Shown: positions 1 to 64,000 of the stretch, piece after piece
Numbering within the stretch: position 1 is the first letter of the stretch
Layout: each line of letters begins with the position of its first letter
Assembly (NCBI GenBank): GCA_028722305.1
Contig: JAQYHB010000011.1
Location: 1-64,000 of the forward strand
Source: Spirochaetales bacterium
GTDB lineage: Bacteria > Spirochaetota > Spirochaetia > Sphaerochaetales > Sphaerochaetaceae
DNA: 64,000 nt
Direction of reading: 5' to 3'
Position numbers and translations under genes: made by a program
The notes under the pieces: generated by a model
What the model saw: only the letters and a program-made list of their open reading frames with translations
The model's database searches: none
Told to the model about the DNA's origin: nothing

Positions 1-839
1 CCCACCGACACCGGGTTGTACACCGTCTCGCATCCCGGCGCGAACCGGTAGCCGTCGTACATCTCCCGCACCTTCCCTAGGTACGCCTCCCGGCCCATCC
101 CCGTGTCCTTGATCCCCTGTTCGATATAGCCGGCGAAGTTCCCTTCCAGTTCCTCCTGGGTATAGCCCAGCATCGTCGCGTAGTCCGAATCCATCGAGAT
201 ATTGTTCAGGTTGTTCAGCCCGGAGAACTCATTCACCATCGCATATCTCGTCACACCGGTGATGAAGACGAACCGCAGCAGGGCCCTCTTCGTCTTGACC
301 ACCTGGTAGAAGTTCCCCAATACCGTGTGCAGATCCTCCACCTCGGGGGAGAATACGTTGTCCGAAAGCACCTTGTCGTACTCGTCGACCAGCACCACGA
401 CCTTGTCTTTCTTGGAAAGCAGCAGGATGAGCTTCGCGAACAGGTCGTCGCTCGTCTTGGCCATGTCCAGCGGCCCGACCCCGTAAAGGTCGGCAACCTC
501 CTCGATCCGGTCCTTCAGCCACCCGTCCAGCCCCTCGGGAGTGCTTTTCCCGCAGTCCCCGAAGTCGATGTGGATGATAGGGTAGGTCTTCCAGTCGTAG
601 TCCAGAGAATCAATGGCGAGGCCTTTGAACAGTTCACGCTTTCCTTGGAAGATCGCCTCCAAGGTGGAGACGGTCAGCGTCTTCCCGAAACGGCGGGGAC
701 GGGACAGAAAGTACATCTTCCCCGATATGGCGATCAGTTTCGCGATGTAACCTGTCTTGTCCACATAGATGCACCCGCTCTCACGGAGGTTCGAGAACGA
801 GCTGTTTTCCGTCATGATGGGAGGAAGTTGCTTGTTCAT
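1..839 (-). CDS. AAA-ATPase-like protein (DUF1703-type), C-terminus cut by window edge
   Basis: The reading frame is open from the ATG at 837-839 to base 1, about 279 residues, so the C-terminus lies outside the window. The start reads MNKQLPPIMTENSSFSNLRE, followed by YVDKTGYIAKLI, a short arginine-rich SRPRRFGKTLTVST nucleotide-binding segment, and VVVLVDEYDKVLSD, a Walker-B-like stretch. This is the layout of the AAA-ATPase-like family that usually ends in a PD-(D/E)XK nuclease-like domain. The family is often multicopy and linked to mobile DNA, but its role is unknown. A promoter with -10 ending 6 nt before the ATG suggests a leaderless transcript. Confidence 0.85.
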   Translation of the reverse strand, partial: MNKQLPPIMTENSSFSNLRESGCIYVDKTGYIAKLIAISGKMYFLSRPRRFGKTLTVSTLEAIFQGKRELFKGLAIDSLDYDWKTYPIIHIDFGDCGKSTPEGLDGWLKDRIEEVADLYGVGPLDMAKTSDDLFAKLILLLSKKDKVVVLVDEYDKVLSDNVFSPEVEDLHTVLGNFYQVVKTKRALLRFVFITGVTRYAMVNEFSGLNNLNNISMDSDYATMLGYTQEELEGNFAGYIEQGIKDTGMGREAYLGKVREMYDGYRFAPGCETVYNPVSV

Positions 840-845
840 GCCTCA

Positions 846-874
846 AGGATACCACAGCCGTGTGTTTGTGGCAA
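846..874 (-). promoter_or_regulatory. Promoter for the AAA-ATPase gene, predicted leaderless
   Basis: On the minus strand TTGCCA (869-874) is followed after 17 bp by TATCCT (846-851). Only 6 nt separate the -10 box from the ATG at 839, so transcription should begin at or next to the start codon. Confidence 0.5.
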
Positions 875-1301
875 AGAACGCCCATTTTCCATGAGAGGAC
901 GTCGATTCTTGCATCAAATCCGGATGGCATCGTCCAAACCTGCCGTTCAGTGGGGCTTCGAAGGCTGACGATGTTTCTGCAAGCACGCCATCCCACAAAA
1001 CCTGATTTGAGCCAATTATTTTACTTGTAACCTAAAATAAGTTATGATGAAGAAACCAACAAGGAGCATAGCGACAATATCTGAGGAGGGAATAGATTGA
1101 GAAAATTCTCCTCCAGTCGGTTATTGTTTCCCGACCATAACGGCGCCTTCTGTCACAGACACCTGCTTGCGCCCTGTTCTGCCAGCCGGCAACACCGAAG
1201 ATTGCCATGATATGGTCGCTCATGGAAATGGCGTCTCTCCTTTGATTGGTTCGTTATCCGAACACCATTCCCTTTTTCGTTCTCGTATGATTCCTAGTAG
1301 T
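875..1301. other. Intergenic stretch, one doubtful small ORF
   Basis: About 430 bp without a convincing gene. A 63-codon minus-strand frame at 1032-1223 has a fair ribosome-binding site (AAAGGAGA) before its ATG, but the Cys/Arg-rich product matches nothing I recognise. It may be a short real ORF or the remnant of one. Confidence 0.4.
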
Positions 1302-1844
1302 TCATGCCTGATAGGAGAATAGTTCCTCCCCTTCGAAGGTACGGATGGAGAAATGCCGGTCCTCGTAGAGCATGTAGGAGGGCTTGAAACCGCCTTTGGG
1401 GATGGAGATGGAACCGGGGTTGAGGATGGTATTCTCCCCCACGTGCCAGATTCCCGGGATATGGGTATGGCCGTGCAGCATCAAATCTCCCTTTTCCATG
1501 GGAAGCATGTGTTCGGCGTTGTAGTGGTGTCCATGGGTCAGGTAGATGGTCATGCCGTCGACCATAAGGATGGCGTAATCGGCAAGGACAGGGAACTCAA
1601 GGACCATCTGGTCCACCTCTGCCTCGCAGTTTCCCCGCACCGAGAGAATCCGGGTCCTCAGGGGATTCAGCAGACTGATTACCTTCTTCGGGTTGTACCC
1701 CTCGGGAAGATCGTTGCGCGGACCGTGATAGAGGATGTCTCCGAGCAACACCAGTTTCCCGGCACCGCTCTTCTGGAAGATGTCAAGCAGTTTCTCCGTC
1801 TGCGGAGCGCTGCCATGGATATCGCTTGCGATGATGAGTTTCAT
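1302..1844 (-). CDS. YfcE/MJ0936-family metallophosphodiesterase
   Basis: 180 residues, the normal size of bacterial YfcE-type phosphodiesterases. All family motifs are visible: the opening MKLIIASDIHG with its metal-binding Asp and His, LLGDILYHGPRN, SVRGNCEAEV, YLTHGHHYN and LHGHTHIPG. The fold binds two metal ions and cleaves phosphodiesters; the natural substrate of the family is unsettled. The frame extends 18 codons upstream, but the conserved beta strand starts at the ATG chosen here. A GGAG sits only one base before that ATG, too close to act as a ribosome-binding site, and a promoter ends 6 nt upstream, so a leaderless mRNA is likely. Confidence 0.93.
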   Translation of the reverse strand: MKLIIASDIHGSAPQTEKLLDIFQKSGAGKLVLLGDILYHGPRNDLPEGYNPKKVISLLNPLRTRILSVRGNCEAEVDQMVLEFPVLADYAILMVDGMTIYLTHGHHYNAEHMLPMEKGDLMLHGHTHIPGIWHVGENTILNPGSISIPKGGFKPSYMLYEDRHFSIRTFEGEELFSYQA

Positions 1845-1850
1845 GCTCCA

Positions 1851-1880
1851 ACTGTATCCAATTCCCGTTCCTGATGGCAA
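1851..1880 (-). promoter_or_regulatory. Promoter for the YfcE-like gene, predicted leaderless
   Basis: Minus-strand TTGCCA (1875-1880), an 18-bp spacer and TACAGT (1851-1856), then 6 nt to the ATG at 1844. Confidence 0.45.
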
Positions 1881-1942
1881 CAGGATTCTTTGTTGCATAT
1901 AGATACACTAGCCAGACAAAACAATGTATATCCACTCGTTTG

Positions 1943-2070
1943 TTGTATGCATGTAATATACACTAAATTTCGAATAATTTCAAAATTTACCCATATTTAT
2001 ACAAAATATTGGGAAAATATTTGTAATTTTATGCATTAAGGTATTGCAATTTTATTTGCATGTATATACG
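1943..2070. promoter_or_regulatory. argG upstream region with ARG-box-like TGCAT half sites
   Basis: The AT-rich region before argG holds TATGCAT at 1946-1952, ATGCAT at 2031-2036, TTGCAA at 2044-2049 and TTGCATGTATATAC at 2057-2069. These resemble halves of the TGCATAnnTATGCA palindromes found before the amino-acid ABC transporter at 38-40 kb. A shared arginine repressor of the ArgR type is the simplest reading, but no argR gene lies in this window. No single clear -35/-10 pair stands out. Confidence 0.4.
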
Positions 2071-2111
2071 ATTGTGACCATCAACACAGAGCGTTGATGG
2101 AGGAATGTCCC

Positions 2112-3341
2112 ATGAAGAAAGAAAAAGTTGTTCTCGCCTATAGCGGCGGTCTTGATACGTCTGTCATTCTGAAATGGCTGGTCAACAAGGGTTATGAGGT
2201 CATCGCCTACGTTGGGAATGTCGGCCAGCAGGAAGACTTTGACGCCGTGGAGAAGAAGGCCTACGCGACCGGCGCCAGCAAAGTCTACGTCTGCGACCTG
2301 CGCCACGACTTGGTGACCGACTACGTCTTCCCGGCCATGAAGGCCAACGCCATCTACGAGGGCACCTACATGCTTGGCACCAGCCTTGCCCGCCCCATCA
2401 TCGCCCAGAAACAGATTGAGATCGCCAAGACGGAGGGCACCAACATCGTCGCCCACGGTGCAACCGGCAAGGGCAACGACCAGGTACGGTTCGAGTTCGG
2501 CTACTACATGCATATGCCAGACGTCAAGATCATCGCCCCATGGAAGGACCCGGAGTGGCTTTCCACCTTCGAGGGACGGACCGACCTGATCAACTACGCC
2601 AAAGCGAACAACATTCCCATCAAGGTGACTGCAAAGAAGCCGTACTCCGAGGATGAGAACCTGATCCATATCAGCCACGAGGCCGGCATCCTCGAGGATC
2701 CCTCCAAGGAATGCCCTGAGGACGTCTACAGCCTGACGGTCAGCCCGAAAGCTGCTCCTGACGCCTACACCTACCTGACCTTCACCTTCCAGGACGGAAC
2801 GCCGGTCAAAGTGGTCAACGACCAAGACGGCACCACGGTCACCGACCCGCTGGAGATGCTGCTGTACCTGAACAAGGTGGGGCATGACAACGGAATCGGA
2901 CGGGTCGACATGGTGGAGAACCGCTACATCGGCATCAAGAGCAGAGGAGTCTACGAGACTCCGGGATGCACAATTCTCTGGAAGGCCCACCACAACCTCG
3001 AAGGCATCACCATGGACAAGGAGGCCATGCATCTGAGGGACATGTTGAGCCCGATCTATGCCGACCTGATCTACAACGGCTATTGGCACGCTCCTGATTT
3101 CAACATGCTGACCGCCCTTTTCGAGCAGTGCCAGAAGCATGTGACCGGTACCAGCAAGGTAAGGCTGTACAAGGGCAATGTCGATTTTGCCGGAGTGGAA
3201 AGTCCCTGCTCGCTCTACAACCAGGACCTTGGCTCCATGGACAAGGCCGGCGGCTATCATCCGGTGGACTGCAAGGGGTTCATCAATATCAACGCGCTAC
3301 GCCTGATTGCAAGCGCAAAACGGGACGGCCTCGTGCTCTAA
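2112..3341 (+). CDS. argG: Argininosuccinate synthase
   Basis: 409 residues, normal for the enzyme that joins citrulline and aspartate using ATP in the last-but-one step of arginine synthesis. The N-terminal AYSGGLDTS pyrophosphatase loop is at residues 9-17. Further conserved segments are [13 protein letters not shown], SVDxP-region equivalents and [18 protein letters not shown]. The ATG at 2112 is chosen over an upstream ATG because a GGAGGA lies 8 nt before it and [13 protein letters not shown] is the typical start. It is followed by a strong terminator. The partner gene argH is not in the window. TGCAT palindrome halves upstream suggest arginine-dependent control. Confidence 0.97.
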
Positions 3342-4090
3342 GCTTTGCGCGAGCTTCTTTCCCCACCCGCCGGTTCTCGTGCCGGCGGGTTTTTCCTGCC
3401 CACGAAGAGGTCGCACCCCATGTGGAAGCCGAGAGAGCGGTATAACCGCTCGGCGGCAGGATTGCGGGTGGTCAGGAACAAGGGCCGGGGATGCGCCATA
3501 CGAAAAGCGGCGACAATCAGGCTGGTCGCGATGCCCCTTCCCCGGAAACGCGGATCGACGCACAACGAGAAAACCCCGGCGATTTCCTCCGTTTCCTCGA
3601 TGCGTAGCAGGCCGGCAAGGCTGCCAGAGAGCCATACTCCGAGGAACGTTTTCCCCATTTCCAGTTCCGCCCTGAGCTTGGTAGGCCGGAAGGAACCGGC
3701 AAACTCCGTTATGGAAGCGACCAGGTTCCCGATGTCGGGGAAATCCCCTACAGACAACTGCTGTACCGGAAAGAGCGCTGTTCCCTGTGGCTCTCCACGT
3801 AGCAAGAAGGCGCGTTCCAGCTCGATGGTGTCAAAAACCATGGACCGCATCATGCGCTGGTCACCGACGACGACATACCAATCCTGCTGCTGTGAAATCA
3901 CCGAGCCGATCCGGGAATAGGAAGCGGGATTCCCTCCAGGGAGTACTTGCCAGCGGTGGCCATGCCGCAACACTGGAACTCCACCGATTTCCATCGCCTC
4001 GCTCTGAGTGTCGAGCAACATCAGCCCGTTCCGCTCCGGATTCTGGAACAGGCGCTGGCGGATTTCCCATGACATCATCTCCTGACGCAT
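3338..4090 (-). CDS. GNAT-family N-acetyltransferase
   Basis: About 250 residues. The C-terminal half carries a GNAT acetyl-CoA fold: [20 protein letters not shown] is motif A with the RGRGIA pyrophosphate loop, and [15 protein letters not shown] is the closing motif B. The N-terminal half is a family-specific extension seen in two-part GNAT proteins of clostridia and spirochaetes. The substrate is unknown. The ATG at 4090 is preferred, since upstream codons overlap the divergent deaminase promoter; internal ATG codons at 4078 and 4075 are alternatives. The last about 20 codons run through the argG terminator, and the stop overlaps the argG stop by 4 nt. Confidence 0.8.
3365..3394 (+). terminator. 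Terminator of argG
   Basis: Arms ACCCGCCGG (3365-3373) and CCGGCGGGT (3382-3390) enclose an 8-nt loop and run into five T. The hairpin lies inside the 3' end of the convergent acetyltransferase gene. Confidence 0.85.
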
Positions 4091-4096
4091 TTTCTT

Positions 4097-4125
4097 TTGC
4101 ACACCTTCATTGTGGTTGTTATACT
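4097..4125 (+). promoter_or_regulatory. Promoter of the guanine-deaminase-like gene
   Basis: TTGCAC (4097-4102), 17-bp spacer, TATACT (4120-4125). The expected leader is about 15 nt and contains the ribosome-binding site GGAGGA before the ATG at 4147. Confidence 0.6.
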
Positions 4126-4146
4126 TTTTTAGTTGGAGGAAACTCA

Positions 4147-4617
4147 ATGGATACGCAAGAAATCATGAGGGCCGCCGTAGAGCGGGCAAGACAAACGATG
4201 ACCGCTGGTCTCGGAGGCCCGTTCGGCGCGGCGGTCGTCGCACCCGATGGAGCGATATATGTCGCCTCGAACACGGTCCTTGGCAGCAAAGACCCGACCG
4301 CCCACGCGGAGATCAACGCGATCCGTGCCGCCTGCAAGGCCCGTGGCACGCACGACCTTTCCGGATGCGTGCTCTACACCACCTGCTACCCCTGCCCGAT
4401 GTGCATGGGAGCGGTTATTTGGTCCAACATCAAGGAAATCTGGTATGGATCCACGGCGAAGGATGCAGCAGCAATCGGTTTCCGTGACGACTATATCTAT
4501 GACTTCATGAGGCATGACTGCAAGGATGACAAGGTGGTTAAGATACACCACGAGGGACGGGAGGTCACCATCAAGCTCTTCGAGGAATACGCGAAGGAGA
4601 GAAGGAAACTCTACTGA
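4147..4617 (+). CDS. guaD: Guanine deaminase-like nucleoside/base deaminase
   Basis: 156 residues, the same length as the Bacillus GuaD type. Zinc ligands of the cytidine-deaminase fold are in place: THAE-type TAHAEINAIR (His53, catalytic Glu55) and YPCPMCMGA (Cys83, Cys86). The later segment AAAIGFRDDYIYDFM matches the guanine deaminase subgroup better than tRNA adenosine deaminase TadA. The expected reaction is guanine to xanthine with release of ammonia, in purine salvage. GGAGGA sits 8 nt before the ATG. The assignment to guanine rather than another base comes from family resemblance only. Confidence 0.82.
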   Translation: MDTQEIMRAAVERARQTMTAGLGGPFGAAVVAPDGAIYVASNTVLGSKDPTAHAEINAIRAACKARGTHDLSGCVLYTTCYPCPMCMGAVIWSNIKEIWYGSTAKDAAAIGFRDDYIYDFMRHDCKDDKVVKIHHEGREVTIKLFEEYAKERRKLY

Positions 4618-4620
4618 CGG

Positions 4621-4926
4621 TCAATTGAGTTCCTCGTAGTGCTCGCTGCCAAGGGCAAGAATCCGCTGGATGTGCTCGTCGTTCAGCCGGTAGAGCACGT
4701 TCCGCCCTTCCTTCCGCCATTTTACCAACCGGCGGGCCCGCAGGAGTTTCAGCTGCTGGCTGACAGTGCTTTGCTGGAGACCGACCTCTTCACTGAGGCT
4801 GGTCACGTCCGTTTCCCCTTCCTGGAGCACAAAGAGGATTTTCAGCCTTGTCGGATCGCCAAAGACCTTGAAGAATTCCGCGAGGTCGACGATCTCTTCC
4901 TCCGCGAGTTTCAATTTGCCAGCCAT
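4621..4926 (-). CDS. ArsR/SmtB-family winged-helix regulator
   Basis: 101 residues. FKVFGDPTRLKILFVLQEGE opens the winged helix, and SLSEEVGLQQSTVSQQLKLL is the recognition helix, followed by the beta wing RLVKWRKEGRNVLYRL. The cysteine-containing metal site of classical ArsR/SmtB members (ELCVCDL) is absent, and there is no cysteine at all, so the signal is not an alpha-3 metal site. It is divergent from gltA with a shared 132-bp intergenic region, so control of gltA or itself is possible. GAGGT before the ATG supports the start. Confidence 0.85.
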   Translation of the reverse strand: MAGKLKLAEEEIVDLAEFFKVFGDPTRLKILFVLQEGETDVTSLSEEVGLQQSTVSQQLKLLRARRLVKWRKEGRNVLYRLNDEHIQRILALGSEHYEELN

Positions 4927-4993
4927 AGGTACCTCGTGTCCATATTCGCAACTTTTCGGGGAAAAGGCAAGTTTCGTCCCCGTTGCTGGCTAT

Positions 4994-5021
4994 TTGCATG
5001 ATGGGACAAAAACGATACTAT
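4994..5021 (+). promoter_or_regulatory. Promoter of gltA
   Basis: TTGCAT (4994-4999), 16-bp spacer, TACTAT (5016-5021), about 37 nt before the ATG at 5059. Confidence 0.45.
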
Positions 5022-5058
5022 CAACTCAAGACTGTGAGAATCTGTGGGAGGGCGCGCG

Positions 5059-6357
5059 ATGACATGCGACAAAGAGGGAGCTGAGCTGTGTTTCAAAGAT
5101 GGCCGGAAGATCACCCTTCCCCTGCTTACCGACAATATGGGAGAAGAGGGACTGGATATCACGAGCCTCCGCAAGCAGACCGGCGTGATCACCTATGACC
5201 CGGGCTATGTGAACACCGGCTCCTGCCAGTCCAGCATCACCTATATCGACGGGGAGAAAGGCATCCTCCGCTATCGTGGCTACAATATCGAAGACTTGGT
5301 CGAACACTGCGATTTCGTCGAGGTGGCCTATCTGCTGGTCAAGGGCGAGCTTCCCGACTTGCATGAACGCCAGATGTACCAGGAACTGCTGAACAGGCAC
5401 TCCCTGCTGCATGTGGACATGCGCAACTTTTTCCGTGCCTACCCTGCGAACGCCCATCCGATGTCGATCCTTGCCGCAATGGTCGCCTCTCTTTCCGCCT
5501 TCTATCCGGAAATGGCCGACCGCGACCCTGAGGACAATATCGACCTGACGGTGACCCGCCTGCTCTCGAAGATGCGCACCATCGCCGCCTACAGCTACCG
5601 GCAAATGAACGGTCTGGATTTCGTGGAACCTTCCTACAAGTACTCCTACTGCGAGAACTTCCTGAACATGATGTTCCACACCTCGGTCAACGACTATCAC
5701 CCCGACCCGCTCCATGTCAAAGCATTGAACCAGTTGTTGATCCTCCACGCCGACCATGAGCAGAACTGCTCCACCAGCGCGGTTCGTCTGATCGCCTCCA
5801 GCGGAGCCAACCTGTACGCCAGCGTCTGCGCCGGTGTCTGCGCCCTGTGGGGGGACAAGCATGGCGGAGCCAACCAGGCGGTGCTCGCCATGCTGGAGGA
5901 AATCAACAATTCCGGTCTGACCATCGACCAGGTGGTCTCCAAGGCGAAGGACAAGAACGACCCCTTCCGCCTGTTTGGTTTTGGCCATCGGGTCTACAAG
6001 ACCTATGATCCCCGCGCCAAGATCGCGAAGTCACTGTGCAAGGAGCTGCTTGGCGAAAGGGAGACCAACGACCCGCTGCTGCAGATTGCCTTCGAGCTGG
6101 AAGACCGCGCGCTGCATGACGACTACTTCATCAGCCACCATCTCTACCCGAACGTCGACTTCTACACCGGCATCATCTACCACGGCATGGGTATTCCGGA
6201 AAACATGCTGACGGTGCTTTTCGCCATGGGAAGGCTTCCTGGATGGATCGCCCACTGGCTCGAATGGCATCACGACCCGAATCAGAAACTCGGTCGCCCA
6301 AGGCAGATGTACACCGGCCCCGCGGAGCGCAAGGTGGTGCCGCTTGAACAACGCTAA
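5059..6357 (+). CDS. gltA: Citrate synthase
   Basis: 432 residues. It condenses oxaloacetate and acetyl-CoA to citrate. Family motifs include GILRYRGYNIEDL, the active-site HGGANQAVLAML, FGFGHRVYKTYDPRA, and PGWIAHWLEWHHDPNQKLGR near the end, typical of the hexameric bacterial type. The ATG at 5059 has GGGAGGG 6 nt upstream; an in-frame GTG at 5044 would include that site in the coding sequence and is rejected. With aconitase close by on the other strand this gives the oxidative start of a partial citric-acid cycle feeding glutamate and arginine synthesis. The next gene overlaps by 14 nt. Confidence 0.97.
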   Translation: MTCDKEGAELCFKDGRKITLPLLTDNMGEEGLDITSLRKQTGVITYDPGYVNTGSCQSSITYIDGEKGILRYRGYNIEDLVEHCDFVEVAYLLVKGELPDLHERQMYQELLNRHSLLHVDMRNFFRAYPANAHPMSILAAMVASLSAFYPEMADRDPEDNIDLTVTRLLSKMRTIAAYSYRQMNGLDFVEPSYKYSYCENFLNMMFHTSVNDYHPDPLHVKALNQLLILHADHEQNCSTSAVRLIASSGANLYASVCAGVCALWGDKHGGANQAVLAMLEEINNSGLTIDQVVSKAKDKNDPFRLFGFGHRVYKTYDPRAKIAKSLCKELLGERETNDPLLQIAFELEDRALHDDYFISHHLYPNVDFYTGIIYHGMGIPENMLTVLFAMGRLPGWIAHWLEWHHDPNQKLGRPRQMYTGPAERKVVPLEQR

Positions 6358-6994
6358 GGCGCTCGTATTCGATTTCAACGGAACCCTGTTTTGGGACAGC
6401 CGGTACAACCTGGCCGCGTGGAACGAGATTTCGCTCCGTTACCGGGGATTGCCCTATTCCCAAGAGGAGATGGCCAGCCTGGACGGCAGGACAAGCGGCG
6501 TCACCGCCGCCTATTTCCTCGGCCTTCCTCTGGACGACCCGAAGGTGAACGAGGTGGTCGAGGAGAAGGAAGACCTGTACGCCAAGCTTTGCGTGGCAAG
6601 CGGCTCCCCTTCCCTTGCCCCTGGGGCAGTCGAGCTGTTCGACCAGGCCAGGAAGAACGGATACCTCCTCGCCATCGCCACCAGCGCCCCGAAGCGGAAC
6701 ATGGAGATGTACCGCGCCTGGTGGCCGGTGCTGGACCAGATGGATGTGATTGTCTGTGACGACGGAAAACGCCGAGGAAAGCCAATGCCTGACATCTATC
6801 TCGACACCTGCAAGGCGCTCGGCCGCGGTCCCCGGTCCGTGGTGGTGTTCGAGGATTCCCTACAGGGAATCCACGCCGCCCTCGCGGCGCAGGTGCGCCA
6901 GGTCTGGCAGGTAGTCAACGATACAAACCCTGCCCTGATTGCTGGAATCCGGGGCAGGGTTTCGGATTTCCGGGAATTCATTCCCTTCCTCTAA
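6344..6994 (+). CDS. HAD-superfamily hydrolase (beta-phosphoglucomutase-like)
   Basis: 216 residues starting at TTG 6344, inside the end of gltA, with AAGGTGG 6 nt upstream. Motif I is VFDFNGTLFWDS near residue 10, motif II is IATSAPKRN, the motif III Lys is in GKRRGKPMPDIYL, and motif IV is VVVFEDSLQGIHAA. This is the capped HAD layout of the beta-phosphoglucomutase and phosphatase branch. The second Asp of the usual DxD is Asn here (D-F-N), which removes the general acid used by phosphatases and mutases, so the reaction may differ. The overlap implies translational coupling with citrate synthase. The stop abuts the aconitase stop. Confidence 0.88.
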   Translation: MNNAKALVFDFNGTLFWDSRYNLAAWNEISLRYRGLPYSQEEMASLDGRTSGVTAAYFLGLPLDDPKVNEVVEEKEDLYAKLCVASGSPSLAPGAVELFDQARKNGYLLAIATSAPKRNMEMYRAWWPVLDQMDVIVCDDGKRRGKPMPDIYLDTCKALGRGPRSVVVFEDSLQGIHAALAAQVRQVWQVVNDTNPALIAGIRGRVSDFREFIPFL

Positions 6995-8926
6995 TCACTT
7001 CTTAAGCAGGTTGAGCATGCCGCCGGCAAAAAGCATTTCCTTCTGCTCGGCAGTGGTGACGCAGTCAAGGATGATGGTCCTGCCATTGGAAAGGTCCTTC
7101 AGCGCGACCTTTCCATTCTTCACCCCATCATACAGGTCGGCAATCTCAATCTGGTCTCCTTGGGAAACTGCCTGGTAGTCCTCTTCGTTCTGGAACGTAA
7201 GGGGGACAATGCCGAAGTTGCACAGGTTGGCCTGATGGATGCGCTCGATCGAACGGGCGATTACAGCCTTCACTCCCAGGTACATCGGACAGATGGCGGC
7301 GTGCTCGCGGCTGGAACCCTGCCCGTAGGAAAGCCCGGCGACAATCACGCTCGGGATTCCTTGTGCCTTGTTCGACAGGCAACGTGCGGCAAAGGTCGGG
7401 TCGACATGCTCGAAGACATAGTTCGCGTAGACGGGGATGTTGGAACGGAACTTCAGACGCGGACCGGCGGGCATGATATGGTCGGTGGTGATCTTGTCGC
7501 CCACCTTGATGGCCACCTCACCCTTCAGGGTCCTTGGCAACGGCTCCCCTTCCGGTGGCGCTCCAATATTGGGGCCGCGCTGCACCTCCACCTTGCTTCC
7601 ATCCTCAGGCGGGAAAATCAGCATGCCATCGTCAGCCGCATACTGCTCAGGCATCTCGGCAGATGGGGCCTTGACCGATTGCTCCTTCAACGGATCGACG
7701 ACCTTGCCGTAGATGGCAGCAAGGGCGGCTGTCTCGGGACTGACCAGATAGACCTGGGCGCTCTTCGTTCCGCTTCTTCCCTCGAAGTTGCGGTTGCTGG
7801 TCCGTAGCGAGACGGCGTTGGTTCCGGGGCTCTGGTGGTTGCCGATGCAGAAGCCACAGGCGCTCTCCAGGATGCGGGCGCCGCTTTGCACCAGCTTAGC
7901 CAAGCTGCCATCCTTGCTGATCATCTCCAGCACCTCGCGGCTGCCCGGAGCGATTCCGAGTTCCACGTTGGGTGCGACGGTATGGCCATCCAGCACCTGG
8001 GCGACCTTGACCAGGTCGGTGTAGCTGGAGTTGGTGCAGGAACCGATGAGCACCTGGTTGACCGGCAGACCGGAGAGCTCGCTGATGTTCCTGATGTTGC
8101 CGGGGCTGTGGGGACAGGCGGCCTTCGGATCGACCTTGGAGAGGTCGATTTCGAAGAGTCCGTCATAGACGGCATCGCCATCGGCCCTCTGCTCGCTCCA
8201 GTCGGCTTCGCGTCCCTGCGCCTTCAGGAACTTCCGGGTCACCTCGTCGCTGGGGAAGATGCTGGTGGTCACGCCACACTCGGCTCCCATGTTGCAGATG
8301 GTGGAACGGCTGGGCACATCCAGGCTCCGTACTCCTTCTCCTGTGTATTCGAAGGCGCAGTTGACGTTGCCTTTCACCGTAAAGCGCTCAAGGACGGTGA
8401 GCACCACATCCTTGGCGGTGCACCATGGCCGCAACTTGCCGCTCAGGCGAATCTCAATCACCTTCGGGGTCACCAGATGGAAGGGGCGTCCCGCCATGGC
8501 AAGGGCGACATCAAGCCCGCCGGCTCCGATGGCGATGCATCCCAATCCACCATCGGTCGGGGTATGGCTGTCGCTTCCAAGCAGGGTCTTTCCCGGCTTG
8601 CCGAAACGCTCCAGATGAACCTGGTGGCAGATGCCGTTTCCGGGACGGGAGAAAATCACTCCTTTCTTGGCCGCAATCGTGCGCAGGTATTCATGGTCAT
8701 CGGCATTCTCGAAGCCGACTTGCACGGTGTTGTGGTCGACATAGCTGACGGCGAGCTCATTTTGCATGCGGTCCAGTCCCAGGGACTCGAACTCCAGATA
8801 CGCCATCGTTCCGGTGGCGTCCTGCGTCAACGTCTGGTCGATACGGATGCCGATTTCCTTTCCCGTCTCCAACGTCCCCTCGACAAGATGCGCCTTGAGG
8901 ATCTTCGCTATCAATGTCATGCCCAT
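6995..8926 (-). CDS. acn: Aconitate hydratase (short, about 640-residue type)
   Basis: 643 residues. Iron-sulfur cluster cysteines are in LIGSCTNSSYTDL and ESACGFCIGNHQSPG. LLGSDSHTPTDGGLG is the substrate-binding motif, and the swivel domain follows after about residue 480 (GDKITTDHIMPAG, GLSYGQGSSREHA). It isomerises citrate and isocitrate. The length fits the compact aconitase of clostridia and related anaerobes rather than the 900-residue AcnA. GGGGAG lies before the ATG at 8926. It converges on gltA and the HAD gene, sharing no bases with the latter; the two stops touch. Confidence 0.95.
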   Translation of the reverse strand: MGMTLIAKILKAHLVEGTLETGKEIGIRIDQTLTQDATGTMAYLEFESLGLDRMQNELAVSYVDHNTVQVGFENADDHEYLRTIAAKKGVIFSRPGNGICHQVHLERFGKPGKTLLGSDSHTPTDGGLGCIAIGAGGLDVALAMAGRPFHLVTPKVIEIRLSGKLRPWCTAKDVVLTVLERFTVKGNVNCAFEYTGEGVRSLDVPSRSTICNMGAECGVTTSIFPSDEVTRKFLKAQGREADWSEQRADGDAVYDGLFEIDLSKVDPKAACPHSPGNIRNISELSGLPVNQVLIGSCTNSSYTDLVKVAQVLDGHTVAPNVELGIAPGSREVLEMISKDGSLAKLVQSGARILESACGFCIGNHQSPGTNAVSLRTSNRNFEGRSGTKSAQVYLVSPETAALAAIYGKVVDPLKEQSVKAPSAEMPEQYAADDGMLIFPPEDGSKVEVQRGPNIGAPPEGEPLPRTLKGEVAIKVGDKITTDHIMPAGPRLKFRSNIPVYANYVFEHVDPTFAARCLSNKAQGIPSVIVAGLSYGQGSSREHAAICPMYLGVKAVIARSIERIHQANLCNFGIVPLTFQNEEDYQAVSQGDQIEIADLYDGVKNGKVALKDLSNGRTIILDCVTTAEQKEMLFAGGMLNLLKK

Positions 8927-8962
8927 AGCACTCCCCTCTCTTTGGGAAAAATGTTGAAGTCA

Positions 8963-8991
8963 AGTGTACCACTCCAGAATGAATCGTACAA
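8963..8991 (-). promoter_or_regulatory. Promoter of aconitase
   Basis: Minus-strand TTGTAC (8986-8991), 17-bp spacer, TACACT (8963-8968), about 36 nt before the ATG. Confidence 0.55.
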
Positions 8992-9048
8992 TTCAAAGGA
9001 AAAAATACGACGAAACTGGGGAAAACCAAGCCATACGCTGGTGCCGGC

Positions 9049-9456
9049 ATGCTGTTCTGGAACAAGGACGAGGAAGGACATATTTGGGTTATCCTCGGAA
9101 AGCGGACGATCCATCATGGTCCGGGCTATCAGCAATGGTCCATTTCTGGTGGTGGCCATGAACACTACGATGATTCTCTTAAGGAAACGGCAATCAGAGA
9201 AGCAAGGGAAGAAATTGATATGGAGGTTCATGGCCCTGCAAGTGTCGGCTTCCTGTGCTCCTTGAGATTGCCCTTTATCTTCAGATTCGATGTGTTTGAA
9301 CACGAACGAAAGGAAAAAATTCCCATCAAATGGTTTTGTGAAGAGTTTTCAGATGTTCGGTGGTTCAGGGCAGACCAGCTACCGAGGGATGCGATGCTCC
9401 TTACGAGAATAGAAGTACATTCCTTACTGAAGAAACTGAAACATGTCGGAGCTTAA
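9049..9456 (+). CDS. NUDIX hydrolase, start codon uncertain
   Basis: At least 135 residues. The NUDIX box is GGGHEHYDDSLKETAIREAR followed by EEIDME; it is slightly off consensus (Asp for the first Glu, Asp for the closing Gly) but keeps the REAREE metal-binding core. NUDIX proteins hydrolyse nucleoside diphosphates linked to another moiety; the substrate is unknown. ATG 9049 is the first standard start, but the frame continues upstream with GKTKPYAGAG, which looks like the normal first beta strand. A good ribosome-binding site AAAGGA (8995-9000) precedes two ACG codons (9007, 9010). The true start may be an ACG or a mutated ATG. Confidence 0.75.
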   Translation: MLFWNKDEEGHIWVILGKRTIHHGPGYQQWSISGGGHEHYDDSLKETAIREAREEIDMEVHGPASVGFLCSLRLPFIFRFDVFEHERKEKIPIKWFCEEFSDVRWFRADQLPRDAMLLTRIEVHSLLKKLKHVGA

Positions 9457-9679
9457 TCTTTTTCAGGTCAGTTGAATATCTTAGGCTATTTTGAGCCACG
9501 TATCTGGCAAATTTGAAAGCCATCGTTCCGTTTGGAACTATGCCACTTGCAGAACATTCCTATTCTTTGGTTACGTGAACATTCCGGACTCCATGCCACC
9601 AGTGCCCGAGCTTTTGGAACCCTCCGTTCCGGCGAATAGAACACCAGCAATCCGGCACGGTAGAGCTGACGCAGACCGA
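9457..9679. other. Intergenic, between NUDIX gene and CRISPR array
   Basis: No gene, degenerate repeat or terminator is visible here. This is the leader-distal side if the array is transcribed leftward, as proposed. Confidence 0.4.
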
Positions 9680-9866
9680 GTCTTAATCCCTTTTTACAGG
9701 TCTATGTTTAGAAACTTTCCCCCATAAAGGAGATTACCAAATGAAGAAGATTATGTCTTAATCCCTTTTTACAGGTCTATGTTTAGAAACACGCGTTAGA
9801 CGCGGTAGCAAACGAGTGGGACTCCTACGCGTCTTAATCCCTTTTTACAGGTCTATGTTTAGAAAC
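9680..9866 (-). CRISPR. Short CRISPR array: three repeats, two spacers
   Basis: Three identical 36-bp repeats lie at 9680-9715, 9755-9790 and 9831-9866. Each reads GTCTTAATCCC at its plus-strand left end and TTTAGAAAC at its right end. Spacers are 39 bp (9716-9754) and 40 bp (9791-9830), typical lengths for type III. Leftward transcription is preferred: the AT-rich flank lies on the cas2 side, the cas genes run leftward, and the minus-strand repeat end (ATTAAGAC) would make an 8-nt crRNA 5' handle. With identical repeats there is no decayed terminal repeat to confirm this. Confidence 0.95.
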
Positions 9867-10069
9867 TCCACCCTTCATATCTTTCTATCAGGGAAGACAA
9901 TGCAAAGTGGTTCTCGCAACACTCATTGCTTCCGTTTGGAAAATATATAGGAAAAATTGCTCTCGCATCAACTACTACGTGTATCTTTTGCTCTACGAAC
10001 ATTTTACAAATCTCGCAACTCCTTCGCTAAGTTCATCAAAAATCTTATAAATCGAACCCTGCGAAAAAA
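9867..10069 (-). promoter_or_regulatory. Putative CRISPR leader between cas2 and the array
   Basis: About 200 bp, richer in A and T than the other flank, lying between the last cas2 gene and the first repeat. A 26-codon TTG-initiated frame (9993-10073) overlaps the cas2 stop by 4 nt, so part of this stretch might be coding. The call rests on position and composition only. Confidence 0.4.
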
Positions 10070-10354
10070 TCAAAGTATCTGATATTCTTTGGCGGGTTTA
10101 CCTCTTTTTGAACCTTTCCCTATATCAACAACCTTTGCTCTATCATCGACACAGAGAGGAATCATTGCGAAGCTATCCGTCTCCTTGTTGATTATATCAC
10201 AAGTATCCTTATACAATCCAAGTAATTCTGATTCCGTTCCTGTAACCTCGAACACTGACTTTTGTATCCGGTCGTTAAGAAATCCATCCAGTTTCTTGTA
10301 TATTGATTGGTAAGTCTTTGAGGCATGCACATCATATATAAACAACACAGTCAT
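10070..10354 (-). CDS. cas2: Second Cas2-family protein
   Basis: 94 residues, starting MTVLFIYDVHASK with the Asp that ends beta strand 1 in Cas2. RIQKSVFEVTGTESELLGL is the central Cas2 signature, and AMIPLCVDD is the later strand. It closes with a basic tail, GKGSKRGKPAKEYQIL. Cas2 bridges two Cas1 dimers during spacer integration. The gene lies 2 nt after another cas2 gene, and the two proteins are clearly different in sequence. The ATG at 10354 is chosen because the conserved strand starts there. Confidence 0.85.
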   Translation of the reverse strand: MTVLFIYDVHASKTYQSIYKKLDGFLNDRIQKSVFEVTGTESELLGLYKDTCDIINKETDSFAMIPLCVDDRAKVVDIGKGSKRGKPAKEYQIL

Positions 10355-10356
10355 TA

Positions 10357-10632
10357 TTACAACACCACATATTCGGGAAATAGAAACGACTGGCTTTGTC
10401 CTTCCGCTCGAATCTTTCCAAAACACTTATCGCAAATAGGATAGCATGACAACCGGTCTTCTTCCTGTTTAATTACCAGAGCTAGTTGCGTCAAAATCTG
10501 GTTGCAACGGGTTTCTGAGGCATCAAGGCAGAAAAAAGATTTTTGTGTTCGGATAGCATTCTCTTCGAGAATTCTTGCCACTTTATGAAGCCTTTTTTGC
10601 TCGCAGATATCATAACAGATGAGATATTTCAT
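10357..10632 (-). CDS. cas2: CRISPR-associated endonuclease Cas2
   Basis: 91 residues: MKYLICYDICEQKRLHKVAR with the strand-1 Asp, RTQKSFFCLDAS as the central strand, and CYPICDKCFGKIRAEG near the C-terminus. This is the usual Cas2 layout. It starts at the ATG at 10632, overlapping the cas1 stop in TGATG, so the two are translationally coupled. Cas1 and Cas2 together capture and integrate new spacers. It is unusual in being followed immediately by a second Cas2-family gene. Confidence 0.9.
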   Translation of the reverse strand: MKYLICYDICEQKRLHKVARILEENAIRTQKSFFCLDASETRCNQILTQLALVIKQEEDRLSCYPICDKCFGKIRAEGQSQSFLFPEYVVL

Positions 10633-11648
10633 CAAGTCACCACCAATGGATGATAATGATCGGTAAATCCTCCCAACACTTGCTTGTATTGCTGAATTTG
10701 CCGTTCCATAATACTTCGGTATGGCAGTGAAGAAGCGGAATCATTATACCGATGGGTCTGTGAAAGCTTGCTCTCAAACTGATCCAGGACCACCTTCATT
10801 GATTTTGGGCCAAGCAAGACCTTTTTATCCCCGCTCTCCACGTCTTTTTCCTCAGTAAAATCCGTCTTTTTGAGCATTCCCTGGTTAAACAATGCACATA
10901 CCGTTGTATCAACCAATGGGGTCCGATATTCTTCAACCAAATCGAATACCAACGACTTCCGTCCGTAACTCATCGCATGCAATGTGCCAACGGTATCATC
11001 CAATCCTTCCCGAAGCAACAAAGAGTCGATTTTGCAGGCAAGAACGGTATACAAGAAACTCAATACCGAATTCACTGGATCTCGAGGTGGGTTCTTGGTT
11101 CTTCTTTGGAACGAAACCCAATCCGGGAGTAAATTGACAGATAGCCCTTCGAAATACAACCGAGCAGCATTTCCTTCATATCCTCGGACTTCATCCACAT
11201 CTTTGGTATTGTCCAGTTTGTCCAAAATCCAAGAAATGCGTTCAACATTCTTGGTTAGAGATGGCTTGTTGAGCTTGCGCTGGATTTTCTGCAGATACAG
11301 CAATTCATTCTTCAGTTTTCCGCGAACTATGTCCTGCGCCATTGTGGCAATGAACTTACTATCCTCAGCAAGAACATGTTGCTTGTGCCGCAACAGAGTA
11401 TTCTGGTTATCCGAACCGATAAGCTTGCCGTTCCATTTACCATTTTTCTGCAAAAAGAACACAGGAATAGTTTGCTGAAGCAACAAATCGATAGCAGGTC
11501 CGGTCAATGACATATTCCCCAATACGATTATCAAATCGACCATACGAGGAGCGACTTTAACCCGAAGACCAGTATGGTCTTGGTAGATAAGAATATCTCC
11601 ATCTTTTTGCAAGATTCCGTTGTTCGACGTGATGTAGATAGTACTCAT
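10632..11648 (-). CDS. cas1: CRISPR-associated endonuclease Cas1
   Basis: 338 residues, the normal length. The N-terminal beta domain (MSTIYITSNNGILQKDGD) leads to the helical catalytic domain. Its metal ligands are expected in GYEGNAARLYFEGL (Glu), GTLHAMSYGRKSLVFD (His) and LVEEYRTPLVD (acidic). It is the integrase of the adaptation complex. No reverse transcriptase fusion is present. The start overlaps the CARF/HEPN gene stop by 4 nt. Confidence 0.96.
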   Translation of the reverse strand: MSTIYITSNNGILQKDGDILIYQDHTGLRVKVAPRMVDLIIVLGNMSLTGPAIDLLLQQTIPVFFLQKNGKWNGKLIGSDNQNTLLRHKQHVLAEDSKFIATMAQDIVRGKLKNELLYLQKIQRKLNKPSLTKNVERISWILDKLDNTKDVDEVRGYEGNAARLYFEGLSVNLLPDWVSFQRRTKNPPRDPVNSVLSFLYTVLACKIDSLLLREGLDDTVGTLHAMSYGRKSLVFDLVEEYRTPLVDTTVCALFNQGMLKKTDFTEEKDVESGDKKVLLGPKSMKVVLDQFESKLSQTHRYNDSASSLPYRSIMERQIQQYKQVLGGFTDHYHPLVVT

Positions 11649-13258
11649 GCCATCTTCTCGAGTATTTGCTCCAAATATTGATCAACATCATCTGCTATCT
11701 GATGGTAAGGCTTTGACGGAGTAGCTCCTTCTGGCAACAAAATCCAAAGGCAATCAGCAACTTTTTGAAGAAATTCTAGATAGTCTCCCCCACCCGCTGT
11801 ATCAATTTCTGCCTTAGAAATACCATCCATGCTGTGTGCAATTGGAGACTTGTTTCGCAGCTTTCGCAATTTCCTTACATTGTTTGCACTCTCATGAAAG
11901 AAATGATAAACAGTTTTCATCTTCTGAGAGGCAGTAGGCTGGTGGGCTGCCCAGTCAAAAAGATGGTACGGAGTCGGCCCATCAAACTCTCTGGGAGGAG
12001 CATTCTCCAAATCATCCTGGTTATTCTCCGTCCTCCACCTACTCAAAAGCTTGCGTTTGTGGTCTCTATCCATCCCGACAGTTTGTTTGAGCGATGGCAT
12101 CACCTCTCCTTGGACAAACCAATCCAATTCAGGATAACTACGGCTTGCATCGTTGTAGTACATCCGTGTATGCAGGATGAATCGCCCCGTTATGGAAGTC
12201 TGGAAGGCATCGAAAAAAGAGAAGAAAAAGCCAATGGAAAGATATAACCGTCCTTGGCTAAACTCGAACATGGCATTCTGCAACGTTTCAAACAGTAGAT
12301 AAGCGATTGCATCATTCATACAATCTAAGCCATCTCTACTTCCTGCCCCACAAGCAACAAACTGATCCAAGCCAAGCGAATATGGCTGGCACATTTCCCA
12401 GAGTATCTTATTCGCAGACTCCAACGCGGAGAGATCCTTCACCGCATCATCAAACAAATATGCACTACGATGAGAAAGGAAGGATACAAGAGCATCAAGG
12501 CCAGGAACCATCTCGAGCAAGATTGGAGAGTCCTTGAGAAATGTCTGGGCGGCAAGATATTCACCACGTTTCAGCAAATCTCTAAGCCCTTGTACCTTCA
12601 TGGACAATGAGTCGCGAGAGAACAAAGAAAGACGTTTGACCTTGCTCTTGTCCACCCCCTCTCCTCGTTTCCACGCTACATAGAACTGCGGGGCCAAGGG
12701 ATAAAAATCCGCACATGCTTTGGAAAGCGCATATCCCATAGCCGGAGTTGCCTGTGCAATCAGCACGACAGAAGGCTTGGCTTCCATCGCACCAACCGCT
12801 CCAACATAGAAATTGAGCATTTCCTGATAATCCGAAGGGTCAGCCTGAATAAGCATCTTAGTAAAACAAACACCAGGAAACTGCGCTTGACCGATAGGTC
12901 CAGACAGAATCTCAAACAATCCATCTGTGTCCTGCGTTGCATCTTTCTGGTCTTTCTGTTTTGTGCAAAAACAAACGATTTCCGTGATAGATTGGCTTAA
13001 TGCTTGTTCAAGCTGGTCAACACTTTGTTTGAGAATATGGAAAGATAACCGAGAAATAGTCCGATTCGTCTTCTCTCCGCTATCAAAAACTTGGAGCGGA
13101 GGATTCAGAGTTCCATCCGGAGCACATTCTCCATTCCAGCGTTTCAACCCAGAAATAACTGCGCCAACACGAATACAGAATTTTCCGCGTGTCCGGAACG
13201 TCCATCCAATATCATCCCAAACATCACTGTTTCCGAGATTCGTCAACAGGCGCATCAT
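11645..13258 (-). CDS. Csm6/Csx1-like CARF-HEPN ribonuclease
   Basis: 537 residues. The N-terminal third looks like a CARF ligand-binding Rossmann domain: it starts MMRLLTNLGNSD and contains VVLIAQATPAMGYALSKACA, resembling the G-T-P-x-M motif of Csm6 proteins. The C-terminus carries a HEPN ribonuclease motif, RNKSPIAH, with Arg468 and His475 (R-X6-H). Proteins of this type are switched on by cyclic oligoadenylate made by Cas10 and degrade RNA nonspecifically. The GGDD palm of the neighbouring csm1 is intact, which fits. The middle 250 residues have no recognisable motif. Genes on both sides overlap by 4 nt. Confidence 0.85.
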   Translation of the reverse strand: MMRLLTNLGNSDVWDDIGWTFRTRGKFCIRVGAVISGLKRWNGECAPDGTLNPPLQVFDSGEKTNRTISRLSFHILKQSVDQLEQALSQSITEIVCFCTKQKDQKDATQDTDGLFEILSGPIGQAQFPGVCFTKMLIQADPSDYQEMLNFYVGAVGAMEAKPSVVLIAQATPAMGYALSKACADFYPLAPQFYVAWKRGEGVDKSKVKRLSLFSRDSLSMKVQGLRDLLKRGEYLAAQTFLKDSPILLEMVPGLDALVSFLSHRSAYLFDDAVKDLSALESANKILWEMCQPYSLGLDQFVACGAGSRDGLDCMNDAIAYLLFETLQNAMFEFSQGRLYLSIGFFFSFFDAFQTSITGRFILHTRMYYNDASRSYPELDWFVQGEVMPSLKQTVGMDRDHKRKLLSRWRTENNQDDLENAPPREFDGPTPYHLFDWAAHQPTASQKMKTVYHFFHESANNVRKLRKLRNKSPIAHSMDGISKAEIDTAGGGDYLEFLQKVADCLWILLPEGATPSKPYHQIADDVDQYLEQILEKMA

Positions 13259-14307
13259 ACCTTTTGCTCCTTCATCATGCAGAACCCCGCCGGGTATCCA
13301 TTCTCAATCAAAACGAAGTGGTTTGTTCCCTCTCGGTTGATTTCGGGTTTCCAATAAAACTTTGGATTATCCACATTAAGTGTCATATTCTCGATGCCGG
13401 AATAATGCCCTAATCTGACAAAAAACTGGTTGTCTTTTTCTAAAGTTCCCATCACTTGAAGCAACTTCTCTTTCTCTTGATCGTGAAAATCATCACAGTG
13501 CGCAAATTTCCAACGTAAGTTCTGCGCATAGAAATCCTTTACAGCCTGCTTGATTTCCGGCATACGCAAATACTTGGGTGCCCTGGAATCAATGGATATG
13601 GATCCATCCGCGACAACCAATGGATTGAAGTCATGCAAGCAACCGGCATCAGTCATAGCGGAATATACGGGCACTTTCCCACCGGCATTTATACAACCGA
13701 TTACAGACTTGGAATTGCCCCGAATCTCAAAGTCTGAAATCTTTAGGAATTTGAATGGGTCCTCCTGCACTTTGAAACGGTCGGCCCCTGTCATCAGTTG
13801 CGCTTCAAACTCCTTTGCTTTTCCCAAAGGTTTCTTGTTGCTTTGTTTCCTCAACGATTCAAGGATGGCAGTACGCAAAGCCCCTTTCAGAGAAGAACCA
13901 GGGATATATGGCTTTCCCGTCAACGGCTTCGTCATATGTTGATTCACATCAAGCAATGGATTGGCACGAACCTTTTTTAACGCCGTGGGAAGAAACATGC
14001 ATGGACGCCTGCCGTACTCCTTAACAACTTTTCCGACGACTTCCTTTTGAAGAATCTCAAAAGCTTTGTTACGTGATTCATCATCATGATTTGAAGTTGC
14101 CCTGCACGCAAGCCGGTTCAATTCATCCACTTTCCTAATCGGCATGTTTTCAAGAATTTTCGGTATTTTCAACACCCATCCAGTCCCTCCTCCACTCACC
14201 CCATCACTGTATGGATACAGCTCGAACAATCCATAACTATCTCCGTTGTTGATAACGACAGGAGTCAAGATGCTAAGCTCAATCTTATATGTTTCGCTGG
14301 TTATCAT
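13255..14307 (-). CDS. csm5: Type III-A RAMP protein Csm5
   Basis: 350 residues from the ATG at 14307, which has TTGGAGGAG upstream; longer in-frame extensions lie inside csm4. Csm5 caps the crRNA 3' end of the Csm complex. The signatures are the early LSILTPVVINNGD strand, PYIPGSSLKGALRTAILESL (the RAMP glycine-rich helix) and FFVRLGHYSGIENMTL, typical of Csm5. The gene starts 2 nt after csm4 and overlaps the CARF/HEPN gene by 4 nt. Confidence 0.93.
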   Translation of the reverse strand: MITSETYKIELSILTPVVINNGDSYGLFELYPYSDGVSGGGTGWVLKIPKILENMPIRKVDELNRLACRATSNHDDESRNKAFEILQKEVVGKVVKEYGRRPCMFLPTALKKVRANPLLDVNQHMTKPLTGKPYIPGSSLKGALRTAILESLRKQSNKKPLGKAKEFEAQLMTGADRFKVQEDPFKFLKISDFEIRGNSKSVIGCINAGGKVPVYSAMTDAGCLHDFNPLVVADGSISIDSRAPKYLRMPEIKQAVKDFYAQNLRWKFAHCDDFHDQEKEKLLQVMGTLEKDNQFFVRLGHYSGIENMTLNVDNPKFYWKPEINREGTNHFVLIENGYPAGFCMMKEQKV

Positions 14308-14309
14308 GC

Positions 14310-15227
14310 TCACTCCTCCAAGGATATTGGCACAGGGAAAGCATAAGCATAGGTGCACACTTTTCCATTAGGATGCACGTCGCGCACAAGGTTTCCTTTC
14401 CCATTACGGAATGTGGCACCAAGCTCAAAACCAACAACCGGTTTTTTGTTGAACAAACCATTATCCGCCCTGCCGGTGATACCAGTATATGCGGTCACGG
14501 AATACGCAACCGCACCTTGCAACAAATCCTCTCCGGAGCAGCGAGATAAGGTCATAAACGGTTGTGGAGCCGTGCTATGGAATTTGAAAATCTGCTCCTC
14601 TTCTTCGTTGAGATCGACAAGCGAAACAGTACAGACACCACGGCCTACGTTTCTATTACCTCCAAGCCCAACAATACCGAAATATTCGCAGACCTTATGG
14701 AGCAGAGCAGTCATCTGCCTCACTTGGTCATCTCTGAAAGAGATGTAGGCTACAAGGGGATTCGCTGTCGTCACGTACCGCTCCGCATGCAAGGAACCAT
14801 CGTCTGCACGGAGCGTATTCCGATCAATCCGGACATGCTCTTCCACTTTTTCCCCTATTTTGGGGCCAGAAGAAAAGTCAAATGTACGAATTTGGTTCTG
14901 ATCTCGTTGCAAGACACAAAACTCATTGAGCGGAATCCACTTGCGTTTTTTATTTTGCTTTGCTTTTGCCCGGCTTTTACCATCAGCTACGACCTGTTTC
15001 ATGGGCGGATAGAAAGGAACAGGCATGAAGCCTTCCGGAATCGTAGCGGAAATCAGAAACGGTGGATTCTGGGAAAACTTTTCCATGAATTCATCTGCCT
15101 CATGCTCACCGTATAAATCAGAGATAGCCCAGACTATCTGGCCAAACAATTGGTCTGCCGTGGGGAGCGAGGAAAATGGTGTTGTGAACACAATCCGGAT
15201 TTTCTTATACGTCATACCGTCATTCAA
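14310..15227 (-). CDS. csm4: Type III-A RAMP protein Csm4
   Basis: 305 residues. It binds the crRNA 5' handle and Csm1 in the Csm complex. LPTADQLFGQIVWAISDLYG near the N-terminus is a Csm4 hallmark, and IVGLGGNRNVGRGVCTVSL is the glycine-rich loop. A TTG at 15227 overlaps the csm3 stop as TTGA; an in-frame ATG at 15215 is the alternative start. Neither has a strong ribosome-binding site, so coupling to csm3 is likely. Confidence 0.92.
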   Translation of the reverse strand: MNDGMTYKKIRIVFTTPFSSLPTADQLFGQIVWAISDLYGEHEADEFMEKFSQNPPFLISATIPEGFMPVPFYPPMKQVVADGKSRAKAKQNKKRKWIPLNEFCVLQRDQNQIRTFDFSSGPKIGEKVEEHVRIDRNTLRADDGSLHAERYVTTANPLVAYISFRDDQVRQMTALLHKVCEYFGIVGLGGNRNVGRGVCTVSLVDLNEEEEQIFKFHSTAPQPFMTLSRCSGEDLLQGAVAYSVTAYTGITGRADNGLFNKKPVVGFELGATFRNGKGNLVRDVHPNGKVCTYAYAFPVPISLEE

Positions 15228-15853
15228 CCATAAAAAGGCATGCCATCATAAAGTACGTTCTGCAGGGCCACTTTGCCATACCCACGGCTTCCGCTCCCCC
15301 CGAGAGCATCCGCCTCAAGGAGTTTGAACCCTTTTTTTATTAATGCACAGAACTTTTCTTCGTCATCACCATCAAACAGGCGTAGCGCAATGGAGAAATC
15401 AAAGATCAGTCCAGGAATGGCCCTTTCTGTCTGGCGGGGATTGTCAGCAACCCCTTTCAACCGATTAATGGAATTCTCACTTTTACTCTCGGTTGGAAGG
15501 ATGGACTTGTCCTGCAACCGTGCCTTCGATTCTTCCGATAGAAATGAATCACGAAACAAAATCCGGGTAATGGAGCCATTCTTAGACAAATCGCCGAACA
15601 CAACCGGAATCAAACTATCAGGATAATCGTCTTTTGTCGAAGGTTTTCCGTTCGTAGAGCCTTCATTCAGTTCAAGCAATGAGCGAATCTTTCCCTTCAA
15701 CGAGGAACCTGGAATATATGGATTGCCATTAGGGTCTTTCACGACCTCATTGTCGATTCCACCGATATGCACTTCTTCATTGCCAGCACCGATATGAAGA
15801 CCCGTAACAAGCTTGATACTCCCCGTGAATTCCTTAATCTGCATGGCGCTCAT
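15224..15853 (-). CDS. csm3: Type III-A RAMP backbone protein Csm3
   Basis: 209 residues. It forms the repeated backbone that cleaves target RNA at 6-nt steps. The catalytic Asp is in HIGGIDNEVVKDP (about residue 34), followed by NPYIPGSSLKGKIRSLLEL. The C-terminal glycine-rich loop is LGGSGSRGYGKVAL. The gene is intact, although csm2 just upstream has a stop in frame. ATGA overlap with the csm2 frame implies that csm3 translation was once coupled to full-length csm2. Confidence 0.95.
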   Translation of the reverse strand: MSAMQIKEFTGSIKLVTGLHIGAGNEEVHIGGIDNEVVKDPNGNPYIPGSSLKGKIRSLLELNEGSTNGKPSTKDDYPDSLIPVVFGDLSKNGSITRILFRDSFLSEESKARLQDKSILPTESKSENSINRLKGVADNPRQTERAIPGLIFDFSIALRLFDGDDEEKFCALIKKGFKLLEADALGGSGSRGYGKVALQNVLYDGMPFYG

Positions 15854-16293
15854 CTCCGCCCCCCTTGTCCATATCTGTAATTGTTGGACCTATACGATGA
15901 TTGTTGCTGCTTCCTTTCTTGCTTTTGTTCAAAGTCTTCAAATTCCGTATAGGCGATAACAGCTTGGTAAAACAACAAAAAATTCGAGAAGTCGTCAGAA
16001 GTCTCAATTTTCATGATGTAAGAAGAAATTTCTTCATAAAACAAAAAAGAAATATGGGCATCCTTACGAGAAGCCTTATATGCCAGTTTTGCCTTGGTGA
16101 AATGAACCTACGGAAGAATCTTTTTTTTGAAATCCTCTTCCGACATATTCGAGTTCTTCTCCTTCATTTGCAACAAGATCAAGTCGTCATAGAACTTTCG
16201 AATCTGGCTTGGTGTAGTCTTCCCATCATCCTTCAGACTTTTTGCCAACTGTTGTGGCTTTGTGGTCAACAAATCATCATTCAGCTCAATCAT
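15850..16293 (-). pseudogene. csm2: csm2 interrupted by an in-frame TAG
   Basis: The frame of 148 codons starts at ATG 16293 behind an excellent AGGAGG and reaches the csm3 overlap at 15850. Codon 62 is TAG (16108-16110). Before it the product reads MIELNDDLLTT to DFKKKILP; after it the same frame continues with VHFTKAKLAYKASRKD and ends in a Gln/Arg-rich tail. Together these look like one small alpha-helical Csm2 of normal length, the subunit that lines the target RNA groove. There is no frameshift: one base change would restore it. Options are a dead gene, readthrough, or two fragments. Other genes here use TAG as a normal stop. Confidence 0.85.
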
Positions 16294-18625
16294 GTATACC
16301 TCCTGATGCGTCTCTCGTCGCATCCAAAACATATTCCAGACAATGCTCGAACCGTCTCAACGCAGAAGCATCGGCGTATTCAAACCGTGCTTGGAAAAAT
16401 CTCACTGCATCAAGACGGCATTCCATAGAATCATCTTTGTCAAAGTTGCGTGCGATATCGTATCGCATCTTTCCGATACTGCTCCCCCTCCTTGCGGTAT
16501 CGCCTGACAATCGGTCTTTCACGTACCCAAGCATCCGATAGAGGAATGCCGTGGAAACCGGATACCGCGAATCAGTCAAATACGACTTCAACGTATCCTT
16601 ATCGGACATCAATTTGGCCAATTCTTCATAGGAGAACCTATCCCCCATAAAACACACACAGTTCCGTCCAAACGCTTCTTTCGCCATGACGTCAAGCGCA
16701 TCACCTGCATTCCGGTTTCCAAACGAGAAGGGAGCCTTGGCTCCTTGAATCGAAATGCCCACAGAAAAATGAAAGTCCGGATTCATGCAACAATACTTGG
16801 AAAAATCACTATGAAGTTGCTGCACAAGTGGCACAGCCTGATTCCATGGGGTAATCAGAAATACGTCATCACCACCTGTAATCACCGTGTAGACATCAGG
16901 GTAGGACTTCTCAAGCAACGAATGCAGGTACATATTAAAGAACATATGAAGTTGGCGTGACAAAGTCACATACCGGGATAAGGTATATGCGTCATCCGGC
17001 AAGCCATCGATAAAAATGTCCCCCAAATGATCGACATCTATTTTCACGTATGCCAACAAGGCTCTTCCTTGTCCCTCATCACTGACACCCATTCGTGCAA
17101 TCTCGGAGAATTCCTTGTGTGGAGTATATGCGTTCAAATGCCAGATTGGGAGAATTTCGGAACGCGAAGCATACATTGCGTACGCCACATGTCCTTGTTC
17201 CCCTTTTCCTTCAGCAAAAACGACATTGGAAAGCAATTGGAACCCACTGTCAGAAGCAGTTGTGACCGCGAGATGGAATTCCTTCATGTCTGGAATATGT
17301 CCACCGATTTGGCCTTCTTGCCTGCATTCGGTACAAAACCCATCCTCCGTATCGCTTGAACGAACACCACACGCAGGACATCTGGTTCCCTCAACGTTCA
17401 CATTAGAGAGAACGAAACCGGTTATGGGAAGCGCCCTTTCGAACTTGCGGGTCTTGCGCCCCATCAGCAAAGCCGATGATTCCGCAAGGGTTTTTCGGAA
17501 GGTCTTCGCTGAAAAACCATCCATCCCGATTTCTTGTGAGGCATCGATGACAATACATAACGTACCCAAGTATTTTTTCAGGAAGAAAACGTCCTGCTCT
17601 GTTTGATAGGCTTCAATCTGTTTCTCAATCCCGTCGAAATTCGGCAACAGCAATGTAAAGCGCCCACCAGCATCAATCATGTCGACGAAAGGAATAAGTC
17701 CAAGACGATCGCAAAGCCCTACTTGGTAGGCAGTACTCAGCAAGCTGATGATAAAGGAACGCCCTCTGAATGTCTTGCTTGCACCACGGAATGATTCTGA
17801 CTTGCTCTGAAAAATAAATTTCTGAATACCAGACAAGTCCCCAACGACAAGGCGAAACGGCTTTTGCGCATTCTCGCTATTCGCCATAGCCAATGCGATG
17901 GTCATAGTCATGACACTGTGGTCATAAAGAGAAATGTCGTTCAATCCATCATTAGTTGCCGATGGAATGCACCAGCAATAGGTAAACAACAAATCTTTCA
18001 GCTTACGCACCAGCATCTGGCATGATATCTTCCCTTGTAAAGAAGACAAGCTTTCCTTAAACGCTCTCCAAAGGTTGTGATAATCAGGTGCCTCTTCCAA
18101 ATTCTGGGAAGGAAACATCACATCCTGCCCCTCGATAAAAGGACGCATCGCGTATACCCATGTCGATTTGGTACTTGTATGCCGCTGGTTCGGCCTGACA
18201 TTCGGGAAAACAGCACGTAGGGGGGTCTTCAAGTAAGCATCCTTAGCCAAACCGATTTCCTTTTCGACACGATCCGCACCTGCGCTTAGTCGGTCTCCCA
18301 TGGCTACAAAATGAGAATACCCATCCGAAGAGGGATTGTGATGCATGGCGCTTTCTCGGGCAACCAGTTCCCAATCGATAGACAAATCAAGATCAAGTTG
18401 TCTGATGATAGGGAAAAAGTCTTCCAAGAAGAAACCATATGTCCAAAGTGCGTGACGGTAGGTATATCGGGCGTCCATTGAAGTCGGAAGCAACTGCCCC
18501 TCCATGGACACTACATCTCGCGACAGAGATTTCTCGTCCCCTCCAAAAGCACGTTGCTTGAATTTGCCCAAATCATGGCAAAGAGCCGCAATTGCTAGTT
18601 CATATTGTTTCTTTGTTTCAAGCAT
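16286..18625 (-). CDS. csm1: Cas10/Csm1, type III-A large subunit
   Basis: 779 residues. The N-terminal HD nuclease motif is in IAALCHDLGKFKQRAF (His17, Asp18). A zinc-ribbon CPACGVRSSDTEDGFCTEC lies near residues 414-432. The palm domain has VITGGDDVFLI with GGDD at 584-587. Both the single-stranded DNase and cyclic oligoadenylate synthase activities should therefore be possible. The C-terminal helical domain 4 is present. The gene overlaps cas6 by 8 nt and csm2 by 8 nt. Confidence 0.96.
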   Translation of the reverse strand: MLETKKQYELAIAALCHDLGKFKQRAFGGDEKSLSRDVVSMEGQLLPTSMDARYTYRHALWTYGFFLEDFFPIIRQLDLDLSIDWELVARESAMHHNPSSDGYSHFVAMGDRLSAGADRVEKEIGLAKDAYLKTPLRAVFPNVRPNQRHTSTKSTWVYAMRPFIEGQDVMFPSQNLEEAPDYHNLWRAFKESLSSLQGKISCQMLVRKLKDLLFTYCWCIPSATNDGLNDISLYDHSVMTMTIALAMANSENAQKPFRLVVGDLSGIQKFIFQSKSESFRGASKTFRGRSFIISLLSTAYQVGLCDRLGLIPFVDMIDAGGRFTLLLPNFDGIEKQIEAYQTEQDVFFLKKYLGTLCIVIDASQEIGMDGFSAKTFRKTLAESSALLMGRKTRKFERALPITGFVLSNVNVEGTRCPACGVRSSDTEDGFCTECRQEGQIGGHIPDMKEFHLAVTTASDSGFQLLSNVVFAEGKGEQGHVAYAMYASRSEILPIWHLNAYTPHKEFSEIARMGVSDEGQGRALLAYVKIDVDHLGDIFIDGLPDDAYTLSRYVTLSRQLHMFFNMYLHSLLEKSYPDVYTVITGGDDVFLITPWNQAVPLVQQLHSDFSKYCCMNPDFHFSVGISIQGAKAPFSFGNRNAGDALDVMAKEAFGRNCVCFMGDRFSYEELAKLMSDKDTLKSYLTDSRYPVSTAFLYRMLGYVKDRLSGDTARRGSSIGKMRYDIARNFDKDDSMECRLDAVRFFQARFEYADASALRRFEHCLEYVLDATRDASGGIHD

Positions 18626-19511
18626 TTATTCGCCCCTCTTCAATCTTATACCGACCCAGCCCAAAACTAACGTTCTTGCCGACATGGAACAAAAGTCCAC
18701 CTGCAAGCAAGGCTATGGTCTCTTTGGAAAAAGGTCCTTTCAACAGTAACCGGCCCTTCACTCCACCTAGTTGCATTGCTGTTTTCTGGCGCGATGAATA
18801 ATAGTCCTGATCCACCCATCTTTGCCCAAATGCATAAGAAACAGGATATTGTTCCACTGGCGAAATCGAATAATCGTCACCGTACAGTGATTCCAAAATT
18901 TCCATACGTCTGCTACATGCAACAAGAAGTTGTTTCCCAGTCACGCATGTGAGATACCGTCCATTTTCCTGAAGCCTGAATGGTGTCTCAAATGTAACAA
19001 GCAAGAATGGAACATCCAGAACTTGTATGGAAGCATCCGGCCATGTACGGCTTTTCGCTTCCAAGCTATTCAGTGAAAAAGCATACGGCTTTCCTTCAAG
19101 CACGACAGCTTCAATCTGAAATGGAACACGGTCAAAGGAGATGCCTTTTTCTCCAGCACGTTCCAAAGCTGTCGTCACATAGGGAATAAAATTACGGCTT
19201 TTTCCAATAAAAACAATAGACAACCTTGCGTGGTACGCATCGATTTCATCGTATTCGATCACAAACGGATGCGACGCTCGATTACGCCCTGGCAAGACTT
19301 TTGTATCTGCGGAAATGTATGATTCGAAGAACCAAGCATACACGCAAGTCTCTCGAAGCGGACAGGAGGCACAGCTTTCCTGTTCTCGTAACACGCAACA
19401 CAAGCGTCGAAACTGCATGCCAAGGACACTGCGGAACACAGTTTCGGCAGGATATCTCCATAAAACTTGCCTATCATAACGCAACAGATATTCAAGTTTT
19501 ATGTATTTCAT
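18618..19511 (-). CDS. cas6: CRISPR repeat endoribonuclease Cas6
   Basis: 297 residues from ATG 19511 with AGGAAAG upstream. Two RAMP-like halves end in LAGGLLFHVGKNVSFGLGRY, the glycine-rich Cas6 signature. A cysteine cluster (CASCPLRETCVYAWFFES) near residue 60 is common in this Cas6 branch. It cuts pre-crRNA within repeats to leave the 8-nt 5' handle. It is the first gene of the operon, so crRNA processing and interference genes are transcribed together. Confidence 0.93.
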   Translation of the reverse strand: MKYIKLEYLLRYDRQVLWRYPAETVFRSVLGMQFRRLCCVLREQESCASCPLRETCVYAWFFESYISADTKVLPGRNRASHPFVIEYDEIDAYHARLSIVFIGKSRNFIPYVTTALERAGEKGISFDRVPFQIEAVVLEGKPYAFSLNSLEAKSRTWPDASIQVLDVPFLLVTFETPFRLQENGRYLTCVTGKQLLVACSRRMEILESLYGDDYSISPVEQYPVSYAFGQRWVDQDYYSSRQKTAMQLGGVKGRLLLKGPFSKETIALLAGGLLFHVGKNVSFGLGRYKIEEGRINA

Positions 19512-19545
19512 CGGCAACTTTCCTAAATTACAACGAATGTTAATT

Positions 19546-19573
19546 ATTGTACACCTTCTTTTATTTGAAGCAA
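19546..19573 (-). promoter_or_regulatory. Promoter of the cas operon
   Basis: Minus-strand TTGCTT (19568-19573), 16-bp spacer, TACAAT (19546-19551), about 35 nt before the cas6 ATG. All cas genes to 10070 overlap or nearly abut, so this probably drives the whole operon. Confidence 0.5.
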
Positions 19574-19586
19574 GGAAAACAAACAC

Positions 19587-19930
19587 CGATTAATACTATT
19601 GTTCCGTTAGCTGGACAATGATTTTTCATATTAAACAAGTATAGAGAAAAAAGACAAAAAGGACCTGCGATATGTTGATTCAACAATACACAACTCAACG
19701 ATAAGCCGGATACGTTATTGAAGAAACGCTTGCTGGATCCTCTTTATTTGGCTACCTCAAATAGTCTTCCTGGGGTGATTCCACCTCGAAGATACATCCT
19801 CCCTGTACTCAGATTCGAGACCTACGAATACAAAGGGGGAAAGTCTGTCTGCGCATCAGCCAACCTACTGCGATGCCATCTCATGTACGTTGGCTTCCTT
19901 TGCTCTCTATGGGAAGATTGCCTAGAACCA
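19587..19930. other. Non-coding stretch beside the CRISPR operon
   Basis: About 340 bp without a recognisable gene. A plus-strand frame from 19718 lacks a ribosome-binding site and family resemblance. The right end merges into the decayed 3' end of the racemase pseudogene. Confidence 0.35.
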
Positions 19931-19934
19931 TGTC

Positions 19935-20610
19935 GCTCAGGACCTAGATATGTATGGACATCGTGTCGAGAATCGGTACGGAGAATTATACTCCTTGAAA
20001 CGCGAAGGGGAGTTCTGTGCAACCGATGACGATGCCATCAATTCCCTCCGCGTCTTTCAGATGCTGGATGATTCGTAGGATTCCTTTCCTGGTTTCTTCT
20101 TTTATGATTCCCAGTTCGAGTTCAGAGGAAATCTTTTCGTGGATATAGGTCATTTCCTCTTCATTGGGCGTAACCATGGTGATATAGGCGTGCAGGAACG
20201 GGGCCTTGAAAAAGTCATTCCCCATTGCCACTGCTGTTCCTAACAGGCCGAGCTATGGTATCCGGTTCGTTGGGTGGCCCTGCAGGCGGCTTCCAGCATG
20301 CAGGCCAAGGGAATCGGTGACCGGCTTTGCAAGTTGTCGAAGACGATGTGGGGAGTTTTGCCCGTCATCGCCACGAAATCATAGCCAACTTTGGCAAGGT
20401 TGCTGATTTCCTCGGAAAAATACTGGACCAGTCCGCCATAGTCTTTCTGCCCGCAATAGCGCAACATCTGAAAGACATCCATGCTTTCAGATCCGGAAAC
20501 AGATTTTCCCGAACTTCTTCTATACGCCGAAGACGATTTATAGTACGGAATGGCGGATTCTAGTCCAAAACCACCAATCAAACCAAGCTCTCTCTTTTTG
20601 ACGGCCTCTG
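19935..20610 (-). pseudogene. Aspartate/glutamate racemase family pseudogene
   Basis: The family is clear from LGLIGGFGLESAIPYYK, DVFQMLRYCGQKDYGGLV, TGKTPHIVFDNLQSRSPIPL, and then, in another frame, GLLGTAVAMGNDFF and IVIGCTELPFAFQG. The frame is lost near 20250 by the equivalent of a one-base deletion. The C-terminus SVPILDTMSIHI follows an in-frame TAA and is itself cut by TAG. A start codon is not evident before KKRELGLIGG. With a frameshift and two nonsense codons this gene is dead. It would have made D-amino acids. Confidence 0.88.
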
Positions 20611-21111
20611 TTGATGATTCGAAATGACATATGCGAAGAAAGTCTGACAGCCTTGGACGATGTCATTCCATGCCGCCTCGAAGTCACGGGTATACCACGG
20701 GTCGGCGACGTCCCTTCCGCTTCCCGCTACAAGGGTGCCGGACTTTCTCCATTCCACGAAGTCCATCAACCCATAGATTTTTCCTTCCAAGTCTCCACCG
20801 GCGATACGGCGCATGTCGCACAGGTTCTCGTCATCCATGCCAACCAGATAGTCGAAAAGGCGATAATCCCCTCTCGTCATCAGTCGGGCCCGTTTCCCTG
20901 CGGGGTTGATGCCATGACGAAGCAACACCTCCCTCGCCGGCGGATAGACCGGATTTCCCCTTCCGTTCCAGATTTCTTCGCTCGTGGTGGCCGCGGACTC
21001 AATGTGGAATTGGTCGGCAATCCCCTCTTTCAAGACCAAATCCTTACAGAAGAACTCCGCCATCGGTGAGCGGCAGATGTTGCCGTGGCAGACAAAGAGA
21101 ATCTTGGTCAT
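20578..21111 (-). CDS. Low-molecular-weight protein-tyrosine phosphatase
   Basis: 177 residues from ATG 21111 with AAGGAG 7 nt upstream. The P-loop ILFVCHGNICRSPMAEF holds the nucleophile Cys and Arg, and DVADPWYTRDFEAAW has the general acid Asp followed by the tyrosine. The sequence resembles the Firmicutes/spirochaete YfkJ-type single-domain enzymes rather than exopolysaccharide Wzb, and no polysaccharide genes are nearby. Its last codons overlap the racemase pseudogene region. In-frame codons upstream to 21216 lack a motif and are not used. Confidence 0.92.
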   Translation of the reverse strand: MTKILFVCHGNICRSPMAEFFCKDLVLKEGIADQFHIESAATTSEEIWNGRGNPVYPPAREVLLRHGINPAGKRARLMTRGDYRLFDYLVGMDDENLCDMRRIAGGDLEGKIYGLMDFVEWRKSGTLVAGSGRDVADPWYTRDFEAAWNDIVQGCQTFFAYVISNHQQRPSKRESLV

Positions 21112-21355
21112 ACATGTACTCCTTATTCGTGAATCCAAATGCAGTATTGCTTTCGGGTGCGAAGCAATACACATTTTCCGCCTAAACTGCAAACGTGGTG
21201 AACAACAGCCCATCATCGCTAAAGCAGCAGGAGCTGCATGTCTGTACGGGCACTATCTTTTGATTTTCGTCGATTCCGTTGCAAAACACACATATTCGTC
21301 TTCTTTGTCATGATATACAGTTTTCAGAAAAAAAGAACAGCCAAGAGGAAGACCT

Positions 21356-22036
21356 ATGAAGAATCTGGAATGGAAAGATAAGAAAGCGAGTTTTAGGAAA
21401 GTCGACGTGCGCGGCATCGCGGGCAATTTCGTTGATGGGTTGAAAAGACAAGCGGCAAAGCTTCCCGTCGGCGAAGGGATGGAAGTAATCCAAAGCTTTG
21501 AACCGATTCCCCTCTATGAGGTGATGGAGATGCTGGGGTATGAGCATGATACAGAGAAATTGGCGGAACATGAGTATCATGCATATTTCTACCGGACCGA
21601 GGAAAAGGGAAATATGGAAGATGCGCCAGAACGGCCGGCGGTCATCACGAATTATCCGATGATCGATGAAAAGCTGGGCGAGCTGGCTGTCCAGTTTTGG
21701 GACATGACCTGGAAAAGCGAAAAGAGGTATCTGGATTACAACATCAGACTTCTGCTTTCCCTTGCGAATGCCGTCGGTGCCGGGAGAATGCGGCAGGCAA
21801 TGCGGGAGCTATTGAAAGCATATGCCAACGGACTGGACTCCAGGGCCTTGGATGATGTATTTGAACAGCTGGCTTGGAACATGGGCATCGGTTTCTTCAG
21901 TTCCGAGATTGCTCCATCTTCGCTGTTCCATGCATACAAACTGATCAAGCAGATGGAAAAACAGGGAAAAGAACGAAACGAAATCAACCGGATGCTGAAA
22001 GAGAAGTTCTCGGATAAAAACTGCGAAAGCAAGTGA
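21356..22036 (+). CDS. DUF2249-domain protein with AhpD-like C-terminus
   Basis: 226 residues, start supported by AGAGGAAG. Residues 15-75 match the DUF2249 pattern: VDVRGIAGNFVDGLKRQA, GEGMEVIQSFEPIPLYEVME, then EYHAYFYR. The second half, NIRLLLSLANAVGAGRMRQA to AWNMGIGFFSSEI, recalls the helical carboxymuconolactone decarboxylase/AhpD fold but has no CxxC. DUF2249 proteins are often linked to nitrogen-oxide or redox metabolism in anaerobes. The function is unknown; a flavodiiron gene lies 3 kb away but not in the same operon. Confidence 0.72.
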   Translation: MKNLEWKDKKASFRKVDVRGIAGNFVDGLKRQAAKLPVGEGMEVIQSFEPIPLYEVMEMLGYEHDTEKLAEHEYHAYFYRTEEKGNMEDAPERPAVITNYPMIDEKLGELAVQFWDMTWKSEKRYLDYNIRLLLSLANAVGAGRMRQAMRELLKAYANGLDSRALDDVFEQLAWNMGIGFFSSEIAPSSLFHAYKLIKQMEKQGKERNEINRMLKEKFSDKNCESK

Positions 22037-22131
22037 CAAGCGCCCTCCTTGCGGGCCATCGCGAAGAACAGTGCATTCTCAGTCGTGAGGATTCACAACA
22101 GGGAATACTGAACCCAAACAAAGGATAGTTC

Positions 22132-22791
22132 ATGGCAGACATCGTCACGCTCGACTTGCATACCCCTTCCGTACAGTACCTGTGTGGAAAGGATAAGCGT
22201 CTGGAAAAGGTAATCCGTATGGTAGGCCCCATCACCTACGAGCCGCATGCGGATAATCCGTTTCCGTTCTTGATTCACGAGATCATCGAACAGATGCTGT
22301 CCGTCAAAGCAGGCGACAAACTGTTTGGTCGTCTTGAGGCGCTTTGCAAGGGACAGGTGACCCCCGAGTCGATCGACGCGCTTTCCGTAGAAGATGTGAG
22401 GAGCACCGGAGCTTCCACAGCCAAGGCGAAATACATGAAACACGCGGCTTCCGCCGTTTTGGAGGGAACCCTTGATTTCTCTCGGTTTCCCACCATGACA
22501 GACGAGGCCGCGTTGGAGGAACTTGTCCGGCTTCCAGGCATCGGCTCGTGGACCGCCAAGATGTATTTGATCTTCGTCCTGGACCGGCAGGACATCCTCC
22601 CCTTCGAGGATGTCGCCTTTCTGCAGAGCTATACATGGCTCTATAAGACCGACGATACATCCAGGGCTTCGGTGGAAAAGCGATGCAGAAAATGGAAACC
22701 CTATTCCTCCATCGCCGCCAGGTTCCTGTATCGTGCATTAGACAAGGGATTCACGAAGGAACCGTTCCGTTTGTTTGGTCAGAATAGTTGA
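22132..22791 (+). CDS. DNA-3-methyladenine glycosylase II (AlkA-like)
   Basis: 219 residues. The helix-hairpin-helix LVRLPGIGSWTAKMYLIFVL is followed by DILPFEDVAFLQSY, where the catalytic Asp of the AlkA/EndoIII superfamily is expected. No iron-sulfur cysteines follow, which fits AlkA rather than endonuclease III. It removes alkylated purines from DNA. Start ATG 22132 has AAAGGAT upstream. The N-terminal AlkA domain is missing, as in many short bacterial AlkA proteins. Confidence 0.87.
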   Translation: MADIVTLDLHTPSVQYLCGKDKRLEKVIRMVGPITYEPHADNPFPFLIHEIIEQMLSVKAGDKLFGRLEALCKGQVTPESIDALSVEDVRSTGASTAKAKYMKHAASAVLEGTLDFSRFPTMTDEAALEELVRLPGIGSWTAKMYLIFVLDRQDILPFEDVAFLQSYTWLYKTDDTSRASVEKRCRKWKPYSSIAARFLYRALDKGFTKEPFRLFGQNS

Positions 22792-22849
22792 CCTGGAAGC
22801 TTCAGTTTCTCCTTGGAAACAGAGCGAAACCTTCCAGGTCTTTCTCGCA

Positions 22850-23256
22850 CGATTGGCGAGATGAAAAAGGCTCTGTCCACAAGCGTTTCATCCAATGCCG
22901 ACATCGCGAAGAACGCGTCGATGCTGTTGGCAATCAAGACGAGGCGGAGAATTCCTTCTTTGCTTCTCACGGTGTCCGCAAGCGATAGTCGAAGCCGATG
23001 ACTTCGCTCTTCGGAAAGAGCGTCTTGTACTGGTCGGTTTCCTTCGCCGAACCACCCTTTCCGTGAAGATAGATGATTGATTCATCCATTTCCGGCATCT
23101 CATACGCTTCAGCGCGATGATAGTCCAGTATTCCCTGCTTGCACGTATAGTGCCCTTTGTGATTCGTAATTGTTTTGCGATGTCGCTCATGGATGTTCCC
23201 AGGTATCCATCCACCCTGCGCAAGATGCGTTCTTTTGTATCTCCTCATCACAAGCA
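22850..23256 (-). pseudogene. Decayed TetR regulator joined to alpha/beta-hydrolase remnant
   Basis: Reading right to left on the minus strand, KERILR and GYLGTSMSDIAKQLRITKG (23120-23240) are a TetR helix-turn-helix with the usual helix between them shortened. After a frame change, YTCKQGILDY gives its next helix. The frame then reads straight into DESIIYLHGKGGSAKETDQYK and VIGFDYRLRTP, the start of a small alpha/beta hydrolase. After another frame change, LVLIANSIDAFFAMSALDE to AFFISPIVRERPG follows. The nucleophile elbow has Asp where Gly is expected (NSIDA). Segments are missing, so this is a wreck of two genes, not a fusion protein. Confidence 0.72.
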
Positions 23257-23456
23257 ACCGAGCGATTACTTGTCAATGCGTTTGCAACATTTTTCAGATC
23301 GATTTGCAAGGAGAGGTCCCTGTTTTGGTGCCCCGATTTGTATTGGGATAGGTGTAAGCACGAAAAAGGTTGTTCCCCACTTTGCAAAAGGGTGCGTTTT
23401 CCAGTCCTTCCCACAGGGAGAGGAACAACGAAACAGGCTAAGATGGCGGTAATCTT

Positions 23457-24389
23457 TTAATCGTCAGCGACCAACATGCCATCCCGATACAACTTGCATG
23501 CATCGCCATCATCTATCCAGAGATACTTGCTGGAATCTCCGGCAACGGAAAAGGAAAGCACATCATCGGCAGAAACAAAGCGGTTGACGAATGCACGTGT
23601 TCCCGAGATGGTCCCTATATCCGTCTCACAACCCGTATAGACTTCTTTTCCATACAAGGACCCACCAATGTGGTACCCGGACAAGCTTGGAATTATGTTT
23701 TCAGTAATCACATACAATGCAGGAATCATATCCGTGGGCATCGTTCCATTCGTTTCCGCAGCTTTTACGAGCTCGTCCAAGTACCCCTGCGTGACAGATA
23801 GCGAACTTCCGTCAGCCATGACTGTAGCGGACAATCCACTGAAACCAGGTTCAGATCCATTGACCACCAGCGTGAACTGATGGTCTCCATCGAAAGTTGC
23901 ATGTGTTTCACCTGTGAGCTGGAACGAACTTGTCGTGGTCATATCTTGAGAAACAAGATATTGACTGAAACACAGGGTCCCCTGAATGCAAGACGAATAG
24001 TTGGAAATTGTTCCTTTATACACAGAAGTACCATCTGTTTTCTCCACAGCAACTTTACCGGAAGCTATCGAAACCGTTACCTTGCCACTACTCCAATACT
24101 CATATCCCGGGGGACGAGCAGTGTCAGAACCCGCTTTCCCAGCGATGCGGGAAATGGCAACTTCCACATCATCGGCCGAGAAGGTGGCTGTGGTCGTCGT
24201 AGCGGATATCGCGCCATAATCGGATTGGAGACTCGTCACCAAACTGGTGACCTCCCTTTCAAATTGCGATGATCCCGAAGTGTGCGAATCCGAGCCATCT
24301 GTACAGCCCATACAACCCAATACACCTGCAATCACCCCACATCCCATCAAAACCCTCGAAGCAAAAGTAATAAATGTTGTTGTACTCAT
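23457..24389 (-). CDS. Predicted lipoprotein of unknown function
   Basis: 310 residues. A signal peptide with a hydrophobic core VLMGCGVIAGVLGCMGC and lipobox-like LGCMGC predicts lipid attachment near residue 26-29. The mature part is rich in Thr, Ser and Gly and low in charge, with predicted beta structure and a few cysteines (SSCIQGTLCFS, YTGCETD). No family recognised. It is not in an operon: both flanks are non-coding, and its GC content is lower than its neighbours. Confidence 0.75.
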   Translation of the reverse strand: MSTTTFITFASRVLMGCGVIAGVLGCMGCTDGSDSHTSGSSQFEREVTSLVTSLQSDYGAISATTTTATFSADDVEVAISRIAGKAGSDTARPPGYEYWSSGKVTVSIASGKVAVEKTDGTSVYKGTISNYSSCIQGTLCFSQYLVSQDMTTTSSFQLTGETHATFDGDHQFTLVVNGSEPGFSGLSATVMADGSSLSVTQGYLDELVKAAETNGTMPTDMIPALYVITENIIPSLSGYHIGGSLYGKEVYTGCETDIGTISGTRAFVNRFVSADDVLSFSVAGDSSKYLWIDDGDACKLYRDGMLVADD

Positions 24390-24723
24390 ACCAAACCTCT
24401 TTTACTTAATACTCCCTCAAAAACACACTTCAGGCAACCATTGTTGAAAGCATTGATGCATACTCCCTCGCAGCGGAATCCTAGGGAGAATCAACGACAC
24501 AAGCTGACATCTACCGATAATTCTGAGAATTTCGGCAGATATCTGTGGGGGTGAAACATGGGAATGCTTGCGAGAAATCGTATGTAGTTGTCCACACAAA
24601 AGAGACTCCATGCCCACCATACAGGGATTTGATGTCCGGGAAAGGGAAAAACAGGATTGCGAGCGTAAAATATTTCAAAGAAATGAATAGGCTTCTCTTT
24701 TTTCCGAAATTCTGATATCAAAT
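24390..24723. other. Intergenic between lipoprotein and flavodiiron genes
   Basis: About 330 bp. Its left part should hold the lipoprotein promoter on the minus strand. Short frames here lack ribosome-binding sites and family resemblance, and nothing else is recognisable. Confidence 0.4.
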
Positions 24724-24754
24724 GGAAAGCCCCGCACGCGATGGCATGCAGGGC
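24724..24754 (-). terminator. Terminator of the flavodiiron gene
   Basis: Minus-strand arms of 11 bp (24744-24754 and 24729-24739, two G-U pairs) with a 4-nt loop, followed by TTTCC. It lies 34 nt beyond the stop. Confidence 0.65.
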
Positions 24755-24787
24755 CCTCATGATCCAATGTGTTTCTCCTATCTCATT

Positions 24788-25978
24788 TCACTTGATGGCG
24801 TTGGCAAATTCCCTGCCATAGGTGCGGCAAAGTTCTAAGGCCGTTTGGTCCGGAGCCCACTGGCAACGCAGTCCGTCGTTGACGACGGCGAAGCCGGCTT
24901 CGCCAAGCAATGTGGTGATTTGCTTGACGGCATCCCCGCTCCAGCCGTAACTGCCAAAGGCAGCGGCTTTCTTGTTCTTGAATTTCAGTCCGCGGATCAT
25001 TTCCATGATGCCGCCGATGGAATAAAGGAAGCCGTAATTGATGGTCGGGGAACCGACAAGGATGGCCTTTGACTTGAAGACTTCCGTTACGATGTCGTTC
25101 TTGTCGTCGACAGCGGAATTGAAGAGCTTGACTGTAAGCGATGGATCGGCCTGACGCAGGCCCTCGGCGATGCATTCGGCCATACGGCGCGTCGAATTCC
25201 ACATGGTGTCGTAGAGAATGGTGACCTGGTTCTCCTGATATGCCTTTGCCCATTTCTGATAGGTGCCGACAATCTGCATGGGGTCCTTGCGCCAGATGAC
25301 GCCATGACTCGGACAAATCATGTTGACCGGGACCTGCATCTTGAGAATCTCATCGATCTTGCGGTCGACCATGGGACTGTAGAGATTCAGTATGTTGGCA
25401 TAGTATTTCATGGCTTCCTGATACAATTCCGCCTGGTCCACATAGTCGTTGTACAGCTTCTCGCTGGCATAATGCTGGCCGAATCCATCGTTACTGAACA
25501 GGATGTTGTCGCCACTCATATAGGTGAACATCGTGTCCGGCCAATGGAGCATCGGCGCCTCGATGAAGACAAGTTTGGTTTCTCCGAGTTCCAGAGTGTC
25601 TCCGGTCTTCACGTTGACGAAATGCCAATCCTGATGATACAGGCCGCGAAGAATGGCTTCGCCCTTTTTCGTGCAATAGATCGGCGTGTCCGGGATTTCC
25701 CGCATCAAGGCAGGCAGGGCACCGCTGTGGTCGTTTTCGTTGTGGTTCATGACGATATAGTCGATGTCCTTGAGGTCGATTTCCTGCTTCAAGTTGGCGA
25801 CGAACTCTTCGTCGAACGGTTTCCAGACCGTATCCATCAAGACAACCTTCTTGTCCCGGATCAGATACGAATTGTATGACGAGCCCTTTTCCGTAGAATA
25901 TTCGTGACCATGGAACTCATTCAGTTCCCAGTCGATTTTGCCGACCCACGTTACCCTGTCAGTGATTTTCTTTCCCAT
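24788..25978 (-). CDS. Flavodiiron protein (A-type flavoprotein)
   Basis: 396 residues, the two-domain form without rubredoxin. The beta-lactamase-like domain has the di-iron ligands: MNHNENDHSGA (H-x-E-x-D-H), PMLHWPDTM, FSNDGFGQHY and CPSHGVIW. The flavodoxin domain starts about residue 255 with TILYDTMWNSTRRMAE for FMN and has VGSPTINYGF and GSYGWSG. These enzymes reduce oxygen to water or nitric oxide to nitrous oxide to protect anaerobes. AAGGAGC before the ATG supports the start. It is transcribed alone and ends in a terminator. Confidence 0.95.
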   Translation of the reverse strand: MGKKITDRVTWVGKIDWELNEFHGHEYSTEKGSSYNSYLIRDKKVVLMDTVWKPFDEEFVANLKQEIDLKDIDYIVMNHNENDHSGALPALMREIPDTPIYCTKKGEAILRGLYHQDWHFVNVKTGDTLELGETKLVFIEAPMLHWPDTMFTYMSGDNILFSNDGFGQHYASEKLYNDYVDQAELYQEAMKYYANILNLYSPMVDRKIDEILKMQVPVNMICPSHGVIWRKDPMQIVGTYQKWAKAYQENQVTILYDTMWNSTRRMAECIAEGLRQADPSLTVKLFNSAVDDKNDIVTEVFKSKAILVGSPTINYGFLYSIGGIMEMIRGLKFKNKKAAAFGSYGWSGDAVKQITTLLGEAGFAVVNDGLRCQWAPDQTALELCRTYGREFANAIK

Positions 25979-26079
25979 GTGTTAGCGCTCCTTATCCATT
26001 GAGAGTCTACAGCCGACATGGGACAGTGTCCGTTGTATTTGCAACAGGACACGGCATACCACATGCATCATCCCGGCAT

Positions 26080-26556
26080 TCACCGCTCATGCACGCGCTT
26101 GCCGGTCATATGCTCGATAGTAAGCTCCAGCACATCCAGACGACCAAAGGTTCTTCTGGCAAGCTCGCCGGCTTCCTCGGGGGACGGATAGTATTTCTCG
26201 CCGATATGGAGCAGCTCACGCATCTTCAGCTCCTCGTCCTCCACAATCCGGATTCTTCCGAAGATCACGACGCTGTTGAAATAGAGGGCCCAGTCCCCAG
26301 GCATTTTGCATCCTTGATCCAAGACGCAGAAGGACACCTTGTCGCAACGCCTGAGGGAATCGATCTTATGCCCTTCCCTTGCCCCATGAAAATAGACCTT
26401 GCGGTTCTCCGGGTCGTAGAAGAAATCCAAAGGGACCGTATACGGATACCCATCATCCCCCCATACCGCAAGCACCCCACGAGGCTCCTTCTGCAGAATC
26501 TTCTCGCACTCCGCTTCGGCAATCTGCTGGTTGCAACGTCGCATCTGCCTGAACAT
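26080..26556 (-). CDS. Pyridoxamine 5'-phosphate oxidase-fold flavin protein (NimA-like)
   Basis: 158 residues. The split-barrel signature is GVLAVWGDDGYPYTVPLDFF near residue 28, followed by YFHGAREGHKID and VSFCVLDQ. This is the FMN-binding NimA/5-nitroimidazole-reductase-like subgroup of anaerobes, where a nitro-group or another oxidant is reduced. GGAGG lies 5 nt before the ATG at 26556; an ATG four codons later is the alternative. It is on the same strand as the flavodiiron gene, about 100 bp upstream of it. Confidence 0.85.
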   Translation of the reverse strand: MFRQMRRCNQQIAEAECEKILQKEPRGVLAVWGDDGYPYTVPLDFFYDPENRKVYFHGAREGHKIDSLRRCDKVSFCVLDQGCKMPGDWALYFNSVVIFGRIRIVEDEELKMRELLHIGEKYYPSPEEAGELARRTFGRLDVLELTIEHMTGKRVHER

Positions 26557-26592
26557 ACGTTCCTCCTCGGTCTCATGCTACTGTAGACGGCT

Positions 26593-27414
26593 CTAGCTCT
26601 GGAAGAGCACCTTCACGATCCGGAAATTGATTCCGTTCTCGCAGAAGCGGACCAGCGCCTTGGAGAACCAACCGACTTCCCGTTCCAGATCCTGGTAGCC
26701 ACGCATGCAGTTTCTTTCCGCGACGCTCTGGATGTACCCGCTCCATCCCTTCACGCTCTCTGTCCGGTCAAGGCAAAAAGGCGCGTCCGCTTCCGTTCCC
26801 CGTTGCCCCTTTTTGCCTCCATGGAGCAACTTCGCGCCCCTATGGTTGCAGGCGTCAAAGACCAGCACGCCTCCCGCAAAGCGGTGGGAAAGCGTATAGA
26901 CAATCTGTTTTACCTGACTGTTGGTCAGCGAGGGGAAGAGTCCGGCGGAAAAGACCATCACATCATGTTCCGCATCCACCTTCTTCACCCAGTCGCAACG
27001 GGCTGGATTGGCAGAAATGCAGGTCTCGTTCTTTCCGGGAGGAACCAATCGGGCGCGGATGGCAATCACCTCCGGCCTGTCAACCAGATAGCCTTGGCAC
27101 GAGCCGTCGGTCGTTTCGGCTATGGTGTCATCCAGGCCGCAGCCCAGGTTGACCAAGCATGACCGGGGATGGTCAAGCAGGTATCCACGCACCTCACAGA
27201 CCATGGCTTGATGGCGCTCTGCCATCGCGAGGGCAGCGAAAGAGCCCATCGGGCCTTCCAGTAGCTTCCCCTCGCAATCAAGCGACGCGAAAAGCCGTTC
27301 CAGCCGCCTGGAACCAGGAAAAATGTGGGGATAGCGCTGGGCGCAGATATAGCGGCTATAAAGCGGCAGAACCAGTGTTTCCTCAAGGGAGCCCTTGGCG
27401 ATGTGGTACTTCAT
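26593..27414 (-). CDS. SAM-dependent O-methyltransferase, TcmP/LCM family
   Basis: 273 residues. SCLVNLGCGLDDTI is the SAM-binding loop (motif I), and YLVDRPEVIAIRARL carries the acidic end of strand 2. The overall pattern matches the leucine carboxyl methyltransferase / TcmP-like family (TcmP acts in tetracenomycin synthesis). The substrate is unknown; small hydroxylated or carboxylated compounds are plausible. It ends with TAG and lies 11 nt after a second methyltransferase gene, in an operon with a MATE pump and a MarR regulator. Confidence 0.83.
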   Translation of the reverse strand: MKYHIAKGSLEETLVLPLYSRYICAQRYPHIFPGSRRLERLFASLDCEGKLLEGPMGSFAALAMAERHQAMVCEVRGYLLDHPRSCLVNLGCGLDDTIAETTDGSCQGYLVDRPEVIAIRARLVPPGKNETCISANPARCDWVKKVDAEHDVMVFSAGLFPSLTNSQVKQIVYTLSHRFAGGVLVFDACNHRGAKLLHGGKKGQRGTEADAPFCLDRTESVKGWSGYIQSVAERNCMRGYQDLEREVGWFSKALVRFCENGINFRIVKVLFQS

Positions 27415-27425
27415 AGCCCTCCCGG

Positions 27426-28193
27426 TTATTTCCGGCCGACCAGCAGAGCACTCCCCTGGACACCCAGTCTCGCCGCCTCCTTCTTGGGCAAGAACAACCC
27501 ATCATCAGTCGGAACCAACCTGGCTTCCTTATACCCCATCTGGTTCAACAATGCAATAAATGCATTCATATCCCCGTATTTTTGTGTAGTAAACACATCA
27601 TGGATCACAAAGAGGCCGCCCTTCCTCAAGACTCTGAGGGTCTCCAGCAGGATTGTCTGCCGGTTCCTGCCCGGGATGTTGTGGTAGACATAGTTGCTCG
27701 TCACCACATCGAAGTGTTCCGTGGGGAAATCCAGGTTCAGGGCATTCCCCAGCTGGAAGGAGACGTTTTCCACCCCCTCGGCCTTGGCGTTGCGCTCGCA
27801 CAGCTGTTGGCTGAAAGAGGAATACGCCTTTGCCCAAATGTCGACGCCAACCATCCTCGCTTGGGGATTGCGTTTCGCGCAGGCGATGGTCAGGGCGCCG
27901 CTTCCACAGCCGACGTCAAGCCCCACACCCCCATCGGGAAGATCCACCTGACTGGCGACAGCCTCGATGATGTTTCGGGAAACACTCCGTTTCCCATGAA
28001 AATCAAAGGCGCGGTACATGCCAAAGAGCTTCCATCCCGTCCATCCGGCACAAAGGGAGGACAGGAGCAGGACGATTCCAGCCAAGAGCTGTAGGCGCCA
28101 AAAAACGCAACTCAGGACAAGGCAGAGGGCACAGCAGAAAAACGCCCCCTCGACCATTCCCTTCGGGATCCAATTCTTGTAATCCGGCTGCAT
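27426..28193 (-). CDS. Membrane-anchored class I SAM methyltransferase
   Basis: 255 residues from ATG 28193 with GGAGG upstream. Residues 15-60 hold two hydrophobic segments (AFFCCALCLVLSCVFW and LLAGIVLLLSSLCAGW), so the enzyme is tied to the membrane. The catalytic part has GVGLDVGCGSGALTIACAKR (motif I), MVGVDIWAKAY and HFDVVTSNYVYHNIPG. The substrate is unknown; a lipid, quinone or hydrophobic drug would suit a membrane enzyme. It sits between the MATE gene and the TcmP-like gene on one transcript. Confidence 0.85.
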   Translation of the reverse strand: MQPDYKNWIPKGMVEGAFFCCALCLVLSCVFWRLQLLAGIVLLLSSLCAGWTGWKLFGMYRAFDFHGKRSVSRNIIEAVASQVDLPDGGVGLDVGCGSGALTIACAKRNPQARMVGVDIWAKAYSSFSQQLCERNAKAEGVENVSFQLGNALNLDFPTEHFDVVTSNYVYHNIPGRNRQTILLETLRVLRKGGLFVIHDVFTTQKYGDMNAFIALLNQMGYKEARLVPTDDGLFLPKKEAARLGVQGSALLVGRK

Positions 28194-28233
28194 GGCACCT
28201 CCGTTGGTTAGCACAATCTAACCAATTATAGTA

Positions 28234-29607
28234 TCATACACTTTCACACAGTTTGCAAGTATCGGGATTGCTTTCCCGCCGCATCTGGCGCTGCAGGTAG
28301 ACGTAGTAGACCAGGTTGAGCATGATGCCGAAGGTGGTGGCGATCGGGGCCGCAAGGCCGATCATGGTCAGGCTGGCATCTGGCCGCACGCTCATGCAAT
28401 AGGACAGTGGAAGCCTGACGAGCAGGGTCTGGAGCATACCTTGCGCCATGACCCACATCGATTTCTCGTGTCCGTTGAAATAGCCGACCATGCTGAAAAG
28501 GATGGCGGTGACGATGGTCTCCAGCGAGAACCCCTGGAGGTAGGCGAAGCCCTTCTCCACCACGCGTGCGTCAGTGGTAAAGCAGGCTGTCAGCAGATTA
28601 CCCTTGAAGCATACCGCCAAGAAGACCAGGACTCCGATGCAAAGTCCGAGGGCGATGCCGGTCGCCAGCGTTTGCTTGGCTCTATGCTCGTTTCCCGCCC
28701 CCACGTTCTGGGAGACGAAGGAGGCCATGGACTGCATCAACGCGCTGGGGACCAGCATGGCGAAGTTGACAATCTTGCAGGCTACCCCATAGCCGGAAGA
28801 AGCCTCGAGGCCCAAACGGTTGACGAAGGCGCAGATGGCGACAAAGGATATCTGGGTCAACAGCTCCTGCAATGCAAGAGGAATGCCGACTTTCAGGAAC
28901 CGGAGGCACTGCTCGTTCGGACGGATTTCGCTCCAGCAGACACGGACTTGGGGAAATTTTTTCCCAAGCAGACGCAATGCGAGCAAGACGCTGACCGCCT
29001 GGGCGACGATGGTGGCGATAGCGGCTCCAGCGACGTCCCAGTGGAACACGGCCACCAGCAGAAGGTCTCCCACCACATTGGCCACGCAGGCGACCGCGAC
29101 AAAGACCAGCGGGGACTTGCTGTCCCCGAGCCCACGGAACACGGCCGCCACCACATTGTAGGAGACGATGCAGAAGATGCCGGCGCCACAGATACGAATG
29201 TAGGAAGCGGTAAGGTCGACAGCCTCTTCTGGCGACTGCATCATCAGCGCGATCGGGCGGGCGAAGCCCACCATCGCGAGAAACAGCGCCAGGGAAATGC
29301 AGCCGAATATGAAAACCGCGCCACCGATCAGGCGTGGGATTTTCTCGGGACGCTGCTCGCCGAGCGAGCGGGCGACCAGGACGGTGATGCCCATGGCAAG
29401 CTGGGTGACGACAAAGGTGACCAGGTTCAATACCTGGCTGCCTGTCGAGACCCCCGAAAGCCCCGCTGTCGTTCCAAAGCGGCCGACCACCAGAAGGTCG
29501 ACAGCACCATAGGCCGCCTGCAACACCAAAGCCCCGAGAATCGGAAGCATGAACCTGACCAGTTTCCAGGAAATGCTCCCTTGGGTGAAATCGCTTTCCT
29601 CCCCCAT
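28234..29607 (-). CDS. MATE-family multidrug/sodium antiporter
   Basis: 457 residues with about 12 hydrophobic segments. The MATE pattern is evident in two repeats: PILGALVLQAAYGAVDLLVV near the N-terminus and VGIPLALQELLTQISFVAIC in the second half. It exports cationic drugs or other compounds using sodium or proton gradients. The ATG at 29607 overlaps the marR stop in TGATG and has GGGAGG 7 nt upstream. The operon context (MarR upstream, two methyltransferases downstream) suggests inducible resistance or export. Confidence 0.93.
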   Translation of the reverse strand: MGEESDFTQGSISWKLVRFMLPILGALVLQAAYGAVDLLVVGRFGTTAGLSGVSTGSQVLNLVTFVVTQLAMGITVLVARSLGEQRPEKIPRLIGGAVFIFGCISLALFLAMVGFARPIALMMQSPEEAVDLTASYIRICGAGIFCIVSYNVVAAVFRGLGDSKSPLVFVAVACVANVVGDLLLVAVFHWDVAGAAIATIVAQAVSVLLALRLLGKKFPQVRVCWSEIRPNEQCLRFLKVGIPLALQELLTQISFVAICAFVNRLGLEASSGYGVACKIVNFAMLVPSALMQSMASFVSQNVGAGNEHRAKQTLATGIALGLCIGVLVFLAVCFKGNLLTACFTTDARVVEKGFAYLQGFSLETIVTAILFSMVGYFNGHEKSMWVMAQGMLQTLLVRLPLSYCMSVRPDASLTMIGLAAPIATTFGIMLNLVYYVYLQRQMRRESNPDTCKLCESV

Positions 29608-30032
29608 CACAGCGCCTCCCTGACCCCGCGCACGAAGGCGACCAGCCGTTCCACATCCTGGTTGCTGAAACCAGAAAGCTTCTCCGCCATTTCCTTGAAG
29701 TAGTCGACGCTATAGGACTGGTGGATTCGCCTGCCTTTCCCGGTCAGCTCGACGTAGACGATCCGCTTGTCCTTGGAATCCTTGGTCTTTTCGACCAGGC
29801 CCTTCTTTTCCATGTCGGAGAAAGCGCGGGTGACTCCCGGTCTGGGAATTCCCCGCTGTGCCGCCACATCGCTGACCCGTACCGGTTTCCCCGATCCAGA
29901 AAGAAAGGTGATGGTGTCGAGCAGGTGGATGTACGAAGGCACCACTCCCTCGGGCAGGGCTGGCATCTGCTCCCAGATTCTTTTGGCCTCATAAAAGGCA
30001 TCGATCATCGTTTTCGCGTGTTGCATGTCCAT
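29607..30032 (-). CDS. MarR-family transcriptional regulator
   Basis: 141 residues from ATG 30032 with AAAGG upstream. The winged helix runs from PVRVSDVAAQRGIPRPGVTR (recognition helix) to DKRIVYVELTGKGRRI (wing), a clear MarR signature. It is first in the marR-MATE-methyltransferase operon and probably represses it. A palindrome just before the start codon is a likely operator. The ligand is unknown. Confidence 0.9.
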   Translation of the reverse strand: MDMQHAKTMIDAFYEAKRIWEQMPALPEGVVPSYIHLLDTITFLSGSGKPVRVSDVAAQRGIPRPGVTRAFSDMEKKGLVEKTKDSKDKRIVYVELTGKGRRIHQSYSVDYFKEMAEKLSGFSNQDVERLVAFVRGVREAL

Positions 30033-30089
30033 ATTATTACCTTTGGTAATTATCATTGGTAATGATATGGGGAACGGCAGGAGTGTCAA
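30033..30089 (-). promoter_or_regulatory. Promoter and likely MarR operator
   Basis: Minus-strand TTGACA (30084-30089), 16-bp spacer, TATCAT (30062-30067). Between the -10 and the ATG lie the palindrome TTACCAAAGGTAA (30036-30048) and a second copy of its left half, ATTACCAA. Such a repeat on the start site is a classic place for autorepression by MarR. Confidence 0.6.
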
Positions 30090-30224
30090 CCAATCAGACG
30101 GAATTGCAGGCTTTGCTTCATTTATTGTGGTAAGTTGTTTGATTTGTATGTTGAACTTTTCATTTTCAAACCAAAATTATCAGTTTATAGTGAATACAGC
30201 ATATCTCGTAAAAAGGAGTGTTGT

Positions 30225-31514
30225 ATGGAACAATCTGAAAAGAAGAAAGGTTTCATGTCCTGGTATTTCGGCACGAACCTGCTGTACAGGATTCTTGCGG
30301 GCATGGCGCTTGGCATCATCCTTGGCCTTGTGTTCAAGGAACACATCCTCTGGATCAAACCGTTCGGCGACCTGTTCGTACGGTTGCTGAAGATGATCGT
30401 CATGCCAATCATCGTCTCCACGCTGATTACCGGTGCGGCATCGATCAGCCCCGCCAAGCTTGGCAAAGTGGGCATCCGCATCGTACTGCTGTACCTGCTG
30501 ACATCGGCCTTCGCGGTCGCCATCGGGCTCTTTGTCGGTTCCCTGCTCCACCCCCATGTCGCCATCGACGCCACGACGGTCGCTTCCGCGGCAGGCAAGG
30601 ATGTCGCGAAACTGTCCTTCTCCACCACGTTGCTCAACATTGTTCCTACCAACTATTTCACTTCGATTGTCAACGAGCAGGTGCTTCCCGTCATCTTCTT
30701 CTCCATCCTCTTCGGCATTGGCGTGAGCTACCTCTGCATCAGCAAGGACGAGAAGGTCCGCAAGAACGGCGAGACCATCCTCGCCTTCTTCGAGGGAGTA
30801 TCCACCGTCATGACCAAGATGGTCGGAGCGATCATGCAGTACGCGCCGGTAGGTGTTTGTGCTTTGATCGCAACGGTCTTCGCCACCCTCGGGGCCAAGG
30901 TCATCGGCGGACTCGGCATGGTAGTGCTGACCGTCTTCATCGGCTACGCGCTGCACATCCTGATCGTCTACTTCGGAGTGGTCGGTCTTTTCGGTATCTC
31001 CCCGGTCCGGTTCTGGAAAGAGGCGAAGAACCCCTTCATCACCGGCTTCGTCACCCGCTCCTCCTACGGTACCGTCCCGGTCACCATGGAATGCTGCAAG
31101 AATCTTGGAGTTCCGAAGGAAGTCTACAGCTTCTCCATTCCGCTGGGCGCCACGATCAATATGGACGGCACGGCAATCTACCAGGGTGTCTGCTGCATCT
31201 TCATTGCCTTGAGCGCGACCGGACAGATGCTCACTGGAGCGCAGATGGGGACTGTCATCCTGACCGCGACCTTGATGAGCATCGGTACTGCCGGTGTCCC
31301 TGGCGCTGGCGCGATCATGCTGCTGATGGTGCTCGATTCCATCGGTCTCAGGGTTGACGCGGGTTCCGCCGTCGCCGGCGCCTACGCGATCATCCTCGGT
31401 CTCGACGCGATTCTCGACATGGGACGCACCGCGGTGAACGTCACCGGCGATGCCGCGTGCACCGCTTGTGTCGCCAAGCAGATGGGACTGCTCGGCACCA
31501 AGGCCGACCAGTAA
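30225..31514 (+). CDS. Dicarboxylate/amino acid:cation symporter (DAACS family)
   Basis: 429 residues with about eight transmembrane segments. Family motifs: KMIVMPIIVSTLITGAASI, the serine-rich FVTRSSYGTVPVTMECC hairpin-like region, then PLGATINMDGTAIYQGVCCI (the NMDGT cation site), and GTAGVPGAGAIMLLMVL. It takes up glutamate, aspartate, or C4-dicarboxylates (or serine/threonine) with sodium or protons; the substrate cannot be set from sequence alone. ATG 30225 has AAAAGGAG upstream. A strong terminator follows. Confidence 0.93.
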   Translation: MEQSEKKKGFMSWYFGTNLLYRILAGMALGIILGLVFKEHILWIKPFGDLFVRLLKMIVMPIIVSTLITGAASISPAKLGKVGIRIVLLYLLTSAFAVAIGLFVGSLLHPHVAIDATTVASAAGKDVAKLSFSTTLLNIVPTNYFTSIVNEQVLPVIFFSILFGIGVSYLCISKDEKVRKNGETILAFFEGVSTVMTKMVGAIMQYAPVGVCALIATVFATLGAKVIGGLGMVVLTVFIGYALHILIVYFGVVGLFGISPVRFWKEAKNPFITGFVTRSSYGTVPVTMECCKNLGVPKEVYSFSIPLGATINMDGTAIYQGVCCIFIALSATGQMLTGAQMGTVILTATLMSIGTAGVPGAGAIMLLMVLDSIGLRVDAGSAVAGAYAIILGLDAILDMGRTAVNVTGDAACTACVAKQMGLLGTKADQ

Positions 31515-31532
31515 TCGCTTCTCTCCCAAAGG

Positions 31533-31561
31533 AAACGGGGCCCCCGCGAGGCCCCGTTTTC
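31533..31561 (+). terminator. Terminator of the symporter gene
   Basis: Arms AAACGGGGCC (31533-31542) and GGCCCCGTTT (31550-31559), 7-nt loop, then T-rich sequence. Confidence 0.85.
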
Positions 31562-31682
31562 TGTGTCTCCTGCGTTCAGGCTTTTCGGGCACCTGCGGCT
31601 CCAGCTCTTGAGAGAGGTTTCCCTCACGTCCACAGGCTGGCGCGAAACAGACAGAAGCGGGTCACCTCGTCATGAAGGACGC

Positions 31683-32468
31683 TCAGCCGAGCGCGACATC
31701 GAGGGTCATCATTAGCACGAACCCCAAGGCGAAACAAATCGTTCCCAGGTTCGAGTGCTCCCCTTCCGACATCTCCGGAATCAATTCCTCGACGACGACG
31801 TACATCATGGCACCCGCAGCGAAGGCGAGCATATAGGGTAGGAAAAGCGAGACCAGGCTGGTGGCGAGCAGGGTGAGCAAGGCCGCGATCGGCTCGACCA
31901 CTCCCGAGCCGACTCCGTAGAGAAAGGTCTTCGTCTTGCTCATTCCGGTCGAGCGCATCGGCATGGAGACAATCGCGCCCTCGGGAAAGTTTTGCAGGGC
32001 TATGCCGAGCGAGAGCGCCAGCGCGGCGGAGTGGGTGATTCCCGCCTCACCCTGCATCCATCCGGCGTAGATGACTCCGACTGCCATGCCTTCGGGGATG
32101 TTGTGCAGGGTGACGGCAAGGAACAGTTTCGTCGCCCTCCGCAGGGAAGACCGGGGGCCTTCCTCGTTCATGTCCAAGTGCATGTGCGGGGTCAGTTCAT
32201 CAAGCAAAAGCAGGAAGCCGACACCAAAGAGGAAGCCCACCGCCGCAGGGACAAACGCGAAGGCACCCATAGGCGCGCTCGTGGTCAACGCGGGTTCCAG
32301 AAGACTCCAGAAGGTGGCGGCAACCATGACGCCACCGGCCAGACCGGTCAGACACCTCTCAAGGGAGCGGGAGAGATGTCTGGTAAGGAAGAACACCATC
32401 GCCGCGCCCAAAGACGTACCGAGAAACGGGATGATGATTCCCATTGCGATTTCGGATGACATATGCAT
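31683..32468 (-). CDS. ZIP-family metal transporter
   Basis: 261 residues with eight hydrophobic segments. The metal-site helices are visible as TLHNIPEGMAVGVIYAGW and ALQNFPEGAIVSMPM, matching the HNxPEG and xNxPEG motifs of ZIP/ZupT/GufA proteins. A histidine/aspartate-rich loop (ELTPHMHLDMNEEGP) lies between TM3 and TM4. It imports zinc or another divalent metal. Start is set at the first ATG (32468) because the -10 TATAAT ends 8 nt before it, suggesting a leaderless mRNA; ATG 32462 is the alternative. Confidence 0.92.
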   Translation of the reverse strand: MHMSSEIAMGIIIPFLGTSLGAAMVFFLTRHLSRSLERCLTGLAGGVMVAATFWSLLEPALTTSAPMGAFAFVPAAVGFLFGVGFLLLLDELTPHMHLDMNEEGPRSSLRRATKLFLAVTLHNIPEGMAVGVIYAGWMQGEAGITHSAALALSLGIALQNFPEGAIVSMPMRSTGMSKTKTFLYGVGSGVVEPIAALLTLLATSLVSLFLPYMLAFAAGAMMYVVVEELIPEMSEGEHSNLGTICFALGFVLMMTLDVALG

Positions 32469-32476
32469 GATGGTCC

Positions 32477-32482
32477 ATTATA
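32477..32482 (-). promoter_or_regulatory. -10 box of the ZIP gene, predicted leaderless
   Basis: A perfect minus-strand TATAAT whose downstream end is 8 nt from the ATG at 32468. No convincing -35 box is seen 16-18 bp upstream. Confidence 0.4.
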
Positions 32483-32631
32483 CAAGTACTGGGGAAAGAA
32501 GGATAGGTTTTGGCCTGACCAATTTGCAACCATATTTCAATAATTGCATTCCACCAGCATTCTTATTGGTTTTACGGTCCTTCTTATATCATTTTCATTT
32601 CAAACCAACAGAAATGGTAGTGGAAGTCGAT

Positions 32632-34005
32632 CTAGCAGTGGGCAAGCAATCTACGCTGTTCTTCCTTGTCGTACAGGAACACATAGAAGACGTCGCCGAA
32701 ATAGGCGCTGTGGACCCGTTTGCCGGCATCGAAGATTTCCTTGACCGCACCTTGCTTGGTGATGATCCGGTACTCAACGAAATCACGGTCCAGGGCTTCC
32801 TTCCCGATTTGGTTCTGGATGCTGGCCTCTACCCGCTCGATGTCATCGGGGTGGACCAGGGTGCGGAAGCTCCCTTTGACCAGGTCGAGGAAATCCTCAA
32901 GGTCATCGCAACCGAAAATCCGGATCAGTTCATCATTGGCGAACAGGATCTGCTCCGTCTTGTCCGCCCTGTAGATCAGGATAGCTCCGGGCAGGCCTTT
33001 GGCAAGGTCCTCCAGGTTGAAGCCCAACTGAGAGCGCTCATCGTGCTCCATCTCCTGCTTGTACCGAAGGAAACTCCCCTTCCCTCTCAGCTTGACTGCA
33101 TACAGGGCGATATCGGCATACCGGTACAGCCTGCTGAAACTTGCCGCTTGGTCGGGATAGGTCGCGTAGCCGAGGCTGATCTTGTAGGGATAGGACTTCC
33201 CGTTGATTTCCACGTCATGCTCTTTTTCCACGAACTCCTGGACCAACGTCGCCAGATGCCTGTCCTTGCAACCTCTGACGAAGAGCAGGAACTCGTCTCC
33301 GCCATTACGGGAAATATATGCGGTGCGGCCGAAGGCCATACGGAGTTCCTCGCCGAGGGCGACGAGGACCTTGTCCCCGTTCGCGTGGCCGAACATGTCG
33401 TTGAACCGCTTGAAATTGTCGATATCCACCATCACCAACGCGCTATGGCTGTCGGCATGGTTTCCGATATAGGAGTTTACCCTACGCTCCAGGCCAGCTT
33501 TGTTGAAAAGCCCAGTAAGGAAATCCAAGTCGGCCTTGATGGTCTGCGATGCGGCCGCCTGATAATACTTGTCGGAAGGAAGCAACCCCACATCGAGGAT
33601 GAGCCGGTCCCCATCCTGGTGGACATTGGTGCAGACACGCAACCAGATGCGCCCACCATTCTGGTCGATGGCAAACTCAAGGCTCTGGTAGCTGATTCCC
33701 CTGTGGTAGGATTTCAGCAAGTTCCCCGGATCAAGCGCCTGCAGAAAAGGATGGTTGTCCTTCAACTGGAACTGTTGTTGCTGCGCCCGCAGGAAATCCT
33801 GGTAGGACCGCCCGTTCCAGCGCACCCCTTCCGCCTTCTTTGCCAAACGGCTGGAGATGACGTCTCCCTGAGGGAGTACGACGGCAAGGAAGGTCGAGTG
33901 TTCCTCATATCCACGTACGTCATGGAACCCAAGAAGCCGAATATAGCTCTCGGCCATCAGGGAAATCTCGTCAATGCTGAAAGGAAACGTGCTGGCATCA
34001 ATCAT
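32632..34005 (-). CDS. GGDEF diguanylate cyclase with C-terminal PAS domain
   Basis: 457 residues. An N-terminal sensor-like region of about 165 residues comes first. The GGDEF domain then runs from about DFLTGLFNKAGLERRV to ISLGYATYPD, with the intact active site SRNGGDEFLLF. The RxxD inhibitory site normally five residues before GGDEF is absent. After it comes a PAS-like domain (LIYRADKTEQILFANDELIR, LVHPDDIERVEASI), an order opposite to the usual sensor-then-output layout. It should make cyclic di-GMP. No EAL domain is present. No ribosome-binding site is evident. Confidence 0.88.
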   Translation of the reverse strand: MIDASTFPFSIDEISLMAESYIRLLGFHDVRGYEEHSTFLAVVLPQGDVISSRLAKKAEGVRWNGRSYQDFLRAQQQQFQLKDNHPFLQALDPGNLLKSYHRGISYQSLEFAIDQNGGRIWLRVCTNVHQDGDRLILDVGLLPSDKYYQAAASQTIKADLDFLTGLFNKAGLERRVNSYIGNHADSHSALVMVDIDNFKRFNDMFGHANGDKVLVALGEELRMAFGRTAYISRNGGDEFLLFVRGCKDRHLATLVQEFVEKEHDVEINGKSYPYKISLGYATYPDQAASFSRLYRYADIALYAVKLRGKGSFLRYKQEMEHDERSQLGFNLEDLAKGLPGAILIYRADKTEQILFANDELIRIFGCDDLEDFLDLVKGSFRTLVHPDDIERVEASIQNQIGKEALDRDFVEYRIITKQGAVKEIFDAGKRVHSAYFGDVFYVFLYDKEEQRRLLAHC

Positions 34006-34113
34006 CGTGAGTCACATTATTGTATGTAAAAACAAAGGTTGCGCGTGAAAAAAACAAAGCAAAATGTAGGCATTGGAGCAGTTATATCCAACTCCTACTT
34101 TATGCATGTTACC

Positions 34114-34662
34114 CTACAGTACGACCAAATAAGAAACCAGCCCGACAATTCCCGTTCCCACAAGCGCAAGAATCGGATTGATCTTGAACTTGCGAAGCGC
34201 GATGAAAGCGAGAAGGAAAAGGCAGATGCCAATCCAGTCGTAGCCTCCGTCGACACCGCCATGGACCACCAGTTGCAAAATGGAAAGCCCCGCGGAAAGG
34301 ATCAAGGCGACCACCACCGGCCGCAGGCAGGCAAGCACGCTTTGCAACCCGCCCAGGTTGCGGTATTTCTCATACACGACGGCAAGCGCCGAGACGATGA
34401 GCAGAGACGGCAGGATACATCCCATAGTCGCGATCATCGCGCCAGGAATTCCTGCGATGCGGATGCCGACGAAGGTGGCGGAATTGACCGCAATTGGCCC
34501 CGGAGTCATCTCCGCGATGGAAATCAAGTCGGTGAACTCGCTCATCGTCATCCACCCATGGCTGGTCACCTGTTCCTGAATCAGTGGAATGGCGGCATAT
34601 CCGCCACCCACGCTGAACGCGCCAATCTGCAAGAAACCGAGAAACAACTGGAGGTAAATCAT
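34114..34662 (-). CDS. Chromate transporter subunit, second half-size ChrA
   Basis: 182 residues with five or six hydrophobic segments. FLQIGAFSVGGGYAAIPLIQ and SIAEMTPGPIAVNSATFVG are the two CHR-domain motifs. Half-size CHR proteins work as pairs encoded side by side. The export of chromate is known for some members; other anions may be the real substrate. ATG 34662 has GGGGAGGA upstream and overlaps the partner stop by 4 nt. Confidence 0.9.
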   Translation of the reverse strand: MIYLQLFLGFLQIGAFSVGGGYAAIPLIQEQVTSHGWMTMSEFTDLISIAEMTPGPIAVNSATFVGIRIAGIPGAMIATMGCILPSLLIVSALAVVYEKYRNLGGLQSVLACLRPVVVALILSAGLSILQLVVHGGVDGGYDWIGICLFLLAFIALRKFKINPILALVGTGIVGLVSYLVVL

Positions 34663-35228
34663 TTCTTCCTCCCCATGACCAGATACTTGACCACTCCGAT
34701 CAGCGCGGCGCCAAGAATCACGAAAACGACGTTGCAATCGAGAAAGAACACCAAAAGAAACGCCCCGGCCATCAGCAGGTCGCTGAACCAGGATTTCTCC
34801 TTCACCACGCGGTCCCCCAGCGAACAGACCACATCAAGGATGACCGCCGCGACTCCGGCCTTCATCCCCTTCAGGACAAGAGAGACATACAGGTTGGTCG
34901 CGAAAGCCTTATAGAAAAGGCTGATGACGGAAAGGATCACCATCGGCGGAATGATGGTGCCAAGCACCGCGACCATCATGCCGATGAACCCGCCGACTTT
35001 CCAGCCGACCTGGATCGAGCCGTTGACCGCGATAGCCCCTGGGGAAGACTGCGCGATGGCGATCATGTCCATCATCTCGTCGTCATCAAGCCAATGCAGC
35101 TTGTCGACAAAGGTCCGTTTCATGAAATTGACGATGACGAACCCACCCCCAAAGGTGAACGTGCTGATGCGGATCATGTGGAAAAACAATAGGAGAAGCG
35201 TATGCTTTTGCGTCTCTGCAGGTTTCAT
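34659..35228 (-). CDS. Chromate transporter subunit, first half-size ChrA
   Basis: About 189 residues. It has the same CHR motifs as the downstream partner: RISTFTFGGGFVIVNFMKR and IAQSSPGAIAVNGSIQVG, with similar membrane segments. The pair forms one transporter. The start is uncertain between ATG 35228, with a G-rich stretch very close upstream, and ATG 35237. Its upstream region is shared with the divergent radical SAM gene. Confidence 0.9.
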   Translation of the reverse strand: MKPAETQKHTLLLLFFHMIRISTFTFGGGFVIVNFMKRTFVDKLHWLDDDEMMDMIAIAQSSPGAIAVNGSIQVGWKVGGFIGMMVAVLGTIIPPMVILSVISLFYKAFATNLYVSLVLKGMKAGVAAVILDVVCSLGDRVVKEKSWFSDLLMAGAFLLVFFLDCNVVFVILGAALIGVVKYLVMGRKK

Positions 35229-35278
35229 GTCCCCCATCGTACTTTGCAAGCAGATATGTTGCAAGCCCGAAACGAAGT

Positions 35279-35307
35279 TTGCCAGAAGCGAGCTGTTCCT
35301 GTATGAT
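35279..35307 (+). promoter_or_regulatory. Promoter of the radical SAM gene, predicted leaderless
   Basis: TTGCCA (35279-35284), 17-bp spacer, TATGAT (35302-35307), and 7 nt to the ATG at 35315. No ribosome-binding site fits in between. Confidence 0.55.
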
Positions 35308-35314
35308 TGTCGGC

Positions 35315-36415
35315 ATGTACCGTTCCGTAATGATCAAACCCGCTTCCTCTGCCTGCAACCTGCATTGCTCGTATTGTTTCTACCTCGACGAGGTCGCCAA
35401 CCGCCAAGCCCGACCCGCACGCGTCATGGGCGAGGAGACGGCAAGACAGACCATCTCCAAGTTCCTTGAGGCAAGCGACGGGGTGTGCTTCGCCTTCCAG
35501 GGCGGGGAACCCACCCTTGCGGGGACCGGTTTCTTCCAAAGGTTCTTCTCCCTTGTAGAAAAGGAGAACCGTTCTCACAAAACGGTGACGTACGCTCTGC
35601 AGAGCAACGGGTACGCCTTGCCCGACGGATTGATTCCGCTTCTGAAGGAGCACGACGTGCTTGTCGGAATTTCCTTGGATGGGCCACGCCAGCTACAGGA
35701 CCTGCATCGCCGCTCTCCCTCCGGGAAGCCAAGCTTCTCCAACGTGCGGGATACGGTACGGGCCTTGGAGAACGCAGGGGTCGCGGTCAACCTGCTTTCC
35801 GTGGTGACCAACGAAAGTGCCGCCAATGCGGACAAGCTGATGCGGTTCTACATGGATCAGGGGAAGCGGTATCTCCAGTTCATCCCCTGCCTCTCCCCCT
35901 TGCGGGAGGGAGAGGAGCGCAATCCCTTCCTTTCCCCGGAGAACTATCTCGTCTTCCTTGAACAGGTATGGAAGTACTGGTATCCGCGGCTGGGGACTCC
36001 AGAGGCGATCAGCGTGCGGCTGTTCGACAACTGGCTTGCCATCGCCATGGGCGGCCATCCGGAGGAATGCGGCGCCATCGGCATCTGCTCCGTCGAGTAT
36101 GTGGTGGAGGCGGACGGTTCGGTCTATCCGTGCGATTTCTACTGTCTTGACGAATATCGGTTGGGATCGATAGGAGCGCAATCGGTCAAGGAACTGGATG
36201 AGCGCCGGGAGGCAATCAAGTTCATCCCCTCCTCGCTGACCACGAACAAGGATTGCGGCGGCTGCCCCTACCTGCGCTACTGCGGGGGAGGTTGCAGGCG
36301 CTACCGGACACAGTCGGGACGGTTCGTCTATTGCGACGTCTACCGGGCCTTCCTCAAGAGGCACATGGCCGAGCTTCAGTGTTCCGCAGCTTTTTTCTCG
36401 CGAACCACCAGATAG
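35315..36415 (+). CDS. Radical SAM/SPASM enzyme, anaerobic sulfatase-maturase type
   Basis: 366 residues. SSACNLHCSYCFYLDE (CxxxCxxC) binds the radical SAM cluster, and FAFQGGEPTLAG is the GGE SAM-binding motif. The C-terminal SPASM cysteines are in VYPCDFYCLDEY and KDCGGCPYLRYCGGGCRRYR. Anaerobic sulfatase maturases convert Cys or Ser in sulfatases to formylglycine; no sulfatase gene is in the window, so a partner elsewhere is expected. The tail overlaps the convergent MFS gene by 62 nt. Confidence 0.88.
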   Translation: MYRSVMIKPASSACNLHCSYCFYLDEVANRQARPARVMGEETARQTISKFLEASDGVCFAFQGGEPTLAGTGFFQRFFSLVEKENRSHKTVTYALQSNGYALPDGLIPLLKEHDVLVGISLDGPRQLQDLHRRSPSGKPSFSNVRDTVRALENAGVAVNLLSVVTNESAANADKLMRFYMDQGKRYLQFIPCLSPLREGEERNPFLSPENYLVFLEQVWKYWYPRLGTPEAISVRLFDNWLAIAMGGHPEECGAIGICSVEYVVEADGSVYPCDFYCLDEYRLGSIGAQSVKELDERREAIKFIPSSLTTNKDCGGCPYLRYCGGGCRRYRTQSGRFVYCDVYRAFLKRHMAELQCSAAFFSRTTR

Positions 36416-37559
36416 ACTCGACAGCAAGCACCGCCAGCGTCATCGCACCATACAGGAGCATCACAGCCTGAAACGAGACATGCTGGTACAAGAATCCCCC
36501 CAGAACCGAACCGACGATCTGGCCGCTGGTCAGCAGGGTCTCGTGCGTCGCCATACGCTTGGCGCGGTGGGTCGAGCCGCTGACTCCATGGAACATTGAC
36601 AGCTCGTAGCAAAAGGCATAGACGACACCGAAGCAAACGAAATAGATGGCAAAGAGCGGAATACTGCCGATGAAGCAGGAAACCACGCAAAGCAGGGCGA
36701 GCAGGCCCTGGGTAAGGGCGATGAACCAGAAACGGAACTGCCAGAACGAGGAATGGCTGATCAGCATGAAACAGAAACAGGCGGACAGCCCCCGGGCGAG
36801 CAGCAACATGCCGGTGACGGCCTTGCTGTAGCCGAGCTTTTCCATGGCGTACAGGGGAAAGATGTTCAGGAAGGTGTTGTTGGCGAGATAGACCAGGACG
36901 ATTCCGGCCCAGGAGGGAAAACGCAACGGCGTGGAATGGTCCTCCTTCGTTTCTTGCCGGTCTGCCATGGTCTCGCTCTTCATGTCCCGCATCAAAGGCA
37001 CAAGCAGGCTCGAGGCCCATACGCAGAGCGCGAGCAGCAGGAACGCGGTGACCGAAAGCACGAACGGCGCCTGGGCAGAGGCTTCCGCCAGCACCCCCGC
37101 GAGGAAACTGGCGAGTCCAGCCCCAAGGCTCCAGGAGAAATTATACCCGTTGGTCACATGAGTCAGGGACTCCCCTTCCTTCCCCCGGGTCATCCATGCC
37201 TCGACCGCCGGCCAGAGCAGGCTCTGGAGCAGGCCATAGACCGCCAGCTCCAGGTATCCGAGGACCGGATACGGGGTGCAGGCGAAGACTGCAAGCAACA
37301 GGCCCTGGCACAGCAAGGATACGGATACGCATACCCTTGGCTTCAACCGCTGCACCACCGGCGACAGGCACATGCAGCCGATAAAGAAAGTACCGGTGGA
37401 AATCTGGGTGGCGATGCCTACGCCGCTTGCCGAGAGCATGTAGACCCCCCGGAAATAGTAGACCAGCCCGAGGCTGGCGGTGGTGATGGCGATGTTGCCG
37501 AAAAAGGCTACCAGACAAAGTATCAGCGTCTGGACGATGTCTTGCGCGCGTTCCTGCAT
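36354..37559 (-). CDS. Major facilitator superfamily transporter
   Basis: 401 residues, about 12 hydrophobic segments. The loop between TM2 and TM3 (VVQRLKPRVCVSVSLLCQG) and the conserved central linker region fit an MFS drug- or metabolite-efflux type. The substrate is unknown. ATG 37559 is preferred because of the hydrophobic start and the promoter that ends 7 nt before it. Confidence 0.87.
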   Translation of the reverse strand: MQERAQDIVQTLILCLVAFFGNIAITTASLGLVYYFRGVYMLSASGVGIATQISTGTFFIGCMCLSPVVQRLKPRVCVSVSLLCQGLLLAVFACTPYPVLGYLELAVYGLLQSLLWPAVEAWMTRGKEGESLTHVTNGYNFSWSLGAGLASFLAGVLAEASAQAPFVLSVTAFLLLALCVWASSLLVPLMRDMKSETMADRQETKEDHSTPLRFPSWAGIVLVYLANNTFLNIFPLYAMEKLGYSKAVTGMLLLARGLSACFCFMLISHSSFWQFRFWFIALTQGLLALLCVVSCFIGSIPLFAIYFVCFGVVYAFCYELSMFHGVSGSTHRAKRMATHETLLTSGQIVGSVLGGFLYQHVSFQAVMLLYGAMTLAVLAVESIWWFARKKLRNTEARPCAS

Positions 37560-37566
37560 ATGCGGT

Positions 37567-37596
37567 AATCTATCCCTCAGCCCACGCTTATGACAA
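37567..37596 (-). promoter_or_regulatory. Promoter of the MFS gene, predicted leaderless
   Basis: Minus-strand TTGTCA (37591-37596), 18-bp spacer, TAGATT (37567-37572), then 7 nt to the ATG. Confidence 0.45.
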
Positions 37597-37645
37597 GAGA
37601 AGGCATCTTGCCAATGAATCATCTTTCACATTAGGATGAGCCAGT

Positions 37646-38107
37646 ATGAACAATGATGTTTTGCACTATACACCATTTGTCACTACGCTGTGCTCGTTTC
37701 TTCTGGCACAGTTCATCAAGCCGTTCGTCGCGATGGTGCTTTCTCCCCATAAATTCGACTATAAGCGTATGTTCTCTACCGGCGGGATGCCTTCCAGCCA
37801 TACCGCTGGGGTAATCACCCTGTGCACGACCATGGGGCTCACCTACGGTTTTGCCTCGCCCTACTTTGTCATTTCCGGCACGTTTGCCGGCATCGTCATC
37901 CACGACGCGGTGACGCTCAGGCAAAACGCGGGCAAGCAAGCTGCCGTCATCAACGAGTGGAGCTCGATTTTCAGCCAGGAATGGAAGAACGGCCAGATTG
38001 TCGAGGAACACCTGAAGACGATGCTCGGCCATACCTGGAACCAGGTGCTTGGGGGGGCGCTCTTCGGTTTCCTGGTCGGAGTCATCGGCTTCAACCTCAT
38101 GCGATAA
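37646..38107 (+). CDS. Divergent PAP2-family (DUF212/YuiD-like) membrane protein
   Basis: 153 residues with several membrane segments. STGGMPSSHTAGVITL and LGHTWNQVLGGALFGFLVG correspond to the two conserved PAP2-like motifs, but parts of the classical phosphatase signature are missing, as is normal for this family. The function is unknown; lipid-phosphate phosphatase activity is possible. AGGATGAG precedes the ATG. Confidence 0.88.
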   Translation: MNNDVLHYTPFVTTLCSFLLAQFIKPFVAMVLSPHKFDYKRMFSTGGMPSSHTAGVITLCTTMGLTYGFASPYFVISGTFAGIVIHDAVTLRQNAGKQAAVINEWSSIFSQEWKNGQIVEEHLKTMLGHTWNQVLGGALFGFLVGVIGFNLMR

Positions 38108-38173
38108 GGACTGCCTTGTGTTCCACTAGGGGTGCGGAAGCATCCTTTTTTTATTGACGCGTATGCAGTCATG

Positions 38174-38220
38174 TTGACATTTATCCGCATATATATGCAT
38201 AATCACTTGCGTTATATGCA
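38174..38220 (+). promoter_or_regulatory. Promoter of binding protein 1 with ARG-box-like palindrome
   Basis: TTGACA (38174-38179), 18-bp spacer, CATAAT (38198-38203). The palindrome GCATATATATGC (38188-38199) overlaps the -10, and another TATGCAT lies at 38215-38221. Repression by an ArgR-type protein would block RNA polymerase here. Confidence 0.55.
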
Positions 38221-38246
38221 TTTTCATTCACTCTTGGAGGATTTTT

Positions 38247-39014
38247 ATGAAAAAGATGCTTGCCGTTTTACTGGTTGCCTCGCTGGCAGTCTCTTCGCTT
38301 TTCGCGGGAGGAGCCAAGGAAAGCTCCGATAGCCAGGCAAAGACGTATGTGTTCGCCGCCGACGCAACGTGGCCGCCGATGGAGTTCGTCGACGAGGCGG
38401 GAAACCTTACCGGGTTCGAGGTCGAGTTGATGCCACTGGTGGGAAAAGAGGTCGGCATGGACTTCGAAGTGAAGAACATCCCGTGGGATACGATCTTCGC
38501 CGGACTCGCCAATGGAGCCTATGACGGGGTCTCCAGCGGTGTCACCGTGACCGACGAGAGAAAGAAGACGATGGACTTCTCCACTCCAATCCTTTCCAAT
38601 GGCCAGGTCGTGGTCGTGCTTGCCAAGGACAAGGATACGGTCAAGAGCGTGAAAGACCTTCCCAGCAAGGCCAATGTAGGTGTGCAGATCGGCACGACCG
38701 GCGACTTCGCCCTTGCCGGCTACGACGTGACCGTCAAGCGGTATGACGATATCGGTCTCGCCATCCAGGACATGCTGAACGGCAACCTTGCCGCCTGTGT
38801 CTGCGACAGCCTGATTGCCAGCGACTTCGTGCTCGCCAACAAGAACTACCAGGGCAAGCTCGCCATCGCCGGCGCCCCCTTCACCCAGGAGGACATCGCC
38901 ATTGCCGTGCAGAAGGGCAACAAGGCGCTTCTGGACAAGATCAACGAAGGACTGGCCAAGATGCAGCAGGACGGCTCCCTGAACGAGCTGAAGAAAAAGT
39001 GGAACATCCTCTGA
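38247..39014 (+). CDS. Polar amino-acid ABC transporter substrate-binding protein 1
   Basis: 255 residues. The signal peptide MKKMLAVLLVASLAVSSLFA ends before GGAKES, typical of spirochaete exported proteins; no lipobox Cys. The mature part is a family-3 solute-binding protein: TWPPMEFVDEAGNLTGFEVE, then FAGLANGAYDGVSSGVTVT and VGVQIGTTGDFAL. These bind basic or polar amino acids in the periplasm. It is about 50 percent similar by eye to the next gene. A strong terminator follows, so it can be expressed separately from the permease. Confidence 0.93.
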   Translation: MKKMLAVLLVASLAVSSLFAGGAKESSDSQAKTYVFAADATWPPMEFVDEAGNLTGFEVELMPLVGKEVGMDFEVKNIPWDTIFAGLANGAYDGVSSGVTVTDERKKTMDFSTPILSNGQVVVVLAKDKDTVKSVKDLPSKANVGVQIGTTGDFALAGYDVTVKRYDDIGLAIQDMLNGNLAACVCDSLIASDFVLANKNYQGKLAIAGAPFTQEDIAIAVQKGNKALLDKINEGLAKMQQDGSLNELKKKWNIL

Positions 39015-39034
39015 TACTGTCCAGAATCCACACT

Positions 39035-39074
39035 ACGGGGGTGCCGACCGAATCTCGGCATCCCCGTTCTTTTT
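39035..39074 (+). terminator. Terminator of binding protein 1
   Basis: A 13-bp stem (39035-39047 with 39055-39067, one G-U pair), 7-nt loop, then TCTTTTT. Confidence 0.88.
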
Positions 39075-39166
39075 CCTGTCCACCGTATCAGGCGCCTACG
39101 CCACGGATATTTTTTCTGCAAGAATATTCCTGCATGATCGAAAATTTATACAGTTTATGTTTCCAT

Positions 39167-39186
39167 AAATGAATAACTATTCAATA
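39167..39186. promoter_or_regulatory. ARG-box-like palindrome
   Basis: ATGAATAACTATTCAAT lies about 115 bp before binding protein 2. Its core TGAATAnnTATTCA is close to the ARG box known for E. coli and Bacillus arginine repressors. Together with the TGCAT palindromes nearby it supports arginine control of this transporter. Confidence 0.5.
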
Positions 39187-39242
39187 TAGATACATCAATT
39201 CCAGATATTTTTCAATTATTTGTATATTTATTCCAAAACTGC

Positions 39243-39280
39243 TTGACCTCATATGCATACTTATGCATAATATCCGCATA
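39243..39280 (+). promoter_or_regulatory. Promoter of binding protein 2 with ARG-box-like palindrome
   Basis: TTGACC (39243-39248), 17-bp spacer, CATAAT (39266-39271). The perfect palindrome TGCATACTTATGCA (39254-39267) fills the spacer, and a further GCATAAT follows at 39277. Confidence 0.6.
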
Positions 39281-39300
39281 ATCAAACGAGGAGAATGGAT

Positions 39301-40080
39301 ATGAAAAAAGCATTTGCATTGTTCGTTGGTGTGGCACTTGCAGCAAGCACTGCTTTCGCAAGCGGAGCAAAGGAATCAAACGGCAAGAAGGCTTATACCG
39401 TCGCGGGCAGCGCGGACTGGCCTCCTCTGGAGTATGTGGATGAAAGCGGAACCGTAGTAGGTTTCGAGGTCGACCTGCTCAAGGCGATCGCTGAAAGCCA
39501 GAACGTCTCGATCACGTTCCAGAATGTCGCTTGGGACGGCATCTTCGCGGGGCTCGCGAACAACGCCTATGATGGAGCGGCGAGCGGCATCTCGGTCACC
39601 GAGGAACGGAAGAAGTCGATGGACTTCACCACCACCTTCCTGACCATCACCCAGGCGATCATCGCACCGAAAGACCACCCGGAACTGACCGACACCAAGA
39701 GCCTCTCCGGCAAGACAGTCGGAACACAAATCGGTACGACCGGTGACCTGTACCTGCAGGACCAGAACGCCAAGGATCCTACCCTGAAGATCACCGACAA
39801 AGCATATGACTCGGTCGGTCTGGCTGTCGAGGACCTGCTGAACGGCAACCTTGACGCGGTCGTCACCGACAGTGTTGTCGCCATCGACTTCGTCTTCAAC
39901 AACAAGAACTACAGCGACAAGCTGGTCATCAGCGGAACCGCAAGCAAGGATGGCGAGCCGATTGCCATGGCGGTCAAGAAAGGCAACAAGGAGATGCTGG
40001 ATGTGCTGAACGCAGGCATCGCCCAGGCAGAGAAGGACGGGACCATGAACAAGCTTAAAAAGCAGTACCATCTTGAATAA
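39301..40080 (+). CDS. Polar amino-acid ABC transporter substrate-binding protein 2
   Basis: 259 residues from ATG 39301 with AGGAG 7 nt upstream; an ATG two codons earlier lies too near. The signal peptide ends FASGAKES. It is a family-3 solute-binding protein, DWPPLEYVDESGTVVGFEVD and VGTQIGTTGDLYL, paralogous to the preceding gene over its whole length. Two receptors sharing one permease would widen the substrate range. The ligand (arginine, ornithine, or lysine suggested by the regulatory sites) is inferred. Confidence 0.93.
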   Translation: MKKAFALFVGVALAASTAFASGAKESNGKKAYTVAGSADWPPLEYVDESGTVVGFEVDLLKAIAESQNVSITFQNVAWDGIFAGLANNAYDGAASGISVTEERKKSMDFTTTFLTITQAIIAPKDHPELTDTKSLSGKTVGTQIGTTGDLYLQDQNAKDPTLKITDKAYDSVGLAVEDLLNGNLDAVVTDSVVAIDFVFNNKNYSDKLVISGTASKDGEPIAMAVKKGNKEMLDVLNAGIAQAEKDGTMNKLKKQYHLE

Positions 40081-40098
40081 CGGCGACGCGCGAAATCG

Positions 40099-40127
40099 AG
40101 GATCCTCTTCCAGGGGATCCTTTCTTT
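40099..40127 (+). terminator. Terminator of binding protein 2
   Basis: Arms AGGATCC (40099-40105) and GGATCCT (40115-40121), then TTCTTT. Confidence 0.65.
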
Positions 40128-40158
40128 CTGCTTGGATGAATATTTATACGTCATTATC

Positions 40159-40186
40159 TTGACTACTTTTGCATAATTATTAAAAT
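40159..40186 (+). promoter_or_regulatory. Promoter of the permease-ATPase operon
   Basis: TTGACT (40159-40164), 16-bp spacer, TAAAAT (40181-40186). The spacer contains TTGCATAATTATT, a one-sided match to the TGCATAnnTATGCA palindrome. Confidence 0.45.
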
Positions 40187-40226
40187 AGAACCAGTATTTT
40201 CGCACAATATTCAAAGCAGGTTGCAT

Positions 40227-41033
40227 ATGAAGAACAAATCGAAATCCGTGGACCTCAAGAAACCTCAGGTCTCCATCCAGATGACCGACGGCGTGCTGAT
40301 TCCACGCAAGGATAACAACCACGTGCTCAACGCCTGGAGGATCACCTTTTTCGGCGCGTTGCTCATGTTGGCGTTGCTGGTATTGCTGAAACCGGATCCC
40401 TACCGGGAAATCCTGTTGGTCTGCATCAAGGGCACGCCGGTCACCTTCGAGGCGTCCATCCTCGCGATGGTCTTCACGGTCATCATCGGCGTCATCACCG
40501 GTCTCGGCTCCGTCAGCAAGCATCGGTGGATCAACATGATCAGCGGCGTGTACGTCGAACTGATCCGGGGAATCCCCCTGCTCGTCCAGATCATTTTCAT
40601 CTACTATGCCATGGGCCGCTTCTTCAAGATCCAAGGCATGGTCGCCGCTGTCACCGCCCTTTCCATCTGCTTCGGCGCATACATGGGCGAAATCGTCCGT
40701 GGAGGCATCCAGTCGATTCCCAAAGGACAGATGGAGGCCGCGATCGCCCTCGGCATGAGCCGCGCGCAGGCGTTCCGCTACGTGATCCTGCCGCAGACCG
40801 CCAAGGTGATCCTGCCTGCCATCGGCAACGAGTTCATCTCGATGGTCAAGGACTCCTCCCTGGTCAGTACGATCGCCCTGAGCGATATCCTGAGAAAGGG
40901 CCGCGAGTACATCAGCCGGACCTTCCTTTCCCTGGAGACGATGCTGGTGGTCGCGCTCATCTATCTGATCATCACCCTGGTTCTTTCCCGCCTCGTGGGT
41001 ATGCTCGAGGAAAGGCTGCATCAAAATGGCTAA
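40227..41033 (+). CDS. Polar amino-acid ABC transporter permease
   Basis: 268 residues with about five membrane segments after a 35-residue cytoplasmic N-terminus. The EAA loop that contacts the ATPase is [20 protein letters not shown], followed by [15 protein letters not shown]. It matches the HisM/GlnP family. A single permease gene implies a homodimer. The ATPase gene overlaps by 8 nt. Confidence 0.94.
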
Positions 41034-41766
41034 AATCGTAATAAAAGACCTCTGCAAGCAATACGTGACCAACAAGAACACTATCGAAGCGGTCAAGAAC
41101 GCCAGCCTGACGGTCGACGACGGCGAGGTGGTGGTCATCATCGGACCTTCAGGAAGCGGGAAAAGCACTTTGCTCCGCTCCATCAACAAGCTGGAGATCC
41201 CGACAAGCGGCCACATCTATATCGACGACGTGGACGTCACCGCGCCGGGGACCGACATCCGGAAAATCAGGGAGGAGGTAGGCATGGTATTCCAGTCCTT
41301 CAACCTGTTCCCCCACCTTTCCGTCCTCGACAACATCACCTTGAGCCCGATCAAGGTCAAGAAAGTCTCCAAAGAGGAGGCCGAGACGCTCGGCCTCGAG
41401 CTTCTCAAGCGTGTCGGCCTGAAGGATAAGGCGCAAGCCTACCCTCTCGAGCTCTCCGGTGGCCAGCAGCAGCGTGTGGCTATCGCCCGCGCCCTCGCCA
41501 TGCAGCCGAAGGCGATGCTCTTCGACGAGCCGACCAGTGCGCTCGACCCGGAGATGATCAAGGAGGTGCTCGACGTCATGCTCGATCTGGCCAAGAGCGG
41601 CATGACCATGTTGCTTGTCACCCACGAGATGGGATTCGCCCGGGCTGCCGCCGACAAGGTGGTGTTCATGGACCATGGCGAGATCATCGAAAGCGGCAAG
41701 CCGGAAGACCTGTTCACCCATCCGACGAGCGAACGGACCAAAAGCTTCCTCGACCACATCCTCTGA
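41026..41766 (+). CDS. Polar amino-acid ABC transporter ATPase
   Basis: 246 residues. Walker A is [20 protein letters not shown], the signature is [19 protein letters not shown], and Walker B is [15 protein letters not shown], with the switch His in [10 protein letters not shown]. It belongs to the GlnQ/HisP class. It powers uptake by the permease and the two binding proteins. Start ATG 41026 lies inside the permease gene. A terminator follows. Confidence 0.96.
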
Positions 41767-41778
41767 TCCGCGAGAAAG

Positions 41779-41815
41779 CCCATACCGGAGTCGGATTCCG
41801 CCCGGTATGGGTTTA
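41779..41815 (+). terminator. Terminator of the ABC transporter operon
   Basis: Arms CCCATACCGG (41779-41788) and CCGGTATGGG (41802-41811), then TTTAAT. Confidence 0.75.
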
Positions 41816-41924
41816 ATGCTTGCGGGAAGAAGCCTCTCCATCCGCATGCAGGCGGCATGGCGGACATGACAAGCCTTTCAAACAAAATGTTTGTATGAGC
41901 CTTTTCTTATCAGTCTCCAACCGC

Positions 41925-41930
41925 TAGAAT
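41925..41930 (+). promoter_or_regulatory. -10 box of the RNA methyltransferase gene, predicted leaderless
   Basis: TAGAAT ends 7 nt before the ATG at 41938. Only a weak T-rich -35 (TTTTCT, 41902-41907) is seen. There is no ribosome-binding site. Confidence 0.4.
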
Positions 41931-41937
41931 CCTAGCC

Positions 41938-42720
41938 ATGCGGGTACACAAACCTTCTGGTGCGGAAGTATTTGAAAGCACCTATCAGTCGCTGTTCGGG
42001 CCGCGTTGGGAACCGTTGAAAGCGGCGCTCCTTAAAGAGCGCGAGCCGGTTCCCTTCCAAAATGGACTCGTCAAGCCCTATTTCCTTGACCAGGGGTCCA
42101 TCCTGGCGGCCGAAACCCTTCCCATCCAGGAGGGCGATACGGTGCTTGACATGTGCGCCGCCCCCGGCGGGAAAAGTCTCATTCTGGAAAGCCGCCTGAA
42201 AGGCACGGGAAGACTTGTCTGCAACGACCGCTCCCAAGACCGGCGGAGCCGCCTGAAGCGGGTGATCGAGGAGTATGTGCCACAATCCTGGCGAAGCTCG
42301 ATAACCATCTCCGGGCACGACGCCACGCAGTGGGGACTCTTCGAGCAACAGGTGTACGACAAGATCCTGCTTGACGCCCCCTGCTCCAGCGAGCGCCACG
42401 TCCTGGTCGACCCGAAGGCCTTGGGAGAATGGTCTCCCGCCAGGCCGAAACATCTCGCGATCCAGCAGTTCGCCATGCTTTGCGCGGCCCTCGAGGCAGT
42501 CAAGGTCGGCGGATTGGTCCTGTACAGCACCTGCGCCTTGATTGCCGGCGAGGACGAGGAGGTAATCGCGAAACTGGAAAAGAAGCGCGCGGGACGCTTC
42601 GAGCTGATTCCCACACAGGTTCCTCTTGCCGAGGACCGGAGCTATGGGCAGATCATCCTTCCCGACACCTCCGGGGGAAAAGGCCCCCTGTATTTCTGTT
42701 TGCTGAGGAGGCTCGCATGA
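41938..42720 (+). CDS. RsmB/RsmF-like RNA (cytosine-5) methyltransferase
   Basis: 260 residues. The SAM-binding loop is VLDMCAAPGGKSLILES; the two cysteines of the mechanism are in LLDAPCSSERHVL (motif IV) and LYSTCALIAGEDEEVI (motif VI). The family is the Fmu/NOL1/NSUN type that makes m5C in rRNA or tRNA. The N-terminal RNA-binding domain is short, closer to NSUN3/4-like proteins. The overlap with the next gene is ATGA. Confidence 0.9.
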   Translation: MRVHKPSGAEVFESTYQSLFGPRWEPLKAALLKEREPVPFQNGLVKPYFLDQGSILAAETLPIQEGDTVLDMCAAPGGKSLILESRLKGTGRLVCNDRSQDRRSRLKRVIEEYVPQSWRSSITISGHDATQWGLFEQQVYDKILLDAPCSSERHVLVDPKALGEWSPARPKHLAIQQFAMLCAALEAVKVGGLVLYSTCALIAGEDEEVIAKLEKKRAGRFELIPTQVPLAEDRSYGQIILPDTSGGKGPLYFCLLRRLA

Positions 42721-43823
42721 GTGTCGTTTCCATCGTTCGTTGCGGAAGCTACGAAGAGAAGGATGTCTCCGAGGCATTGCGGACCGCCACGGGCCACGCA
42801 GGGCTTCCCGACTGCAAGGGAAAGCGCGTCCTGCTGAAGCCGAACGTGCTCTCCGACGCCCCGGTGGAAAAGGCGGTCACCACCAACCCTATGGTGCTTC
42901 AGTGCATGGTCAGGCTGTTGCAGGAACAGGGCGCGAAAGAGATTCTGGTGGGAGATTCTCCGGGACTGCAGGGCAGCCATTTCACGCCGAAAACCTGTGG
43001 CGTCTCCAAGGTCTGTGAGGAGACAGGCGCCACTTGGGTGGACTTCACCAAGGATACCCGGGAACAGGAAATACCCTTCACTGGAGGAATGCGGCTCCCC
43101 TTCCCCAAGGTGTTCGACGAGGTTGACCTGATCATCACATTGCCGAAGCTGAAGACGCACAAGCTGATGTACGCCACTGGGGCCTTGAAGAACCAGTTTG
43201 GCCTGGTTCCTGGACTGAACAAGAGCAAGAGCCATGTGCGCAAGCAGAGCCGTGGCGACTTCGCCGATCTGGTTGTCGGCATCAACGCCCTCCACAAGCC
43301 CGCGTTCGTCGTCATGGATGGCATCATCGGGATGGAGGGAGAAGGTCCCGCGAACGGGACCCCCCGCTTCCTGGGACTGATTCTCGCGAGCCAGGACCTG
43401 GTCGCCATGGACTGGGCGGAAGGCCTCATCATGGGCTACCAGCCGATGGATCTTCCGCTGGTCAGGTCCGCGCTGGACCACGGGCTTGGAGCCAAACCGA
43501 CCTTCCCGGACCTCGATGCGGAAAAACTGTGTGTCCAGGACTGGAACCGGATTCCCATTCAGAAGCAGGACCATCTGTTCCAGGACCTGATCCTGCCTTT
43601 CCTGACGCGGAGACTGCGCCGTGGCTCCCAGCGGCCCGCCCCTTCATTCGGATCCACGAAGTGCGTCCTGTGCCAGAGATGCGTGCGCATCTGTCCGGCG
43701 CATGCCTTGTCCATCCGGGACAAGCGCGTCGTCATCGACACACGCTCATGCGTGCGGTGCTATTGTTGCCACGAGATGTGCCCGGTCGGCGCCATCACCA
43801 TCGATGAGCGAAAGTCGTCCTGA
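42717..43823 (+). CDS. DUF362-domain iron-sulfur protein
   Basis: 368 residues. The DUF362 domain spans most of the protein (RVLLKPNVLSDAP, ILVGDSPGLQG, LPKLKTHKLMYATGALKNQF, FVVMDGIIGMEGEGPANG). It ends in a two-cluster ferredoxin, CVLCQRCVRICPAHAL and CVRCYCCHEMCPVGAI, each with CxxCxxCxxxCP. A redox role is implied but no substrate is known. It starts inside the stop of the methyltransferase gene. Confidence 0.9.
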   Translation: MSVVSIVRCGSYEEKDVSEALRTATGHAGLPDCKGKRVLLKPNVLSDAPVEKAVTTNPMVLQCMVRLLQEQGAKEILVGDSPGLQGSHFTPKTCGVSKVCEETGATWVDFTKDTREQEIPFTGGMRLPFPKVFDEVDLIITLPKLKTHKLMYATGALKNQFGLVPGLNKSKSHVRKQSRGDFADLVVGINALHKPAFVVMDGIIGMEGEGPANGTPRFLGLILASQDLVAMDWAEGLIMGYQPMDLPLVRSALDHGLGAKPTFPDLDAEKLCVQDWNRIPIQKQDHLFQDLILPFLTRRLRRGSQRPAPSFGSTKCVLCQRCVRICPAHALSIRDKRVVIDTRSCVRCYCCHEMCPVGAITIDERKSS

Positions 43824-43906
43824 CGCTCCCTGTTCCCTAAAAGCCACTGCGCCTATATACTGGGGAACGCAAACGCACCCAAGGCCGGTGCGAATCGGAG
43901 GTTTCC

Positions 43907-44386
43907 ATGAGCGCGGATTTGCTTGTAAGCATGCTTCTCTCTTTCATCCCGGTCAGCGAGGTCAGAGGTGGTATTCCCTATGGGTATTTCACCGGCTTGC
44001 CCATTACCCAGGTTGTCCCGCTCTGTATTCTCTGCAATTTGATCGTTCCGGTCTTTGCCTGGACCTTTCTGGCGACACTCCACAAGTTTTTTTACGCGCA
44101 TTGGAACTGGTACCGGGAGAAATTCGAGCTGTTCCTTGAAAAGACCCGAAAGAAGGTACAGCCTTCCGTGGAGAAGTACGGCTTCTGGGGCTTGATGGTC
44201 TTCGTCGCCATCCCGCTTCCGATGACGGGCGCGTGGACGGGTTCCGTCGCCGCATGGCTTCTAGGAATCGAGAAGCACAAAGCCATCCTCGCAATTGGAC
44301 TAGGCATCCTCATCGCCTCGACCATCGTCACGGGAATCCTCCTCGGGGGAAGCAGCGTAGGTTCCATCTTCATCAAGCGGGTCTGA
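43907..44386 (+). CDS. Small membrane protein, COG2426 type
   Basis: 159 residues with four or so membrane segments. FIPVSEVRGGIPYGYFTGLP and KYGFWGLMVFVAIPLPMTGAW (read in two halves) are the family hallmarks, annotated in databases as small multidrug export protein, without firm evidence. CGGAGG precedes the ATG. A TATACT lies at 43855-43860 as a possible -10. Confidence 0.85.
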   Translation: MSADLLVSMLLSFIPVSEVRGGIPYGYFTGLPITQVVPLCILCNLIVPVFAWTFLATLHKFFYAHWNWYREKFELFLEKTRKKVQPSVEKYGFWGLMVFVAIPLPMTGAWTGSVAAWLLGIEKHKAILAIGLGILIASTIVTGILLGGSSVGSIFIKRV

Positions 44387-44390
44387 TCGC

Positions 44391-46409
44391 ATGCGACATT
44401 TTGATTTGCAGAGAGAGCTCAATCCCGAGCAGTGCAGGGCCGCGTCGACGCACCGCGGACCGGTTCTTGTCATCGCCGGCGCGGGCAGCGGGAAGACCCG
44501 TATGCTTACCTACCGGATCGCCAGCATGCTGGAATCGGGCATAGACGAGCGGAACATCCTGGCGCTCACCTTCACCAACAAGGCCGCGAGAGAGATGGGG
44601 GACCGTATCCGCAAGCTTACCGACAGTCCCTTGAAACACCTGACCACCACGACCTTCCACAGCTTCGGTCTAGGTATCCTGAAGCAGTTCATCCAGTACC
44701 TCGGCTACAAGAACAACTTCACCATCTACGACACGAGCGACAAGCTTGCCTTGTTGCATGAGATGGTGGTCGAGGCAGGCGACGATCCAGACAAGTACGA
44801 CTTCAGGGAAGTGGCCCAACTCTTCAGCGACATGAAGACCCATCGGTCGGACCTTGACCCCAATGGGCAGGAGAAGATGGCGAAGATGTACCGGGAGTAT
44901 GTCAAGCTTCTGAAGGCCTATAATGCCGTCGATTTCGACGACCTGATCACCCTTCCCATAGAACTTTTTGAAAAGCGTCCCGACGTGCTGGACAAGCTTC
45001 GCATGCGCTACCAATACATCCTGGTTGACGAGTTCCAGGATACTTCGCTTTGCCAGTACAAGCTGGTGAGCCAGCTCGCCATGGTCAGCAGGAACCTCTG
45101 CGTCGTCGGTGACGACGACCAGAGCATCTATAGCTGGCGTGGCGCGAATTATCAGAATTTGCTGTTGTTTGAACAGGATTTCCCCGAACGGAAGGAAATC
45201 AAGCTGGAGGAAAACTACCGCTCTTCAGGAAACATCCTTGAAGCGGCGAACGACCTTATCGTCCATAACAAGCAGAGGAAATCGAAGAAGCTATGGACGC
45301 ATGGAGAGAAAGGAAGCACCATCCAGCTGATGCATCCCGCCGATGGACAGTGGGAAGCGAGAACCATCGCCAACCAGATCGAGGCTTCCATGCGGTCGGA
45401 CAAATCCCTGACGTATGACGACTTCGCGATTCTTGTCCGGACCAACCGACTGATGGACCCCATCGCCGAAGAACTGGAGACGCGTAACCTTCCCCTGAAT
45501 ATCACCGGAGGGCCGAACCTGCTCGACCGCAAGGAAGTACGGGACATCCTCGCGTATCTGAAGGTGGTCGCGAACCAGGATGACGACGTCAACTTCCTCA
45601 GGATTGTGAACACCCCCACCCGAGGCATCGGGAGGGTGACGATCGAGAAGATCCGGAAAGTCGCCGACACCTTCGACTCGTCACTCTTTGACGCGGCGAA
45701 GCGTATCGGGCTGAGCGAGGACGCCTCCATCAGTCCGACCACCCGCAAGACGCTTTCCCGTTTCTGTGACATGATTGACGACTACAGCCACGAGTTCGAG
45801 AACGCGAAGGAAGGCACCAGAAGCTTCCTGCTGCGCCGTCTGGTCGACCAGATTGGATATGAGACCTATCTGGTTTCCCAGAGTCCGGCCTCCCCCAATA
45901 AAGTCAAATACCAGATGAAGGGCATTGACATCTTCTGCAAGAAGCTGCTCCGATTCGAACAAAACCACCAGGGAGGATCCATCGGGCAGTTCATCACGAT
46001 GATCAGCCTTGACAGCAATGACGACGAGGATACAGGCATGGGAAAGATCAGCCTGATGACCATGCATGCCGCGAAAGGCTTGGAATGGCATACGGTGTTC
46101 CTTGCCGCCATTGAGGAGCCCTACGTCCCCAGCGGCCGCGCTTTGGAAGAGAATCCTGCCAACATCGACGAGGAACGTCGGCTTTTTTACGTCGCCATCA
46201 CCCGAGCCAAACGCATCCTGGTCATCTCCTCCTGTGTCCGGCGGGACCATGGGGGCAAGGCAATCGAGTGCCTTCCCTCCCGTTTTCTCAAGGAAATCCC
46301 CGACTCCCTGTTCAGCGAGGAAGATCCAAACGCCCCTACCAGCCAGGAAGCGATGACCGACAAGCTTGCCCAGCTGAAGGCAATGTTGGCGGCGAAAGGA
46401 ATACACTAA
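44391..46409 (+). CDS. UvrD/Rep/PcrA-family DNA helicase
   Basis: 672 residues. Motif I is VIAGAGSGKTRMLTYRIA, Ia is ILALTFTNKAAREM, II is YILVDEFQDTSLCQ, III is VVGDDDQSIYSWRGA, IV-V include LEENYRSSGNILEAAN and ISLMTMHAAKGLEW, and VI is LFYVAITRAKRIL. This superfamily 1A 3'-5' helicase acts in repair and replication restart. The length is closest to Rep/PcrA. It starts 4 nt after the preceding gene, so they are co-transcribed. Confidence 0.95.
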   Translation: MRHFDLQRELNPEQCRAASTHRGPVLVIAGAGSGKTRMLTYRIASMLESGIDERNILALTFTNKAAREMGDRIRKLTDSPLKHLTTTTFHSFGLGILKQFIQYLGYKNNFTIYDTSDKLALLHEMVVEAGDDPDKYDFREVAQLFSDMKTHRSDLDPNGQEKMAKMYREYVKLLKAYNAVDFDDLITLPIELFEKRPDVLDKLRMRYQYILVDEFQDTSLCQYKLVSQLAMVSRNLCVVGDDDQSIYSWRGANYQNLLLFEQDFPERKEIKLEENYRSSGNILEAANDLIVHNKQRKSKKLWTHGEKGSTIQLMHPADGQWEARTIANQIEASMRSDKSLTYDDFAILVRTNRLMDPIAEELETRNLPLNITGGPNLLDRKEVRDILAYLKVVANQDDDVNFLRIVNTPTRGIGRVTIEKIRKVADTFDSSLFDAAKRIGLSEDASISPTTRKTLSRFCDMIDDYSHEFENAKEGTRSFLLRRLVDQIGYETYLVSQSPASPNKVKYQMKGIDIFCKKLLRFEQNHQGGSIGQFITMISLDSNDDEDTGMGKISLMTMHAAKGLEWHTVFLAAIEEPYVPSGRALEENPANIDEERRLFYVAITRAKRILVISSCVRRDHGGKAIECLPSRFLKEIPDSLFSEEDPNAPTSQEAMTDKLAQLKAMLAAKGIH

Positions 46410-47760
46410 TTATCCATATTATTATTCTTATTACGGAATACTATTTTCATAATCAAAGATATTTCATTCAACGAATTTGCCGAGAGAAAACAGCACCGTA
46501 TGCGGGCCATTTGATGGAAATGGCATGATCTATTCCTGCTTCATCGGTGCACGCAACGTGTACGCATGAAAAGACGTAGGCACGTTAGCATCCATATGCC
46601 GGAAACTTCACGGCAACCAGCATGGCACACAAACCCTTCCATAGCAATTTCATGCAATCATTTCCCTGTTCCATAAAGCCGATTGCCAAGGAAGCATGTC
46701 GCAATCTGCTCTGATTCATGCATGCGTCCCGATACGCGATTGAGAAACCCTTGGAGCAAGAGCACCACCTATGGGTGTCTTCTTGTTGGGGACAGATTGC
46801 AACATGCATACCTCTGCCTGGACGCAAGCTCGGCAAACCATCGCACCCACACCCCGATTATGCGAGGAACATCATGCATCCTGAAACTGTGCCAACATGT
46901 CCTAGGCCGAGAATCGCAACCAGACATCAACTGAAGGAAGCACCATAATCGCAAGGGGCCATAGCCAACACGTTGCATACGTATCTTGCAGGACCACAAT
47001 CAAGTTCCAATAAAAGCCTATGCTCATGGCCACCAGTGCACGTGCCTTGCCACCTTTGGTTCCTGGTGAGGTCAGGCATATCGCAGATAGGTCGCAACGA
47101 AATATCTATTCCCTATAATACTACCGCTAGTTACATTTATATTTTATGTAAATGTGCACAAGTTTTATATGTGTTTTTATATTAAACATATGTATTTCAA
47201 TATGTATACTCTATTTCTCAACTTATAGTTATGGTATTACTGTATTGTTTTTATCAATGACAATGGATTTATAATTGTGTTTAATTGCTATACCATATTT
47301 ATACAAATAAAAATTATATCTATATGATTTTAATTGATATAGTTCATATGATATTCAGATATTGAACTCATTGGCATAAAACTCTGTATTATGCTTCATA
47401 CGCACGAACAACGTGGCTGGATAAAAGGAGACGGAGAGGCCAAGCTACCCCAACATGGATGCCGTCACATGCGGAACCATCGGATATGCAGTACTTCTTC
47501 TTGAAGTCTGCCAAGAACGTTCCGTCATTCCTTTGAACACAATTCTCGCTTTACCCATACCATTGGCGTCAACGAAAGATGTAGATGCCCTCAAGAACAC
47601 AGCATTTCTCTATTAGTTTGAATTTTAATTAAATTATTTCAATTAAATCGCAATATGTAACTAATAAAAAATGAATAAGAAAACAGTTAATTATATATCA
47701 ATTATCGTTTGTTTCAGTAGCAATACGCTGAAGTTTCTGTATAAGACTCAATGCATATCG
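46410..47760. other. Long gene-poor stretch, partly very AT-rich
   Basis: About 1.35 kb with no convincing gene. 46500-47100 has ordinary composition and many short broken frames, as decayed coding DNA would. 47110-47400 and 47610-47700 are extremely AT-rich. No clear iterons, tRNA end or insertion-sequence ends could be seen. The stretch sits on the downstream side of the parA unit. Confidence 0.5.
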
Positions 47761-47761
47761 C

Positions 47762-47794
47762 ATAGGTTTAACCCCTGAATGGGGATAAACCTAT
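47762..47794. repeat. Long hairpin after the 31-residue ORF
   Basis: ATAGGTTTA (47762-47770) pairs with TAAACCTAT (47786-47794), one mismatch follows, then CCCC pairs with GGGG around a TGAAT loop. There is no T tract on either side, so it may be an RNA stability element or a protein-binding site rather than a simple terminator. Confidence 0.7.
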
Positions 47795-47886
47795 AGTTCT
47801 TTACCAAAGGAATCATGAAGCAGGTTCAAAAAGGAGCGTTTCATATCTTTGGCTAGACGAACAAGAGACGCGAATGCGACTTTCAT
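47791..47886 (-). CDS. Small ORF, 31 residues, amphipathic product
   Basis: ATG at 47886 lies 8 nt after a perfect AGGAGG (47895-47900). The product MKVAFASLVRLAKDMKRSFL continues NLLHDSFGKEL and stops with TAG inside the arm of the hairpin at 47762-47794. It would form a basic amphipathic helix. No family recognised. A small toxin, membrane peptide or leader is possible, but only the ribosome-binding site and hairpin support it. Confidence 0.45.
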   Translation of the reverse strand: MKVAFASLVRLAKDMKRSFLNLLHDSFGKEL

Positions 47887-47968
47887 ATGCGGTTCCTCCT
47901 ATGACATTACAGTCTTCTTACGGGTTTGCTTTCCACTGGCAGACGGGAAATAACAAACAAGCTGCTTG

Positions 47969-48208
47969 CTACTCGACAGTGTGTTTCTTATAGAACTCTT
48001 TCAGCGCGAACCGGATACCGGCTGCCCACCCGAGCCCCATATCGCCAAACATCTCTTCCAACTGAGCCTTAAAGGAAGGCTCGATGGAAAATGTCGTAAG
48101 GACTTTGTTTTCTTTTCGGGAAAAAAGCTGGCGAGCTTTCTTTCCGCTGATGCTTTCGGAACTGTTGACTAAGTCTTCTTCTGACTCTGAGGCTTTCTTC
48201 AATGCCAT
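47969..48208 (-). CDS. Ribbon-helix-helix-like partner of ParA
   Basis: 79 residues from ATG 48208 behind a GA-rich site. The N-terminal 35 residues are polar and probably flexible. The C-terminal part KVLTTFSIEPSFKAQLEEMF then GWAAGIRFALKEFYKKH reads as a short strand and two helices, like ribbon-helix-helix proteins. Small proteins of this kind bind the centromere site and partner ParA in plasmid partition, so that role is inferred from position 13 nt after parA. Confidence 0.7.
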   Translation of the reverse strand: MALKKASESEEDLVNSSESISGKKARQLFSRKENKVLTTFSIEPSFKAQLEEMFGDMGLGWAAGIRFALKEFYKKHTVE

Positions 48209-48221
48209 TTTCTCTTCCCCC

Positions 48222-48983
48222 TCACTTCCAAATCGATGCGTCAAGCGCGCTGATCGCCTCTACCGTCTTTTGCTTCAACCCACGACCGTGGGACTTGAAC
48301 AACTGTGGAGCGGCGTTCGCTTCTTGCGCTTTTCTAAACAAAGGATCAACAGGAACCTTGAAGACCTCGAACGCGCCTTTGCTCGCTTCCTCGTAGATGT
48401 CACGATGCTGCTTGATGCGCTCATCAAACGAGTTGATAACAATTTTTGAATGTCTGACATTTGAGCGAAGGTTTTTCTTCAGTCTCTTGAGTTCTTCAAT
48501 GAAAATCTCCAGACCATCAAGACTGAATACTTCCGGGGTCATCGGAGTGATTACCTCATCCACCGCGATGAGGGAAGACCGCTCCAACCTGCCAAGACCT
48601 GGCGAAAGATCAAGAATGATATGCTCATAGGACTTGGACAGCTCTTTCAGCAGGTCCTGAATCACATAAGGCTCTTCAGCCAACTTTGTTTCGGAATAGT
48701 TTTTCAGTGTTCCCCCTATGCCAAAGGTAGGGAGAAGGGAAAGGTTAGGAACTTGCTCGAGTTCAATGATGGCTTCGGTTGGAAAACATTTTCCTTGGAT
48801 CACATCGGCCAACTCAAACTTTGGGGCATCCTTCAGAAACCATGATGACGCGTTCCCTTGGGGGTCCACATCGATGAGCAATGTAGACGAGCCCTCCAAA
48901 GCCGACTGACATGCCAGCGTACCAGAGATTGTAGTTTTTCCAACACCACCTTTCTGCAGGTGGAAAGCTATGGACTTACTCAT
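48222..48983 (-). CDS. ParA-family partition ATPase
   Basis: 253 residues from ATG 48983 with GGGAA upstream. The deviant Walker A is AFHLQKGGVGKTTISGTLAC with the signature first Lys, followed by LLIDVDPQGNASSW and HIILDLSPGLGRLE (Walker B). There is no N-terminal helix-turn-helix, so it is the small type that pairs with a small DNA-binding protein. Lower GC and AT-rich surroundings suggest a plasmid or integrative element origin rather than the chromosomal Soj. Confidence 0.92.
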   Translation of the reverse strand: MSKSIAFHLQKGGVGKTTISGTLACQSALEGSSTLLIDVDPQGNASSWFLKDAPKFELADVIQGKCFPTEAIIELEQVPNLSLLPTFGIGGTLKNYSETKLAEEPYVIQDLLKELSKSYEHIILDLSPGLGRLERSSLIAVDEVITPMTPEVFSLDGLEIFIEELKRLKKNLRSNVRHSKIVINSFDERIKQHRDIYEEASKGAFEVFKVPVDPLFRKAQEANAAPQLFKSHGRGLKQKTVEAISALDASIWK

Positions 48984-49004
48984 GTCGTTTCCCAACCGTT
49001 CTTC

Positions 49005-49032
49005 ATTATATCGGATTTTGTCTTTTGTACAA
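49005..49032 (-). promoter_or_regulatory. Promoter of parA
   Basis: Minus-strand TTGTAC (49027-49032), 16-bp spacer, TATAAT (49005-49010). The -35 lies in the small palindrome TTGTACAA, which could be an operator for autorepression. Confidence 0.6.
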
Positions 49033-49667
49033 GTGTAGAGTTGAAAAAATATGTATACCCAATAAATGAAATAGTATTTCTTCAATACTTGATATTGTTA
49101 TTATGTATATACGATATATATATTAGTTTCTTTTAATATTTTCAACAGTAATATGATACTTATACTATTTAATCTTATATTATAAATATATAAATTTTAT
49201 CAATTGCGACATTCGTGTGTTCTTGGTTGTACCTCACTGCTATCCATGGTACCGGATACCTTTGCCTACCATAAATAGGCGGTGTGCCAATCAGTTGCCT
49301 CCTTGCGTTCCCTGTTTCCGGTGGAAGACTCACCTCTAAGCGGTCACATTTTGTCCTGGATTACTCACTAATTTTGGATACATCCAGTATCTCCGATTCC
49401 CATCAGATTTCTTCCAGAGGACATTCGGACACAGCTGCGTCGGGTCATCCCCTTTCCAATCCCCCTTGGGAAGGTATCGGAACAAACCGCCCGACCCTTT
49501 CTTAGGATTCCTAATGAAAACGGCGACGGAACAACCAATCCTGATGGCGGGGACAAGCAACGCCACCATTTAGTTTTCATTCCTTATTTTATTAATTCGA
49601 TATATATCGGCTAGTTGGGTTCTTACCACAAGGAACATGTCCCTCAGCATCCTGCAAGTTTCTCTCA
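49033..49667. other. AT-rich then decayed-looking intergenic DNA
   Basis: 49040-49210 is very AT-rich. 49210-49580 has normal composition with short overlapping frames on the minus strand (for example 49336-49569) but no ribosome-binding site or known family. It looks like old decayed coding DNA at the edge of the parA island. Confidence 0.4.
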
Positions 49668-49696
49668 TTGTGTCGGCCTTCCTGCCGTGATATAGT
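49668..49696 (+). promoter_or_regulatory. Promoter of asnA-xth
   Basis: TTGTGT (49668-49673), 17-bp spacer, TATAGT (49691-49696), 22 nt before the ATG. Confidence 0.5.
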
Positions 49697-49718
49697 TTCC
49701 CCATTGAGGATTTCATCT

Positions 49719-50753
49719 ATGAAAACGTATTTTCCGAAGGGGTATGCACCCTCTCTCGATGCCAAGACGACGGAACGTGCCATCAAGTTTGTGAAGGACA
49801 CGTTTGAACGCGAACTTTCCGGCGAGCTACGACTCTCCCGGGTAACGAGCCCGTTGTTTGTTCCCTGCAATTCAGGTATCAATGACGACCTGAATGGCGT
49901 GGAACGGCCTGTCCGTTTCGAGGTCGGCAACATGGACAACAAGAGGATGGAGATCGTCCAGAGCCTTGCCAAATGGAAGCGCATGGAACTTGCGGACCTC
50001 CACTTTCCCGTAGGTACGGGTATTTACACCGACATGAACGCCATCAGGCCTGACGATGATATCGACGCGATCCATTCCATCTATGTCGACCAGTGGGATT
50101 GGGAGAAGGTCATGGGACCCGATGACCGCACCATCACCTATCTGAAGGATACCGTTTCCCAGATCTACCGTGCCCTCAAACGGACGGAATTCCACGTAGC
50201 CGAGAACTACGCCGAATGCCAGCCCACGCTTCCTGAAAACGTCACCTTCATCCACACAGAAGATGCCCGGAAGCGGTATCCCGGGCTGAGTCCGAAAGCC
50301 AGGGAGCAAAAGCTGGCTGAGGAATACGGCGCGATCTTCCTGATCGGCATTGGGGCAAAGCTCGCTGATGGCGTTCCACATGACGGCCGCGCTCCGGACT
50401 ACGATGACTGGACAACGCCGAGCGGAGACGGCTACATCGGTCTGAATGGGGACCTGGTCGTCTGGGACACGGTGCGAAACGACTCGCTCGAGCTGTCCAG
50501 CATGGGCATCCGCGTCAACAAGGAAGCGCTGCTTCGCCAGCTCGCGCTGAAGCACCAGGAACAGAGGAAAGATCTGTACTGGCACAAGCGGCTTCTGGCC
50601 GGGGAGTTCCCCCAGACCATTGGCGGTGGCATCGGGCAAAGCCGCATCTGCATGCTCATGCTCCACAAGGCGCATATCGCAGAGGTCCAGGCCTCCATCT
50701 GGCCGGACGAACTCTATCAGGCTGCCAGAGAGCAGGGAGTGCACATCTATTGA
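49719..50753 (+). CDS. asnA: Aspartate--ammonia ligase (asparagine synthetase A)
   Basis: 344 residues. It makes asparagine from aspartate, ammonia and ATP and is related to class II tRNA synthetases. Conserved segments: RLSRVTSPLFVPCNSGINDD, VGTGIYTDMNAIRPDD, SIYVDQWDWEKVM, and TIGGGIGQSRICMLML at the end, the ATP-binding motif 3. ATG 49719 has GAGGA 9 nt upstream. The next gene starts within its stop codon. Confidence 0.96.
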   Translation: MKTYFPKGYAPSLDAKTTERAIKFVKDTFERELSGELRLSRVTSPLFVPCNSGINDDLNGVERPVRFEVGNMDNKRMEIVQSLAKWKRMELADLHFPVGTGIYTDMNAIRPDDDIDAIHSIYVDQWDWEKVMGPDDRTITYLKDTVSQIYRALKRTEFHVAENYAECQPTLPENVTFIHTEDARKRYPGLSPKAREQKLAEEYGAIFLIGIGAKLADGVPHDGRAPDYDDWTTPSGDGYIGLNGDLVVWDTVRNDSLELSSMGIRVNKEALLRQLALKHQEQRKDLYWHKRLLAGEFPQTIGGGIGQSRICMLMLHKAHIAEVQASIWPDELYQAAREQGVHIY

Positions 50754-51502
50754 AGCTCGCAAGTTGGAATGTCAACGGCCTGAGGGCCGCGCAGAAGAAA
50801 GGTTTCAACGAATGGCTCGTGAATTCGGGCTATGACGTGGTCTGCCTGCAGGAGACGAAACTGCAGGCAGACCAGCTCGAGCTTCCAGATGCCGGCTACA
50901 CCGGATACTTCCACTACGCCCAGCGCAAGGGGTACTCCGGCACAGCGGTCCTGACCAAGGTGAAGCCGATGAACATCACCTATGGAATCGGATCTGAACT
51001 GGATAGCGAGGGACGCACGGTGACATGCGAGTTTCCCGCCTTCTTCCTGGTCTGCTGCTATTCACCCAACAGCCAGGACGAGCTGGCAAGAATCGATGTC
51101 AGGCAGAAATGGGACGAGGAGTTCCGAACGTACTGCCAGCGCCTGGACAAGGAAAAACCCGTCTTGATCTGCGGGGACTTGAATGTCGCCCACAAGCCAA
51201 TCGACCTGAAAAACCCAAAGACGAATGAAGGGCATGCGGGATACTCCAAACCGGAGCGGGACGACTTCGACCTGTTGCTCGGGGCGGGATTCACCGACAC
51301 CTTCCGGCACTTCTATCCGGACGCGACGGGCATCTATTCCTGGTGGTCCTACCGGTTCCACGCGAGGGAAAAGAACGCGGGGTGGAGAATCGACTATTGG
51401 CTTTGTTCAAACCGATTTGTTTCCCATGTGGTTGATAGTGAGATTGCTACAAAAGAAATGGGTTCCGATCATTGTCCTGTAGTACTTACCATCAACATTT
51501 GA
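50750..51502 (+). CDS. xth: Exodeoxyribonuclease III
   Basis: 250 residues beginning at TTG 50750, which overlaps the asnA stop as TTGA. KLASWNVNGLRAAQKKGF, VCLQETKLQADQL, ICGDLNVAHKPIDLKNPK and GSDHCPVVL carry the metal and catalytic residues (Asn, Glu, Asp-Asn, Asp-His) of the AP endonuclease family. It cuts at abasic sites and trims 3' ends in base excision repair. It matches the XthA/ExoA subgroup. Confidence 0.95.
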   Translation: MKLASWNVNGLRAAQKKGFNEWLVNSGYDVVCLQETKLQADQLELPDAGYTGYFHYAQRKGYSGTAVLTKVKPMNITYGIGSELDSEGRTVTCEFPAFFLVCCYSPNSQDELARIDVRQKWDEEFRTYCQRLDKEKPVLICGDLNVAHKPIDLKNPKTNEGHAGYSKPERDDFDLLLGAGFTDTFRHFYPDATGIYSWWSYRFHAREKNAGWRIDYWLCSNRFVSHVVDSEIATKEMGSDHCPVVLTINI

Positions 51503-51556
51503 AGTGTTTTTAATTATTCTTATATAAATAACGTATTGATTTTATTTGAAATACAA

Positions 51557-51587
51557 AAAGAGCGATGCCATTTCGACATCGCTCTTT
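51557..51587. terminator. Bidirectional terminator between xth and typA
   Basis: Arms AAAGAGCGATG (51557-51567) and CATCGCTCTTT (51577-51587), with A/T tracts on both sides, so it can stop transcription from both converging genes. Confidence 0.88.
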
Positions 51588-51607
51588 CCCTGTATGCATA
51601 CAGCCGT

Positions 51608-53455
51608 TCAGCTCTTACCGTTGAGCAGGTACTCAGGAATCTCTCCGCGGTTCTCGAAAATCTTACGTTGCTGGCAGTCTAGGATCTTCTTGCACATGCG
51701 GATGGAAAGCGGGGTAACCTCGACCAGCTCGTCTTCCTTGATGAACTGGATCGCCTGCTCCAGGGTCGGTCTCTGGATTGGCGTCAGGGTGACCGCTTCG
51801 TCATGGCCGCTGGCGCGCAGGTTGGTCAGGTGCTTGGTCCTGGTAGGGTTAAGGTTCAAATCCAGCTCTTTGTTGCGTACACCGACGATCTCGCCCTCGT
51901 AGACCGGGTCCCCGGGAAGGATGAACCAGGTGCCGCGGTCCTCGAGTTCCCACATGCCGTAGGGCACGGCGACTCCTGCGCGGTCGCAGACAAGGCTGCC
52001 GTTGGTGCGTGACGGGAACTCGCCCTTGTAAGGCTCATATCCCTTGAAGTAGCTGTACATGATCCCCAGGCCATGGGTGTCGGTCTGGAACTCGTCATGA
52101 TAACCGAGCAGGCCACGGACCGGGGCGTCGAAGGTGATCTTCACTCTTCCCGTCCCGTTGTAGGTCATGTCCTGCATCTGCGCCTTGCGCTTGGAAAGCT
52201 TGTCCATGACAGTGCCGCTGAATTCCTCGGGGCAGTCGACGGTGAGGATCTCGCAGGGCTCGGTCTTGTTGCCGTCCTTGTCGGTCCTGAACAGGACCTC
52301 CGGACGTCCGACGCAGAGCTCGTATCCCTGTCTTCGCATCTCTTCGATGATGATGGCCATCTGGAACTCGCCACGGCCTTTGACGGTGTAGGAGTCATCG
52401 GCGTTGTGCTCGACACGGATGGAAACGTTCCTCAGCGCCTCACGGCGAAGATATTCGCCAATCTTGGCGCTGGTGACGTTCTTGCCCTCGTGTCCGGCGA
52501 GTGGACTGATGTTCTTCATGAAGATCATCGACACGGTGGGCTCGTCGACCGTGATGCGGGGCAGCGCCTTCGGATAGCTGGCGTTGCAGATCGTGTCCCC
52601 GATCGAGACATTCTCGATACCCGAGAGGACGATGATGTCGCCCGGCTCGACGTCGGTCGTCTCGTGGAAGGTCGGCCCGTCATAGGCCTGCAGACGGGTG
52701 ACCCGTAGCGGTTCCCGCGCTCCACTTGCCACCATGCAGACGAGGCTGTCGTTGGTGTTGGCGCTGCCGTTGATGACTTTGCCGATGGCAAGCCTTCCCA
52801 AAAAGTCGTTGTAGGAAAGATCGCTGACCAGCATCTGGAACGGCTCCGCGTCATCATACGTGGGAGCCGGGATATAGTTGACGATCGCGTCGAAGAGGAG
52901 CTTCATGCTGTCCTCAAGCTTGTCCGGCTCGAGGCCGCACTTTCCCGTCTTTCCGATGGCATAGAAGACCGGGGCCTCCAGGAGATGCTCGTCATCGGAA
53001 AGCTCGAGCAACAGGTCGTAGACCTTGTCCAAGGTTTCCTGCGGGGTCGCGTCCGGTCTGTCGACCTTGTTGATGACGATAATCGGGGGAAGATGCTTTG
53101 CAAGGGCCTTCTCCAGCACGAAACGGGTCTGGGGAAGCGGGCCCTCAGCCGCGTCGACAAGCAACACGACGCCGTCGACCATGGACAGGCCGCGCTCTAC
53201 CTCGCCTCCGAAATCGGCGTGTCCCGGAGTGTCGATGATGTTGATCTTGACCCCGTTGTAATGGATGGCGCAGTTCTTGGCGCTGATGGTGATGCCTCGC
53301 TCTCGCTCGATGTCTCCACTGTCCATGATACGGGTCTGCCCGTCCTTGCTGACAATACCGCTCTGCTTGAAGAGCGCGTCGACCAGCGTGGTTTTGCCGT
53401 GGTCGACATGAGCGATGATTGCAATGTTTCTGATATGTTCGTTCTTTCTCTGCAT
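51608..53455 (-). CDS. typA: Ribosome-associated GTPase TypA/BipA
   Basis: 615 residues from ATG 53455. [18 protein letters not shown] is G1, the [10 protein letters not shown] segment is the switch G2, [16 protein letters not shown] is G3 and VINKVDRP is G4. Domains II, III, V and the unique C-terminal domain follow (for example [20 protein letters not shown]). It acts in ribosome assembly and stress adaptation. A weak AGGA lies upstream. The gene is alone between the bidirectional terminator and the divergent Crp/Fnr gene. Confidence 0.97.
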
Positions 53456-53551
53456 GAAACTAGTTCCTAGACAACGAATTGCCTGACCATACCAAATGTC
53501 CGGCCAGGCAACACTAGCATAACGAAATGGCAAGTTTGTGTATAGCTTGGT

Positions 53552-53580
53552 TTGACCTTTCCAACCTTTCTTTCTACCAT
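53552..53580 (+). promoter_or_regulatory. Promoter of the Crp/Fnr gene, predicted leaderless
   Basis: TTGACC (53552-53557), 17-bp spacer, TACCAT (53575-53580), 6 nt before the ATG at 53587. Confidence 0.55.
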
Positions 53581-53586
53581 GGGGGC

Positions 53587-54267
53587 ATGGATACCTGCCA
53601 TCTTCATTGCTTCGAGCTGATTCCCTTATTCGACAGTCTTTCCTCAGAAAGAATCCAACATCTGGAAACTCACACGCGCAAAAAGCATTTCGTGAGAGAG
53701 CAGATGCTGTTCCACCAAGGAGCTCTCCTCGAAGGACTCTGGGTCATCCGCCATGGAAAGGTGAAACTGGCCGAATACGACGCATCGGGCAAGGAGCATA
53801 TCCAGGAAGTCGTCCACGACGGAGATGTGATCGGCGAACAACTGTTTCTGACAGGAGAAGCATGCTACCCCTTCTCCGCTGTCTGCCTTACCGAAGTCGA
53901 CGCCTGCCTGATTCCTGCCGGACCCTTCCGCAAGGAACTGGACGAGAACCCCGAGCTGATGCGAAGCGTAGCCCGCTCAGTCGGGGAAAAACTGGGCAAC
54001 GCCCGCCACCAGAACCTGATCCTCACGGAAAACGACGCCATGTCCCGCGTCGCCTTGTACATGCTCCAGCAGGACGAGCATTGCCTGAACCATGAAATTT
54101 CGCTCGGCATCGACGACATCGCGGCGATGATCAACCTCCGCAGGGAGACCGTCAGCCGCAAACTGGGAGAGCTTGTCAAGAAGGGAGTGATCCGCCGGCT
54201 CGGGCAGAACAAGCTCATGGTAGCCGACCGGAACGCCCTGACTGGCTACACGATGCTTGAAAGTTGA
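53587..54267 (+). CDS. Crp/Fnr-family transcriptional regulator
   Basis: 226 residues. The cyclic-nucleotide-binding fold runs from FDSLSSERIQHLE to about residue 115 (HGDVIGEQLFLTGEACYPF equivalent region). The helix-turn-helix is ISLGIDDIAAMINLRRETVS with recognition helix RRETVSRKLGEL, which carries the Arg/Glu and Ser-Arg expected for TTGAT-type sites. Two cysteines at the N-terminus (MDTCHLHCF) and others in the core could hold an iron-sulfur cluster, as in FNR, but the spacing is not the E. coli one. It sits 80 bp before pflB, whose promoter has a matching box. Confidence 0.9.
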   Translation: MDTCHLHCFELIPLFDSLSSERIQHLETHTRKKHFVREQMLFHQGALLEGLWVIRHGKVKLAEYDASGKEHIQEVVHDGDVIGEQLFLTGEACYPFSAVCLTEVDACLIPAGPFRKELDENPELMRSVARSVGEKLGNARHQNLILTENDAMSRVALYMLQQDEHCLNHEISLGIDDIAAMINLRRETVSRKLGELVKKGVIRRLGQNKLMVADRNALTGYTMLES

Positions 54268-54277
54268 TTCACGTCAA
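54264..54277. promoter_or_regulatory. FNR-like operator before pflB
   Basis: TTGATTCACGTCAA is one base off the FNR consensus TTGATnnnnATCAA. It overlaps the stop codon of the regulator gene. Its centre (54270.5) is 41.5 bp before the start point predicted from the -10 TATTGT (54300-54305), the classic activating position. Confidence 0.65.
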
Positions 54278-54347
54278 CGACCATCTTCCTCCTTCTTTGT
54301 ATTGTCGGTTCTGAAAGCAGGTGGAAACCTGCGAAGGAGACAACGAC

Positions 54348-56585
54348 ATGCAGGATGCATACAGAGGATTCAAAGGAAGATTCTGGAGAGAGGATATCGA
54401 TGTGCGGGACTTCATCCAGCACAACTACACGCCGTACTCGGGGGACGAGTCGTTCCTCGCGCCTCCGACCGATGCGACCGAAACACTTTGGAACAAGCTG
54501 CAGGAACTGCAGAAGGAGGAACGGGAAAAAGGCGGAGTGCTCGACATGGAGACCAAGGTGGTCAGCGGCATCACCGCCTACCCTGCCGCCTATCTGGACA
54601 AGGACAACGAACGGGTCGTCGGACTTCAGACCGACAAGCCGCTGAAACGGGCCTTCATGCCGTACGGCGGCATCAGGATGGCCGAGGAGGCTTGCGCAAC
54701 CTACGGCTACCAGCCTGACCCCCTGCTCCACAAGGTGTTCACGGAATACCACAAGACCCACAACCAGGCGGTGTTTGATGCGTACACACCGGAGATGCGC
54801 ATGGCACGCCACACCCATATCATCACCGGCCTCCCCGACACCTATGGAAGGGGGCGCATCGTCGGCGACTACCGCAGGGTCGCCCTGTACGGCATCGACC
54901 GGCTCATCGAGCGGAAGAAGTACGACCTCGCCAACTATGGTGATGGCACGATGACCGACGAGGTCATCCGCGGCAGGGAGGAGATTTCCGAGCAAATCCG
55001 CGCGCTCTCCCAGATCAAGGAGATGGCCAAGAGCTACAACTTCGACATCTCCCTTCCCGCGACCAACGCCAAAGAGGCCGTGCAATGGCTCTACTTCGGC
55101 TACCTGGCGGCAATCAAGAGCCAGAACGGCGCGGCCATGAGCGTCGGCAGGATCTCCACCTTCCTCGACATCTACATCAAGCGCGATCTTGACGAAGGAA
55201 CCCTGACGGAGGAGGAAGCGCAGGAACTGGTCGACCACCTCGTGCTGAAGCTCAGGATGGTCAAGTTCGCCCGCATCCCATCCTACAACGAGCTCTTCAG
55301 CGGCGACCCGGTATGGGCCACACTGGAGGTCGCAGGCATGGGCATGGACGGCAGGAACATGGTCACCAAAAACGACTTCAGGTTCCTCCATACGCTGGAG
55401 AACATGGGACCGAGCCCCGAGCCCAACCTGACGGTCCTCTATTCCTCCCGCCTTCCCTATGCCTTCAAGCGGTACGCCAGCGCCATCAGCGTGAAGACCA
55501 GCTCGATCCAGTACGAGAACGACGATGTGATGCGCCCCGTCTGGGGTGACGACTACTCGATCTGCTGCTGTGTCAGCGCCACGCAGACCGGCAAGGAGAT
55601 GCAGTTCTTCGGGGCCCGCGCCAACCTGGCCAAATGCCTTCTGTACGCGATCAACGGCGGTTTCGACGAAAAGGACCTGGTACAGGCCGGACCGGAGATC
55701 AAGCCGATCACCGGCGAGTACCTGCAGTGGGACGAGGTCACGCACAAGTTCGACATCATGATGGACTGGCTGGCGGGGCTGTACGTCAATACGCTGAATG
55801 TCATCCAGTACATGCATGACCGCTACTACTATGAGGCGGCAGAAATGGCCTTGATCGATACCAACGTGCGCCGCACCTTCGCCACAGGAATCGCCGGATT
55901 CAGCCATGTGGTCGACTCCCTTTCCGCCATCAAGTACGCCAAAGTCAAGGTGGTACGAGACAAAACGGGGCTCGCCGTCGGATACGACGTCGAAGGCGAA
56001 TTCCCACGCTACGGCAATGACGACGACCGTGCGGACGACATCGCAGTCTGGCTGCTCAAGACCTTCATCACGAAGATCAAGAAGCACCATACCTACCGCG
56101 ATAGCGAGGCGACCACCTCGATCCTCACGATCACGAGCAACGTGGTCTACGGAAAGAGGACGGGCGCGATGCCGGACGGCAGAGCGGCCTGGACCCCCTT
56201 CAGCCCCGGAGCGAACCCCGCCTATGGCGCCGAGAAGAACGGCCTGCTGGCAAGTCTCAACTCCACGGCGAAACTGCCCTACGTGTACGCCTTGGATGGC
56301 ATCAGCAACACGCAGACGATCAATCCCGAGGCCCTCGGCCATAGCGATGAGGAGCGATGCGGGAACCTGGTCAGGATCCTGGACGGGTACTTCGACCAGG
56401 GAGCCCACCACCTGAACGTCAACATCTTCGGCGTGGAAAAACTCAAGGACGCCATGGAGCATCCCGAAAAACCGGAATACGCGAATTTCACCATCCGGGT
56501 TTCCGGCTACGCGGTGAAGTTCATCGACTTGACCCGCGAGCAGCAGTTGGATGTCATCAGCCGCTCCGCTCACAAGGAGATGTGA
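54348..56585 (+). CDS. pflB: Formate acetyltransferase (pyruvate formate-lyase)
   Basis: 745 residues. The active-site cysteines are in [14 protein letters not shown] and the glycyl radical site is [11 protein letters not shown] about 25 residues from the end. It cleaves pyruvate with CoA to acetyl-CoA and formate without oxygen. ATG 54348 has AAGGAG upstream; an in-frame ATG at 54321 precedes that site and is rejected. The predicted transcript starts near 54312 under FNR-like control. The activase gene follows after 1 nt. Confidence 0.97.
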
Positions 56586-56586
56586 A

Positions 56587-57357
56587 ATGCTCAAAGCCTA
56601 TGTCCATTCGACGGAGTCCTTCGGCTCCGTCGACGGACCGGGTGTCCGGTTCGTCATCTTCCTTCAAGGCTGCCACATGCGCTGCCGCTACTGCCACAAC
56701 CCTGAGACTTGGAAAACAGGCGTTGGTAACGAGTTCACTGCCGACGAGTTGCTCGCGAAGGCTGTCCGCTACCGCCCGTATTGGGGCGAAAAAGGCGGCA
56801 TCACCGTCAGTGGAGGCGAGCCGCTCTTGCAGTTGCCGTTCCTCGTGGAACTGTTCTCCAAGGCGAAGGCCATGGGAATCTCGACCTGCCTCGACACCTC
56901 GGGACAGCCATTCACCAAGAAAGGTCCCTTCTGGGACCAGTTCCAGGAACTGATGCGCTATACGGACCTCGTGCTTCTCGATATCAAGCACATCGACGAC
57001 AGGGAGCATATGAAGCTCACCGGCTGGTCGAACAAGACGATACTGGAGATGGCACGGACGCTGGATGGGATGCATGTGCCAGTCTGGGTCCGCCACGTGC
57101 TGGTACCCGGCGTCACCGACAAGGACGAGTGGCTCACGCGACTAGCGGCCTTCACCTCGACCCTCACCAACGTGGAGAGGATCGAAGTGCTTCCCTACCA
57201 TACGATGGGAACCTACAAATGGGAAAAGCTGGGCATCCCCTATACACTCAAGGGGGTGCAACCACCCACCAGAGAGCGGGTGGAACACGCCGACGCGGTG
57301 CTCCATGGAAAGGAAACAACCGAGGAAAGCGCGAAGGCCGTTCCTACCGTCGCCTAG
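56587..57357 (+). CDS. pflA: Pyruvate formate-lyase-activating enzyme
   Basis: 256 residues. LQGCHMRCRYCHNPETW holds the CxxxCxxC radical SAM cluster, and GGITVSGGEPLLQLPFLVEL the SAM-binding GGE. It installs the glycyl radical in PflB. The C-terminal IEVLPYHTMGTYKWEKLGI is typical. AAGGAG at 56575-56580 serves the start. The TAG stop lies in CTAG, which also supplies the stop of the convergent mgtC gene. Confidence 0.97.
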   Translation: MLKAYVHSTESFGSVDGPGVRFVIFLQGCHMRCRYCHNPETWKTGVGNEFTADELLAKAVRYRPYWGEKGGITVSGGEPLLQLPFLVELFSKAKAMGISTCLDTSGQPFTKKGPFWDQFQELMRYTDLVLLDIKHIDDREHMKLTGWSNKTILEMARTLDGMHVPVWVRHVLVPGVTDKDEWLTRLAAFTSTLTNVERIEVLPYHTMGTYKWEKLGIPYTLKGVQPPTRERVEHADAVLHGKETTEESAKAVPTVA

Positions 57358-58061
57358 ATCTCCTCGATCATCATGATGCCGGGATAGGTGGAAAAACTGT
57401 CGATTACCGCCTCGTGGTTGACGCGCTTCTTCAGGTTCAAGGTGATGTAGGTGGCGATTTCCTTGTTCAACCCGGTCTTGTCCATCTCGAAATCGACGAT
57501 GACAAAACCGTTGGCCTTCATCTTCTGCATGAAGACACGGAAGAACTGGAAGGACTCGAAGACGATGAACAGCCGGATCTCGCCCATATGGGAGAAGAAG
57601 CGGTTCTCCCAGGTGTCCAGCACCGTCATGACCAGGAACATCAATACCCAGACAATCAGCGCCCCATAGAGGAAACCGGCGCCCATGGCCAGCCCCATGC
57701 AGGCGGATGCCCAGAGACCAGCCGCCGTGGTGATTCCCTTGACCTGCTTGAAACCGTTGAACATGATGGTGCCCGCGCCGATGAAGCCGATGCCGCTGAT
57801 TACCTGTGCGCCCAGACGGGAAAGGTCGGTGTATCCGTCTGCCACATAGTCCTTCAGATACTGGCTTGTCATCATAGTAAGCGCCGCGCCAAGGGAAACG
57901 ATGATGTAGGTGCGGATACCCGCGCCCCGGCGCTTGGCGGTCCGTTCCCAGCCCAAGGTTCCCGAGAAAAGCACCACCAGCAAGAGCCTGACGGGAATAT
58001 TGATGACAGTGAGCGATGTCATGTCCAGCTTGGCAAGCAAATCAATTGCTTCCTGCTCCAT
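57354..58061 (-). CDS. MgtC/SapB-family membrane protein
   Basis: 235 residues from ATG 58061 with AAGGAG upstream. The membrane domain has the family core WERTAKRRGAGIRTYIIVSL, QVISGIGFIGAGTIMF and GLWASACMGLAMGAG. A soluble C-terminal domain of about 80 residues (ACT-like) follows. Members have been linked to magnesium limitation and virulence in other bacteria, and many are of unknown role. Its stop shares CTAG with pflA. Confidence 0.92.
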   Translation of the reverse strand: MEQEAIDLLAKLDMTSLTVINIPVRLLLVVLFSGTLGWERTAKRRGAGIRTYIIVSLGAALTMMTSQYLKDYVADGYTDLSRLGAQVISGIGFIGAGTIMFNGFKQVKGITTAAGLWASACMGLAMGAGFLYGALIVWVLMFLVMTVLDTWENRFFSHMGEIRLFIVFESFQFFRVFMQKMKANGFVIVDFEMDKTGLNKEIATYITLNLKKRVNHEAVIDSFSTYPGIMMIEEI

Positions 58062-58176
58062 TCGACCAATCTCCTTACAAACGCGAAGCAACGACATGCA
58101 GTCGCCAATCGCTGATATGAGTTAGTTATTTTATCTCTTTTTCCCAAGGTGTCAAGGAAAACCGCCACATCCAGGG

Positions 58177-58210
58177 AAAAAGAATGCGGGATGGACGCAT
58201 CCACCCCGCA
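58177..58210 (-). terminator. Terminator of the serA-serC-lrp operon
   Basis: On the minus strand an 11-bp stem (58200-58210 with 58185-58195, one G-U pair), a 4-nt loop and then TTCTTTTT. Confidence 0.85.
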
Positions 58211-58232
58211 CCCTCTCCCAAGACGCTTTCCG

Positions 58233-58691
58233 CTACAGATTGTAGTTGAGCCAGTAGTTGTACGACTGGTAGACCACGAAGGTCTCCACTTCGCTGACCC
58301 CCTGGACCAAATCAAGCTCTTCCTTGAAGAAATCCAACAGGCTCAGCCCTTTCTCCTCGGAAAGCAGCACCTGGACGATCAAGTCGAATCGGCCGGTGAC
58401 CACGACCACGTTCATGACGCCACGCAACTTCAGGAACTCCTTCGCCTTCGACTCCAGGTCCATCGTGTTGAGCTTGACGCCCATGATTACCAGCTGGGAA
58501 CCCGGAAGCATCTCCGGGTTGACCAGGCTGGTGATCTGCATCGTGCCATCCTCCGTCAGTTTCGCCACGCGGGTCCGGACGGTATTCTCCGTGATGCCGA
58601 GCTCGTTCGAAATCGCGGAGAACGGTTTTCGTCCGTCACCGGAAAGCTGCTTGACAATGGCGCGGTTTGTCGCATCCATTTTTGTTTTCAT
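58233..58691 (-). CDS. Lrp/AsnC-family transcriptional regulator
   Basis: 152 residues. The N-terminal helix-turn-helix is PFSAISNELGITENTVRTRV. The RAM ligand-binding domain follows (MNVVVVTGRFDLIVQVL, VQGVSEVETFVVYQSYNYW). It is the last gene of the serA-serC operon; its ATG overlaps the serC stop as TGATG. Feedback control of serine synthesis or related amino-acid genes is a fair guess. The ligand is not known. Confidence 0.92.
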   Translation of the reverse strand: MKTKMDATNRAIVKQLSGDGRKPFSAISNELGITENTVRTRVAKLTEDGTMQITSLVNPEMLPGSQLVIMGVKLNTMDLESKAKEFLKLRGVMNVVVVTGRFDLIVQVLLSEEKGLSLLDFFKEELDLVQGVSEVETFVVYQSYNYWLNYNL

Positions 58692-59779
58692 CAGCCATTC
58701 TTCCTTTCGAATTCTTTCATGAAGTCACACAGATCGATGACGTCCTGCTTCGGGCACGCGTTGTACAGGCTCGCGCGCAGACCACCGACGGAGCGATGGC
58801 CCTTCAGGCCAAGGAATCCGGCCGCGGTGGCTTCGGAGACAAACTTCTTCTCCAGATCCTCGCTGGGCAGACGGAAGACGATGTTCATGCGGCTACGGAA
58901 CCGTTTGTCCACCGGGCTGAGGAAGAAATCGCTGGAATCAATCACGTCATAGACCATGGAACTCTTCTCAATGGCGTTTTTCTCCATCTGCTCGACCCCA
59001 CCGTTCTTCTTGATCCAGTCCATCATCAGCTTGACGCCCCAGATGGAGAAGACAGGCGGCGTGTTGTACAACCCTTCCTTCTTGGCGTGAAGGGCGTAGT
59101 CCATGTAGGCGGTCAGGTTGGGCCTCTGTCTCTCGAGCAGGGACTTCTTGATGATGATAAGCACGGCGCCGGCAGGTCCGAGGTTCTTCTGGACGCCGCC
59201 GTAGATCATCGAAAAACGCTCCACGGGTACCGGACGGGAGAAGTAATCGCTGGACATGTCGCAGATCATCGGGACCGGCTCCTTATAGTCGGGGAAGGAC
59301 TGCCACTCGATGCCGCCGATCGTCTCGTTGGCGCAGAGGTAGAGATAGCTGCTCTTTGGCGAGGAAGGCTTTACGCTCTTCGGATCGGGAAGCGTGGTGA
59401 ACTTGCTTTCGGTGCCGTCGAAGTAGAGGTTGACCTTGCCAATCTTCTCTGCGTCCTCCACCGCCTTGTTGGACCAGGTTCCACTCTTGATGTAATCGGC
59501 GACGGTTCCCGGCTTCAGGAAAGCGTTCGGAATCATCGTGAACTGCAACGTCGCGCCGCCACCAAGGAAGAAGACCTCGTAGTCGTCAGGGACATGATAG
59601 AGCTGGCGGATGGAGCCGAGGCATTCGTTGTACATTTCCTCGAACATGCCTCCACGATGGCTGGTCTCGATCATCGAGACGCCGTTGCCATGATAGTCTA
59701 CGATATTGTCCCTCATCTCCTCCAGGACTTCCATCGGAAGTACACAGGGGCCAGCGAAAAAGATTTTCTTGCGTGCCAT
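58691..59779 (-). CDS. serC: Phosphoserine aminotransferase
   Basis: 362 residues. It transfers the amino group from glutamate to 3-phosphohydroxypyruvate with PLP. Conserved parts: FFAGPCVLPMEVLEEMRDN, YEVFFLGGGATLQFTMIPN, ICDMSSDYFSRPV, and the PLP-binding Lys in YGGVQKNLGPAGA. It starts 1 nt after serA. The sequence is full length. Confidence 0.96.
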   Translation of the reverse strand: MARKKIFFAGPCVLPMEVLEEMRDNIVDYHGNGVSMIETSHRGGMFEEMYNECLGSIRQLYHVPDDYEVFFLGGGATLQFTMIPNAFLKPGTVADYIKSGTWSNKAVEDAEKIGKVNLYFDGTESKFTTLPDPKSVKPSSPKSSYLYLCANETIGGIEWQSFPDYKEPVPMICDMSSDYFSRPVPVERFSMIYGGVQKNLGPAGAVLIIIKKSLLERQRPNLTAYMDYALHAKKEGLYNTPPVFSIWGVKLMMDWIKKNGGVEQMEKNAIEKSSMVYDVIDSSDFFLSPVDKRFRSRMNIVFRLPSEDLEKKFVSEATAAGFLGLKGHRSVGGLRASLYNACPKQDVIDLCDFMKEFERKNG

Positions 59780-59780
59780 A

Positions 59781-60665
59781 TCAAAATGCTCCTTTTTGTT
59801 TCAGTTCATCCAGAATCTCGACCGTCTCGCTTCCGATGCGCAACAGGTTCTCCACGCTGTTGGCTCCCACGTGCGGGGTCAAGGTCACATGCTCTTCCCT
59901 GATGATCGGATCATCAGCCTCTGGCGGGTCATGCGGCCAGACGTCGGTGCAGTACCAGGACACCTTCCCGCTCTCCAGCATTTTTACCATGTCGGCCTCG
60001 TCGACCACCAGCGCGCGGCAGGTATTGATGACCACTGGGCTCTTCTTGCAGTGGGAAATCAGCTTTTCTCCCACCATGCCTTTGGTCTCGTCGGTAAGGG
60101 GCATGTGCAGGGAGATGTAGTCGGCATCCGCCACCGCCTCTTCCGGACTGGCCTTCATCTCGGCGACCGGACTGGACTTCACATACTTGTCGTAGGCGAC
60201 AACCTTCATGCCGAAAGCCTTGGCGCGGATGGCGACCTCGCTGGCGATATGGCCGATGCCGAACAGGCAGAGCGTCTTGCCGTACAGCTCGCTCCTCTTT
60301 TCCTTCTTCAGCCACTGGCCGCCCTTCATTCCCTCATGGTAGCGGACAATGTGGTTCGGCGTGCTGAGCATCAGGGCAAACGCCAACTCCGCGACAGCAA
60401 TCGCGCTGGATTTCGGGGTGTTATGTACGATAATCCCCTTTTCCTTCGCGTAGGCCTTGTCGATGTTGTCGGTACCTACTCCGCCACGGATGATCACCTT
60501 CAGGTTCGGCGCCTGGTCGATCCACTCCTTGGTGCACTTCGTCTTGGAACGCACAAGGGCGATGGTGGCTTCAGCGAGTCGACTGTTGTCGCTCGTGACC
60601 TCTCCGAACCGAGCTAGCTTCTCCGGCATGGAGGCATCAAACGCATCACAAATGAGAATGAGCAT
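59781..60665 (-). CDS. serA: D-3-phosphoglycerate dehydrogenase, short form
   Basis: 294 residues, the compact type without ACT or intervening domain, so it should lack the usual serine feedback site. NAD-binding loop TLCLFGIGHIASEVAIRAKA, catalytic Arg in INTCRALVVDEADMV, and His in TLTPHVGANSVENL. The reaction is the first step of serine synthesis. The operon order serA-serC-lrp is complete except for serB. GAAGGAG precedes the ATG. Confidence 0.93.
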   Translation of the reverse strand: MLILICDAFDASMPEKLARFGEVTSDNSRLAEATIALVRSKTKCTKEWIDQAPNLKVIIRGGVGTDNIDKAYAKEKGIIVHNTPKSSAIAVAELAFALMLSTPNHIVRYHEGMKGGQWLKKEKRSELYGKTLCLFGIGHIASEVAIRAKAFGMKVVAYDKYVKSSPVAEMKASPEEAVADADYISLHMPLTDETKGMVGEKLISHCKKSPVVINTCRALVVDEADMVKMLESGKVSWYCTDVWPHDPPEADDPIIREEHVTLTPHVGANSVENLLRIGSETVEILDELKQKGAF

Positions 60666-60697
60666 ACAAACTCTCCTTCAGGTCATAGGCTACCCTC

Positions 60698-60726
60698 AGT
60701 ATGGGACAGCTTCGCCTTTCCGTCAA
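60698..60726 (-). promoter_or_regulatory. Promoter of serA-serC-lrp
   Basis: Minus-strand TTGACG (60721-60726), 17-bp spacer, CATACT (60698-60703). The AT-rich stretch upstream (60727-60800) would suit Lrp binding. Confidence 0.65.
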
Positions 60727-60945
60727 ATTATTTCATTTCATTTTGATGATTATTGCAAATTTCTTTGATTTTCTGCGGTATAAGAAAGTTTTTTTGAACA
60801 AGAACAAAGAGAAAAGAAAATTTTGAGGTATTCTGTAGTCGGGTGTCTTTCAGCAGGAAACCATGACCTATCTGACGGATCGGCACAGGTGAATCCCGAG
60901 TCTCTGCAGGTCGCGTCGAATAAACCTGTCGGCAACTCCGGACAA

Positions 60946-60973
60946 ATAAAAAAGCCCGACTTTCCAGTCAGGC
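60946..60973 (-). terminator. Terminator of rpsU
   Basis: Minus-strand GCCTGACT (60966-60973) and AGTCGGGC (60954-60961) with a 4-nt loop, then TTTTTTATT, 9 nt after the stop. The 60727-60945 stretch otherwise holds no gene. Confidence 0.85.
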
Positions 60974-60981
60974 CTTCGAAC

Positions 60982-61191
60982 TTAGTAGTTCTTGGAAGAA
61001 TGCATCTTCCGAACCTTTTTCATCTGCTTCCGTGCGTTCGCTTTGTTCTCACGGTTCTTGATGGTGGAGGGCTTTTCGTAGTATTCGCGCTTTTTCCACT
61101 CGCGGATGATGCCTTCTTTCTCGACCATTCTCTTGAAGCGCTTGATCGATTTCTCCAAAGGCTCCTGCTCGTCAACTTTGACAAATGCCAT
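60982..61191 (-). CDS. rpsU: Ribosomal protein bS21
   Basis: 69 residues, very basic: [20 protein letters not shown], then [20 protein letters not shown] and a Lys/Arg tail. It belongs to the 30S platform near the anti-Shine-Dalgarno end. GGGAGGTGAGAGGA precedes ATG 61191, so an upstream in-frame ATG at 61233 is not used. It lies downstream of recJ, a neighbourhood seen with several DNA or translation genes. A terminator follows at once. Confidence 0.96.
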
Positions 61192-61266
61192 ATTCCTCTC
61201 ACCTCCCTTCCCAGTGCCTGGGTCTGGACTCAACAGCGTTCACTCTACGGAAAAAGGGGCGTGGTG

Positions 61267-63399
61267 TCAAGAACTCCGCTTGCAGTCGATGACAATCAGC
61301 TGCAGGGTCGACTCCTGACGGAAGTAGTTGCGGCTCATGCGGAAGGCCACATCCACCATATCCCCCAGCGCGAACTCCGAATTGACCTTCCCTGCCGCGT
61401 TCCAGTAGACCGCCGGCCACTTGTAGGAACCGTACTCCAGCGTGAACTTCACATGCTGGGCAGAGCCGGCGTGGCTGTTCAGGATCTTCAGGTCGCTGAT
61501 ACGGGCACCCTCGATGGCAAAGACCACCTGGCCATTCTGCTCTCCATAGGGCTCGAAGAACTCCACCTTGCGGATCAGCTCCGGCGTCAAGTAGTTGGCA
61601 GGCAGCGAGCAGTCGATATCGATGCTTTCCTCTTCCGAATTCCCGATATCCATCGAGTCGATCTCATCGACGATGCGGCGCTTCAGCTCCTCGAGATTGC
61701 TCTTCTCCATGGAGAATCCGCCGGCGCAGGCATGGCCGCCGAAGTCCTGGAACAGGTCGCCGAACCGGGAAAGGAAGTCACGGCAGTTGAAGTTCTGCGG
61801 AGAACGGATCGAGCCGCTGATGCGGTCCCCACCTACGGTCGCCAGCACCATGGAGGGAACGTCGAACTGCTTCAGCAGCCGCGAGGCCATCAACCCCGTC
61901 ATCCCCCTGCTCACCTGCGCATCCTCGACCAGAACGATCTTCGAGCCGGAGCGCTCGAAACTATCCTTGGCAATCGGAAGAATCCTGCTCCACGAATCCT
62001 CTCCCAGTTTCTGCCGTTGCTTGTTCAGCTCAAGGAGCTGGGTGGCGTAGCCTTGGGCAGTAGGGATATCCTTACTCAGCAGCATCTGGAGCGCGATCTC
62101 AGGCTTGCCCATGCGCCCCGCGGAGTTGATCACCGGTGTCAGATACCAGGAAATATCCAGGCTGGCCAGCGGCCGGCCCGCCAGTTTCTGCATGGAGAGC
62201 AACGGCTGCAGGCTGGGCCTGCTTCCGCTCTCGATAACCTTCAGCCCCCTGCGGACCAGGATGCGGTTCTCGTTGACCATCGGCATCAGATCCGCCACCG
62301 TCCCGATGGCGACCAGATCAAGAATCGAGTCGTACCCACTGTCCAGCTCGGGATACTTCTTCATGACGAAGGCATTGAACAGGCCAATCAGGGTTGACAG
62401 CTCGCCGTTTCCATCCTCACTGTACTTGCCACTCCTGCTCTTCGTGCTCAGGGTGAAGAGGCTCTGGCCCTTGATCATCGGAAGCGCCTGCTCCATCTGC
62501 GGCCGCATGTCGACCAAATGGATATCGACCGAATTGCCGAATGCGGCGCGGAGTTGGTTCTGCTCGACTTGGGCGTCGATGACGAGGATCGGGAGTCCCC
62601 CGGAGAGGAACTTCGCGGACTGGCTGGTGGACAGGTCCATCACCCCGGGGTTGATTTCCTCAAAGAGACGGTCCTCCTCCATGAAGTTCTCCATCTTCAC
62701 CGCGCTGATGACGATGGTGTCGCTCTTCCCCGGCTGCGCGTGCAGCAGGATGTAGGGCTCATGGTAGAAATCGGTCTTGGCGAAGCGGAGCGCCCAGATC
62801 ACCTTTGCGACGACGCCACAGGCAGCCAGGTGCTCGAACGGATAACCGCATCCCTCGACCTTCGGGTCGATGATGGCCATGGCTGGTGGCAGCTGGTCGT
62901 CGGAAAGATGGTGGTCGAAGACCAACGTATCGATTCCAAGCTCACGCGCCTTGGCAGTCTCCTGGAAGCTGGAAATACCACAGTCGACGGTGACAATCAG
63001 CGTCACCCCGTCACGGTGCGCCTCGTCAATCCCTTCCAAGGTCAGACCATAGGGCTCATCCCCCTCGGGGAGGCGGTAGTCGACCCTGCCGCCAATCCTC
63101 TGCAGCTCGCTTACCAAAAGCGTCGTGCTGGTAATACCATCCACATCCCGGTCACCGAAGACACGAATCAATTCCTTGCCCTCGACCGCCTCCCAGATAC
63201 GGTCGACCGCCGTCTCCATATCATCGAACAGGAACGGGTTGTGGAGAAAGGAAAGCCCGTTCTCCACATAGAATTTGACCTGCTCGCGATCCTCGATGCC
63301 CCTGCGGACCATAATGGAGGCTGTGAGCAGGTCGAGACCGAACTGCTCATGAAGCCTCCGTACCTTCTGGGAAGGTATCGGGCGCTTGTTCCATTTCAT
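61267..63399 (-). CDS. recJ: Single-stranded-DNA exonuclease RecJ
   Basis: 710 residues. The DHH phosphoesterase motifs are FGDRDVDGITSTTLLVSEL (motif I), LIVTVDCGISSF (motif II), TLVFDHHLSDDQLPPAMAII (DHH, motif III) and AACGVVAKVIWAL. The DHHA1 domain includes FQDFGGHACAGGFSME. The C-terminal OB-like domain follows. It degrades single-stranded DNA 5' to 3' in recombination and repair. It starts 26 nt after the recO stop, so the two repair genes are probably co-transcribed. Confidence 0.94.
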   Translation of the reverse strand: MKWNKRPIPSQKVRRLHEQFGLDLLTASIMVRRGIEDREQVKFYVENGLSFLHNPFLFDDMETAVDRIWEAVEGKELIRVFGDRDVDGITSTTLLVSELQRIGGRVDYRLPEGDEPYGLTLEGIDEAHRDGVTLIVTVDCGISSFQETAKARELGIDTLVFDHHLSDDQLPPAMAIIDPKVEGCGYPFEHLAACGVVAKVIWALRFAKTDFYHEPYILLHAQPGKSDTIVISAVKMENFMEEDRLFEEINPGVMDLSTSQSAKFLSGGLPILVIDAQVEQNQLRAAFGNSVDIHLVDMRPQMEQALPMIKGQSLFTLSTKSRSGKYSEDGNGELSTLIGLFNAFVMKKYPELDSGYDSILDLVAIGTVADLMPMVNENRILVRRGLKVIESGSRPSLQPLLSMQKLAGRPLASLDISWYLTPVINSAGRMGKPEIALQMLLSKDIPTAQGYATQLLELNKQRQKLGEDSWSRILPIAKDSFERSGSKIVLVEDAQVSRGMTGLMASRLLKQFDVPSMVLATVGGDRISGSIRSPQNFNCRDFLSRFGDLFQDFGGHACAGGFSMEKSNLEELKRRIVDEIDSMDIGNSEEESIDIDCSLPANYLTPELIRKVEFFEPYGEQNGQVVFAIEGARISDLKILNSHAGSAQHVKFTLEYGSYKWPAVYWNAAGKVNSEFALGDMVDVAFRMSRNYFRQESTLQLIVIDCKRSS

Positions 63400-63425
63400 G
63401 TTTAAAAACCTTCAATATATAAGAT

Positions 63426-64000
63426 TCAATCCATGTCCTGGAGGATCGATCCCTCCAGGGTCTTCAGGGGTCTGCCGCCAAGGATCATGGTGACATACCT
63501 GAACAGGTAGCGCTTGATCCTCAGCCGCGCGGTGGAACTCAAAGCGACCGTCACCGCTTGTCCAAAGGACAGGGAGCTGGTGAAGGCCAGATACCGGCGC
63601 GCTCCGGGAGGAAGCAGCATACTGGAATCCACTGTAGCACAACTTTGGCAACAAGGGGCAGTAAGCGGATAGGAAAAACCAAGAATTTCGTTCTCCGTAT
63701 AGGTTCGTCCGCAGGAGGGACAGCAGGTAAGGTCGGGGCGCATTCCCAGCACGTCGATCAGGTTCCAGATGAACTGGATCAACACCTGGCTTTTGGAAAC
63801 GACCTGCGTTTCCAATGCGGCCAGCGAGCCCTTCAACAGGCGGTAGGTAGCCTGCTGGTCCCCGCCGTTGGTCCTGATCAAAAGCTCGGAGAAGCACATG
63901 GCCGTGTAGTCGGCGTCCAGGTCTTCCAGGATAGCCGTATGGGAGGATCCGATGTCGGCATCGCTGAGCGTATAGCTGTTCTTGACCGGGTTGTGGTACA
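63426..64000 (-). CDS. recO: DNA repair protein RecO, N-terminus cut by window edge
   Basis: The frame is open to the right edge; 190 residues are visible. PVKNSYTLSDADIG is the end of the OB domain. The helical part and a zinc finger CCPSCGRTYTENEI with APCCQSCATVD follow. RecO anneals single strands and loads RecA with RecR. Its N-terminal about 60 residues lie outside the window. Confidence 0.92.
   Translation of the reverse strand, partial: YHNPVKNSYTLSDADIGSSHTAILEDLDADYTAMCFSELLIRTNGGDQQATYRLLKGSLAALETQVVSKSQVLIQFIWNLIDVLGMRPDLTCCPSCGRTYTENEILGFSYPLTAPCCQSCATVDSSMLLPPGARRYLAFTSSLSFGQAVTVALSSTARLRIKRYLFRYVTMILGGRPLKTLEGSILQDMD

Follow-up and report, generated by a model that had tools for sequence, protein, structure and literature searches.

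Type III-A CRISPR loci disabled by single mutations are known from the laboratory, and comparable lesions are known from natural isolates of other CRISPR systems. Jiang et al. (2013) described S. epidermidis escapers in which cas10 or cas6 carried nonsense mutations, and cas10, csm2, csm4, csm6 or cas6 frameshifts, and put the inactivation rate at 1e-4 to 1e-3 per cell per generation (PMC3784566). The csy2 gene of E. coli UTI89 carries a natural TAG (PMC3784566), and a potential csm6 frameshift is found in most S. lugdunensis CC1 strains (PMC6834553). When Csm2 is removed in vivo, interference in both S. epidermidis and L. lactis falls to background, with the caveat that Csm5 is also lost from the complex (PMC10289348, PMC8964682). 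An S. thermophilus complex lacking Csm2 kept its critical activities in vitro, according to a study as cited in PMC10289348.

Here, we analysed a 64 000 nt stretch of a Spirochaetales genome (contig JAQYHB010000011.1, hereafter the window), which contains a type III-A locus whose csm2 gene is interrupted by an in-frame TAG (Table 1). The S. epidermidis RP62a escapers are a close parallel, being type III-A systems that a single nonsense or frameshift mutation, in csm2 among other genes, has disabled; however, they were selected in the laboratory, and their csm2 lesion is a one-base deletion rather than the TAG of the window (PMC3784566). E. coli UTI89 csy2 is similar in another respect, as a natural isolate with one in-frame TAG in an effector subunit gene and the remaining locus present (PMC3784566). 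Unlike the III-A locus of the window, the UTI89 system is type I-F, and it has a spacer matching a resident plasmid and other strains with an intact copy, whereas no target and no sister strain are known for the window.

Table 1. Features of the type III-A locus and its surroundings, in window coordinates
Feature	Position	Strand	Remarks
Island, 11.2 kb	9450..20626		Not in congener G002 at the same site
CRISPR array	9680..9866		Three identical 36-nt repeats, two spacers (39 and 40 nt)
Second cas2-like gene	10070..10375	minus	
cas2, first copy	10357..10635	minus	
cas1	10632..11648	minus	Intact
Csx1/Csm6-type effector (CARF-HEPN)	11645..13258	minus	Intact
csm5	13255..14358	minus	Intact; true start probably further in
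csm4	14310..15227	minus	Intact
csm3	15224..15853	minus	Intact; ATG overlaps csm2 TGA
csm2	16293-15850	minus	147 codons, single internal TAG
csm2, C-terminal part	15850..16107	minus	Codons 63-147 and TGA; no ATG/GTG/TTG before codon 84; translation, Pfam match
csm2, premature in-frame TAG	16110-16108	minus	Codon 62, inside predicted helix 3 (residues 52-75); translation, read-through match, model
csm2, N-terminal part	16111..16293	minus	Codons 1-61 (helices 1-2 and start of helix 3); translation, Pfam match, model
csm1/cas10	16286..18625	minus	Intact; HD (H17/D18) and GGDD (584-587)
cas6	18618..19586	minus	Intact
Asp/Glu racemase pseudogene	19986-20581	minus	Frameshift and further stops; upstream of cas6, between it and phosphatase gene, inside island

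The NCBIfam models scored Csm1 at 497 bits, Csm3 at 191, Csm4 at 111 and Csm5 at 48, all above cut-off. The gene set that defines type III-A (Cas10/Csm1 with Csm2, Csm3, Csm4 and Csm5) is present, with Csm2 counted as read through, and a CRISPR array lies beside the operon. No single uninterrupted frame encodes a complete small subunit, and because of the TAG at codon 62 we regard the locus as III-A by descent and doubtful in function. The initial annotation, made from the sequence alone, had described the operon as otherwise complete; the neighbouring genes are indeed all open, but the array has just three repeats, and a second cas2 had gone unlisted. Tandem cas2 pairs also occur in the genomes G122, G123 and G045, so the pairing of two different Cas2 proteins may be maintained.

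The minus-strand translation of csm2 runs for 61 codons to the TAG and for a further 85 codons to the TGA. The N-terminal half matches columns 5-54 of the Pfam family Csm2_III-A (24.1 bits) and the C-terminal half columns 58-111 (30.3 bits), while the joined product, whose alignment to the family had been proposed as a check, reaches 63.3 bits against a cut-off of 24.8. Homologues align without gaps at the stop (window, ILP*VHFTKAKLAY; G061, ILPLIKFSKIKIAY; G254, LLPRIQFVRAKIAY), so the frame is unbroken and the lesion is one nonsense codon. A run of eight A residues lies about ten bases upstream of the TAG, and a frameshift hidden in it was considered and rejected because the alignment is gapless across the run. 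Identity to G254 is 40% before the stop and 41% after it, and the closest Csm2 homologue is <50% identical to the window protein. The two parts are one Csm2, in agreement with the earlier view of a single frame before and after codon 62. The residue at the codon 62 site varies among homologues within a conserved helix, so the site itself is not invariant. There is no second csm2 copy elsewhere in the genome. The gene has the features of a nonsense pseudogene, with a stop that lies within the conserved domain and is missing from the homologues, and a remaining frame that is still recognizable.

An AlphaFold2 model of the read-through Csm2, built with seven homologues, has five helices (mean pLDDT 92), with codon 62 in the middle of helix 3. 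The best 27 Foldseek matches in the PDB were all Csm2 chains of Csm complexes, of Csm2-like lengths, with probabilities of 0.60-1.00 and weak E-values, none <0.001. By sequence profile, 5an6, a Csm2 structure, is the closest solved relative (E 1.6e-15). On this model, the 61-residue peptide ending at the TAG would retain helices 1-2 and with them the conserved Q-I/L-R segment, but would lack the bundle.

A survey took in 139 genomes from the family of the window genome and 395 from its class, and found Csm2 in seven family and 17 class genomes (20 distinct, the window included). The internal csm2 stop is confined to the window (0/19 other family or class loci), and neither the six others in the family nor the 16 others in the class have a split or interrupted csm2. 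Among named genomes, a first scan with Csm1 alone returned none, and an alignment of Csm1 used as query gave 39 loci; the Csm2 profile matched 35 of these, two of them in the same genomes as G122 and G061, and none of the 35 is interrupted or split. On plasmids, Csm1 found distant matches only (<30% identity among the matches listed). The initial annotation had named, as grounds for abandoning its reading, homologues that normally carry each half in a gene of its own. None was encountered in the class (0/16), the family (0/6) or the named set (0/35), and a Csm2 naturally split into two genes was seen in none of about 50 loci.

These comparisons bear on whether the halves are translated separately and come together as a split Csm2, an explanation we find barely credible. 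Both halves are open and in frame, as it would require, but the stop cuts helix 3 of the model and not a loop, and no homologue is split. The first ATG, GTG or TTG after the stop is a TTG at codon 84, beyond the conserved KxxLAYxxxR segment; the next start, an ATG at codon 94, is also past the conserved helix-3 segment, and no clear Shine-Dalgarno sequence precedes either codon. As all the usual start codons after the TAG lie beyond the conserved helix-3 segment, a two-piece Csm2 is unlikely, and a split gene with re-initiation was rejected on the late start codons and the position of the stop inside helix 3.

The closest named relatives are Spirochaetia bacterium INTA.AUR.017 (G122) and Bullifex porci (G061), spirochaetes that match genomes assigned to the family of the window genome, which on its own would make a spirochaete host very probable. 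These two genomes and G123 have the gene order of the window, cas6-csm1-csm2-csm3-csm4-csm5-effector-cas1-cas2, with identities to the window of about 40% for Csm1 and Csm2, 60% for Csm3 and 25-30% for the effector. All three have an intact csm2, in contrast to the TAG-bearing gene of the window, and their arrays have 32 (G122), 23 (G123) and 11 (G061) repeats, compared with three. Damaged csm1 genes were found in at least two further genomes of the class, from other species. In G392 (locus L068), csm1 has an in-frame TAG right after the HD motif (HDVGKFA*RAE) and is otherwise open, and in G250 (L073 and L084) a frameshift divides csm1 into two open frames. Broken csm1 genes in two of the 16 other class genomes with csm2 show that lesions of this kind are no rarity in the assemblies examined.

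A stop can also be bypassed, and we searched the genome for the means to do so. The release factor gene prfA (RF1) is present and intact (509 bits), and the best match to the PylS model scored 26.5 bits against a cut-off of 178. None of the 38 tRNAs listed, from a search of at most 100 initial candidates, has the anticodon CUA, although some expected tRNAs are absent from that list. The codon TAG terminates two of the 23 open frames of the window whose ends could be checked against G002, a genome of the same genus that is 86-89% identical in this region. With RF1 present and neither PylS nor a CUA tRNA found, stop-codon recoding is unlikely, and the earlier argument against general recoding, that TAG ends ordinary genes of the window, holds on each of these counts. 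Pyrrolysine or another suppressor was rejected on the lack of a PylS above cut-off and of a CUA tRNA among those listed. It is very unlikely that a near-cognate tRNA or an undetected suppressor bypasses the TAG often enough to supply full-length Csm2. Both halves have been kept and match the family equally well (40 and 41% to G254), and a suppressor tRNA could escape a search of an assembly that is about 95% complete; against this stand the same RF1, PylS and tRNA results, and a stop that is common to no relative examined. As about 5% of the genome is missing and some tRNAs were unseen, we place a suppressor tRNA at unlikely. That TAG read-through at a useful rate sets the dose of Csm2, and hence type III-A interference, in this bacterium is more doubtful still.

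The main rival to nonsense inactivation is a sequencing or assembly error, in which case the organism would have a sense codon at 16108-16110. The entire lesion is one substitution, all other csm and cas genes of the operon are open and the genome is a draft of 56 contigs, all of which would suit an error. Nevertheless, we consider an error improbable. Substitution errors are rare in a polished consensus, and csm2 keeps its frame across the neighbouring 8-A run, the place where indel errors should appear before anywhere else. The genes common to the window genome and G002 are mostly unbroken, so errors are not widespread in the assembly. Other genes of the window were also compared with G002 for in-frame stops; most of these fall in antisense or over-extended open frames and are not lesions.

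The locus lies within an island with a G+C content of 45%, compared with 53% for the window. In G002, the counterpart of window position 9449 is followed by 29 bases and then by the counterpart of 20627. The lower G+C content favours gain of the island in one lineage rather than loss in the other. A sequence on the left edge of the island (9452-9476) may be a degenerate CRISPR repeat; it is the best match to the repeat in the window outside the array, with a score reached by one of 2000 shuffles. The gap left in G002 where the island would sit resembles nine repeat bases; shuffles often reach that score, so we make no claim of a former locus in G002. Beyond the island, a gene remnant on the minus strand (22848-23244) has an in-frame TGA and a frame change, and its counterpart in G002 is longer.

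The genome has no other array with the repeat of the window array. Neither of the two spacers has a second match in the genome at up to three mismatches, and the spacer cores gave zero exact matches to viral contigs. Self-targeting spacers were rejected as a cause of loss on the genome result, so we found no self-targeting pressure that would have favoured it.

Taken together, we consider it probable that a recent nonsense mutation in csm2 abolished or much reduced interference. The initial annotation had offered three readings, of which recent loss by one mutation is favoured; bypass of the stop and two working pieces are unlikely, with no recoding machinery and no split homologue found. We infer that the organism itself has this base, that the function has been lost and that the loss is recent. 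Translation of the Csm small subunit would stop at the TAG, within helix 3, leaving at most a 61-residue peptide unable to form the helix bundle. A Csm complex without Csm2 would have no small-subunit ridge, and target-RNA cutting and interference would be lost or much reduced as a result. The mutation would be too young for the other genes of the locus to have been interrupted as well. Through translational coupling, csm3 may also suffer a polar effect, since the csm2 stop overlaps the csm3 start.

By analogy with S. epidermidis and L. lactis, where removal of Csm2 brings interference down to background, the likely effect here is that interference is lost or strongly reduced, and the in vitro activity of the S. 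thermophilus complex suggests that the loss may be partial. The three-repeat array, the broken racemase gene in the island and the broken csm1 genes of G392 and G250 support recent loss, whereas the spacers without a match in their own genome, the 56-contig draft and the in vitro activity without Csm2 elsewhere count against it.

The locus would have nothing new to say about how type III-A systems work unless bypass of the stop were demonstrated. The csm2 lesion is most likely an ordinary loss of function, for which other CRISPR systems offer documented precedents. It agrees with the picture in the literature of CRISPR loci as labile and lost via ordinary mutation, and adds one more natural locus apparently caught early in decay, with one required subunit hit, the array nearly empty and the rest still open.
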